From Alphaproteobacteria bacterium (lineage in GTDB: Bacteria > Pseudomonadota > Alphaproteobacteria > Rhodobacterales > Rhodobacteraceae): 43,680 bases of DNA. A program made the position numbers and the translations under genes. The stretch is taken from contig RFGB01000095.1 in assembly GCA_003697125.1 (NCBI GenBank), positions 1 through 43,680 on the forward strand, in the 5' to 3' direction. Shown here one piece after another: positions 1-43,680 of this stretch. The notes beneath the pieces were generated by a model. That model was not told where the DNA came from and made no database searches. It worked only from the letters and a program-made list of their open reading frames with translations. Positions within the stretch are counted from its first letter, which is position 1. Every line of letters begins with the position of its first letter.

Positions 1-1
1 G

Positions 2-694
2 GCGCGCGCCTTCGCGCGCGAGGCTGCCCGCCGCGGGCACGCGCTGATCCTGGCCGGCCGGGATGTCGCGGATCTGGCCCGCGACGCAGCCGATGCCCGG
101 CTGCGCGGGGCGCGCGCGGCCGAGGCGGTGGCCTGGGATGCGACCGACCCCGGAACCCATCGCGCGGTGATCGACGCGATCCGCGCCACGGCCGGGCCGA
201 TCGGCGTGGCCAGCTTTGCCGGCAGCATGCCCGATCAGGCGGCCATCGATGGCGATCCCGCGCTGATCGAGGCGGTGATGGCCGCCAACTTCACCGGCAT
301 CGCCCGCATGCTCCACCAGCTCGCCCCGATGATCGAGAGCCGTGGCGGCACCGTGCTGGGGGTGGGATCGGTGGCGGGCGATCGCGGCCGGGTCGGCAAT
401 TACGTCTACGGGGCCGCCAAGGCGGCGCTGCACGCCTATCTGTCCGGGCTGCGCAACCGGCTGCGGCGCCATGGCGCGCATGTGGTGACCGCCAAGCCCG
501 GCTTCGTCGATACCGCCATGACCTGGGGGCAGGAGGGCATGTTCCTCGTCGCCGATCCCGAGGATGCCGCCCGCGACCTGTGGCGGGCGATCGACCGGCG
601 GCGCAACATCGTCTACACGCCGTGGTTCTGGTGGGGGATCATGGCCATCATCCGCCTGATCCCCGAACCCCTGTTCAAGCGCCTGTCGATCTGA
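2..694 (+). CDS. SDR-family oxidoreductase, 5'-truncated by the window edge
   Basis: This NAD(P)-dependent short-chain dehydrogenase/reductase lacks its N-terminus because the reading frame is already open at base 2. About 230 residues are visible, so only the TGxxxGIG nucleotide-binding turn is missing. The SDR active-site set is present: Asn in AANFTG (visible residue 96), Ser in GVGSVAG (123), and Tyr136/Lys140 in YGAAK. The C-terminal tail is hydrophobic and ends in PEPLFKRLSI, as in SDRs related to DprE2 (the ketoreductase acting on polyprenyl-phosphate sugars), so a lipid-linked or membrane-associated substrate is possible. That substrate is an inference; the fold is secure. A GTG at 128 could be mistaken for a start, but the homologous sequence continues upstream of it. 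The gene converges on hpaD across a perfect palindrome. Confidence 0.88.
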   Translation, partial: ARAFAREAARRGHALILAGRDVADLARDAADARLRGARAAEAVAWDATDPGTHRAVIDAIRATAGPIGVASFAGSMPDQAAIDGDPALIEAVMAANFTGIARMLHQLAPMIESRGGTVLGVGSVAGDRGRVGNYVYGAAKAALHAYLSGLRNRLRRHGAHVVTAKPGFVDTAMTWGQEGMFLVADPEDAARDLWRAIDRRRNIVYTPWFWWGIMAIIRLIPEPLFKRLSI

Positions 695-698
695 GCGG

Positions 699-722
699 GG
701 CACCGCCCGGCCGGGCGGTGCC
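699..722. terminator. Perfect 24-bp palindrome between convergent genes
   Basis: The 12-base arms at 699-710 and 711-722 are exact reverse complements (GGCACCGCCCGG and its mirror). They fill the 30-base gap between the SDR stop and the hpaD stop. Folded with a small loop this is a very stable GC hairpin on either strand. There is no clear T tract, so it may be a bidirectional terminator that needs Rho, or a 3'-end stabiliser. Confidence 0.5.
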
Positions 723-724
723 GG

Positions 725-1705
725 TCACGGCGCCACGATCGGCTGGGCCTTCAGATCGGCCGGCCGCGGCGTCAGCCCCTGGAACAGCGTCCCTTCCTCG
801 AACCAGCTGCGCGGGGCGGGCGCACCCCACAGGGTCTGGCGCTGGGGGTCCTTCAGGTCCCAGTGGATCGGTTCGTGGTCGGGGTCCACGGTCTGATAGT
901 CCGAGGCGTAGATCTCGATGCGATGGCCGTCCGGGTCGCGGACATAGAGGAAGAAGGCGTTGGAGATGCCGTGCCGACCCGGGCCCCGTTCGATGTTGCC
1001 GACATAGCCGGTGGTCGCCATCAGGTCGAGCAGGTCGATGATCGCCATCGGATGCGGCGCCCAGAAGGCGGTGTGATGCAGCCGGGGTCCGAGGCCGTTG
1101 GTGAAGGCGATGTCGTGCACGTCGCCCTTGCGGTGCATCCAGACCGCCCACAGCGCGCCGGTCTGTTCGTCGGCGGTGTATTCGGTGATCCGGAAGCCGA
1201 GTTCGGACCAGAAGGCGGCGGCGGCGTCCACATTGGGCGAGAAGCAGTTGAAATGGTCGATCCTGAGCGGCTTCACCCCGCGATAGAGCGCGTATTTCTG
1301 GTGGATCGGCGGCAGCCGGTCCATGCGGTGGTAGAATTCCAGCGGGATGCCCTGCGGATCGCGGGTGGCAAGGGTGCGGCCCTGGAAGGGCCGCTCGACC
1401 CAGGCGGTGGGCAGGTCGCGCGATTCGAAGAAGGTCTTCAGCCGGTCGAGATCCTCCTCGTCCCAGGTGCGGAAGGCGAGGGCGTGGGCGCGCGGCGCCT
1501 CGGCCCTGTGCAGGATCAGGCAGTGGTGGCCGCGTTCCTCCAGCCCCCGCAGGCAGATGCGCTCGGGCGTCTCGTCGGTGACCTGAAGCCCCAGCGTGTC
1601 CACATAGAAGGCGCGGCTGGCGGCCAGGTCGGTGACATCCAGCGTGACATGGCTCAGGCGGATGATGTTGAAGGGCGGATAGAGGTTCGGCTTGGGCAGC
1701 GGCAT
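725..1705 (-). CDS. hpaD: 3,4-dihydroxyphenylacetate 2,3-dioxygenase (type I extradiol, VOC fold)
   Basis: This enzyme cleaves the ring of homoprotocatechuate to 5-carboxymethyl-2-hydroxymuconate semialdehyde in the cytoplasm. The 326-residue protein has two vicinal-oxygen-chelate modules (about 14-130 and 147-268). The 2-His-1-Glu metal site is visible as His151 (RIDHFN), His211 (LHHTAF) and Glu264 (HRIEIYAS). Second-sphere residues remembered for the Brevibacterium fuscum and Arthrobacter enzymes also line up with an offset of about three: Asn153, Trp189, His197 (acid/base), Arg240, His245 and Tyr254. This is the bacterial MndD/HPCD type, not the unrelated E. coli HpaD fold. The start ATG follows GGAGG at 8 nt. 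It lies 57 nt downstream of hpaE on the same strand and is probably co-transcribed. Whether it uses Fe or Mn cannot be read from sequence. Confidence 0.9.
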   Translation of the reverse strand: MPLPKPNLYPPFNIIRLSHVTLDVTDLAASRAFYVDTLGLQVTDETPERICLRGLEERGHHCLILHRAEAPRAHALAFRTWDEEDLDRLKTFFESRDLPTAWVERPFQGRTLATRDPQGIPLEFYHRMDRLPPIHQKYALYRGVKPLRIDHFNCFSPNVDAAAAFWSELGFRITEYTADEQTGALWAVWMHRKGDVHDIAFTNGLGPRLHHTAFWAPHPMAIIDLLDLMATTGYVGNIERGPGRHGISNAFFLYVRDPDGHRIEIYASDYQTVDPDHEPIHWDLKDPQRQTLWGAPAPRSWFEEGTLFQGLTPRPADLKAQPIVAP

Positions 1706-1762
1706 CGCTGGGTCCTCCGGTTGTGCCCGGGCCCGGGGTCCGGGCGGTGTCCTTCGCCAGGC

Positions 1763-3274
<1,512 letters not shown>

Positions 3275-3301
3275 CGAATCATCTCCCTCCACAACCGATC
3301 T

Positions 3302-3317
3302 ACTTAACAAGTTAAGT
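3302..3317. promoter_or_regulatory. Palindromic operator, probable HpaR site
   Basis: ACTTAAC-AA-GTTAAGT is a perfect inverted repeat with 7-bp arms and a 2-nt centre, in an AT-rich island of an otherwise very GC-rich intergenic region between hpaE and hpaR. Size and symmetry suit a MarR-family dimer. It overlaps the predicted hpaE -10 box, which suggests repression by blocking RNA polymerase. Assignment to HpaR is inferred from position. Confidence 0.7.
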
Positions 3318-3336
3318 CAGGCCGCCATCCCGTCAA
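3309..3336 (-). promoter_or_regulatory. Predicted promoter of hpaE-hpaD
   Basis: On the minus strand, TTGACG (3336-3331) and TAACTT (3314-3309) are separated by 16 nt. The -10 lies inside the palindromic operator. Transcription would start about 25-30 nt before the hpaE ATG, leaving room for the GGAGGGAG ribosome site. Confidence 0.6.
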
Positions 3337-3369
3337 TCGCCAATCGTCCATTTCCGGCCGCGCCGGGGC

Positions 3370-3397
3370 TTGGCGTCGCGCCGGCTTGGCGTATAGA
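3370..3397 (+). promoter_or_regulatory. Predicted promoter of hpaR (possibly leaderless)
   Basis: TTGGCG (3370-3375) and TATAGA (3392-3397) are separated by 16 nt. A start 6-8 nt after the -10 falls on or next to the hpaR ATG at 3404. The -10 also overlaps the AGAGGA that would otherwise be the ribosome site, so either this promoter is real and the mRNA is leaderless, or transcription starts further upstream. Confidence 0.4.
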
Positions 3398-3403
3398 GGA
3401 ACC

Positions 3404-3865
3404 ATGACCGACCCCGTTTCAAGCCGGAAACCGGATCCGCGCCACGGGCCGCGCCCGGTGGCTGCCTCGCTGCCCATCATGCTGCTGCGCGCGCGCGAGC
3501 TGGTGATGGAATATTTCCGGCCCTTCCTCGCCGACAACGACCTGACCGATGCGCAGTGGCGCGTGCTGCGGGTGCTGCACGAGGGCGGGCCGATGGAACC
3601 CACAGAGATCTCGGTGCGCGGTCTGGTGCTGACCCCCAGCCTGACCCGGATCCTGAAGACGCTGGAATCGCGCGGGCTGATCCGGCGCGCGCCGCATCCC
3701 ACCGACAAGCGGCGCCACCAGATCATTCTGACCGAGGATGCGCATGAGCTGATCGCGCGGCTGACTCCGCTCTCGGATGCCGGCTATCGCGAGATCGAGC
3801 GGCGCTTCGGCCCCGAGATGACGCGCGCGCTCCTGGCGCTGCTGACCGAGTTCTGCCGCAGATAG
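3404..3865 (+). CDS. hpaR: MarR-family repressor of homoprotocatechuate degradation
   Basis: This 153-residue winged-helix regulator has the HpaR-type opening SLPIMLLRARE followed by a MarR core. The core has the recognition region around LVLTPSLTRILKTLESRGL (about 70-90) and the wing segment HPTDKRRHQIILT. Family members bind palindromes as dimers and release them when aromatic acids bind. Divergent placement against hpaE, with a palindrome between, supports regulation of that operon. The ATG at 3404 is preferred over an in-frame start at 3386 because AGAGGA precedes it. The stop lies 3 nt from the yejF stop, so the two genes converge with no terminator hairpin between them. Confidence 0.87.
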   Translation: MTDPVSSRKPDPRHGPRPVAASLPIMLLRARELVMEYFRPFLADNDLTDAQWRVLRVLHEGGPMEPTEISVRGLVLTPSLTRILKTLESRGLIRRAPHPTDKRRHQIILTEDAHELIARLTPLSDAGYREIERRFGPEMTRALLALLTEFCRR

Positions 3866-3868
3866 GCC

Positions 3869-5467
3869 TCAGCCTGCCGTGCCGCGCAGGTTGAAGGCGG
3901 CTTCCAGAAGCTGGCGGGTATAGTCGCTCTCGGGCGCCGAGAACAGCCGCTCGCCCGGGCCCTGTTCCACCACGCGCCCCTCGCGCATCACCATGACCCG
4001 GTGGCTGAGTGCCCGCACCACGCGCAGGTCATGGCTGATGAAGATATAGCCCAGCCGGTGGCGCTGCTGCAGCCGGCGCAGCAGCTCGACGATCTGCACC
4101 TGCACCGTCATGTCCAGCGCCGAGGTGGGCTCGTCCAGAACCACCAGCCGCGGGCGCAGGATCATCGCCCGGGCGATGGCGATGCGCTGGCGCTGCCCGC
4201 CGGAGAATTCATGCGGGTAGCGGTCCATCGTCGCGGGGTCGAGGCCCACCTCCTCCATGATCGCGGCCACCAGTGCCCGCCGGTCCCGGTCGGCGGCGAC
4301 GTCATGCACGCCAAGCCCCTCGGCGATGATCCGCTCCACCGACATCCGCGGGCTCAGCGCCCCATAGGGATCCTGGAAGACGATCTGCATGTGACGCCGC
4401 ACCGGGCGCAGCGCCCGGCTGCGCAGGCCCTGGATGTCGCGGCCCAGAAAGACGATCCGCCCCTGCGACGGCACCAGCCGAAGCAGCGCCAGCGCCAGCG
4501 TGGTCTTGCCCGAGCCCGATTCGCCGACCACGCCCAGGGTCTCGCCCGCGCGCACGCGGATGTCCGCGCCATCGACCGCGCGCACATGCCCCACCGTCCG
4601 CCGCAGGATGCCGCGACGGATCGGAAACAGCACCCGCAGCCCTTCGGCGCGCAGCAGCTCCTCGGCACCCTCCGGCACCGGGTCGGGCCGCCCCTGCGGC
4701 TCGGCGGCCAGAAGCGCCCGGGTATAGGGGTGGCGGGGGGCCGCGAAGATCCCGGCCACCGGACCCTGCTCGACGATCTCGCCCGCGCGCATCACGCAGA
4801 CCCGGTCGGCGATGCGCCGCACGATGCCCAGGTCATGGGTGATGAACAGCATCGCCATGCCTTCCTCGGCCTGAAGCGTCTTCAGCAGGTCGAGGATCTG
4901 AGCCTCGATGGTGACGTCCAGCGCGGTGGTCGGCTCGTCGGCGATCAGCAGCCCGGGGCGGTTGGCCAGCGCCATGGCGATCATCACCCGCTGGCGCTGT
5001 CCGCCCGAAAGCTGGTGGGGATAGTCCGACAGCCGCGATTCGGGGTCGCGGATCCCCACCCGGCGCAAGAGCGTGACGATCCGCGCCCGTGCCTCGGCCC
5101 CGGTCAGGCCCTGATGCAGCGCGAGGCTCTCGCCGATCTGACGCGCGATGGTGTGCAGCGGGTTCAGGCTCGTCATCGGCTCCTGGAAGACGAAGCTGAT
5201 CTCGTTGCCACGGATCCGGCGCAGCTCGGCCTCGGGGGCGCCGACAAGCTCGCGCCCGCGATGGCGGATCGAGCCCGACACCCGGGCCGATCCGGCCAGC
5301 AGCCCGACGGTCGACAGCGCGGTGACCGACTTGCCCGAGCCCGATTCGCCCACCAGCGCGACCGTCTCGCCCGGGGCGATGTCGAAGGAAACGCCGCGCA
5401 CCGCCGGGGTTTCCGCGCCGCCCTGGACGAAGGTCACCGACAGGTCGCGGACCGACAGCAGGCTCAC
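3869..5467 (-). CDS. yejF: Peptide ABC transporter, tandem ATPase subunit (YejF type)
   Basis: This cytoplasmic energising subunit of a peptide importer carries two complete ATPase domains in 532 residues, as YejF proteins do. Domain 1 has Walker A GESGSGKS (40-47), signature LSGGQ (153-157) and Walker B ending in DEPTTALD. Domain 2 has Walker A GESGSGKT (315-322), signature FSGGQ (421-425) and [11 protein letters not shown]. Each half has the oligopeptide-transporter C-terminal motif near RHPYTRALL or SDYTRQLL. It is the last gene of yejA-yejB-yejE-yejF, and its start overlaps the yejE end by 4 nt. In enteric bacteria this system takes up peptides and microcin C; the substrate here is unknown. 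Confidence 0.9.
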
Positions 5468-6570
5468 CGAAGCACCTTGCGCGGGTCGAAGGCGTCGCGC
5501 ACCCCCTCGAAGATGAACACCAGGATCGACAGCATCACCGTGAAGGTGACGAAGGCGGTGAAGGCCAGCCAGGGCGCCTGCAGATTGTTCTTGGCCTGCA
5601 GGGTCAGCTCGCCCAGAGAGGGGTAGGATGGCGGCAGCCCGTAGCCCAGGAAGTCGAGCGCGGCGAGGGTGCCGATCGCCGAGGTGACCAGGAAGGGCAG
5701 CATGGTCAGCGTCGCCACCATCGCATTGGGCAAGAGGTGGCGGAACATGATCACCGCGTCGGGCACGCCCAGCGCGCGGGCGGCGCGGACATATTCGAAG
5801 TTGCGCGCGCGCAGGAACTCGGCCCGCACCACGCCCACCAGCGCCGTCCAGCCGAACACGGCCAGAAGCAGCGTCAGAAGCCAGAAGTTCATGGTGAAGA
5901 TCGCGCCCATGATGATCAGGATGTAGAGCGCGGGGGTGGCGTTCCAGATCTCGACCACGCGCTGGAAGAACAGGTCGAGCAGGCCGCCGAAATAGCCCTG
6001 GACCGCGCCCGCGGCGATCCCCATCAGGCTGGAGATCGCGGTCACCACCGCCGCGAACAGGATCGAGATGCGGAAGCCGTGGATCACCCGGGCCAGCACG
6101 TCGCGGGTCTGGTCGTCGGTGCCCAGCCAGTGGCGGGAGTCGGGTGGCGAGGGGGCGCGGGCGACATTGTTCACCGTGTCGAAGCTGTAGGGCACCGGCG
6201 GGAACACCAGCCAGCCGCGCCGGACCGGCTGGCCCGCGACCTCGCCATCCGCCGCGTCCGCCTCGGTCCCCCCGGGATCGTCCAGACAGGCTTCCAGCCC
6301 CCCGGTGCGGATCAGGCAGCGCACCGCGGGATCGCGATAGTCGGCCTCGGTCTCGAACTCGCCGCCGAAGGCCGTCTCGGGATAGAAGCGCAGCACCGGA
6401 ACGAACAGCTCGCCCCGATACATCACCAGGATCGGCCGGTCATTGGCGACGAACTCGGCGGGCAGGGTGACCAGCAGCAGCAGCAGAAAGATGCGCAGCG
6501 ACCACAGCGCCCGGCGGTTGGCGCGGAAGGCCGCCCAGCGGCGGCGCTGCAACGGGTCGAGGCGGAGCAT
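5464..6570 (-). CDS. yejE: Peptide ABC transporter permease (YejE type)
   Basis: This inner-membrane permease of the importer has 368 residues. A first membrane segment lies around 24-42. A long periplasmic insert follows (about 45-150, ending in HWLGTDDQTRDVLAR, the conserved entry to the DppC/OppC permease core). About five further helices follow. The EAA loop that contacts the ATPase is visible in YVRAARALGVPDAVIMFRHL. The insert and length are typical of YejE. The gene abuts yejB (stop at 6571, start at 6570) and overlaps yejF by 4 nt, which indicates translational coupling. Confidence 0.9.
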   Translation of the reverse strand: MLRLDPLQRRRWAAFRANRRALWSLRIFLLLLLVTLPAEFVANDRPILVMYRGELFVPVLRFYPETAFGGEFETEADYRDPAVRCLIRTGGLEACLDDPGGTEADAADGEVAGQPVRRGWLVFPPVPYSFDTVNNVARAPSPPDSRHWLGTDDQTRDVLARVIHGFRISILFAAVVTAISSLMGIAAGAVQGYFGGLLDLFFQRVVEIWNATPALYILIIMGAIFTMNFWLLTLLLAVFGWTALVGVVRAEFLRARNFEYVRAARALGVPDAVIMFRHLLPNAMVATLTMLPFLVTSAIGTLAALDFLGYGLPPSYPSLGELTLQAKNNLQAPWLAFTAFVTFTVMLSILVFIFEGVRDAFDPRKVLR

Positions 6571-7647
6571 TCAGGTCTCCCGGCTCTCGAAGTCGATCCG
6601 CGGATCGATCCAGACATAGGTCAGGTCCGAGAGCAGGTTCACGATCAGCCCAAGCAGCCCGAAGACGTAGAGCGTTCCGAACACCACCGGATAGTCACGG
6701 TTGACCACGCTCTCGAAACCAAGCCGGCCCATGCCGTCGAGGCTGAAGATCGTCTCGATGATCAGCGAGCCGCCGAAGAACACCGCGAGGAACAGCCCCG
6801 GAAATCCGGCGATCACGATCAGCATCGCATTGCGGAAGACATGGCCGTAGAGCACCTGCCGCTCGGAAAGGCCCTTGGCGCGGGCGGTGATGACATACTG
6901 CTTGCGGATCTCGTCGAGGAAGCTGTTCTTGGTCAGCAGCGTCAGCGTCGCGAAGCTGGAGATGGTCGAGGCCGCCACCGGCAGCGTGATGTGCCACAGG
7001 TAGTCGACGATCTTGCCCCACAGGCTCAGCTCGTCCCAGTTGTCGGAAGTGAGTCCCTTGAGCGGGAACCACTGCAGGTACGACCCCCCGGCGAAGACCA
7101 CCAGCAGGATCACCGCGAACAGGAATCCCGGGATGGCATAGGCGGCGATGATGACGCCCGAGGTCCAGACGTCGAAACGCGACCCGTCGCGCACCGCCTT
7201 CCGGATGCCCAGCGGGATCGACACCAGATAGGCGATCAGCGTGGACCACAGGCCGAGGCTGATCGAGACCGGCATCTTCTCGAGCACCAGGTCGACCACC
7301 GAGATCGAGCGGAAATAACTCTCGCCGAAATCGAAGCGGGCATAGTTGCCCAGCATCACCCAGAAGCGTTCCCACAGCGGCCGGTCCAGCCCGAACTGGG
7401 CGGCGAGCTGGGCGCGCAGCTCGGCGGTGACTCCGTCGGCGCCGCGATAGCCGCCGGCCGCGGCGCTGGCCACCTCCTGCCCGCCGCCGGTGATGCGGTC
7501 GGTGGCCAGCCCCCCTTCGGCCAGGCGCGCCATGATCTGTTCCACCGGCCCGCCGGGCACGAACTGCACCAGAACGAAGTTGACCAGCATGATCCCGAAC
7601 AGGGTCGGGACGATCAGCATCAGCCGGCGGAGGACATAGGCGCCCAT
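6571..7647 (-). CDS. yejB: Peptide ABC transporter permease (YejB type)
   Basis: This second inner-membrane permease has 358 residues from the ATG at 7647, which gives the expected DppB/OppB-type opening [20 protein letters not shown] with its first membrane helix. A longer frame reaching 7842 would run into yejA and lacks homologous character. About six membrane helices are seen, with the EAA-type loop [19 protein letters not shown] facing the cytoplasm. The yejA stop and this start are one nucleotide apart. It pairs with YejE to form the channel. Confidence 0.9.
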
Positions 7648-7648
7648 C

Positions 7649-9517
7649 TCAGCGGATCGCCCCGGCCGCGCGCAGCCTTTCGGCCTTGGCCGCATCCCAC
7701 CACCACAGGTCGATCTCGCCCATGCTGTAGGGGGGCAGCTGCCCGGGCCGGCCGAACAGGTCGAAATAGGCGATGGTATGGCTGCCCTTGTACCAGTTGG
7801 GCACCCAGATGTGCAGGGCGCGCAATGCGCGGTCGAGCGCATGCACCGCCACGGTCAGCTCCTCGCGGCTTTTCGCGGCGATGACATGTTCGATCAGCGC
7901 GTCGATCGCCGGATTGGCCAGGCCGGTCAGGTTGTTCGAGCCCTTCACCGCCGCCGCCTCCGAGCCGAAGATCCGCCGCAGCTCGTCGCCCGGCGTCAGC
8001 GACAGCACGAAGCGGGCGGTGATGATGTCGAAGTCGAAATTCTCGCGTCGCTCGGCCTCCTGGGCGGGATCGACATTGCGCAGGCTCGCCTCGATGCCCA
8101 GCCGCTTCAGGTTCTCGATGAAGGGCAGGGCGATGCGCTCGAACGAGGGGCTGTCGTTCAGGAACTCCACGGTCAGGATCTCGCCCCTCGCGTTGCGGCG
8201 CTTGCCGTCGACGATCCTCCAGCCCGCCTCCTCCAGAAGCTTGGCGGCGCGGCGCAGGCTGCGCCGGTCGGCGGCCTGCGGCCCGCCCTCGGGCGGCACA
8301 TAGGCCGGGGCGGTGAACACCGATTCGGGCAGATCGGCGCGCAGGGGTTCCAGCAGCGCAAGCTCGGCGGCCGAGGGCATGCCCTCGGCCTTTAGCGGCG
8401 AATTCTCCCAAAACGAGGTGGTGCGGCGGTAAAGGTCGTAGAACAGCGTCCGGTTCGACCATTCGAAGTTGAAGGCGAGGCCGATCGCCTCGCGCACACG
8501 GGGGTCGCGGAACTTCTCGCGCCGCAGGTTGAACCACCAGCCCTGGGTGCCCGAGGGCCGCCGGTCGGGGATCGTCTCGCGCACGACCCAGCCATTGCGC
8601 AGGGCGGGGAAGTCGTAGGATTCGGCCCAGAGCTTGGAGAAGAACTCCTCGCGGAAATTGTAGGTCCCGCCCTTGAACCCCTCGAAGGCGGCCGTGTAGT
8701 CGGCGTAATACTCGAAGCGGATCTCGTCGAAGTTGAAGCGCCCGCGATTGACCGGCAGATCCCGCGCCCACCAGTCCTCGCGCCGCTGATAGACGATGGT
8801 CTTGCCGGGATCGGCCCGTGCCACGCGATAGGGCCCCGAGCCGAGCGGCGGCTCCAGCGTCGACTGGGTGAAGTCGCGCCCCTGCCAGAAGGCGCGCGAC
8901 AGCACCGGCAGGCCGGCCGCGGTCAGCGGCAGGTCCCGGGTCGAGGCCCCGGCGCGGAAGGTGAACCGGACCCGGTGCGGGCCCAGCGCCTCGGCCTTCT
9001 CGAAGTCGCGGAAGGTGACGCGGAAGCTGGGCGCGCCCTTGTCGCGCAGCGTCTCGAAGCTGAACACGACGTCATCGGCCGTGACCGGGCTGCCGTCGGC
9101 GAAGCGGGCCTCGGGGCGAAGGTTGAAGATCACCCAGGACCGGTCCGCGGGGTATTCCACGCTTTCGGCGACGAGGCCGTAGAGCGTGTCCGGCTCGTCA
9201 TCCGAGCCGACCATCAGCGTGTCGAACAGCAGGCCCAGCCCGACCGCCGGATTGCCCTTCAGGATATAGGGGTTGAGGCTGTCGAAGGTGCCGAAGGCCC
9301 AGGTCGAATGCTCGCCGCCCTTGGGCGCGTCGGGGTTCACATAGTCGAAATGGGCGAAGCCGGCGGGGTATTTCACATCGCCGAACACCGACAGCGCATG
9401 CGAGACCGTGACATCCGCGGCGGGCTCCTGGCCCCGGGCCGGGCCGGCGGGCCCGGACAGCGCGGCCAGCGCCGCCCAGACAAGCCCGATCGTGACGGAT
9501 CCTCTCAGCCGCGGCAT
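7649..9517 (-). CDS. yejA: Periplasmic peptide-binding protein (YejA type, SBP family 5)
   Basis: This solute receptor of the importer has about 622 residues. A Sec signal peptide (hydrophobic segment [15 protein letters not shown], probable cleavage after ARG-Q) precedes the YejA-typical motif [13 protein letters not shown]. The rest is a family 5 peptide-binding fold, with the paired strand-helix region [20 protein letters not shown] in the middle. The ATG at 9517 is preferred to a GTG at 9523 because an AGGGGGT ribosome site is better spaced for it. It is the first gene of the yejABEF operon. The length and the NPDAPKGG motif mark it as YejA rather than DppA or OppA. Confidence 0.88.
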
Positions 9518-9567
9518 CGGCACCCCCTGCTGGCCCCGGGTGGTCTCCGATGCTTACGGGGCCGTGG

Positions 9568-9587
9568 CGCCGCGATCAAGCGCGGCG
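9568..9587 (-). terminator. Small GC hairpin between cytochrome c gene and yejA
   Basis: CGCCGCG (9568-9574) and CGCGGCG (9581-9587) form a 7-bp stem with a 6-nt loop, 27 nt after the cytochrome c stop and before yejA. There is no T tract. It may weaken read-through between the two genes. Confidence 0.3.
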
Positions 9588-9613
9588 GCGCCCCCCGGGG
9601 CCGCGCGCCCGGA

Positions 9614-10126
9614 TCACTTCAGCGTGGCCAGATAGGCGACCATCGCGGCGGCTTCCTCGGGCTTCTTGAAGCCGGCGAAGCTCATCTTGGTGCCGGGGAC
9701 GTATTTTTTCGGGTTCATCAGGAACTGGGCCAGCGCCTCGGGCGTCCATTCGCCGCCATGGCCGGCCATCGCCGAGGAATAGTTGAACCCCGGAACCGAG
9801 CCGACCGGGCGGCCCACCACCGCGTGCAGCGTGGGCCCGGTGGCGTTGGCGCCCGCTTCGGTCTTGTGGCAGGTGGCGCATTTGCGGAATTCGGCCTCGC
9901 CCTTGGCAGGGTCGGCCGCGGCGATCAGCGCGGCGAAATCGACCGGCGCCTTCTCCTCGGCCGGGGCGGGCGCCTGCTCGGGCAGCTCCAGCGACCAGGC
10001 CAGCTGCGTCTCGCCATGCTCGCCCGAGCGGTAGAGCGGCTCTGCGATGAAATACTTCACGCCCAGAAAAACCAGCAGGGCGCCGCAGATCCCGGCGACG
10101 ATCTTGGTGGTCTCCATCGTGTCCAT
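9614..10126 (-). CDS. cycM: Membrane-anchored c-type cytochrome (c552/c-y type)
   Basis: This electron carrier probably shuttles electrons between the bc1 complex and terminal oxidases while tethered to the inner membrane. The 170-residue protein starts MDTMETTK, has an uncleaved anchor at about 9-27, an Ala/Pro/Glu-rich linker (48-62), and a class I cytochrome c domain with heme motif CATCH (83-87) and axial ligand Met148 (GTKMSF). The same arrangement is found in Paracoccus CycM and Rhodobacter c-y. The ATG at 10126 is preferred; the next Met, three codons on, is also possible. It is divergent from pheA and has its own predicted promoter. The conserved residues PGFNYSSAM are typical of this group. 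Confidence 0.87.
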   Translation of the reverse strand: MDTMETTKIVAGICGALLVFLGVKYFIAEPLYRSGEHGETQLAWSLELPEQAPAPAEEKAPVDFAALIAAADPAKGEAEFRKCATCHKTEAGANATGPTLHAVVGRPVGSVPGFNYSSAMAGHGGEWTPEALAQFLMNPKKYVPGTKMSFAGFKKPEEAAAMVAYLATLK

Positions 10127-10166
10127 CGCGCGCTCGTCCCCATGCTTGAGCTGGCCTGACCGCGCC

Positions 10167-10196
10167 GCTATATCCGCTTCCCCGGTCGGGCCGCAA
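10167..10196 (-). promoter_or_regulatory. Predicted promoter of the cytochrome c gene
   Basis: On the minus strand, TTGCGG (10196-10191) and TATAGC (10172-10167) are separated by 18 nt. This would start the transcript about 30-35 nt before the ATG at 10126. Confidence 0.45.
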
Positions 10197-10246
10197 GGTG
10201 TAGAAGGCGCGACCAATCGACCGCGCGGGGCAGGAGGCGGGGCGCA

Positions 10247-11104
10247 ATGACCAGCGGACGGGGGCGCATCGCCTTTCAGGGCGAGCCGGGGGCCTACTCG
10301 CACCAGGCCTGTCTCGAGGCCCATCCCGAGCTGGAGCCGCTGCCCTGCCAGACCTTCGAGGGGGCGATCGCCGCCGTGCGCGAGGGCCGCGCCGAGCTGG
10401 CGATGCTGCCGGTGGAGAATTCCACCTATGGCCGGGTCGCGGACATCCACACGCTGCTTCCGGGCTCGGGTCTCTACATCATCGGCGAGCATTTCCTGCG
10501 GGTTCACATCGCGGTGCTTGGCGTGGAGGGGGCGACGCTGTCGGGCCTGCGCGAGGCGCTGAGCCACACCGTGCTGCTGGGCCAGTGCCGCGGCTTCCTG
10601 CAGCGGCACGGAATCGCGCGGGTGGCGGTGGGCGACACCGCGGGGGCGGCCAAGCTGGTGGCCGAACGGGGCGACCCGGCGGTGGCCGCGCTCGCCTCGC
10701 CGCTGACCGCCGAGCTCTACGGCCTGAAGGTGCTGGCGGCCAATGTCGAGGACAACCCGCACAACACCACGCGCTTTCTGGTCATGAGCCCGCGCCGGAT
10801 CGAGGCCGCGCCCTCGGAAAGCGACGTCGTCACCAGCTTCGTCTTCCAAGTGCGCAACATTCCCGCCGCGCTCTACAAGGCGCTGGGCGGCTTCGCCACC
10901 AATGGCGTGAACATGACCAAGCTGGAAAGCTACATGGTCGGCGGCCGCTTCGCCCAGACGCAGTTCTATGCCGAGATCTCGGGCCATCCCGAGAACCCCC
11001 CGGTCGCCCGGGCGCTGGAGGAGCTGCGCTATTTCTCGACCCATGTGACCGTGCTGGGGGTGTTCCCGGCCGCCCCCTTCAGGCGGGAGAACGACAGCCT
11101 CTAG
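10247..11104 (+). CDS. pheA: Prephenate dehydratase with ACT domain
   Basis: This enzyme converts prephenate to phenylpyruvate in phenylalanine synthesis. It is a stand-alone 285-residue dehydratase with no chorismate mutase domain, as is usual in alphaproteobacteria. The catalytic domain covers about 6-185 with the opening IAFQGEPGAYSHQA, the VENSTYG loop (57-62) and the active-site TRF (175-177). An ACT domain follows (about 195-278) with GALES-like context NMTKLES. The classical Phe-binding ESRP motif reads ESYM (227-230), so feedback control may differ from E. coli. AGGAGG precedes the ATG. Its last four bases overlap the convergent nudC stop. Confidence 0.93.
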   Translation: MTSGRGRIAFQGEPGAYSHQACLEAHPELEPLPCQTFEGAIAAVREGRAELAMLPVENSTYGRVADIHTLLPGSGLYIIGEHFLRVHIAVLGVEGATLSGLREALSHTVLLGQCRGFLQRHGIARVAVGDTAGAAKLVAERGDPAVAALASPLTAELYGLKVLAANVEDNPHNTTRFLVMSPRRIEAAPSESDVVTSFVFQVRNIPAALYKALGGFATNGVNMTKLESYMVGGRFAQTQFYAEISGHPENPPVARALEELRYFSTHVTVLGVFPAAPFRRENDSL

Positions 11105-12096
11105 CCGCCGCCCCCGGCCCCGCCCGGCGCGGGCGAGATCCGGCCCGCGGTCCAGGCCTCCAGAAGGACGCGCGCGATGGCGCCGCGGCGGGCGGCCGTC
11201 AGGCCGGGGGTCAAGCCGGCGAAGCTCTCCATCACCTCGCGCCGCGAGACCCAGCGCGCATCCTCCAGCTCGGCGGGGTCGCGGGTGATCGTATCCGACA
11301 GCGCCTCGGCTGCGCAGCCGATCATCAGCGAGGCGGGGAACGGCCAGGGCTGGCTGGCGATCACCCGCACCGGGCCAAGCGGCACGCCCGCTTCCTCCAG
11401 GACCTCGCGCCGCGCCGCGGCGGCCAGCGATTCGCCCGGCTCGACAAATCCCGCCAGCAGGGAATACATCCCCTCGGGCCAGCCGGGACTGCGGCCCAGC
11501 AGGACCCGGTCGCCGTGGGTCGCCAGAACGATCACCACCGGATCGGTGCGGGGGAAATGCTGCGCCCCGCAGGCGGAGCAGTCGCGCTGCCAGCCGCCGC
11601 GCGCGGGGCTGCTGGGCCCGCCGCAGCGGGCGCAGAAGCGATGGCCGTCATGCCAGCCCAGGATCGCCCGCGCGGTGGCGGCATCGCCGGCATCGGCGGC
11701 CGGAATCTCGGCCATCACGCTGCGCAGGTCGATGAATCGGTGATCGGGGGGCAGGGCGGGATGGGCGTTGCGGCTGGGGTCGAGGAACCGGGCCATCGCG
11801 GCGGGATCGGCATCGGGCGGGGTCCAGGCCGAAACGTCATGGGCGAAGCGCGGCGCCCCCTGATCCAGCCCCAGAAAGACCGGCGCATCCGCCGCATCCG
11901 CCAGCACCGGATGGTCGAGCGGCAGCCAGGCCAGCCCCGGCGCGGCGCCCTCGGCCAGCCGGAACAGCGGCTTGCCGCGCCACAGCGGGATGCTGCGCGC
12001 GGCGGGGTCGCGGGCCAGTGCCGCGGCATCCCCGCGCAGATGCGCCGCGCGGTCGATCCGCTCGCCGGCAAAGGTGATCTCGCTGTCGCTGAGCAT
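11101..12096 (-). CDS. nudC: NADH pyrophosphatase / RNA-deNADding Nudix hydrolase
   Basis: This enzyme hydrolyses NAD(H) to NMN(H) and AMP, and the family also removes NAD caps from RNA 5' ends. The 331-residue protein has an N-terminal domain and a four-Cys zinc site (Cys155, 158, 173, 176). The Nudix box spans 216-238 (GFVEPGES...REVLEEAGV), followed by the NudC-specific SQPWPFP motif at 248-254. All diagnostic residues are intact. Its 3' end overlaps the pheA 3' end by 4 nt in convergent orientation, without a terminator between them. Confidence 0.93.
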   Translation of the reverse strand: MLSDSEITFAGERIDRAAHLRGDAAALARDPAARSIPLWRGKPLFRLAEGAAPGLAWLPLDHPVLADAADAPVFLGLDQGAPRFAHDVSAWTPPDADPAAMARFLDPSRNAHPALPPDHRFIDLRSVMAEIPAADAGDAATARAILGWHDGHRFCARCGGPSSPARGGWQRDCSACGAQHFPRTDPVVIVLATHGDRVLLGRSPGWPEGMYSLLAGFVEPGESLAAAARREVLEEAGVPLGPVRVIASQPWPFPASLMIGCAAEALSDTITRDPAELEDARWVSRREVMESFAGLTPGLTAARRGAIARVLLEAWTAGRISPAPGGAGGGG

Positions 12097-12190
12097 GGGC
12101 GGGCTTCCCGGGGATCGCGCTGGGCCTGGGCGCGAACAATGCCCCGGCCGCGCCGCGCGGGCAACAGGCCCCGCGCCGCCGCCGCGGCGC

Positions 12191-12219
12191 TTGCACCCCG
12201 CCGCGCGCGGGCCTACATA
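12191..12219 (+). promoter_or_regulatory. Promoter of the SRP RNA gene
   Basis: TTGCAC (12191-12196), a 17-nt spacer and TACATA (12214-12219) place the start at about 12225-12227. That is where the SRP RNA terminal helix begins. The agreement with the RNA boundary makes this one of the best promoters in the window. Confidence 0.75.
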
Positions 12220-12224
12220 GACAG

Positions 12225-12321
12225 GCGAGAGGTTGCGCGGGCGGACGCCTCGCCAACCCGGTCAGGTCCGGAAGGAAGCAGCCGTAACGAGTCCCGTCCG
12301 GGTCGTGTCAGCCTCTCACCC
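12225..12321 (+). ncRNA. ffs: Signal recognition particle RNA, small bacterial (4.5S) type
   Basis: The RNA carries the invariant SRP domain IV core, with GGTCAGGTCCGGAAGGAAGC and GCAGCCGTAACGAG around 12259-12290. This forms the asymmetric internal loop that Ffh binds and the GGAA tetraloop. The ends close through GAGAGG (12227-12232) pairing with CCTCTC (12312-12317), and CCCCTTTT follows as a terminator tail. At about 95 nt it is the small type without an Alu domain. It lies directly upstream of dnaX, a common gene order in Rhodobacterales. Confidence 0.95.
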
Positions 12322-12405
12322 CTTTTCCCTGCCGCCCCTGCGCCTTTCGCTTGAGGACCGTCCCGCGCGGCCCTAGGTTCAGGGCGCGATGCGGGACGGG
12401 CGGGA

Positions 12406-14175
12406 ATGAGCGGGAACAGCGAGACCGAGGGCCGGGCCTACCGGGTGCTGGCGCGCAAGTATCGCCCGCAGGTCCTGTCGGACCTGATCGGGCAGGATGC
12501 GATGGTGCGCACCCTGACCAATGCCTTCGCCGCCGGGCGCATCGCCCATGCCTTCATCCTGACCGGGGTCCGCGGGGTGGGCAAGACCACCACCGCGCGC
12601 ATCATCGCCCGCGGGCTGAACTGCGTGGGGCCCGACGGCACCGGCGGCGTCACCGTCACCCCCTGCGGGGTCTGCGGGCCCTGCCGCGCCATTGCCGAGG
12701 GGCGGCATGTGGACGTGCTGGAGATGGACGCGGCGACGCATACCCAGGTCGAACGCATGCGCGAGCTTCTCGCCTCGGTGCCCTACCGGCCGGCCGACAG
12801 CCGGATGAAGGTCTACATCGTGGACGAGGTGCACATGCTGTCCACCGCCTCGTTCAACGCGCTGCTCAAGACGCTCGAGGAACCGCCCGAGCATGTGAAG
12901 TTCATCTTCGCCACCACCGAGATCCGCAAGGTCCCGGTCACGGTGCTGTCGCGCTGCCAGCGTTTCGACCTGCGCCGCATCGAGCCCGAGACGATGCTGG
13001 CCCATCTCGACTCCATCGCCCGCAAGGAGGGTGCCGAGATCGACCCCGACGCGCTGGCGCTGATCGTGCGCGCGGCCGAGGGGTCGGTGCGCGACGCGCT
13101 GTCGCTGCTGGATCAGGCGCTCGCCCATGGCGGCGCGACGATCGACCGCGAGACGGTGCGCGCGATGCTGGGGCTGGCCGATCGCGGGCGGGTCATCGAC
13201 CTGTTCGAGATGGTGATGCGCGGCGATGCCCGCGCCGCGCTGGCCGAACTGGGGGCGCAATATGCCGCCGGCGCCGATCCCGCGGCGGTGCTGCGCGATC
13301 TGGCCGAGGTCACCCACTGGATCTCGGTGCTGAAGGTGGCGCCAGAGACCGCCGACGATCCCGCCGTCTCGCCCGACGAGCGGGCCCGCGGCCTCGCCCT
13401 GGCCGGGAAGCTTTCCGTGCCGGTGCTGGCGCGGGCCTGGCAGATGCTGCTGAAGGCGCTGGAGGAGCTGGCCGCCGCCCCCAACGCGATGATGGCCGCC
13501 GAGATGGCGCTGATCAGACTGACCCATGTCGCCGACCTGCCGACGCCGGGCGAGCTGGTGCGCCGGCTGACCCGCGGCGCCGAGGGCGCGGCAGCCGGGG
13601 CGCAGGGCGGCCCGGCACCGGCCCGGCGCGACGGCCCCGTGGCGGTGGTGGCGGGCGGCGCCGCCCGGGCCGTCGCCGATCCCGCCCCGCTGCCCGACCC
13701 CCGGCCCGCGCCGGATCCCGGACCGGATCGCGGCCCGGCCAGCCTGGCCGAGATCGCCGAGCGCCTGCGCGCCGAGCGCGACCTGAAGCTCCTGCTCGCG
13801 CTGGAGACCTGCGTCCGCCCGGTCAGCCTGACCCCGGGGCGGCTGACCTTCCAGCCCACCTCCGACGCCCCGGCCGGGCTGGCCGCGGCGCTGGCGCGGC
13901 GGCTGGAACTGTGGACCGGGCGGCGCTGGACGGTGAGCCTTGCGCGCGAGGGCGGCGGCGCCACGCTGGCCGAGACGCGGGCGGCCGAGGAGGCCGCGCT
14001 GCTGGACGAGGTGCGCGCCCATCCGCTGGTCGCCGCGGCGCTGGCCGCGTTTCCCGGCGCCGAGATCCGCGAGATCCGCCGCGCCCGGGATCCGGCCCCC
14101 GGCGCCGGCGACCCCGCCGCCGAGCCGGTACCCGAGGACTGGGACCCGATCGAAGCCCCCGAGGAGGAGGACTGA
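12406..14175 (+). CDS. dnaX: DNA polymerase III subunit gamma/tau
   Basis: This is the clamp-loader ATPase that opens the sliding clamp and, in its long form, links the loader to polymerase cores and helicase. The 589-residue protein has Walker A GVRGVGKT (54-61), zinc ligands Cys73, 87, 90 and 93, Walker B with DEVH (140-143) and the RFC-like helical domain up to about 370. A Pro/Ala-rich linker follows (about 395-445), then a C-terminal tau domain ending in the acidic tail PIEAPEEED. I see no A-rich slippery heptamer for programmed frameshifting, so tau appears to be the full product. It is followed by ybaB after 4 nt and then recR. Confidence 0.95.
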   Translation: MSGNSETEGRAYRVLARKYRPQVLSDLIGQDAMVRTLTNAFAAGRIAHAFILTGVRGVGKTTTARIIARGLNCVGPDGTGGVTVTPCGVCGPCRAIAEGRHVDVLEMDAATHTQVERMRELLASVPYRPADSRMKVYIVDEVHMLSTASFNALLKTLEEPPEHVKFIFATTEIRKVPVTVLSRCQRFDLRRIEPETMLAHLDSIARKEGAEIDPDALALIVRAAEGSVRDALSLLDQALAHGGATIDRETVRAMLGLADRGRVIDLFEMVMRGDARAALAELGAQYAAGADPAAVLRDLAEVTHWISVLKVAPETADDPAVSPDERARGLALAGKLSVPVLARAWQMLLKALEELAAAPNAMMAAEMALIRLTHVADLPTPGELVRRLTRGAEGAAAGAQGGPAPARRDGPVAVVAGGAARAVADPAPLPDPRPAPDPGPDRGPASLAEIAERLRAERDLKLLLALETCVRPVSLTPGRLTFQPTSDAPAGLAAALARRLELWTGRRWTVSLAREGGGATLAETRAAEEAALLDEVRAHPLVAAALAAFPGAEIREIRRARDPAPGAGDPAAEPVPEDWDPIEAPEEED

Positions 14176-14179
14176 ACCC

Positions 14180-14524
14180 ATGCTCAAGGGTCTTGGCAGC
14201 CTGGGCGACATGGCCCGGCTGATGAAGCAGGCGCAGGAGATGCAGGAGAAGATGGCCGAGGTCCAGGAGCGGCTGGAGGCGCTGGAGGTCGAGGGCAGCG
14301 CCGGCGCCGGGCTGGTGCGCGCCTGGGTCACGGCAAAGGGCGCGGTGCGCCGGATCAGCATCGACCCCTCGCTGTTCTCGGCCGAGGAACGCGAGGTGGT
14401 GGAGGATCTGGTCGTCGCCGCCCTGCGCGAGGCGCAGGAGAAGGCGGCCGAGGTCGCGGCCGAGGAGATGTCGCGCCTGACCGCCGGCCTGCCGCTGCCG
14501 CCGGGCGTGAAGCTGCCCTTCTGA
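14180..14524 (+). CDS. ybaB: YbaB/EbfC-family nucleoid-associated protein
   Basis: This small DNA-binding protein has 114 residues. The N-terminal helix is rich in Met, Gln and Lys ([19 protein letters not shown]), followed by the EbfC-fold core with [15 protein letters not shown] and the C-terminal helix ending in LPPGVKLPF. Homologues bind DNA as dimers and are almost always found between dnaX and recR, as here. The start ATG sits 4 nt after the dnaX stop, and the ribosome site is the GAGGAGGAGG that encodes the end of DnaX, which implies coupling. Confidence 0.93.
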
Positions 14525-14531
14525 CCAGGCG

Positions 14532-15140
14532 ATGGCCGACCCCGCCGGGCACGAGATCGATCGCCTGATCGAGCTGATGTCCCGCCTGCCGGGGCTGGGG
14601 CCGCGTTCGGCCCGCCGCGCGGTGCTGACGCTGCTGCGGCGCCGGCAGACGCTGATGGACCCGCTGGCGCGCGCGCTGGCCGAGGTGGCCGCCCGGGTCC
14701 ATGACTGCCCGGTATGCGGGAACCTCGCCACCGGCGAGCTGTGCGACATCTGCGCCGATCCGCGCCGCGACGGCAGCACGCTGTGCGTGGTCGAAGGGGT
14801 CGCGGATCTGTGGGCGCTGGAACGGGCCGGGGTGTTCCGCGGCCGCTACCATGTGCTGGGCGGCGTGCTCTCGGCGCTCGACGGGGTGGGGCCCGAGGAT
14901 CTGGCCATCGCCGCGCTGCCGGCCCGGATCGCGCGCGAGGGCATCGCCGAGGTGATTCTCGCGCTGAACGCCACCGTCGAGGGGCAGACCACCGCGCACT
15001 ACCTGGCCGATGTCCTCTCGGGCAGCGGGGTCCGGCTGTCGGCGCTGGCCCGGGGCGTGCCGATCGGCGGCGAGCTCGATCATCTCGACGATGGCACCAT
15101 CGCCGCGGCGCTGGGCGCGCGCCGGCCGCTGGGCGGCTGA
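14532..15140 (+). CDS. recR: Recombination mediator RecR
   Basis: This protein acts with RecO (and RecF) to load RecA on SSB-coated gapped DNA. The 202-residue protein has an N-terminal helix-hairpin-helix ([11 protein letters not shown], 19-29), a zinc finger with Cys59, 62, 71 and 74, and a Toprim domain from about 83 with [12 protein letters not shown]. The C-terminal end has the conserved [18 protein letters not shown]. It is the third gene of the dnaX-ybaB-recR unit and starts 7 nt after the ybaB stop. Length and motifs are standard. Confidence 0.95.
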
Positions 15141-15155
15141 TCCATGCATCCCCGC

Positions 15156-15184
15156 TTGGCCGCGGCGCGCCCGGCCCCTACATC
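15156..15184 (+). promoter_or_regulatory. Predicted promoter of the TPR gene (possibly leaderless)
   Basis: TTGGCC (15156-15161), a 17-nt spacer and TACATC (15179-15184) predict a start at 15191-15192, the first base of the TPR ATG. No Shine-Dalgarno sequence is seen before that ATG, which fits a leaderless mRNA. Confidence 0.4.
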
Positions 15185-15191
15185 ACCCGCC

Positions 15192-16013
15192 ATGACCCGA
15201 CCGTTCCGCGCCATCCCGATCCTCGTCGCCGCCTTCGCGGCATCCGCCCCCGCCCGGGCCGACGACGCCCGCATCTGCGCCGATCCCGCCGCCGAACCGC
15301 GCGCGGCGGTGCGGGCCTGCGAAAGGGTGATCGCCGCGGGCCGGCTGTCCACCCCCGAGCTGGCCCGCGCCTATGCCAATCAGGGCAGCGCATGGCTGGC
15401 GCTGGACGGATTCGCCCAGGCGCTGGCCGCCTTCAATGCCGCGGCGCTGCGCGATCCGCGGCTGCAGATGGTCTATGTGGGCCGGGCGCGGGCGCTGGAG
15501 CGTCTGGGTCGGGTCGGCGAGGCGCTGGCCGACTACGACCGCGCGCTGGCGATGCGGCCCGACGACGATGCGGCGCTGACCGGGCGCGGCGCGCTCCTGC
15601 TGCGACAGGGGCGCGCCGAGGCGGCGCTGGCCGATTTCGACGCGGTGGTGCGGCTGCGCCCGGGCGATCTCGATGCGCTGTTCAACCGCGGCCTCGCCGC
15701 GGCGGCGCTGGGGCGCAGCGATGCGGCGGTGGCCGACTTCTCGCAGGTGATCGCCCGCCGGCCCGACGATGCCGCCGCATGGCTGGAACGCGGCCGGGCG
15801 CGTTCGCGCAGTGATCCCGACGGGGCGCTGGCCGATCTGGGCCAGGCGATGCGGCTCAGCCCCGAATGGGCCGAACCCTTCGTGGCGCGCGGGCTACTTC
15901 TGGACGCGCTGGGCCGGCGCGGCGAGGCGGATCGCGACTTCCTGCGCGCCTTCGAGCTGGGCTATCAGGCGGGCTGGCTGACCGAGCGGGTCTCGGCCCT
16001 GCGCGGGGGCTGA
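15192..16013 (+). CDS. Periplasmic tetratricopeptide-repeat protein
   Basis: This 273-residue exported protein begins with a Sec signal peptide (MTRPFRAIPILVAAFAASAPARA, cleavage near 23). About six TPR units follow with the expected small/large spacing, for example AYANQGSAWLALDGFAQAL, ALTGRGALLLRQGRAEAAL and ALFNRGLAAAALGRSDAAV. TPR arrays act as protein-protein scaffolds; no enzyme domain is attached and no partner is obvious. The ATG at 15192 is chosen because it gives the signal peptide directly; an in-frame ATG at 15144 would add 16 residues in front of it. It follows recR closely but may have its own promoter. The exact function is unknown. Confidence 0.8.
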   Translation: MTRPFRAIPILVAAFAASAPARADDARICADPAAEPRAAVRACERVIAAGRLSTPELARAYANQGSAWLALDGFAQALAAFNAAALRDPRLQMVYVGRARALERLGRVGEALADYDRALAMRPDDDAALTGRGALLLRQGRAEAALADFDAVVRLRPGDLDALFNRGLAAAALGRSDAAVADFSQVIARRPDDAAAWLERGRARSRSDPDGALADLGQAMRLSPEWAEPFVARGLLLDALGRRGEADRDFLRAFELGYQAGWLTERVSALRGG

Positions 16014-16103
16014 AACGGCGCCTTTTCCTGTCATCCCCGGTTGACCCCGGCCCCCCGGCCGGCGACAACCCCGCCCGGTCTCGGGCTGAGAGGGATACGG
16101 ATC

Positions 16104-16730
16104 ATGTGGCGTTGCTGTCTCGTGCTTGCCGTCGCGGCGATGGCCGGGGGGTGCTCCTACAACGCGCCCACCAGCGTGGCGCCGGCCACCAACATCTATT
16201 CCAGCTATGACGACCGGGTGCCCGGCCGCTTCGCGCTGGTGGTCGACGCCGACCGCATGGCGCAGGTGGTCAGCCCGGGCGGCTATGCCTGCTCGGCCCA
16301 CCGCTTTCCGGTCGATGCGCGCCAGGCATTCCGGACCTCGGTGCTGCGGACCTTCGAGAACATTGCCCAGAGCGTCGAGCCGGTCGAGCGTGCGCTGAGC
16401 CGCGAGCAGCTTGCCGCAGCCGGCTATGACGGGCTGATCCGGGTGACGGTGGAGGATCTGGACGTCGATGTCGCGGTGATTCCGGGCTTCTGGACCGCCG
16501 AGATCGAGGCGGATGCCGAACTGACCGTGAGCCTGGCGGTGGAGGGGCCGGACGGGCGGCGGCTGGGCACCACGGTCGAGGGGCGCGACGATCACCGCGC
16601 CGATGCCGGGGCCGCCTGCGAGGGGGGCGCCCAGGCGATCGGCCGCGCGGTCGAGAAGGCGATGAAGGAGGCGCTGGAGCGCGCCGGGGAGCGCTTCACG
16701 AATGCCCCGCGTCTGCGCGGGCGGTCCTGA
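16104..16730 (+). CDS. Putative outer-membrane lipoprotein, unknown function
   Basis: This 208-residue protein has a short lipoprotein signal peptide with lipobox AGGC (Cys17) and so should be lipid-modified. The mature part has about 190 residues of mixed alpha/beta character, with a region DGLIRVTVEDLDVDVAVIPGFWTAEIEADAELTVSLAVEGPDG. This resembles lipoproteins that assemble near transport or LPS systems, but I do not recognise the family. The start ATG at 16104 follows AGAGGGAT and gives a complete signal peptide; an upstream in-frame ATG at 16041 does not. It is followed after 12 nt by the convergent stop of a second small lipoprotein gene. Confidence 0.75.
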   Translation: MWRCCLVLAVAAMAGGCSYNAPTSVAPATNIYSSYDDRVPGRFALVVDADRMAQVVSPGGYACSAHRFPVDARQAFRTSVLRTFENIAQSVEPVERALSREQLAAAGYDGLIRVTVEDLDVDVAVIPGFWTAEIEADAELTVSLAVEGPDGRRLGTTVEGRDDHRADAGAACEGGAQAIGRAVEKAMKEALERAGERFTNAPRLRGRS

Positions 16731-16742
16731 GGCCGGATCGCG

Positions 16743-17039
16743 TCAGGGGCAGCCGACGCGCACCGTCACGATGGTCGGGTCGCCTTCGTCCAGCGCGCGC
16801 AGGTCCTGGCATCCCGTGACCATCGCCACCGCGATCAGGCCGCGCCTGGCCATCAGATGGCCGTCGGCCTTGCGGTCGAAGGTCATGCGGATCGCCTGCG
16901 CGGTGTCGCCCTTGCGGTAGACGTCGATCTGCCAGTCGGCGACGTTGACGCGGTGGCGTTCGGCGCCGATCAGCGCTGGCGAGGGCGAGGAGCAGGCGGC
17001 GGCGAGAAGGGCGGCGGAGAGGGTGAGGGTCGCGCGCAT
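16743..17039 (-). CDS. Small putative lipoprotein, unknown function
   Basis: This 98-residue protein has a signal peptide with an AAAC lipobox (Cys16, LLAAACSS), then a short soluble domain with HRVNVADWQIDVYRKGDT and two later cysteines (77 and 97) that could form a disulfide. I do not recognise the family. The upstream region (17040-17107) contains GTTAACCAT on the coding strand, a possible CtrA half-site. The gene converges on the 208-residue lipoprotein gene, so the two are not co-transcribed. Confidence 0.65.
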   Translation of the reverse strand: MRATLTLSAALLAAACSSPSPALIGAERHRVNVADWQIDVYRKGDTAQAIRMTFDRKADGHLMARRGLIAVAMVTGCQDLRALDEGDPTIVTVRVGCP

Positions 17040-17095
17040 GCGGGCCTTCCTGCGTCGAACTTTCCCGGGCCTGTCGCATCAACACCTCGCGAAGA

Positions 17096-17104
17096 ATGGT
17101 TAAC
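17096..17104 (-). promoter_or_regulatory. Possible CtrA half-site upstream of the 98-residue lipoprotein gene
   Basis: The minus strand reads GTTAACCAT, which contains TTAACCAT, a half-site reported for the cell-cycle regulator CtrA in alphaproteobacteria. A full TTAA-N7-TTAA site is not present. It lies 57-65 nt upstream of the ATG at 17039. Confidence 0.25.
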
Positions 17105-17107
17105 GAA

Positions 17108-17203
17108 GGCTGAACGCCCCCGGCGCGGCGCCCCGCCCCGGCACCGGCGCGGCAGGGGGCGCCGCCGGGCCGCCCACCCGCGCCGCGCCGGGGGCGTTCA
17201 GCC
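17108..17203. repeat. 24-bp perfect inverted repeat at the cyclase 3' end
   Basis: Bases 17108-17131 are the exact reverse complement of 17180-17203; the arm contains CTGAACGCCCCCGGCGCGG. The 48-nt spacer is itself GC-rich and can fold. The right arm covers the cyclase stop codon (17198-17200), and the left arm lies between it and the next minus-strand gene. In RNA this would be a long hairpin right after the cyclase reading frame. There is no T tract; the minus-strand sequence after it reads TTCGTTAACCATTCTTCGCG. Confidence 0.8.
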
Positions 17204-18454
17204 GGCCAGGCGCGCCTTCAGGCGGCCGCGCAGTTCGTCATTGTCGAACCGGTCCCGCCCCGAGGCCGGCGCGAACAGGCGCACCGGTCGGTCGAGATCG
17301 GCCAGCGGCCATGCGCCCAGCGGGGTCCAGGCCTGGGGGTCGACGCCGGCGATCTCCTCGGTGACCAGCACGGCCCGCCCGAGATCCTTGGTCATCAGGT
17401 CGATGCGGCTGACCGTGTTGACCACCGATCCGATCGCCGAGAAGGACAGCCGGGACGGCACGCCGATATTGCCGAACATGATCTCGCCCATGGCCAGCGC
17501 GATCGAGAACTGCATTTCGGGCCCCTTGCCGCCGGCGCGGTAGGCGTCGAGGCGGTCGAGCGCGGCGTTCATCGCCCGTGTCGCGGCGCGCACCGCCTCG
17601 GGCCCGCCGATGTCGCCCCGCACCGGGAAGATGGCCAGCACCGCATCGCCGATGAAGTCGATGATGTCGCCCCCCTCGGCGATCACCGGTTCGGCCGAAC
17701 AGGCGTAGTAGTCCGAGAGATAGGCGAGGTAATCCTCGGGCCGCATGGTGCCCGACAGCCAGGTCGAGCCGCGCAGGTCCGAGAACCAGACGACCGCCCG
17801 GATCCGCTCGCCATCGCCCAGCCGGGTGTCGCCGGCCAGCACCCGCCGCGCCGCGGTGGGGCCGAGATAGGCATCGGCCAGCGCCTCCATGACCCGCATC
17901 TGGATCGAGGCGTGGCAGGCCACCGCGAAGACCTTCTGGATGCGCGACAGGGCGACGACGTCCGAGGGGGAGAAGCCTCCCTCGCGCCGGGTCGCCCAGC
18001 TGGCCATCAGCCCGACCTCGCCGCCGTCATAGCTGTCGACGCGGCCGATGCTCATGCGCGTCGCGGTCAGCAGATAGTCGGTGAAGCCGGCCTGCTGCAG
18101 CTCGAGCAGCACCGGGAAGTCGAGCAGCGCCTCGGGCCCGGTCAGGCGGCGGCGCAGCCGTTCCAGATTGTGCTTGTGGGCATGGTGGAAGGGCGAGCGC
18201 AGATAGGCCTCGCCGCGCAGCATCTCCTCGCGGTGCTGGTGCAGCTCGGCACCCTGCTCGCGGCGCCAGAAGATCTGTTCGGCCTGGAACAGCGGATGCA
18301 GCGTCGGCCAGCTGAGCGCGGCGCGGTCGAGCGGGATGCCGGCGCCGTGCAGCCGGACGCACAGGTCGCCGAACAGCTCGACGATGTCGGGAACGGCCAG
18401 GGTCCGCTCGATCAGCCAGGCCTCGATCTCGCCCGTCAGCACGTCATGTTGCAT
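17198..18454 (-). CDS. Class III nucleotide cyclase with uncharacterised N-terminal domain
   Basis: This 418-residue protein has a C-terminal class III catalytic domain (about 215-400). The metal-binding aspartates are Asp226 (WFSDLRGS) and Asp270 (DFIGDAV), and the transition-state pair is Asn346/Arg350 (VVNTVSRI). The residue that is Lys in adenylate cyclases and Glu in guanylate cyclases is Asp266, and its partner is Ser339, so substrate specificity is open. Residues 1-210 are a soluble, mostly helical region with several His residues (AHKHNLERL) and no recognised sensor; no membrane segment is seen. The ATG at 18454 lies inside the end of nat (11-nt overlap), implying coupling. I cannot name a gene symbol. 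Confidence 0.85.
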   Translation of the reverse strand: MQHDVLTGEIEAWLIERTLAVPDIVELFGDLCVRLHGAGIPLDRAALSWPTLHPLFQAEQIFWRREQGAELHQHREEMLRGEAYLRSPFHHAHKHNLERLRRRLTGPEALLDFPVLLELQQAGFTDYLLTATRMSIGRVDSYDGGEVGLMASWATRREGGFSPSDVVALSRIQKVFAVACHASIQMRVMEALADAYLGPTAARRVLAGDTRLGDGERIRAVVWFSDLRGSTWLSGTMRPEDYLAYLSDYYACSAEPVIAEGGDIIDFIGDAVLAIFPVRGDIGGPEAVRAATRAMNAALDRLDAYRAGGKGPEMQFSIALAMGEIMFGNIGVPSRLSFSAIGSVVNTVSRIDLMTKDLGRAVLVTEEIAGVDPQAWTPLGAWPLADLDRPVRLFAPASGRDRFDNDELRGRLKARLAG

Positions 18455-19322
18455 GGGCGGAAGGATAGGTCGCCTGCCCGCCCGGTGGAAGGGGCGGCGC
18501 TGCCGCCGCCGGCATCTCCCCAAGGCGCGCCCACAGGGCCCGGGCGGTGGCTGCATCGACCGCAAGGCCGAACACCCCGCCCAGCGCGTCGTGCAGTTCC
18601 CCGGCACGGTCCAGCGTCACGACCCGTTCCGCGCCGCCATCCACGAGACGCAGCACCCGGTTGCGCAGGCTGGCCCGGCCCGAGGCGGTCAGCCGCGCCA
18701 CCATGAGCGTGCCGGGAAAGGGCGCGCCGTCCCACCGCGCGCACAGGAAATTCGCCGCGCGGATGTCGGCCGCGGTCACGGGTGCGTCGTCCCAGCCATA
18801 GAGCGTGACCCAGCCGTCGCCGCCCGCGCGGGCAAGCGTGGTCTCGCCGGTCGCGGGGTCGGTGGCGATGCGGTAGCGGCCCAGCGCGGTCGCGGTCTCG
18901 CGGCCGGCCCGGACGGGCAGCGGCACCGGCGCCCCCGGCCCGCCGAAGCCGGTATCGGCCAGCCAGTCCTCGCCGTCGATGGTGACGATCCAGGCCAGAT
19001 GGGTGCGCGCACCGGCGCGCCCGTCGGGCCCTCGCACCCGGCACATGATCGGCCGCGCCCGGAATCCCAGCGCGGCCAGCGCCCGGCCGAACAGGCCGTT
19101 GAGCTCGAAGCACCAGCCGCCCAGCCGCTCCGCCACCAGCCGCCGCCAGACCGCCGCGGGATCGAGATCGGGCACCCCGCCCAGAAAGGCGGTGATGTCC
19201 TCAAAGGCGATCGCGGCCAGCTGCGCGGCCTGCAATGCCGCCAGTCCCGCCGCGTCGGGCGCGAGCGGGCGGGGCAGGCCGATCCGCGCGAGATAGGCCG
19301 ACAGGTCGAAGCCCGCTACCAT
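18444..19322 (-). CDS. nat: Arylamine N-acetyltransferase
   Basis: This cytoplasmic enzyme transfers an acyl group from CoA to arylamines or hydrazines through a catalytic Cys-His-Asp triad. All three residues are visible in the 292-residue protein: Cys71 (GGWCFELN), His108 (RTHLAWIV) and Asp123 (LADTGFGG). Spacing matches characterised NATs, and the C-terminal third forms the variable lid. The natural substrate is not known for most bacterial NATs. The start overlaps the DUF882 gene end by 7 nt, and the end overlaps the cyclase start by 11 nt, so the three genes appear translationally linked. Confidence 0.9.
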   Translation of the reverse strand: MVAGFDLSAYLARIGLPRPLAPDAAGLAALQAAQLAAIAFEDITAFLGGVPDLDPAAVWRRLVAERLGGWCFELNGLFGRALAALGFRARPIMCRVRGPDGRAGARTHLAWIVTIDGEDWLADTGFGGPGAPVPLPVRAGRETATALGRYRIATDPATGETTLARAGGDGWVTLYGWDDAPVTAADIRAANFLCARWDGAPFPGTLMVARLTASGRASLRNRVLRLVDGGAERVVTLDRAGELHDALGGVFGLAVDAATARALWARLGEMPAAAAPPLPPGGQATYPSAHAT

Positions 19323-19894
19323 CGCCGCGGCCCCGGCCCGACATCGACATGGGTGAAGCGGGCATAGCGCCCCAGCCCGGGCGCCCCCAGCCGGTCGGCG
19401 ATCCGCGCGGTTTCACGCGGGTCGAGCCCGGCGAGGGCGAAGTCGGCCGCCCGCCCGCGGATATGCTGCGAGGCGGGGGCGGCGCCCTCGATGGTCAGGT
19501 TGCGCCGCGCGGTGCGGAAGCCCGAGACGAGCTCGATGCGCAGCGGCCGGTCGGCTAGCAGCGTCGCCTCGGTCTGGATCGCCGCCAGGAGGTCGAACAG
19601 CCGCGGGTCCATCCAGATCGCGACATCGCCCGCATGGCGGTCGCGGAACGCCCAGCACAGGCGCGACAGGCCGGCCTCGCTGAGCGCGCCGGAACGGTCG
19701 CGGAAGGCGACGTGATGTTCCTCGGCACCCGCGCGCAGCCACAGGAAACGCGCGCCGATGCCGCGAAACCGCGTCAGCCTCAGCCCGGCAGCCGCCGGCG
19801 CCGCCGCGGCGGCCAGACCCGCGGCCAGAAGCCACCGAACCACGTCCCGGCGGCCGGCCATGGCCCGCCCGGGGGTCTCTCTCGACATCGCCAT
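19316..19894 (-). CDS. DUF882/M15-like Tat-exported peptidase
   Basis: This 192-residue protein has a twin-arginine type leader (AGRRDVVRWLLAAGLAAAAA, residues 13-32), then a D-Ala-D-Ala-carboxypeptidase-like (M15/MepK) domain. Predicted zinc ligands are His144 and Asp151 in SQHIRGRAADF, and His182 in THVDVG. Homologues cut murein cross-links or act on lipoproteins at the wall, so a periplasmic cell-wall role is likely. Alternative starts exist at 19888 and 19861; the last would leave the twin arginines only four residues from the start. It heads the minus-strand unit with nat and the cyclase and is divergent from the DUF1800 gene across 110 nt in which I see no clear promoter. Confidence 0.82.
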   Translation of the reverse strand: MAMSRETPGRAMAGRRDVVRWLLAAGLAAAAAPAAAGLRLTRFRGIGARFLWLRAGAEEHHVAFRDRSGALSEAGLSRLCWAFRDRHAGDVAIWMDPRLFDLLAAIQTEATLLADRPLRIELVSGFRTARRNLTIEGAAPASQHIRGRAADFALAGLDPRETARIADRLGAPGLGRYARFTHVDVGPGPRRW

Positions 19895-20004
19895 CGCGTC
19901 ACACCATCTGAGGGCAGGCTACAGGCAACCGGTCGATCGCGGCAAGCGGGCGACGGAATCGGCCGGCCGATCCGTTGGAAGGCGAGCGGCAGGGAGGCGA
20001 GGCG

Positions 20005-21348
20005 ATGGACCGCAGGCAGATCGCGGCGATCCGCTGGGGCTATGGCTTCGGCCCCGGCATGGCGCCGGGGGATGATCCCGGATCGCTGCTGGCCGGGCTG
20101 TCCGCCCCGCCGCCGGCCGCGCTGCCGCCGCTGCCGCCGCTGGAGGAGATCCTGTCGCGGGCGCGGGCGCGGCGGATGGCCAACCGCGCCGCGCGCGAGG
20201 GCGACCCGCGCGCGGAGGAGATGGTCGCGCAGACCGCCGCCGATGTGCGCGCGCTGCGGCGGGAGCTGACCGAGAGGCGCCTGATCGCGCCGCTGGTCTC
20301 GCCCCATGGCTTCGTCGAGCGTCTGGTCAGCTTCTGGGCCGATCACTTCACCGTCGGCGCCCGCGGGCTGGTGCTGTCGCTGCTGGCCCCGCACCATGTC
20401 GATGCCGCGATCCGTCCCAACATCGCCGGCCGGTTCGCCGAGCTTCTGACCGCCGCCGAGACCCACCCCGCGATGCTGGTCTATCTGGACCAGGATGCCA
20501 GCGTCGGCCCGGATTCGCCCCTCGCCCGCCGGCGCGGGCGCGGACTGAACGAGAATCTCGCCCGCGAGATCCTCGAGCTGCACACCCTGGGCGTGGGCGG
20601 GGCCTATCGCCAGCAGGATGTCCGCGAGCTGGCCGAGCTGCTGACCGGGCTGACCACCGATCTGCGCGCCGGGCCGCGCTTCGAGCCGCGCCTCGCCCAG
20701 CCGGGGGCCGAGACGGTCCTGGGCCGGCGCTATGGCGGCGATCCCGCCTCGATGCGCGACGTGATCGCGGTGCTGTCCGATCTGGCGGTGCATCCCGACA
20801 CCGCCCGCCACATCGCCCGCAAGCTGTGCGTGCATTTTGTCTCGGACCGGCCCGACCCGGATCATGTCGCCCGGGTCGAGGCGGCGTGGAACGCCTCGGG
20901 CGGCGACCTGCCCGCGGTCTATGCCGCGCTGCTGGATCACCCCGCGGCCTGGGCGCCCGGGGCGGGCAAGGCCCGCCAGCCCTTCGACTGGCTGATCGCG
21001 GCGCTGCGCGCCTTCGCCGTGGCGCCGGGCCGGGCGGAGACCGCGCGCATCCTGCGCCGCGCGCCGGTCTGGCTGGCGCGCATGGGCCAGCCGCTGATGC
21101 GGCCCCCCGGCCCCGACGGCTGGCCCGAGGAGGCCGAGGCCTGGATCACCCCGCAGGGCCTGGCCGGGCGGATCGCCGCGGCGCAGGCGCTGGCGCGCCT
21201 GCAGCGCGACCGCGATCCCCGCGAATTCGTCGACCATGCCCTGGGCGGCGCGGCCAGCGCGGCGCTGCGCCGGGCCGCGGCGGCGGCGGAACAGCGCTGG
21301 GAAGGGCTGGCGCTGGTGCTTCTGTCGCCCGAGTTCAACCGCCGCTGA
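20005..21348 (+). CDS. DUF1800-family protein
   Basis: This 447-residue protein matches the DUF1800 pattern. It has FWADHFTVG (about 108), a long helical body with NENLAREILELHTLGV (a hallmark of the family) and VRELAELLTGLT, and a C-terminal end LVLLSPEFNRR that leads directly into the partner gene. No signal peptide is seen at MDRRQIAAIRWGYGFG. The family is widespread, nearly always paired with DUF1501, and biochemically uncharacterised as far as I know. The ATG at 20005 is preferred over an in-frame start at 19975 because GGGAGG precedes it. The DUF1501 gene follows after 12 nt. Confidence 0.85.
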   Translation: MDRRQIAAIRWGYGFGPGMAPGDDPGSLLAGLSAPPPAALPPLPPLEEILSRARARRMANRAAREGDPRAEEMVAQTAADVRALRRELTERRLIAPLVSPHGFVERLVSFWADHFTVGARGLVLSLLAPHHVDAAIRPNIAGRFAELLTAAETHPAMLVYLDQDASVGPDSPLARRRGRGLNENLAREILELHTLGVGGAYRQQDVRELAELLTGLTTDLRAGPRFEPRLAQPGAETVLGRRYGGDPASMRDVIAVLSDLAVHPDTARHIARKLCVHFVSDRPDPDHVARVEAAWNASGGDLPAVYAALLDHPAAWAPGAGKARQPFDWLIAALRAFAVAPGRAETARILRRAPVWLARMGQPLMRPPGPDGWPEEAEAWITPQGLAGRIAAAQALARLQRDRDPREFVDHALGGAASAALRRAAAAAEQRWEGLALVLLSPEFNRR

Positions 21349-21360
21349 GGGAGCCTGTCC

Positions 21361-22533
21361 ATGCCGATTACCCGCCGTGACCTGCTGGCATCGGGGCTGG
21401 CCATCGGCTGCTCGGCCGCGGCCAGCCCGCTCATGACCCCGGTGGTGCTGGCCGCCGCGCCGGGCGAGAACCGGCTCGTGGTCATCATCCTGCGCGGGGC
21501 GCTCGACGGGCTCGACCTGCTGCGCCCGGCCGGGGATCCGCTGCTGCCGGCGCTGCGCCCGAATCTCTTCGCCCCCGACGCGCCGGGCCATGATCTCGAC
21601 GGCTTTTTCACCCTGCACCCGGCGCTGGAGGGTCTGGCGCCGCTGTGGCGGGCGGGGCAGCTGGCCTTCGTCGCCGCCGTCTCGACCCCCTATCGCGGCC
21701 GGCGCAGCCATTTCGACGGGCAGGATCTGCTGGAGACCGGGGGCGATTCGCCCGACGGCCAGCTGCCGCCATCGCGCGACGGCTGGCTGAACCGGGCGCT
21801 GCGCCTGATCCCGGGCGCCGATCTGCGCACCGCCTTCGCGGTGGGGCAGGAGAATCTGCTGCTGCTGGACGGGCCGGCCCCGGTCTCCTCCTGGTCGCCC
21901 GAGGCGGAACTGCCGCTGTCGCCCCAGGCGCGGCTGCTGCTGGAGCGGCTCTATGCCCGCGATCCCCTGTTCGCCGAAGCCGCCCAGCGCGCCTTCGAGA
22001 TCGCCGAGGAGGCCTCCGCCTCCGCCACCGGCGGGCTGAAGGGGGCCGCGGCCCTGGCCGCCTTCGCCGCCGACCGTCTGAACGAGGAGACGCGCATCGC
22101 CGCCTTCTCGATCGGGGGCTGGGACACCCATCGCGCCCAGGATCGGGCGCTGCCCCGGGCGCTGGGCGAACTGTCGGCCGCGCTTCTCACGCTGCGCGAA
22201 AGGCTGGGCGGGAACTGGGACCGCACCGCGGTGGTGGCGGTGACCGAATTCGGGCGCACGGTGCGCGAGAACGGCTCGCGCGGGACCGATCACGGCACCG
22301 GCGGCACGATGCTGCTGGCGGGGGGCGTGCTGTCGGGGGCGCGCGTGCACGGCCGCTGGCCGGGGCTGGGCGAGGGGGCGCTGCTGGAGGACCGCGACCT
22401 GATGCCCACGGATGATGTGCGCCGGCCGCTCGGCTGGCTGCTGGCGGGGCTGTTCGGCCTGCCGCGCGCAGACATCGAGGCCAGCGTCTTTCCGCGGCTG
22501 GAGATGGGCGCCGATCCCCGGCTTCTGGCCTGA
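21361..22533 (+). CDS. DUF1501-family, Tat-exported sulfatase-like protein
   Basis: This 390-residue protein has a twin-arginine leader (PITRRDLLASGLAIGCSAAA) and a core related to the alkaline phosphatase/sulfatase superfamily. Visible elements are VVIILRGALDGLDLL near the N-terminus, GWDTHRAQ in the centre, and VVAVTEFGRTVRENGSRGTDHGTG, which has the family's conserved His in DHG. These look like metal-binding positions, but I know of no proven activity. The Tat signal suggests a cofactor-loaded periplasmic protein. It follows the DUF1800 gene with GGGAG as ribosome site. The pair is taken as one operon. Confidence 0.85.
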   Translation: MPITRRDLLASGLAIGCSAAASPLMTPVVLAAAPGENRLVVIILRGALDGLDLLRPAGDPLLPALRPNLFAPDAPGHDLDGFFTLHPALEGLAPLWRAGQLAFVAAVSTPYRGRRSHFDGQDLLETGGDSPDGQLPPSRDGWLNRALRLIPGADLRTAFAVGQENLLLLDGPAPVSSWSPEAELPLSPQARLLLERLYARDPLFAEAAQRAFEIAEEASASATGGLKGAAALAAFAADRLNEETRIAAFSIGGWDTHRAQDRALPRALGELSAALLTLRERLGGNWDRTAVVAVTEFGRTVRENGSRGTDHGTGGTMLLAGGVLSGARVHGRWPGLGEGALLEDRDLMPTDDVRRPLGWLLAGLFGLPRADIEASVFPRLEMGADPRLLA

Positions 22534-22605
22534 TCCGGGCCGGGCTTGACAGCGGCGGCCCGCGCCGCGAGATCGTCCCGGCTGCTGGCGAAGGAGTGAC
22601 AGGCG

Positions 22606-23181
22606 ATGCCCGATGCGCGCCCCGAGGTTCTGGAGTTCCTGCTGACCCGGCGCTCGCGCCCGGCCAAGACGCTGGTTCCCCCCGCGCCCGAAGGCGAGGC
22701 GCTGCGCCGGCTGCTGACCGCGGCCGCGCGCAGCCCCGATCACGGCAAGCTGGTGCCCTGGCGTTTCGTGGTGCTGCGCGGGGCGGCGCTGGCACGGCTG
22801 GCGGGTCTGGCCGAGGCGCGGGGGCGGGCGCTGGGCCTGCCCGAGGGCGACATCGAGAAGGCGCGCAATGCCTTCGCGAACGCTCCGCTGATCGTGACGG
22901 TGGTCTCGGCGCCGCGGAACGATCCGAAGATCCCGCGCATCGAGCAGCAGCTGTCGGCGGGCTGCGTGTGCCTGGGCCTGCTGAATGCCGCGCTGGCCGC
23001 GGGCTGGGGCGCGAACTGGCTGACCGGCTGGCCCGCCCATGACCGCGGGTTCTGCGCCGCGCTGGGGCTGTCGGAGGCCGAGAGCGTGGCCGGCTTCATC
23101 CATCTGGGCACCGCCACCGTCACGCCCCCCGACCGCGAGCGGCCCGACATCGACCGCATCACCAGCTGGATCGAGGCATGA
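22606..23181 (+). CDS. Nitroreductase-family FMN oxidoreductase (YdjA-like)
   Basis: This small 191-residue nitroreductase is of the YdjA/TdsD type. It has the FMN-phosphate-binding RRSRPAKTL near the N-terminus, SPDHGKLVPWRFVV (about 43-56) and a C-terminal region GFIHLGTATVTPPDRERPD. The family reduces nitro groups, quinones or other electron acceptors with NAD(P)H; the physiological substrate is unknown. AAGGAGTGA gives a good ribosome site. The stop overlaps the EI24 gene start by 4 nt, so the two genes are coupled, although no shared function is obvious. Confidence 0.87.
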   Translation: MPDARPEVLEFLLTRRSRPAKTLVPPAPEGEALRRLLTAAARSPDHGKLVPWRFVVLRGAALARLAGLAEARGRALGLPEGDIEKARNAFANAPLIVTVVSAPRNDPKIPRIEQQLSAGCVCLGLLNAALAAGWGANWLTGWPAHDRGFCAALGLSEAESVAGFIHLGTATVTPPDRERPDIDRITSWIEA

Positions 23182-23873
23182 TCCTGCTCGACTTCCTGCG
23201 CGCGCTGGGCCAGCTCGGCGACCGGGCCTTCCTTCTGGTGCTGGCCAAGGCGCTGGCGCTGACCGTCGCGCTTCTCGTCGCGCTGTGGATCGGCGCGGGC
23301 TGGGCGATCGCGCTGCTGCCCGACTGGTCGGTCGAGCTGCCGCTGATCGGCCCGGCCTCGTTCGGGCTGGCCGCGGCGGGAATCGCCTGGCTGGCGGTGC
23401 TGGCCGCCTCGGCGCTGCTGATGTTCCCGGTCGCGGCGATCTTCATCGGCTTCTTCCTGGAGGAGATCGCCGGCGCGGTGGAACGGCGCCACTATCCGCA
23501 CCTGCCCCCGGTCAGGCCGCAGCCCCTGATCGAGACGCTGGTCGACGCGCTGCAGTTCTTCGGCGTCATGGTCGCGGCGAACCTGCTCGCGCTGGTGATC
23601 TACCCCTTCTCGGGGCCCTTCGCGCCGCTGGTGTTCTGGGCGGTCAACGGCTTCCTGCTGGGGCGGGAATATTTCCAGATGGTCGCGCTGCGCCGGCTGC
23701 CGCCCGATCAGGCGCGCGCGCTGCGCCGGCGCCACTTCGCCACCATCTTCACCGCCGGAACGCTGATGGCGCTGCCCCTGTCGGTGCCGCTGGTGAACCT
23801 GATCGTGCCGGTGCTGGGCGTGGCGACATTCACCCACCTGTTTCACCGCCTGTCGCGGGGCGCGCCGGGCTGA
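23178..23873 (+). CDS. EI24/CysZ-domain membrane protein
   Basis: This 231-residue inner-membrane protein of the EI24 family has hydrophobic segments at about 18-45, 58-90, 130-160 and 185-222. The conserved region LLMFPVAAIFIGFFLEEIAGAVERRHYP and the central LVIYPFSGPFAPLVFWAVNGFLLGREYF are typical. CysZ members move sulfate, but alphaproteobacterial EI24 proteins without cys genes nearby, as here, have no proven substrate. The start overlaps the nitroreductase stop by 4 nt. The 3' end overlaps the convergent hydrolase gene by 31 nt. Confidence 0.83.
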   Translation: MILLDFLRALGQLGDRAFLLVLAKALALTVALLVALWIGAGWAIALLPDWSVELPLIGPASFGLAAAGIAWLAVLAASALLMFPVAAIFIGFFLEEIAGAVERRHYPHLPPVRPQPLIETLVDALQFFGVMVAANLLALVIYPFSGPFAPLVFWAVNGFLLGREYFQMVALRRLPPDQARALRRRHFATIFTAGTLMALPLSVPLVNLIVPVLGVATFTHLFHRLSRGAPG

Positions 23874-24802
23874 TCGGGCCGGGCCGGCGACGGCGGGCAG
23901 CCGGGAGCGGCCTCGCCGGCCAGAAACCGGGCGATGTCGCGCCGCACCGGCGCCCGGTGCGCCAGCACGGGCGCGATCGCCGCCAGAATCCCGAAATGGC
24001 CCACGCCGGGATGGATCACCGCCCGCGCGCGGTTGCCGGCGCGGCGCAGCGCCTCGGCAAGGGCAAGGCTTTCCCCGGGGGGAACCACCGCGTCATCCGC
24101 CCCGTGCAGCAGCAGCGCCGGCGGGTGCCGGCCGGCCGCGAAGGCCAGCGGCCGGGCGTCGGCGCGGCGCGCCTCGGGGAATATCGGCGCGAAGCGCGCC
24201 ATGCCGAACATCGGCAGCGGATCATAGGGTCCGGCAAGCCCGATCAGCCCCGCCAGGTCGGCGCAGATGTCGAGCCCGCGGGCCGCGAGGTGGCGCGGAT
24301 CCAGCGCCAAGAGCGCCGCGACATGCGCCCCGGCGGAATGGCCCATCAGCACGAGGGGCAGGTCGGGAAAGCTTGCCCGCAGCGCCGCGACCGCGGCCGC
24401 GGCATCGGCGACGAAGGCGGGGAAGGTGACCTCGGGGAAAAGCCGGTAGCCGGCCACCGCCACGTGATGGCCCATCCGGGCGAGGCTCAGCCCCACGAAG
24501 CGGTATTGCTCCGGCGATCCGCTGTCCCAGCCCCCGCCATGCAGGAACAGGATCAGCGCGCCGTCCCGCCCGGGCCGGGATGGAAGATAGAGGTCGTGCA
24601 GCTGGCGGGGATGCGGGCCGTGGGGGATGCCGGTCCGCACCGTCACCCCCGCGCCATCGGTCAGCAGGCCAAGCAGCGCAAGCCGTGCCGCCGCCGGCAG
24701 CCGGTCATCGAGCCGCGGCAGCGCCGGGGGCAGCAGACCCGCCAGCGCCGCGATCACCGCGGCCGCCGCCGCGGCCGCCCACAGGGCGCGCCGGCGGGCC
24801 AT
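23843..24802 (-). CDS. Alpha/beta hydrolase, esterase type, membrane-anchored or exported
   Basis: This 319-residue serine hydrolase has oxyanion motif HGGG (88-91), nucleophile Ser156 in GHSAG, probable acid Asp236 or Asp237 (HGADDAVV) and His269 (GVGHFG). This pattern places it with the HSL/carboxylesterase-like (BD-FAE) group acting on acyl or feruloyl esters. The N-terminus MARRRALWAAAAAAAVIAAL is a membrane anchor or signal peptide. It is the last gene of a minus-strand run after mce and DUF1467, 16 nt after the DUF1467 stop. The substrate is unknown. Confidence 0.85.
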   Translation of the reverse strand: MARRRALWAAAAAAAVIAALAGLLPPALPRLDDRLPAAARLALLGLLTDGAGVTVRTGIPHGPHPRQLHDLYLPSRPGRDGALILFLHGGGWDSGSPEQYRFVGLSLARMGHHVAVAGYRLFPEVTFPAFVADAAAAVAALRASFPDLPLVLMGHSAGAHVAALLALDPRHLAARGLDICADLAGLIGLAGPYDPLPMFGMARFAPIFPEARRADARPLAFAAGRHPPALLLHGADDAVVPPGESLALAEALRRAGNRARAVIHPGVGHFGILAAIAPVLAHRAPVRRDIARFLAGEAAPGCPPSPARPDQPGAPRDRR

Positions 24803-24818
24803 CGCCCCCGTGCCCGGC

Positions 24819-25082
24819 CTACATCCGGTGGAAGAAATCGATGTCGGCCAGGGTCAGAACCCCCGACAGGATGACCGCGCACAGCGCCGCCCAGATCGCG
24901 GTGGCGATCGCGGTGGTCCACAGGAACTTGCGGCCGATGCGCGCCTCGACCGGCGCCGAGGGACAGGTGCCGGGGATGACCTGCCCCACGTCGTTCTGCG
25001 TGGTCAGCCGCAGCGGCAGGACGATGAACAGCGTCATGAACCAGCAGACGGCATACAGCACGATGACGGCGGTGATGGTCAT
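24819..25082 (-). CDS. DUF1467-family small membrane protein
   Basis: This 87-residue inner-membrane protein has two hydrophobic helices (about 3-24 and 52-76) separated by a conserved loop TTQNDVGQVIPGTCPSAP, which is the DUF1467 signature. The function is unknown. In alphaproteobacteria it is usually found beside methylmalonyl-CoA epimerase, as here: its start overlaps the mce stop by 4 nt, so it is translationally coupled. The link with propionyl-CoA metabolism is by context only. Confidence 0.87.
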   Translation of the reverse strand: MTITAVIVLYAVCWFMTLFIVLPLRLTTQNDVGQVIPGTCPSAPVEARIGRKFLWTTAIATAIWAALCAVILSGVLTLADIDFFHRM

Positions 25083-25483
25083 GCCTGCTCCAGTTCGATC
25101 AGGGTGCCGGCGAAATCCTTCGGGTGCAGGAACAGCACCGGCTTGCCATGGGCGCCGATCTTCGGTTCGCCATCGCCCAGCACGCGCGCGCCCTGTTCGC
25201 GCAGCCGGTCGCGGGCGGCGATGATGTCCGCCACCTCGTAGCACAGATGGTGGATGCCCCCCGCCGGGTTGCGCGCGAGGAACGCGGCGATGGGCGAATC
25301 GGGGCCGAGGGGATGGAGCAGCTCGATCTTGGTGTTGGGCAGCTCGACGAACACCACCGTCACGCCATGTTCGGGCTCGTCCTGCGGCGCTCCGACCCGC
25401 GCGCCCAGAAGGTCGCGATACTGCGCCGCGGCCGCGGCCAGATCCGGAACCGCGATCGCCACATGGTTCAGCCGTCCGATCAT
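25079..25483 (-). CDS. mce: Methylmalonyl-CoA epimerase
   Basis: This enzyme interconverts (S)- and (R)-methylmalonyl-CoA, joining propionyl-CoA carboxylase to the B12 mutase; in this group it also serves the ethylmalonyl-CoA pathway. The 134-residue VOC-fold protein has metal and catalytic residues His7 (LNHVAIAV), Glu54 (KIELL), His78 (GGIHHL) and Glu130 (TLIELE). I use the ATG at 25483, preceded by GGGAGGG, rather than an in-frame start at 25501. It lies 73 nt downstream of the antiporter gene on the same strand and overlaps DUF1467 by 4 nt. Confidence 0.92.
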   Translation of the reverse strand: MIGRLNHVAIAVPDLAAAAAQYRDLLGARVGAPQDEPEHGVTVVFVELPNTKIELLHPLGPDSPIAAFLARNPAGGIHHLCYEVADIIAARDRLREQGARVLGDGEPKIGAHGKPVLFLHPKDFAGTLIELEQA

Positions 25484-25556
25484 CGCCGCCCTCCCGGCCA
25501 CAGGGTCTAGCGCGACCGCCCGCCGCGGGCAACCGGGCGCGCTGTCGCGCCCCGTG

Positions 25557-26501
25557 CTAGAAGACCAGCGCGAGCCATGCGCCGTAGCCGAGGCCGAGCA
25601 TCAGCCCGAAGGGCCGGCCCATCCGCGGCATGGCCAGCGCGGCCGCGATCAGGACGGCGGTGGCCAGCAGCATGGCCCACAGGTCCAGGCGCAGGATCTC
25701 GGGCGCCACCGGCACCGGCCGGACCAGCGCGGTCACGCCCAGGATGCCGAGCAGGTTGAAGATGTTCGAGCCCACGACATTGCCCAGCGCCAGGTCCGTG
25801 CGCCCGCGCAGCGCCGCCATCACGCTTGCCGCCAGTTCGGGAAGCGAGGTGCCCACTGCCACCACGGTCAGGCCGATCACCGTCTCGGAGACCGCCATCA
25901 GCCGCGCCAGCGCCACCGCCGCATCGACCACGAACCGCGCCCCGAGGATCACCAGCGCCAGCCCGCCGGCCGCCATCGCCAGCGCCGCCAGCGGGTGCAG
26001 GCCGGCAGGCATGTGCAGCGCCCCCTCCTCGGCATGCAGCCGCGCCGCGGCGTCGAACCGCCGCCGCTCGATCCGCCAGGAGATCACGACATAGCCGGCC
26101 AGGATCGCCAGCGCCCCCAGCCCCATCCAGCGTTCGACGCTGCCCGACAGGATCGCCGCCGCGCCCAGCCCCGTCGCCACCGCCAGCATCGCGCCGTCCC
26201 GGCGCAGCGCCTCGCGTTCCACCGCCACCGGCGCGATCAGCGCGGTGATGCCCAGGATCAGCAGGATGTTGGCGATGTTCGACCCCACGACATTGCCCAG
26301 CGCGATCCCGGGCAGCCCGCGCAGCGCCGCCTGCACCGAGGTGACGAGTTCGGGCGTCGAGGTGCCGAAGCCCACCAGGGTGAGCCCGATCACCATTGGC
26401 GAGACGCCAAGCCGCGCCGCCAGCGCCACCGAACCGCGCACGAGACCCTCGCCCCCGGCCACCAGCAGCGCCAGGCCGACCGCACCCGCCAACAGCACCA
26501 T
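25557..26501 (-). CDS. Calcium/sodium antiporter (CaCA family, YrbG type)
   Basis: This inner-membrane exchanger of 314 residues is built from two inverted repeats. Repeat signatures are GTSTPELVTS with GNVVGSNIANILLILG in the first half, and GTSLPELAAS with GNVVGSNIFNLLGILG in the second, which form the ion-binding site. About ten membrane helices are expected. The start ATG at 26501 follows GGAGGGA and gives the normal N-terminus; the frame is open further upstream but the extension is charged and not conserved in character. The family exchanges Na+ or H+ for Ca2+, and the cation here is not proven. Confidence 0.9.
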   Translation of the reverse strand: MVLLAGAVGLALLVAGGEGLVRGSVALAARLGVSPMVIGLTLVGFGTSTPELVTSVQAALRGLPGIALGNVVGSNIANILLILGITALIAPVAVEREALRRDGAMLAVATGLGAAAILSGSVERWMGLGALAILAGYVVISWRIERRRFDAAARLHAEEGALHMPAGLHPLAALAMAAGGLALVILGARFVVDAAVALARLMAVSETVIGLTVVAVGTSLPELAASVMAALRGRTDLALGNVVGSNIFNLLGILGVTALVRPVPVAPEILRLDLWAMLLATAVLIAAALAMPRMGRPFGLMLGLGYGAWLALVF

Positions 26502-26594
26502 CGCGCCGTCCCTCCGCCCCGACAGGGTGGCGGATAGATGTGTCGCCCCGGCCGCCGCGCAAGCCCCCGGACGCGCGCGGCGGTGCGATTGTGC

Positions 26595-26623
26595 TTTCCT
26601 TCCCCGCCGCAAGCCCGTATAGG
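26595..26623 (+). promoter_or_regulatory. Weak candidate promoter of rpsO
   Basis: TTTCCT (26595-26600), a 17-nt spacer and TATAGG (26618-26623) would give a leader of about 95 nt before rpsO. The -10 is good and the -35 is poor. Confidence 0.35.
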
Positions 26624-26638
26624 CGTGATGCGCTGACG

Positions 26639-26695
26639 GGCGGTCCCGCCGGCGCGAGAGTCATTGCGGCCGCGGCTGGACGACATCCCGGCGGG
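26639..26695 (+). promoter_or_regulatory. Structured rpsO leader, possible S15 autoregulatory element
   Basis: GGCGG (26639-26643) can pair locally with CCGCC (26646-26650). CCCGCCGG (26645-26652) is also an exact 8-bp match to CCGGCGGG (26688-26695), so two folds compete, 29 nt before the start codon. S15 leaders in several bacteria bind S15 through such alternative folds or pseudoknots. That role here is inferred. Confidence 0.35.
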
Positions 26696-26724
26696 CCGCG
26701 CCACCATCTGCCAAGGAGATCCCG

Positions 26725-26994
26725 ATGTCGATCACCCCCGCCGAGAAGGAACGGCTGATCAGGGAATACGCCACCAGGGAGGGCGACACCGGTTCGCCCG
26801 AGGTCCAGGTCGCGATCCTGACCAGCCGCATCAACACGCTGACCGAGCATTTCAAGACCCACAAGAAGGACAACCATTCCCGGCGCGGGCTGCTGAAGAT
26901 GGTCAGCCAGCGCCGCAAGCTGCTGGACTATCTGAAGCAGCATGACGAGGGCCGCTACCGCTCGCTGATCGAGCGGCTGGGCCTGCGCCGCTGA
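26725..26994 (+). CDS. rpsO: 30S ribosomal protein S15
   Basis: This 89-residue primary binding protein of 16S rRNA organises the central domain of the small subunit. The whole protein matches the S15 family: start [20 protein letters not shown], the rRNA-binding [14 protein letters not shown] and [15 protein letters not shown], and end [19 protein letters not shown] precedes the ATG. It lies upstream of pnp in the order conserved in most proteobacteria, with a 201-nt structured spacer between them. Confidence 0.97.
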
Positions 26995-27002
26995 CCGGAC
27001 CC

Positions 27003-27052
27003 GGCGCGCCCCCCGGGGGCGCGCCGCTTCGCTTGAAGGGGGGCGGCCCCCC
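27003..27052 (+). terminator. Two hairpins after rpsO (attenuator or processing site)
   Basis: GGCGCGCCCCC (27003-27013) and GGGGGCGCGCC (27015-27025) are perfect 11-base complements around a single central base; a few central pairs would open into a loop. A second 6-bp hairpin, GGGGGG/CCCCCC, lies at 27038-27052. Neither is followed by a T tract. They probably cap the 3' end of rpsO mRNA or reduce read-through into pnp. Confidence 0.45.
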
Positions 27053-27133
27053 GCCCACGGGCAAGGCCGCAACCGCAGGACGTCGCGACCGGGGCCGGGC
27101 CCCACCCGGATCGCGGGAGAAAGTCGGGGGGCC

Positions 27134-27176
27134 CGTCCCGCACGGGGACGCCGGGATCCGGCCAGGGGGCCGGGTC
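27134..27176 (+). promoter_or_regulatory. Double hairpin in the pnp leader
   Basis: Two adjacent hairpins stand just before the pnp ribosome site: CGTCCC/GGGACG (27134-27150, 5-nt loop) and GATCCGGCC/GGCCGGGTC (27155-27176, 4-nt loop, one G-U pair). In E. coli the pnp leader is cut in a stem by RNase III and PNPase then represses its own mRNA. The position fits such a role, but this is inference. Confidence 0.4.
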
Positions 27177-27195
27177 CGATGACAAGGAAAACCGC

Positions 27196-29334
<2,139 letters not shown>

Positions 29335-29345
29335 CGGCGCCGGCG

Positions 29346-29372
29346 CGGCCGGCCCCGCCCACGGGCCGGCCG
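29346..29372 (+). terminator. Hairpin after pnp
   Basis: CGGCCGGCCC (29346-29355) and GGGCCGGCCG (29363-29372) form a perfect 10-bp stem with a 7-nt loop, 12 nt after the pnp stop. There is no T tract, so termination may need Rho, or the hairpin may block exonucleases. Confidence 0.45.
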
Positions 29373-29387
29373 GGCAGGCCCCGGACA

Positions 29388-29411
29388 TTTCGCGAAGAAT
29401 CCGGCGCGAAA
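29388..29411. promoter_or_regulatory. Inverted repeat upstream of the metalloprotease gene
   Basis: TTTCGCG (29388-29394) and CGCGAAA (29405-29411) are perfect 7-bp arms around a 10-nt spacer in the region before the RTX protease. It could be an operator, but no regulator is adjacent and the arms are short. Confidence 0.3.
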
Positions 29412-29481
29412 ATCCCGCCGCCGCGGTCCCCCGCCATGGTAGAAGCGACCCGGTGTGACGTGCGGGACGGGTTCTTGCGCG

Positions 29482-30945
29482 ATGTGCGTGTGGTGTGTTC
29501 GCGATGATGCGGCGGAAATGCCGGTTGCCGGGGTCGAGACCGATTCCGAGCCGTCCGATGCCGATCAGGACATCGACGCCCTGATCGCCGGGGTCCGCTG
29601 GACGGCGGCGACGCTGACCTTCGGCTTTCCCGAATCGCCCGACGCCTATGGCTATGGCACCGAAAGGGCCACCGGCTTCGCCCCGATGACCGCGGCGGGA
29701 CGGGCGGCGATGCGCGCGGCGCTCGCCGATGCGGCCGCGGTGTCGGGGCTGGTCTTCGAGGAGCTGGGCGACGATCCGGGCGAGGATCCCGGCGCGGCCA
29801 CCATCCGCATCGCCCGCACCGGCGCCACCGCCACCGGCTGGGCCTACTACCCCTCGACCGCCGAGGCCGGGGGCGACATCTGGCTCAGCGCGGACAGGGC
29901 TGCATGGGATCGCGACGGCTTCGACAGCCCGGTGATGGGGCGCTGGGGCTGGTTCACCCTGTGGCACGAGCTGGGCCATGCGCTGGGCCTGCGCCACGGG
30001 CACGAGACCGACGGCCCCGGCGCGATGACCGCGGACCATGACGGCATGGAATTCTCGGTGATGACATACCGCTCCCATCCCGGGGGCGGAACGGGGGGCT
30101 ACACCAACGAACCCCATGGCTATGCCCAGGGCTTCATGACCCGCGACATCGCGGCGTTGCAGCGGCTCTATGGCCCGAACTACCAGACCAATGCCGGCGA
30201 CACCGTCTATCGCTTCTCGCCGCAGACCGGAGAGATGTTCGTCGACGGCCTGGGCCAGGGCGCGCCAGGCGCCAACCGCATCTTCCGCACCATCTGGGAC
30301 GGCGGCGGCATCGACTGCTACGACCTGTCCGATCACGCCGATGATCTGGTCATCGACCTCGCCCCGGGCGCGGCCAGCGACTTCTCGGCGGGATCGCATG
30401 CCCAGAACGCCCGGCTGGGCAGCGGCGTCTATGCCCGCGGCCATGTCTGGAACGCCCTTCTGTTCGAGGGGGACCGCCGGGCGCTGATCGAGAATGCGCG
30501 CGGCGGGGCGGGCGATGACGTCATCTCGGGCAATGACGCGGCCAATGACCTGCGCGGGAATGACGGCGATGACCGGATCCGCGGCCGGGGCTGGCATGAC
30601 CGGCTGGATGGCGGCGCCGGGGACGACCGGCTGCGTGGCGGCGGCGGCGACGACGTGCTGATCGACGGTGCGGGGGTCGACCGGCTGTGGGGGGGCGCGG
30701 GGGCGGATGTGTTCATCCTGGTCCGCGACGATAGCCGCGACGTGATCCGCGACTGGCAGCCGGGCGAGACCATCGACCTCAGCGCCTGGGACCTGCCGGA
30801 CATCTCGGCGCTGCGCATCAGGGAACACGGGCCGGGAAAGCTGGTGCTGACGGAAGCCGGTGGCGACGAGAGACTGGCGATCATCAGCCATGACCTGCCG
30901 ATCACCGCCGCGGACATCGCCGACGGGGTGCTGATCTTCGCCTGA
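29482..30945 (+). CDS. M10 (serralysin/matrixin-like) metalloprotease with RTX repeats
   Basis: This is a secreted zinc protease of 487 residues from the ATG at 29482. The peptidase domain (about 37-230) has the zinc motif HELGHALGLRH (162-172) and Met-turn SVMTYR (Met194). The C-terminal half carries calcium-binding RTX nonapeptides (about 341-409, GGAGDDVIS, GNDGDDRIR, GGAGDDRLR, GGGGDDVLI). There is no Sec signal, consistent with type I secretion, but no ABC/MFP/TolC genes lie nearby. The N-terminus MCVWCVRDDA has a CxxC pair. A GTG start at 29455 would add nine residues with two more Cys; I prefer 29482 because similar Rhodobacterales proteases, as I remember them, begin MCxxC. Confidence 0.85.
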   Translation: MCVWCVRDDAAEMPVAGVETDSEPSDADQDIDALIAGVRWTAATLTFGFPESPDAYGYGTERATGFAPMTAAGRAAMRAALADAAAVSGLVFEELGDDPGEDPGAATIRIARTGATATGWAYYPSTAEAGGDIWLSADRAAWDRDGFDSPVMGRWGWFTLWHELGHALGLRHGHETDGPGAMTADHDGMEFSVMTYRSHPGGGTGGYTNEPHGYAQGFMTRDIAALQRLYGPNYQTNAGDTVYRFSPQTGEMFVDGLGQGAPGANRIFRTIWDGGGIDCYDLSDHADDLVIDLAPGAASDFSAGSHAQNARLGSGVYARGHVWNALLFEGDRRALIENARGGAGDDVISGNDAANDLRGNDGDDRIRGRGWHDRLDGGAGDDRLRGGGGDDVLIDGAGVDRLWGGAGADVFILVRDDSRDVIRDWQPGETIDLSAWDLPDISALRIREHGPGKLVLTEAGGDERLAIISHDLPITAADIADGVLIFA

Positions 30946-31002
30946 GGCCATTGACCTTCCCGCCGCCGGGGCGCAGGGATCGGCGGTCGGGCGGAGGTCG
31001 GC

Positions 31003-31908
31003 ATGCGCGCTGCGGTGGAATTGGCGGGAAGTTCGGCGGAGAACCGCCGCGGCATCGGCTTCATGCTGGCGGCGATGACCGTGTTTGCGGTGCAGGACGG
31101 GCTGTCGCGTCATCTGGCCGAGGCCGCCAACCCGGTCTTCGTGGTCGCGATCCGCTACTGGGCGCTGACCGTCTTCCTGCTGGCCTTCGCCGCCCGGCGG
31201 CCCGGCGGGATCCGCGCCACCGCCCGCACCGCCAGGCCGCTGCTGCAGATCGGGCGCGGGGTGCTGCTGGCCTTCGAGGTGATCGTCACCGTCTGGGTGT
31301 TCACCCGGCTGGGGCTTGCCGCGGCCCATGCCATCTTCGCGATCTACCCGCTGCTGGTGCTGGCGCTGTCCGTCCCGATCCTGGGCGAGCGGGTGGGCTG
31401 GCGCCGGGCCGGCGCGGTCGTCGCCGGCTTCCTGGGCGTGCTGGTGATCCTGCGTCCCGGGCTGGGCGTGGTGCAGCCCGCGGCCCTGGTGGCGCTGGGC
31501 GCGGCGCTCCTGTTCGCGGTCTATGGCGTGCTGACCCGGCTTGCCGCCCGTCATGACCGGGCCGAGACCAGCTTCTTCTGGACCGGCATCGCCGGGGCGG
31601 CCTTCATGACCGCGGTCGTGCCCTTCTGGTGGTCGGGGCTGCAGGGCAGCGACTGGATCCTGATGGCGATCCTGTGCGTCACCGGCGCCACGGGGCATTT
31701 CCTGCTGATCAAGGCCTATGAGGCGGCCGAGGCCGGGGTGCTGCAGCCGTTTTCCTATGTGCAGCTGGTGCTGGCCTTCGCCATCGGCGCCGCGGTGTTC
31801 GGCGACGCGGTGGATGGCTGGATGATCGCCGGCACCGCGATCATCGTCGCGGCGGGAATCTACGCCTTCTGGCGGGAACGCCGGATCGCCGCGCGCCAGC
31901 GCGCCTGA
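31003..31908 (+). CDS. DMT-superfamily (EamA) transporter
   Basis: This inner-membrane protein has 301 residues and ten predicted helices in two EamA repeats (about 14-145 and 155-290). Visible signatures are GFMLAAMTVFAVQDGLSRHLAE at the start of repeat 1, HAIFAIYPLLVLALSVPILGERV at its end, and FSYVQLVLAFAIGAAVFGDAVDGWMIAGTAIIVAAGIYAFWRER at the end of repeat 2. Family members export amino acids, metabolites or drugs; the substrate cannot be read from sequence. It converges on the GST gene across a short hairpin. Confidence 0.88.
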   Translation: MRAAVELAGSSAENRRGIGFMLAAMTVFAVQDGLSRHLAEAANPVFVVAIRYWALTVFLLAFAARRPGGIRATARTARPLLQIGRGVLLAFEVIVTVWVFTRLGLAAAHAIFAIYPLLVLALSVPILGERVGWRRAGAVVAGFLGVLVILRPGLGVVQPAALVALGAALLFAVYGVLTRLAARHDRAETSFFWTGIAGAAFMTAVVPFWWSGLQGSDWILMAILCVTGATGHFLLIKAYEAAEAGVLQPFSYVQLVLAFAIGAAVFGDAVDGWMIAGTAIIVAAGIYAFWRERRIAARQRA

Positions 31909-31910
31909 CC

Positions 31911-31931
31911 GCCGCCGGCGGGCCCGGCGGC
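31911..31931. terminator. Short hairpin between convergent genes
   Basis: GCCGCCG (31911-31917) and CGGCGGC (31925-31931) form a 7-bp stem with a 7-nt loop, 3 nt after the transporter stop and 20 nt from the GST stop. No T tract is present. Confidence 0.35.
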
Positions 31932-31950
31932 AGGGGGGCGCTCGCCGCGC

Positions 31951-32568
31951 TCAGGCGGCGCGGGCGCTCGCCGCGCGCTCCTTCGCCGCCTTCAGCGCCG
32001 GGCGGGCCAGCACGCGGTCGAAATAGTCCCCCACCACCCCGCCCGGCAGCTCGAACTTCGCCGCCCGGGCCCAGATGGCGCAGTGGCCGAGCAGCAGATC
32101 GGGCACGGTGAAGGCCTGGCCCATGACGAACTCGTTGTCGCCCAGCCGGATGGCCAGCGTCTCCATCGCCCAGGCGAACTCGGCCCGGCACACGCGCTTG
32201 ATCTCGGGCACGCGCAGCTCCTCGGGATGGACGAAGCTGTTCTTGGCCGCGGTCCACAGCGGCCCCTCGACCTCGTCCACGCAGAACTGGGTGAAGCTGT
32301 CCTGGATCGCGCGGGGGATCGTCCCGGCCTTCATGGTAAGGCAGTTGTGCCTGTCGGCCAGATAGGTGACGACCGCGACCGAATCGATCAGCACGTCATC
32401 ATTGACCTTCAGCAGCGGGATCTTGCCCGAGGGGTTCAGCCTGCGCACCGCCTCGGAACGCGGCTGCTCGGGCTGGATGTCGTAATCGAGCCCGAGTTCC
32501 TCGAGCATCCAGATGATCCGCATCGCCCGGGAATTGGGATGCCCGATGACCGTGTAGCGTTCGCCCAT
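31951..32568 (-). CDS. Glutathione S-transferase family protein
   Basis: This 205-residue protein has an N-terminal thioredoxin-fold GST domain (about 3-80) with the cis-Pro region SGKIPLLKVNDDVLIDSVAVVTYLA, where Asp/Ser (DS) binds the glutathione gamma-glutamyl group. The all-helical C-terminal domain has the N-capping motif FTVPDLLLGHC. It conjugates or reduces substrates with glutathione; the substrate is unknown. The start at 32568 follows GAGGGGGAAAC. A 50-nt interrupted hairpin lies immediately upstream in the leader. Confidence 0.88.
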   Translation of the reverse strand: MGERYTVIGHPNSRAMRIIWMLEELGLDYDIQPEQPRSEAVRRLNPSGKIPLLKVNDDVLIDSVAVVTYLADRHNCLTMKAGTIPRAIQDSFTQFCVDEVEGPLWTAAKNSFVHPEELRVPEIKRVCRAEFAWAMETLAIRLGDNEFVMGQAFTVPDLLLGHCAIWARAAKFELPGGVVGDYFDRVLARPALKAAKERAASARAA

Positions 32569-32581
32569 GCCCGTTTCCCCC

Positions 32582-32631
32582 TCGGCCCTGGTCCTTTCCC
32601 CCGCGGGCGGCGGCCCGCCCGCGAGGGCCGA
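32582..32631 (-). promoter_or_regulatory. Two-tier hairpin in the GST leader
   Basis: An outer 8-bp stem (32582-32589 with 32624-32631) and an inner 9-bp stem (32602-32610 with 32615-32623, CGGC loop) are perfectly paired. All 12 unpaired bases lie on one side (32590-32601). On the coding strand the structure ends 14 nt before the GST ATG, at the edge of the ribosome site. It may instead mark the 3' end of the holA operon. Confidence 0.4.
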
Positions 32632-32675
32632 CTTTCGGTCAGGATCGGGCGAAGGGCAAGCCCGCCGGGGCCGGT

Positions 32676-33692
32676 TCACGCCGGCGGTTTCGTGCGGGCG
32701 ATGCGCATCAGCGCGGCGCCGACCAGCGCGCGGGCAGGGATCTCTGCGCCGCTGCGCAGGGCGAGATCGGTGGCGTGGACCAGCCGCAGCGCCGCCTCGA
32801 TCCCCGCCGGGCCCAGCCGCCGGATCTGGGCCAGCATCGCGGCGCGGCGCGGCCCGTAGACCGGCGGGCGCAGCCGCTCGAGCCCGGCCTCCGGCCCGCC
32901 GGGATCGCAGGCGGCGGTGAGCAGCGCGCGGAAATGCCGCCCCGCCGCCACGCACAGCGCGGTCGGCGCGACACCCTGGGCATCGAGCCGCGCCATCTGG
33001 CGGGCCAGCAGCGCGCCGCGCCCCTCGGCGGCGGCGGCGATCGCCGAATCGAGCCCCGCCTCCAGCGCCTGGGGGGCGAGCGCGGCGACATCCTCGGCCC
33101 CGACCCGGCCGCCGCCATGCAGCACCACCGCGGCGCAGAGCTGGCGCAGGCTTCCCGCATCGATGTCGCGCGCCAGCGTGGCCAGCATCTCCACCGCCTC
33201 GCGCGTGGCCGCGCTGGCGCCGGCGCCGGCGAGGATCCGCTCCACCTCGGCCCGTCCGGGCGGATCGTCGAACAGCTGCAGCGCCGCGGCGTCGCGGGCC
33301 TGCTCGAACAGCCGCCTCAGGCGCGAGCGCGCCGGGAGGCGCGTGGCGGTGACCAGCAGGAAGGCGTCCTCGCCCGGCGTCACGTTGCCGAGCGCCGCGG
33401 CGACCAGATCGGCCAGCCCGTCGCCCGCCCCCTCGACCACCACCGCCCGGGGGCCGGGGAAGAAGCCGCGGGCATGCAGCGCGTCCTGCAGCGCCGCGGG
33501 GTCACCGCGCAGCGCCGCGGCATCGATGCGCTGCAGCCGCATCTCGGCCTCGGCCCCGGGGCCGAGCAGGGCCGAGACCGCCTCGTCGCGCGACAGATCG
33601 ACCGCGACCGGGTCGGGCCCGTGGATCAGCAGCCCGGCGGCGGGCGGGCTGCGGCGCAGGAAACCGGCCAGATCCCCGGCGCGCAGCTTCAT
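32676..33692 (-). CDS. holA: DNA polymerase III subunit delta
   Basis: This is the clamp-loader subunit that binds and opens the beta sliding clamp. The 338-residue protein has the delta-family N-terminus [12 protein letters not shown] with LLIHGPDPVAVDLSRDEAV (degenerate AAA+ region), a middle part with EDAFLLVTATRLPARSRLRRLFE, and a C-terminal helical domain ending in LAQIRRLGPAGIEAALRLVHATDLALRSG. Delta proteins are poorly conserved, but these segments and the position after lptE in the leuS-lptE-holA order make the call firm. The start overlaps the lptE stop by 4 nt. Confidence 0.9.
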   Translation of the reverse strand: MKLRAGDLAGFLRRSPPAAGLLIHGPDPVAVDLSRDEAVSALLGPGAEAEMRLQRIDAAALRGDPAALQDALHARGFFPGPRAVVVEGAGDGLADLVAAALGNVTPGEDAFLLVTATRLPARSRLRRLFEQARDAAALQLFDDPPGRAEVERILAGAGASAATREAVEMLATLARDIDAGSLRQLCAAVVLHGGGRVGAEDVAALAPQALEAGLDSAIAAAAEGRGALLARQMARLDAQGVAPTALCVAAGRHFRALLTAACDPGGPEAGLERLRPPVYGPRRAAMLAQIRRLGPAGIEAALRLVHATDLALRSGAEIPARALVGAALMRIARTKPPA

Positions 33693-34189
33693 GGCGCCAG
33701 CGCATCGGCGCGGGCGAGGATCTGGGTGACGACGCGCTGGGCAAGATCCTCGGCCAGGCGGCGTTCGGCGTCGCGCGCCGCGATCCGGGTGGCATAGACG
33801 GTGGCGGTGGCCGAATAGGCGCTGTAGCTCTCGGCCCGGCCCTGCAGGATCACCGCGCCGGAGGCGATGTCGTGCAGCTTCCAGTCGGCGCTGGCGGTCA
33901 GGCTGTAGCGGGTGATGGCGTTGTCGGGGGTGATGGCGAGGCCCTTCTCGGTCAGCGAGATCGCCAGATCGAGCCGCCAGGCGGGCTGATGCGCCACGCC
34001 CAGCTGCCGGATCAGCGCGTCGCGCAGATGGAAGACCATGCGGTCGGGCAGGGGGCCGCGGCTGACCGAGCCGATGGCGATGCGGCCGGCGAGGGTCCGC
34101 GCGGCGCCGTCGCGGCCATGGAGCGGGCGGAACCCGCAGCCGGCCGCGGCCAGCGCGGCCAGGACCGCCCCCCGCCTAGACCACCACAT
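33689..34189 (-). CDS. lptE: LPS-assembly lipoprotein LptE
   Basis: This outer-membrane lipoprotein plugs the LptD barrel and helps insert lipopolysaccharide. The 166-residue protein begins with a signal peptide and lipobox AAGC (Cys18), followed by GFRPLHG, which matches the short conserved start of LptE. The domain has [13 protein letters not shown] and a C-terminal helix [22 protein letters not shown]. The start overlaps the end of leuS by 14 nt and the end overlaps holA by 4 nt, so expression is tied to the operon. Confidence 0.9.
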
Positions 34190-36734
34190 TGACGATGCGC
34201 CCCGGCACGACGATCAGCTTCTTCGGCTGCCCGCCGTCGAGCCATTTGCGCACCGCCGGGTCGGCCAGGACCGCCGCCTCGATCGCGGCGCGGTCGGCGT
34301 CGGGCGCGACGCTGATCTCGGCCCGGCGCTTGCCGTTGATCTGGACCGGCAGGGTGATCGTCTCGGCGGCGAGAAGGGCCGGGTCGGCCTCGGGCCAGGG
34401 GGCGTCGGTCACGAAGCCCTCCCCCCCCAGCAGATGCCAGACCTCCTCGGCAAGATGCGGGGTCATCGGCTGCATCAGCTGTGCCATGACCTTCATCGCC
34501 GCCACGCGGTCGGGACCGGGGGCGCGCGACTTCGCCACCGCATTGGTCAGGCTGTGCAGGGCGGCGATCGCCTTGTTGAAGGCGAATCCCTCGATCGCCT
34601 CGGTCACCTCGGCGATTGCCCGATGCACCGCGCGGGCAAGCTCGGGCGCCTCACCGGGCACGCCGGGGCCGGCATCGCGCGCCTCCTCGGCCAGCCGCCA
34701 GACGCGCTGCAGATGCCGCCAGGCCGCATCCGCGCCGGCGGCGGTCCATTCCACGTCCCGGTCGGGCGGGCTGTCGGACATGACGAACCAGCGCGCGGTG
34801 TCGGCGCCGTACTGGTCGACGATGTCGGCGGGGTCGACGACGTTCTTCTTCGACTTCGACATCTTGACCGACGGTCCCACCGTGACCGGGGTGCCGTCGC
34901 GCAGCGTGACGCCGTTTTCGCCGCGGACCACCTCCTCGGGGGAATGCCAGCGGACCCGGCCGGCGGAATCGGTGGTGGCGTAGGTCTCGTGCGTCACCAT
35001 CCCCTGGGTGAACAGGGCGGTGAAGGGTTCGGCGCATTTCCCGGGCAGATGGCCGGTGGCGATCATCGCCCGGGCGAAGAAGCGCGAGTAGAGCAGGTGC
35101 AGGATCGCATGTTCCACCCCGCCGATATACTGGTCGACATTCATCCAGTAGGCGACCTCCTCGGCCACCGTCGGGGTTCCGGCCCGGGGCGCGGTGAAGC
35201 GGGCGTAATACCACGACGAGTCGACGAAGGTGTCCATGGTGTCGGTCTCGCGCCGGGCGGGGCGGCCGCAGGCGGGGCAGGGGCAGTGCTTCCAGCTCGG
35301 GTGCCAGTCCAGCGCGTTGCCCGGCCGGTCGAAGGTCGCATCCTCGGGCAGCAGGACCGGCAGGTTCTCGCGCCGCTCGGGCACGATGCCGCAGCTGTCG
35401 CAATGCACCACCGGGATCGGGCAGCCCCAGAAGCGCTGGCGGCTGATTCCCCAGTCGCGCAGGCGGTATTTCACCACGCCGCGCCCCCAGCCGCCCGATT
35501 CGGCCAGGGCGATCGCCTCTTCGACCGCGGCGTCGCCGGTCATCGCGCGGGGTTCGCCCGAAACCGGGCGCAGATAGAACACCGTCTCGGTCCTCGGCGG
35601 CACGAAGGCCTCGGCCCCCACCCTGTCGGCGCCGCCCGGGGGGGTGAAGACGGCGCGCACCGGCAGGCCGTATTTTCGCGCGAAGTCGAGGTCGCGCTGG
35701 TCATGGGCGGGGCAGCCGAAGATGGCCCCGGTGCCGTAGTCCATCAGGATGAAATTGGCGATCCAGACCGGCAGCTCCCAGTCGGGGTCCAGCGGATGGA
35801 CCACGCGGATGCCGGTGTCGATGCCCTTCTTCTCGGCGGTCTCCAGCGCCTCTTCCGAGGTTCCGATGCGCCGGCATTCGGCGCAGAAGGCGGCGATGCG
35901 CGGGTCGGCGGCTTCCAGCGCCCGGGCGAGCGGATGGTCGGGCGAGATCGCCGCGAAGCTCGCCCCCATCAGCGTGTCGGGCCGGGTGGTGTAGACCTCC
36001 AGCGTCTCGAACCCCGCCGGCGCGCCGCGGGTGGCGAAGGCGAACTGCAGGCCCCGGCTGCGGCCGATCCAGTTGCGCTGCATCAGGCGCACCTTCTCGG
36101 GCCAGCCGGGCAGATCGTCCAGCGCCGCGAGGAGCTCCTCGGCATAGTCCGAGATGCGGAAGAACCACTGCGTCAGCTCGCGCCGTTCCACCGGCGCGCC
36201 GGACCGCCAGCCCTTGCCGTCGATGACCTGTTCATTGGCCAGCACGGTCATGTCGACCGGGTCCCAGTTGACGACGCTGGCCTTGCGGTAGACGAGACCC
36301 CTGTCGAGGAAGTCGAGGAACAGCGCCTGCTGGCAGGCATAGTATTCGGGGTCGCAGGTGGCCAGTTCGCGCGACCAGTCCAGCGACAGGCCCAGAAGCT
36401 TCATCTGGGCGCGCATGTCGGCGATGTTGCGGTAGGTCCAGACCCTGGGATCGATGCCTTGGGCCATGGCGGCGTTCTCGGCCGGCAGGCCGAAGGCGTC
36501 CCAGCCCATGGGATGCAGCACGTTGAAGCCGCGCGCGCGCTTGTAGCGGGCGATCAGGTCGCCCATGGTGTAGTTGCGGACATGGCCCATGTGGATGCGC
36601 CCCGAGGGGTAGGGGAACATCTCGAGCACGTAGTATTTCGACCGCGCCGGATCGCGGCGGGCGCGGAACAGGCCCGCCTCCTCCCAGGCGCGCTGCCATT
36701 TCGGTTCGACCTCTCGCGCGTTGTAGCGCACCAT
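34176..36734 (-). CDS. leuS: Leucyl-tRNA synthetase
   Basis: This enzyme charges tRNA-Leu. The 852-residue class Ia synthetase has the HIGH-type motif HMGH (48-51, in [14 protein letters not shown]) and the KMSKS loop (624-628). The CP1 editing domain (about 225-425) contains the Thr-rich loop TTRPDTLMG (249-257) and conserved [15 protein letters not shown] Cys-rich zinc knuckle lies around 445-489 (CDSCG and CPCPACG). Length and motifs are complete. It is the second gene of the DUF3576-leuS-lptE-holA operon, 73 nt after DUF3576. Confidence 0.97.
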
Positions 36735-36807
36735 CTGCGGCTCCCGATCTGTCCCGGACGGCCGTCCTAGCCGCGCCGCAGCCCGATTTCAACGCCGGCC
36801 GCGCCGG

Positions 36808-37365
36808 TCAGCCGCGCGCCTCGCGCTCGGCAATCCGCAGCTGGCGCGCCCGGGTCAGGATCGCATCCTCGATCCGCCGCGGCAGCTCGGCCGCCACCGG
36901 CGCCGACTGCCAGCCGCCGTCGCGGCCCCGCACCTCGCGGAACACCGCGACGCGCAGCGTCTCCGGCGTCAGGCGCGCGTCGGAGATATAGACGGTGACC
37001 TTGAAGCGCTCCGGCCCGTCGGGGCCCTGGGCGGCGGTGCCCCAGTCGGTGACGATCACGCCCGAGAACGGGTCGGTGGAGGCGAGGGGCAGGAAGGAGA
37101 GGGTATCGAGCGCGGCGCGCCACAGATGCTTGTTGACGCGCAGGTTCTGGCCGGTGCCCGGGTCGGTGCCGTTGTCGCGGAACAGGTCGCCGATGGTGGA
37201 TGCGTCGGTGCCCAGCGTGTCGTCGCCAAGCCCGCGCGCCGCGCGCTCGGTCCGGGTCAGCGGACGCTCGCCGGGGGCGTTGTTCTCTCCGCAGGCGGCA
37301 AGCAGCGCCAGCGCCGCCACCATGCCCGCCCATGCGGCTCGCCCGAGCCTTCCTGCCCGCTCCAT
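36808..37365 (-). CDS. DUF3576-family lipoprotein
   Basis: This 185-residue envelope protein has a lipoprotein signal with lipobox LAAC (Cys25), then the DUF3576 domain: TIGDLFRDNGTDPGTGQNLRVNKHLWRAALDTLSFLPLASTDPFSGVIVTDW, with a C-terminal helix ending in ARQLRIAEREARG. The function is unknown, but the gene stands upstream of leuS-lptE in many alphaproteobacteria, which suggests an envelope role. The ATG at 37365 gives a normal lipoprotein signal; an in-frame start at 37398 would add 11 residues. Confidence 0.88.
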   Translation of the reverse strand: MERAGRLGRAAWAGMVAALALLAACGENNAPGERPLTRTERAARGLGDDTLGTDASTIGDLFRDNGTDPGTGQNLRVNKHLWRAALDTLSFLPLASTDPFSGVIVTDWGTAAQGPDGPERFKVTVYISDARLTPETLRVAVFREVRGRDGGWQSAPVAAELPRRIEDAILTRARQLRIAEREARG

Positions 37366-37401
37366 CTTCGCCCCGTGCCCCCTGCGGTTGCTCCGCACAC
37401 C

Positions 37402-37430
37402 CTCTTAGCGGTGATGTGCCGCCGGAACAA
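37402..37430 (-). promoter_or_regulatory. Predicted promoter of DUF3576-leuS-lptE-holA
   Basis: On the minus strand, TTGTTC (37430-37425) and TAAGAG (37407-37402) are separated by 17 nt. The transcript would start about 30 nt before the ATG at 37365. Confidence 0.5.
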
Positions 37431-37503
37431 GCGCTTGGGCGGGGCATCACTGTGGCAGGCCGGATACAGTTCCCGCCGAGATTCCGCCAAAATCGCTTCC
37501 CGC

Positions 37504-37532
37504 TTGACCGTGCAGGGGCTTTCTCGGAATTT
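37504..37532 (+). promoter_or_regulatory. Predicted porin promoter
   Basis: TTGACC (37504-37509), a 17-nt spacer and GAATTT (37527-37532) give a start at about 37539 and a leader of about 50 nt. The leader contains CCGGGCCTGTCCGGGCCGGG, which can fold, and then the ribosome site ACGAGGGACACC before the ATG. Confidence 0.6.
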
Positions 37533-37590
37533 TCCCTCGTTCCACCCGGGCCTGTCCGGGCCGGGCAACCCGAAACCTACGAGGGACACC

Positions 37591-38550
37591 ATGAAGAAAC
37601 TGCTCTTCGCCTCGACCGCGCTGGTGGCGGCCTCCGTCGCTTCGACCACCCTTGCGGCGGAAAGGATCACCGGCTCGGTCGGTGGTTACATGATGATCGG
37701 CCTGGTCTACCAGGACAATGGCAGCGACCCCGAGCTGGGCGTCCTGCGCGACGGTGAAATCTTCCTGCAGTGGAAGGGCACCTCGGACAACGGCCTGACC
37801 TTCGACGGCCGGGTCGAGCTGGAGGCCTTCACCACCGCCGACCAGATCGACGAGAACTGGGCCCGCGTCTCGGGCTCCTGGGGCGCGATCAAGATCGGCT
37901 CCGACGACTCGGCCTCGGAAGATCATGAGCGCGGCATCTTCTACGGCCCCGGCGCCCGCACCGGCTATTTCGACAGCTTCTATTCGACGCTGTTCTCGTC
38001 GAACGCCGGCGACGTGCCGATGATCCGCTACACCACCCCGAACTTCTCGGGCTTCTCGGCCTCGGTCGACTGGGCGCCCAACCAGAACGCCGACGGCGCG
38101 CTGGATGGCGGCCTGGTGTTCGGCACGAACCAGCAGCGCTGGTCGATCGGCGCGTCGTGGGACGGCGAGTTCAACGGCGTTTCGGTCGGCATCGGCGCCG
38201 GCTATCTGTGGGCCGAACGTCCGGTGAACGACTTCACCACCTGGCATGTCGGCGCCCAGATCGGCTATCAGGGCTTCTCGCTCGGCGTGCACTTCGACTC
38301 GGCCGGCAATGCCGGTGTCGAGGATGACGGCGCCCTGGCGGTCGGCCTGAAGTATGAGACCGGGCCCTGGACCTTCGGCGGCGGCGTGGCCTTCGACACC
38401 GCCGGCCCCGACAACGTCAACTGGGGCGTGTGGGTCACCTATGCGCTGGCGCCCGGCGTGACCGCCACCCTCGGCTATGAGGGCAATGACGACAATGTGC
38501 CCGGCGGCTTCGACACCACCGTGTCGGCCTATCTGCGCATGGGCTTCTGA
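37591..38550 (+). CDS. Outer-membrane porin, Rhodobacter type
   Basis: This general diffusion porin has 319 residues. A Sec signal peptide (MKKLLFASTALVAASVASTTLA, cleavage before AERITG) is followed by a 16-stranded beta-barrel sequence. Alternating strands such as GLTFDGRVELEAF and SWGAIKIGSDD are visible, and the protein ends in a terminal Phe (LRMGF) for BAM recognition. The acidic, Gly- and Asn-rich loops are typical. The barrel is of the Rhodobacter capsulatus porin class. Codon use is biased to C-ending codons, with a strong promoter and a classic terminator, which suggests high expression. Confidence 0.9.
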   Translation: MKKLLFASTALVAASVASTTLAAERITGSVGGYMMIGLVYQDNGSDPELGVLRDGEIFLQWKGTSDNGLTFDGRVELEAFTTADQIDENWARVSGSWGAIKIGSDDSASEDHERGIFYGPGARTGYFDSFYSTLFSSNAGDVPMIRYTTPNFSGFSASVDWAPNQNADGALDGGLVFGTNQQRWSIGASWDGEFNGVSVGIGAGYLWAERPVNDFTTWHVGAQIGYQGFSLGVHFDSAGNAGVEDDGALAVGLKYETGPWTFGGGVAFDTAGPDNVNWGVWVTYALAPGVTATLGYEGNDDNVPGGFDTTVSAYLRMGF

Positions 38551-38570
38551 TCCGGCCCTGCCGGAGCGGA

Positions 38571-38601
38571 GGGGAGCGGGCCGCGTGCCCGCTCCCCTTT
38601 T
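38571..38601 (+). terminator. Intrinsic terminator of the porin gene
   Basis: GGGGAGCGGGC (38571-38581) pairs perfectly with GCCCGCTCCCC (38587-38597) around a 5-nt loop, followed by TTTTCCTTT. This is the clearest Rho-independent terminator in the window. Confidence 0.9.
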
Positions 38602-38632
38602 CCTTTCGGGCGGCATCGCGGTGGATGGCCCC

Positions 38633-39286
38633 ATGTCACTCGCCGATATCCTTTCCCGGATCGAGGCGGCCCGGGCGCGCAGCGGCGCCGGGCCGGTCGA
38701 ACTGATCGCCGTGTCGAAGATGCAGCCGCTGGCGCGGATCCGCGCGGTGCTGGACCAGGGCCACCGCCTGTTCGGAGAGAACCGGGTGCAGGAGGCCGCG
38801 GGGCGCTGGCCGGCGCTGCGCGCGGACTATCCCGGCATCACGCTGCATCTGATCGGCCCGCTGCAGACCAACAAGGTGCGCCAGGCGCTGGAGCTGTTCG
38901 ACGTCATCCAGACGCTGGACCGCGACCGTCTCGCCCGCAAGCTGGCCGACGCGGCGCAGGCGCGGGGCGCGTGCCCGCCGCTCTTCGTGCAGGTCAACAC
39001 CGGCGCCGAGCCGCAGAAGGCCGGTATCCTGCCCGAATCGGCCGACGCCTTCATCGCCGCCGTCCGCCGGGACTATCAGCTGCCGGTGGTGGGCCTGATG
39101 TGCATCCCGCCGGTGGATCAGGATCCGGTGCCGCATTTCCGGCTGCTGCGCCAGATCGCGCGGCGCAACGGGCTCGCGGGCCTGTCGATGGGCATGAGCG
39201 CGGATTTCGAGACCGCCATCGCCGAGGGCGCGACCCATGTGCGGATCGGCTCGGCGCTGTTCGGCGATCGCGAGGCGGCGGGCTGA
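38633..39286 (+). CDS. yggS: PLP homeostasis protein (YggS/PLPBP family)
   Basis: This pyridoxal-5'-phosphate-binding protein balances B6 vitamers and amino- and keto-acid pools; it has no known catalysis. The 217-residue single-domain TIM-barrel has the PLP Lys in LIAVSKMQ (Lys29), the conserved FGENRVQEA, HLIGPLQTNK, GLMCIPP, and the phosphate-binding end LSMGMSADFETAIAEGATHVRIGSALFG. The ATG at 38633 gives the standard length. It lies downstream of the porin terminator and converges on the transpeptidase-fold gene with only 1 nt between stops. Confidence 0.93.
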   Translation: MSLADILSRIEAARARSGAGPVELIAVSKMQPLARIRAVLDQGHRLFGENRVQEAAGRWPALRADYPGITLHLIGPLQTNKVRQALELFDVIQTLDRDRLARKLADAAQARGACPPLFVQVNTGAEPQKAGILPESADAFIAAVRRDYQLPVVGLMCIPPVDQDPVPHFRLLRQIARRNGLAGLSMGMSADFETAIAEGATHVRIGSALFGDREAAG

Positions 39287-39287
39287 C

Positions 39288-39788
39288 TCAGCCCGCCACC
39301 AGCACCCGGCTGCGCGGCGTCCAGCGCGCCAGCACCCAGATCAGATCCGCCCGGTCCAGCGCGATGCAGCCTGCGGTCGGGTGGCGCGGCGCCCGCCAGA
39401 CATGCAGGAAGATCGCGCTGCCCGCGCCTGCGCGGGTCGGCGCGCGGTTGAAGTCCAGCACCGCGACCAGGTCGTAGAGCGGATCGGGGCGCATCAGCCG
39501 CTCATGCCCGAAGCGGTGCGGCAGCCGCACCGGACCGTTATAGGCCGGATCGGCGGGGTCGTCGGACCACCCCTCGCCGGGCCCGATCGGACGGCAGGGC
39601 AGGATGGTGGCCGGCCGGGCGATCCGGTCGGCGCGCCACAGCACGCATTCGATGCCGAAGACGCCGGCGGGGGTGATGCCGTCGCCCTCGCGCCGCTTGG
39701 CGCCGATGCCGCCACGGCCGGTCGCGCAGGGCAGGCTGCGGCCGAGGAATCGCGCCCCCCAGCGCCCGACGCGCAGATCCGCCCTCAC
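39288..39788 (-). CDS. L,D-transpeptidase-fold (YkuD) protein without signal peptide
   Basis: This 166-residue protein consists only of a YkuD catalytic domain. The catalytic residues are His129 (FLHVWR) and Cys141 (PTAGCIAL), in the H-x11-C spacing of the family. A conserved N-terminal part [19 protein letters not shown] precedes them. YkuD enzymes form 3-3 peptidoglycan cross-links or anchor lipoproteins in the periplasm, but no signal peptide or membrane helix is visible at [16 protein letters not shown]. The start overlaps the ribA stop by 4 nt. Non-classical export, a cytoplasmic role, or an unrecognised start are open possibilities. Confidence 0.83.
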
Positions 39789-40879
39789 AGGTCGTGCCCG
39801 CTCTTCGCCGCCTTGACCGCCAGATAGCCGGCATTGTGCGGGTTGCGGCCCACGCGCAGCCCGACCCGCTCGCTCACCGCCACCCCCGCGGCCTGCATCA
39901 TCGCCACCTTGCGCGGATTGTTGGTCAGAAGCCGCACCCGCGTGACCCCCATCCGCTTCAGGATCTCGGCCCCGATGCGGAAGTCGCGCTCGTCATCCTC
40001 GAAACCCAGCCGGTGATTGGCCTCGACCGTGTCAAAGCCCTGATCCTGCAGCGAATAGGCGCGCATCTTGTTGGCCAGCCCGATGCCGCGCCCCTCCTGG
40101 TTCAGATAGAGCAGGATTCCCGCCCCGGCCTCGGCGATCTGGGCCAGCGCCGCGCGCAGCTGCGGGCCGCAGTCGCATTTCAGGCTGCCGATCACGTCGC
40201 CGGTGAAGCAGGCGGAATGCAGCCGCGCCAGGACCGGCCGCGAGCGGTCCGGGGTGCCGATCTCCACCGCGTAATGCTCCTCGCCGCCGGAAAGCGGGCG
40301 GAACACATGCACCCGGCCCGCCTCGGACACCGCAAGGGGCACCCGCGCCGCCGAGACCGGCATCAGGTCCGAGCAATCCGATCGCGCCACCGCCAGATCG
40401 GCGCCGGTGACCAGCGTCAGCCCCAGCCGGGCGGCCAGCGCGCCGATGTCGCCGCCGACGGTCGCCACCACCGCGGCGGGCAGAAGCTGCGCCTGCTTTG
40501 CCAGCAGCACCGCGATGCGGTGCAGGCTCGAATCGCCGCCGCGCCGGGTGGCATAGGGCCCCTTCAGCGGCGCGTCGAGATCGCGCGACGGGTCGGCGGT
40601 GGCCCGGACCCAGCGGATGCCGGCATCATCGGGCAGGACGATGCGCGCGACGTCACCGTCATAGGCCCGCGCCCGCAGCGTGGCGGCGCGCCGGCCGGTG
40701 ACCACCAGATCGATCGTGCCCCCCAGCGCGCGCAGATCGGCCAGCCGATCGGCGGCAAGCGTCTCGGCCGCGGCGGCCAGCGCCCCGTGCGGCCCGGCCC
40801 GCAGCGCAACCGGCAGGCCAAGGCGAAGGTCGTGGCGCGCGCGCGCAAGGCGCTCCTCGGCCGTGGGTGACAGACTCAT
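39785..40879 (-). CDS. ribA: GTP cyclohydrolase II with N-terminal extension
   Basis: This enzyme catalyses the first step of riboflavin synthesis from GTP. The 364-residue protein has a C-terminal RibA domain (about 178-364) with zinc cysteines Cys224, 235 and 237 ([15 protein letters not shown]), the GTP-binding NQEGRGIGL (260-268), and LLTNNPRK (318-324). The first ~175 residues are an additional domain, about twice the size of E. coli RibA in total; it resembles the GTP_CH_N type rather than active DHBP synthase. The ATG at 40879 is used. It is coupled by a 4-nt overlap to the L,D-transpeptidase-fold gene. No FMN riboswitch is seen upstream. Confidence 0.92.
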
Positions 40880-40909
40880 CGCGACCCGATCCCCCCGCTG
40901 ACTGCCGCC

Positions 40910-40938
40910 GGTATACGCCCGCCACCGTCGCGATGAAA
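40910..40938 (-). promoter_or_regulatory. Predicted ribA promoter
   Basis: On the minus strand, TTTCAT (40938-40933) and TATACC (40915-40910) are separated by 17 nt, giving a leader of about 25 nt before the ATG at 40879. Confidence 0.45.
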
Positions 40939-40974
40939 CATTTCCCGCCCCGACAACACAGCTGCGTGAGCCCC

Positions 40975-40992
40975 GCCGCAACCGCTTGCGGC
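40975..40992 (+). other. Small hairpin between ribA and the response regulator gene
   Basis: GCCGCAA (40975-40981) and GCGG-ending TTGCGGC (40986-40992) are perfect 7-bp arms with a CCGC loop. It lies in the divergent intergenic region and overlaps the -35 proposed for the regulator gene, so it could be an operator. Confidence 0.35.
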
Positions 40993-41013
40993 CGGGCGCA
41001 TCGGGCCAAATCT
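40986..41013 (+). promoter_or_regulatory. Weak candidate promoter of the response regulator gene
   Basis: TTGCGG (40986-40991), a 16-nt spacer and AAATCT (41008-41013) would start the mRNA about 23 nt before the ATG at 41043. The -10 is a poor match. Confidence 0.35.
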
Positions 41014-41042
41014 GCGAAGGAAGGCAAGAGGGAGCAGACGAG

Positions 41043-41729
41043 ATGGCCGCATTGCGCAAGATCCTGCTGGTCGATGACGATGCCGAGCTGCGCGAGGCGC
41101 TGGCCGATCAGCTGGTGCTGACCGATGATTTCGACGTCTTCGAGGCGGGCACCGCCGCCGAGGCGCTTGAGAAGGCGAAGGTGGAGCCGCACGATCTGGT
41201 CATCCTCGATGTCGGCCTGCCCGACATGGACGGCCGCGAGCTGTGCCGGATCATGCGCAAGCAGGGCGTCCGCTGCCCGGTGATCATGCTGACCGGCCAC
41301 GCATCGGACGCGGACACGATCCTGGGCCTCGAATCGGGGGCGAACGACTATGTCGCCAAGCCGTTCCGGTTCCCGGTACTGCTGGCGCGGATCCGTGCCC
41401 AGCTGCGCCAGCACGAGCAGAGCGAGGACGCGGTCTTCACCATAGGCCCCTACACCTTCCGTCCGGCCATGAAGCTGCTGATCGACGAGAAGGAGCGCAA
41501 GATCCGGCTGACCGAGAAGGAGACCAACATCCTGAAGTTCCTCTACCGCGCCGGCGACCGGGTGGTGGGGCGCGACGTGCTGCTGCACGAGGTCTGGGGC
41601 TACAATGCCGGCGTGACCACCCACACGCTGGAGACGCATATCTACCGCCTGCGGCAGAAGATCGAGCCCGACCCCTCCAACGCCCGGATCCTGGTCACCG
41701 AACCGGGGGGATACCGGCTGATTCCCTGA
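41043..41729 (+). CDS. OmpR/PhoB-family response regulator, CenR-like
   Basis: This two-component transcription factor has 228 residues. The receiver domain (about 5-118) has the acidic pocket DDD (11-13), phospho-acceptor Asp56 ([13 protein letters not shown]), and Thr/Lys positions in MLTGHAS and YVAKPF. A winged-helix domain (about 130-228) includes [21 protein letters not shown] and the recognition segment [16 protein letters not shown]. The link sequence [22 protein letters not shown] strongly resembles CenR, an essential envelope regulator of alphaproteobacteria. No kinase gene is adjacent, as is usual for that system. The ATG follows GAGGGAG. Confidence 0.88.
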
Positions 41730-41789
41730 AATCTGTGATCAACTTGTCACGGGTTCGGCGGATTCTTGCCGATCGCGGCGGCGGAAACC

Positions 41790-41818
41790 TTGCTTTTTGG
41801 GCGATTCGCGCCGATCTT
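41790..41818 (+). promoter_or_regulatory. Predicted promoter of the candidate small RNA
   Basis: TTGCTT (41790-41795), a 17-nt spacer and GATCTT (41813-41818) predict a start near 41825, before the first hairpin. The -10 is a weak match. Confidence 0.4.
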
Positions 41819-41824
41819 CCGGCT

Positions 41825-41944
41825 ACGGACGACTTCCCCAGGTTCGATCCGTGGGGCTGGTTCCCCTACCCCCTCTTTCACGGGAACCGGCCAGCCCTCG
41901 CAGAAGGGTAGGCCCGGCGGTCCCCAGCCGCCGGGCTTCTTCTT
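41825..41944 (+). ncRNA. Candidate small RNA with C-rich loop and intrinsic terminator
   Basis: The 269-nt gap between the response regulator and xth holds three successive hairpins. The first is CCCCA/TGGGG (41836-41856). The second is an 11-bp stem, GGCTGGTTCCC (41855-41865) with GGGAACCGGCC (41882-41892). The third is a 9-bp terminator stem, GCCCGGCGG/CCGCCGGGC (41912-41936), followed by TTCTTCTT. The 16-nt loop of the second hairpin includes ACCCCCTCTTT, the kind of pyrimidine-rich loop that alphaproteobacterial sRNAs use against ribosome sites. It could also be a processed 3' UTR of the regulator mRNA. No reading frame of note lies within it. Confidence 0.5.
41912..41944 (+). terminator. 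Intrinsic terminator before xth
   Basis: A 9-bp perfect GC stem (41912-41920 with 41928-41936, loop TCCCCAG) is followed by TTCTTCTTG. It stands 183 nt after the response-regulator stop and 55 nt before xth, so it ends either the candidate sRNA or a long 3' UTR. Confidence 0.65.
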
Positions 41945-41998
41945 GACCAGGCCCGCGCCGCCAGGCAGAACCGCGCCCAGCCCGACAGGCCCGGACCG

Positions 41999-42796
41999 AT
42001 GACCCTGACCGTCTGCAGCTGGAACATCAATTCGCTTCGCCTGCGCGAGGGGCTGGTGCGCCGGCTGCTGGAGCGTGAGCGCCCCGACATCCTGTGCCTT
42101 CAGGAACTGAAGGGCCGTGCCGAGCGCCTGCCGCTCGGCGCCTTCGCCGATCTGGGCTATCGCTGGGTCGTGGCGCGCACCCAGAAGGGCTATAACGGTG
42201 TGGCGATCATCTCCCGGATACCGGTCGAGGATGCCGGGCACCACGATTTCTGCGCGCTGGGCGATGCGCGCCATGTCGCCGCCCGCCTGCCCGGCGGCAT
42301 CGTGATCGAGAATTTCTATGTCCCCGCGGGGGGCGACATTCCCGACCCGGAGGCGAACCCGAAATTCGACCACAAGCTGCGCTTCCTGCGCGAGATGGCC
42401 GCGCGCTGCGCCGCGGCCCCGCCCCGGGCGACGATCCTGGCGGGCGATCTGAACATCGCCCCGCGCGAGGATGACGTCTGGTCGCACCGCCAGCTGCTCG
42501 ACGTGGTGTCGCACACCCCGGTCGAGGTCGCGCATCTCGACGCGGTGGCACGGGCAGGCGGCTGGGCCGACGTGATCCGGACGCTTCAGCCGGAAGGCCG
42601 CCTCTATTCCTGGTGGTCCTACCGCGCGCGCGACTGGGACGCATCGGATCGCGGCCGGCGGCTCGACCATGTCTGGGCCAGCCCCGACCTGATCGGCCGC
42701 GCGCGCGGCTGGCGGATCCTGCGCGAGGCGCGCGGCTGGGAACAGCCTTCCGACCATGCGCCGGTGCTGGCCAGCTTCGATCTCGACCCGGCCTGA
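41999..42796 (+). CDS. xth: Exodeoxyribonuclease III
   Basis: This is an AP endonuclease and 3'-repair exonuclease of base-excision repair. The 265-residue protein shows the full exonuclease/endonuclease/phosphatase set: Asn9 and Asn11 (WNINSLR), Glu36 (CLQELK), Tyr in NFYVPAGG, the GDLNIAP motif, RLDHVWAS and the catalytic SDHAPV near the end. All catalytic residues are intact. It is preceded by a terminator and no strong ribosome site (CCCGACAGGCCCGGACCG). It converges on lolA with 7 nt between stops. Confidence 0.94.
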   Translation: MTLTVCSWNINSLRLREGLVRRLLERERPDILCLQELKGRAERLPLGAFADLGYRWVVARTQKGYNGVAIISRIPVEDAGHHDFCALGDARHVAARLPGGIVIENFYVPAGGDIPDPEANPKFDHKLRFLREMAARCAAAPPRATILAGDLNIAPREDDVWSHRQLLDVVSHTPVEVAHLDAVARAGGWADVIRTLQPEGRLYSWWSYRARDWDASDRGRRLDHVWASPDLIGRARGWRILREARGWEQPSDHAPVLASFDLDPA

Positions 42797-42803
42797 ACCG
42801 GAT

Positions 42804-43400
42804 TCAGCGGCGGTCGAGCTCGGCCGATTCGATGCTGAACAGCGACCGGTCGAGGGTGACGTCGCGCTTCATGTCCGACAGCAGCACCGTCGTCACCTGC
42901 CCGCGGTCATCGACGACGATCCACTGGCGAAGCTCCAGCGGGCGGTCCGAGAAGATCAGCGTCAGCGATCCGCGCTGCGGCGCGTCCGGGTCCACCGCCG
43001 TCACCCTCAGCTGGCCATTGCCCTTCTCGACCTTGCGGATCGCCCCTTCGCGGGCCAGATCGACGCGGTCGCGCAGAAGCAGGTCGAGCGGCGTGTCCGA
43101 CAGCGGGTAACGCTGCGCGGGGGTGTTCGACCGCCGGTCGATCACCGCCACCCAGACCCCGTCCGAGATCACCAGCGCCGGATTGGGCGGCTCGTATTCG
43201 AACCGCATCAGCCCGGGCTTGCGGATGTAGAAGCGCCCCTCGCTGATCGACCCGTCGGGATTGGTCTGCACGAAGCTGCCCGTCAGCGTGGTCAGGGCGT
43301 TGAGATAGGTCGAGATGCGCTGGACGTCCGCGCCGCCCTGGGCCAGTGCCCCTGGGGCCAGCAGCGCGAGGGCGGCGGCGATGAACAGGCGGCGGTGCAT
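42804..43400 (-). CDS. lolA: Outer-membrane lipoprotein carrier protein
   Basis: This periplasmic chaperone carries lipoproteins from LolCDE to the outer membrane. The 198-residue protein has a Sec signal peptide (MHRRLFIAAALALLAPGALA, cleavage before QGG), then the half-barrel LolA fold: DVQRISTYLNALTTLTGSFVQTNPDGSISEGRFYIRKPGLMRFEYEPP is the diagnostic N-terminal stretch, and LTLIFSDRPLELRQWIVVDDRGQVTTV the central one. Length and pattern agree with alphaproteobacterial LolA. The promoter was not found. Confidence 0.92.
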   Translation of the reverse strand: MHRRLFIAAALALLAPGALAQGGADVQRISTYLNALTTLTGSFVQTNPDGSISEGRFYIRKPGLMRFEYEPPNPALVISDGVWVAVIDRRSNTPAQRYPLSDTPLDLLLRDRVDLAREGAIRKVEKGNGQLRVTAVDPDAPQRGSLTLIFSDRPLELRQWIVVDDRGQVTTVLLSDMKRDVTLDRSLFSIESAELDRR

Positions 43401-43512
43401 CGGTCGCGGTGTCTCCGGTCGGTTGCTCCTGCCCGCTTATCTCACGAAGCGCCCGGGGTTGCCAGCATGCCCGCCCCCGGCCGCACGCGGCCGTGACCGC
43501 CGCGCCGGCCAC

Positions 43513-43541
43513 TTGCGCCCGGCGCCCGGGGCTGGCACTAG
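43513..43541 (+). promoter_or_regulatory. Promoter of tRNA-Arg
   Basis: TTGCGC (43513-43518), a 17-nt spacer and CACTAG (43536-43541) predict a start at about 43548, 3 nt before the mature tRNA 5' end. Confidence 0.5.
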
Positions 43542-43550
43542 GAACCGGCG

Positions 43551-43626
43551 GGCCCCGTAGCTCAGGGGATAGAGCGGCCGCCTCCTAAGCGGCAGGTCGA
43601 TGGTTCGAATCCATCCGGGGCCGCCA
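43551..43626 (+). tRNA. tRNA-Arg (anticodon CCT)
   Basis: The 76-nt sequence folds as a full cloverleaf. Acceptor stem GGCCCCG (43551-43557) pairs with CGGGGCC (43616-43622). The D arm is GCTC/GAGC, and the anticodon stem GCCGC/GCGGC encloses the loop CTCCTAA, with anticodon CCT. The T arm is GATGG/CCATC with TTCGAAT. The CCA end is encoded at 43624-43626. It decodes the codon AGG. Confidence 0.97.

Positions 43627-43680
<54 letters not shown>

Follow-up and report, generated by a model that had tools for sequence, protein, structure and literature searches.

A Structured Small RNA Candidate, Distinct From SorX, Directly Downstream of cenR in a Genus of the Rhodobacteraceae

Results

A Conserved, Structured RNA in the cenR-xth Intergenic Region

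Agreement of independently predicted folds, compensatory base changes and a conservation confined to the RNA itself make it very likely, on the strength of one species pair, that a selected, structured small RNA is read from the + strand behind a gene resembling cenR, an essential regulator gene of the cell envelope. The window, i.e., the whole stretch of DNA that was analyzed, comprises 43,680 nucleotides from an alphaproteobacterium of the family Rhodobacteraceae. In the genomes searched, this RNA has so far been seen only in the genus of the window, and it is a candidate for an apparently undescribed RNA family, of an ordinary kind and in an interesting place. The gap of 269 nt behind a CenR-like regulator, in which a first-pass annotation had placed a candidate small RNA, was borne out: it extends from the cenR-like stop codon at 41729 to the xth ATG at 41999. 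The regulator gene itself belongs with cenR, since its R. sphaeroides orthologue (in locus L049) is RSP_0847 (cenR; PMC9275681). The features of the region are given below; G001 (contig RFIR01000204.1, MAG Alphaproteobacteria bacterium isolate J081) is the only other species of the genus examined.

41043..41729, + strand: cenR-like OmpR-family response regulator gene, the upstream neighbor; 181 of the 198 genomes of the family encode a full-length orthologue
about 41823-41825 (predicted 5' end) to about 41942-41944 (predicted 3' end), + strand: small RNA of about 120 nt, from the fold, the identity with G001 and the pair changes
41823..41854, + strand: H1, three short stacked helices with a CCCC loop, from the predicted fold and the comparison with G001
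41855..41892, + strand: H2, predicted 11-bp stem with a pyrimidine-rich 16-nt loop, CUACCCCCUCUUUCAC
41868..41875, + strand: H2 loop core ACCCCCUC, a putative seed, invariant although the surrounding stem changed
41894..41909, + strand: H3, small 5-bp hairpin, the same in G001 with one G-U to A-U change
41910..41938, + strand: terminator-like G+C-rich hairpin, 12 bp, loop CCCCA; two double changes and one single change at its base
41937..41944, + strand: weak, interrupted U-tract TTCTTCTT, from the sequence; its first two T can pair with the stem
41999..42796, + strand: xth-like exonuclease III gene, the downstream neighbor; a similar ORF lies 3' of cenR in most relatives

The minimum free energy of the RNA is -65.6 kcal/mol, which corresponds to a z-score of -4.8 on the + strand, a value reached by none of 300 dinucleotide shuffles; the opposite strand yielded a z-score of only -0.3. 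These values support the structured + strand RNA that had been proposed. Its middle hairpin, described beforehand as an 11-bp stem presenting a 16-nt loop, was recovered in the predicted fold as H2. Of the three hairpins in series and the intrinsic terminator annotated earlier, the hairpin series stood, now with four members including the terminator-like one; the terminator itself fared less well, its U-tract being weak. Neither a generic terminator scan nor a generic sigma-70 promoter scan gave a match in the cenR-xth gap region. With so poor a U-tract, the RNA shows no clear Hfq-type 3' tail.

Searching 31 genomes at the DNA level returned one real match to the RNA, located in the same cenR-xth gap of G001. 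When folded independently, the G001 element formed the same four hairpins, with z-scores of -4.1 on the + and -1.2 on the - strand. With stems matched by order, all 41 base pairs proved standard in both species: 27 were unchanged, five carried single and nine carried double changes, and none was broken. The compensatory changes that the first-pass annotation had suggested looking for in relatives are thus present, in a covariation that rests on one comparison of one species pair. Because an opposite-strand reading of the stems would break 12 of 82 pairs, we set the strand of the RNA as +. Six double and two single changes fall on the 11 pairs of the H2 stem, and its loop still has ACCCCCUC; the 28-nt H1 core, ACGGACGACTTCCCCAGGTTCGATCCGT, shows no change at all, and the UCCCCA loop of the terminator hairpin is identical in the two species.

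The RNA is 86.5% identical to its G001 counterpart, similar to the coding DNA of cenR (85.3%). The upstream flank, between cenR and H1, is 54% identical, which is the level of shuffled DNA, and the 71% identity of the downstream flank, between the hairpin and xth, lies inside the shuffled range. Segment lengths (upstream flank, RNA, downstream flank) are kept, with 93/120/56 nt in the window and 94/118/54 nt in G001. Indels of 1 and 2 nt between the two RNAs break the reading frame, which argues that the RNA is non-coding. One copy was found in each of the two genomes. The RNA combines a conserved secondary structure, an invariant unpaired segment and non-coding character, the general hallmarks of a base-pairing sRNA.

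Search for Known RNA Families and Homologues

An Rfam search of the RNA matched no family above its cut-off, in line with the earlier view that no known family could be recognized in it. The only above-cut-off Rfam matches in the window are the bacterial small SRP RNA (12226-12321) and a tRNA-Arg (cct) (43551-43626). BjrC80 (RF02354), which resembles the window RNA in its hairpin series, C-rich loops and CCCCA terminator loop, was rejected at 25.1 bits (E 0.0045) versus a gathering cut-off of 80 bits, and its model gave nothing firm across 190 class genomes. Matches to P5, anti-hemB and other Rfam families were all far under their cut-offs.

A covariance model made from both sequences of the RNA yielded low scores only in 147 genomes, with alignments mostly on G+C-rich terminators. 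Since UCCCCA-type terminator loops are also present in unrelated low-scoring matches from the class, this loop may be generic. The 24-nt H1 core, searched with up to three mismatches in 394 family genomes, was found only in the two species, apart from two single matches with three mismatches each. A scan of genome contigs turned up the contig of G001 (MAG J081) together with a single match in Arthrobacter, which we took as chance. A tRNA-fragment origin of H1, prompted by GGTTCGATCC, was dismissed, no tRNA being called at H1 or at the chance matches, and a GGA-rich, CsrA-sponge-like RNA on the opposite strand was ruled out by the fold and the pair counts. CcsR or cuckoo RNAs possess C- and U-rich CCUCCUCCC loops that are thought to act on purine-rich sites. 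The window RNA shares with them a C- and U-rich loop; unlike them, it lacks CCUCCUCCC and an Rfam match, and is present in a single copy rather than in a tandem array.

SorX at the Same Position in Relatives

The stress sRNA SorX of R. sphaeroides derives from the cenR (RSP_0847) 3' UTR: the RSP_0847 transcript yields a 116-nt precursor, which is trimmed to the 75-nt RNA (PMC6238624, PMC9438474). SorX inhibits translation of potA (PMC9438474). The cenR 3' site of most relatives is occupied by an RNA different from that of the window, with the core CCTCCCTGTTGGAC. StsR was first suspected for this CCUCCC-containing sRNA, but Rfam identified it as SorX (RF02784), with E values down to 1e-20. The SorX model scored above cut-off in 156 of 198 family genomes. 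Among 48 relatives from other genera than that of the window, 38 carry the SorX core downstream of cenR, a fraction that is no family-wide estimate, these relatives having been chosen by CenR closeness, one per genus; in a further relative (L014), the core is degenerate. Loci without a SorX core behind cenR are L008, L022, L034, L037, L040, L043, L045, L050, and L055. In several genera (L012, L015, L028, L032), two SorX-like RNAs stand in tandem behind cenR. In genome G064, the SorX match is at 2,598,225, and a gene resembling SorY is located at 1,632,683; since these adjoin the published positions 2,598,224 and 1,632,642, G064 is very probably R. sphaeroides 2.4.1.

The window RNA, like SorX, lies directly downstream of cenR on the same strand. 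As judged by the covariance model, it is nevertheless not a SorX member: the SorX model (gathering cut-off 46.6 bits) found no match in the window, nor at the window contig up to E = 10, and the SorX core CCUCCCUGUUGGAC was absent 3' of cenR in both the window genome (G000) and G001. The two RNAs are alike in their cenR 3' position and strand, in having an unpaired segment rich in pyrimidines, and in their terminator-like 3' hairpin; the window RNA differs in its length (about 120 versus 75 nt), its four hairpins and its weak U-tract. Moreover, its seed-like ACCCCCUC is presented in a closed loop, whereas CCUCCCUGUUGGAC of SorX is part of a linker. An unrooted xth tree placed the genus of the window on a long branch, and of the deep lineages adjoining it some have SorX and others do not; because of these mixed neighbors, the tree does not tell apart a replacement of SorX from its never having been present at this locus.

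A further SorX-like sRNA with CUUCCUCCCUGUCGAACUGGCCGCGC scored below the SorX cut-off in L063 (G000 C155:3438-3507), L072 (G001 C408:7663-7736), and L161 (G047). In G000 and G001, its neighbors are an ATPase-like gene on one side and a gene resembling ialB on the other. Its exact core was present in 2 of 149 family genomes searched, a set that did not include G001.

A Candidate RpoH-Type Promoter

SorY of R. sphaeroides arises by direct transcription and is grouped with RpoHI/RpoHII control (PMC8307010). We built a position weight matrix on 18 promoters of SorY-like genes, none of them from the genus of the window (consensus CTTGAT-N16-18-CTAAAT). The best site of this matrix in the gap consists of the following elements.

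41789..41794, + strand: candidate -35 element of an RpoH-type promoter, CTTGCT; matrix score 10.8
41812..41817, + strand: candidate -10 element, CGATCT, weak; N17 after the -35 element, unlike the commonest form CTAAAT at three of six positions

This site, CTTGCT-N17-CGATCT (41789-41817), ranks in the top 0.3% of the 101-nt pieces of the window and ends 5 nt before H1. The G001 equivalent has CTTGAT at -38 (-36 in the window) and ranks in the top 0.7%; the placement of its -10 element is ambiguous, with a spacer of 16 or 18. This suggests, as far as a sequence match can, that the RNA has a stress promoter of its own. The promoter postulated earlier thus persists in part, as an RpoH-type candidate at matching distance in both species, but drew a blank in the generic sigma-70 scan. 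The window RNA and SorY (RF02651) have the candidate RpoH-type form CTTGMT-N17-C....T in common. SorY contains CCUCCCUGUUGGACUU, unlike the window RNA, which showed neither a match to the SorY model nor the core CCUCCCUGUUGGACU, and a separate SorY orthologue is located elsewhere in the window genome. That orthologue (L070; G000 C266:1458-1514) and the one of G001 (L064) have the RpoH-type promoter CTTGAT-N17-CTAT.T; the core CCUCCCUGUUGGACU is common to SorX and SorY.

Discussion

Our preferred reading, to which we give a probability of about 0.5, is that of an independently transcribed, stress-induced sRNA of about 120 nt whose C-rich loop blocks ribosome-binding sites. Its own RpoH-type promoter at 41789-41817, responding to heat or oxidative stress, would drive the RNA on the + strand, and transcription would end at the G+C-rich hairpin. 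The exposed C-rich loop (ACCCCCUC in H2, perhaps also CUUCCCC in H1) would then pair with purine-rich ribosome-binding sites of mRNAs encoded in trans and lower their translation, similar to the action of SorX on potA. Judged from its sequence, pairing of the H2 loop with such sites is plausible. The target prediction that had been recommended for this loop brought no conserved target to light when exact-complement sites were considered in both genomes: GAGGGGGT-N0-15-ATG sites were compared at 38 and 52 loci (nearly all such sites of the two genomes), and only three genes were shared, with matches that look gene-internal. One of the three is nuoG-like, and here, too, the match looks internal rather than at the start site. 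Autoregulation of cenR by the H2 loop was rejected, since pairing as strong as that with the cenR start was found in 8% of the ATG contexts of the window and 29% of those in G001. A link to envelope control, as the first-pass annotation had imagined, was based on position only and is not supported.

That annotation had left a choice between an independent sRNA and a 3'-UTR-derived RNA. SorX now provides a concrete precedent for the latter, in which the tail of the cenR mRNA would be freed by RNase E or another nuclease and would be a counterpart of SorX in function, linked to the expression of cenR. The window RNA is found exactly at the position of SorX, which is itself processed from the RSP_0847 transcript, and the generic scan recognized no terminator-like hairpin between the cenR stop codon and H1. 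We regard this origin as possible, if somewhat doubtful, since the 93-94 nt from cenR to H1 are without conserved sequence and, in both species, a promoter-like element is suitably spaced. It is this weak RpoH-type promoter candidate, at matching distance in the two species, that leads us to favor independent, stress-induced transcription. Unlikely, in our view, is an element that acts in cis only, be it a conserved xth leader or, for the cenR transcript, an attenuator or a structured 3' end. The RNA does lie just 56 nt (54 in G001) upstream of xth in the same orientation, and its weak U-tract would make read-through possible. However, the two species are no more alike in the 54-56 nt from the hairpin to xth than the shuffled range allows, the H2 loop showed no notable pairing with the xth start region, and an invariant loop 8-mer together with an invariant 28-nt H1 is more than a terminator requires.

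A diverged SorX orthologue would account for the shared locus and orientation, the C-rich unpaired segment and the terminator-like 3' hairpin, yet a model that scores above its cut-off in 156 of 198 family genomes is silent at the window contig up to E = 10; the lack of CCUCCCUGUUGGAC, the greater length and the two additional hairpins also make this origin very improbable. Hardly credible is the notion of chance hairpins in a G+C-rich spacer or of a dispersed palindromic repeat: G+C-rich DNA folds readily, and other 120-nt pieces of the window have even lower energies, but the shuffle z-scores, the strand asymmetry, the nine double compensations with no pair broken, and the single copy per genome all speak against it.

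With the preferred reading of an independently transcribed sRNA, we tentatively consider, as a rather more doubtful proposition, that a genus-specific RNA, unrelated in sequence to SorX and with its own stress promoter, took over or independently filled the post-transcriptional niche at the cenR 3' end, so that the locus rather than the RNA would be conserved. The window RNA adds a candidate for an undescribed RNA family to a bacterial family with well-studied stress sRNAs. If the proposition is true, the cenR 3' end would be a spot where different bacteria put unrelated small RNAs, and would offer a tractable case of sRNA origin and exchange beside an essential regulator. It would then raise the question of what selection keeps: the position, through joint expression with cenR, or the sequence of the RNA.
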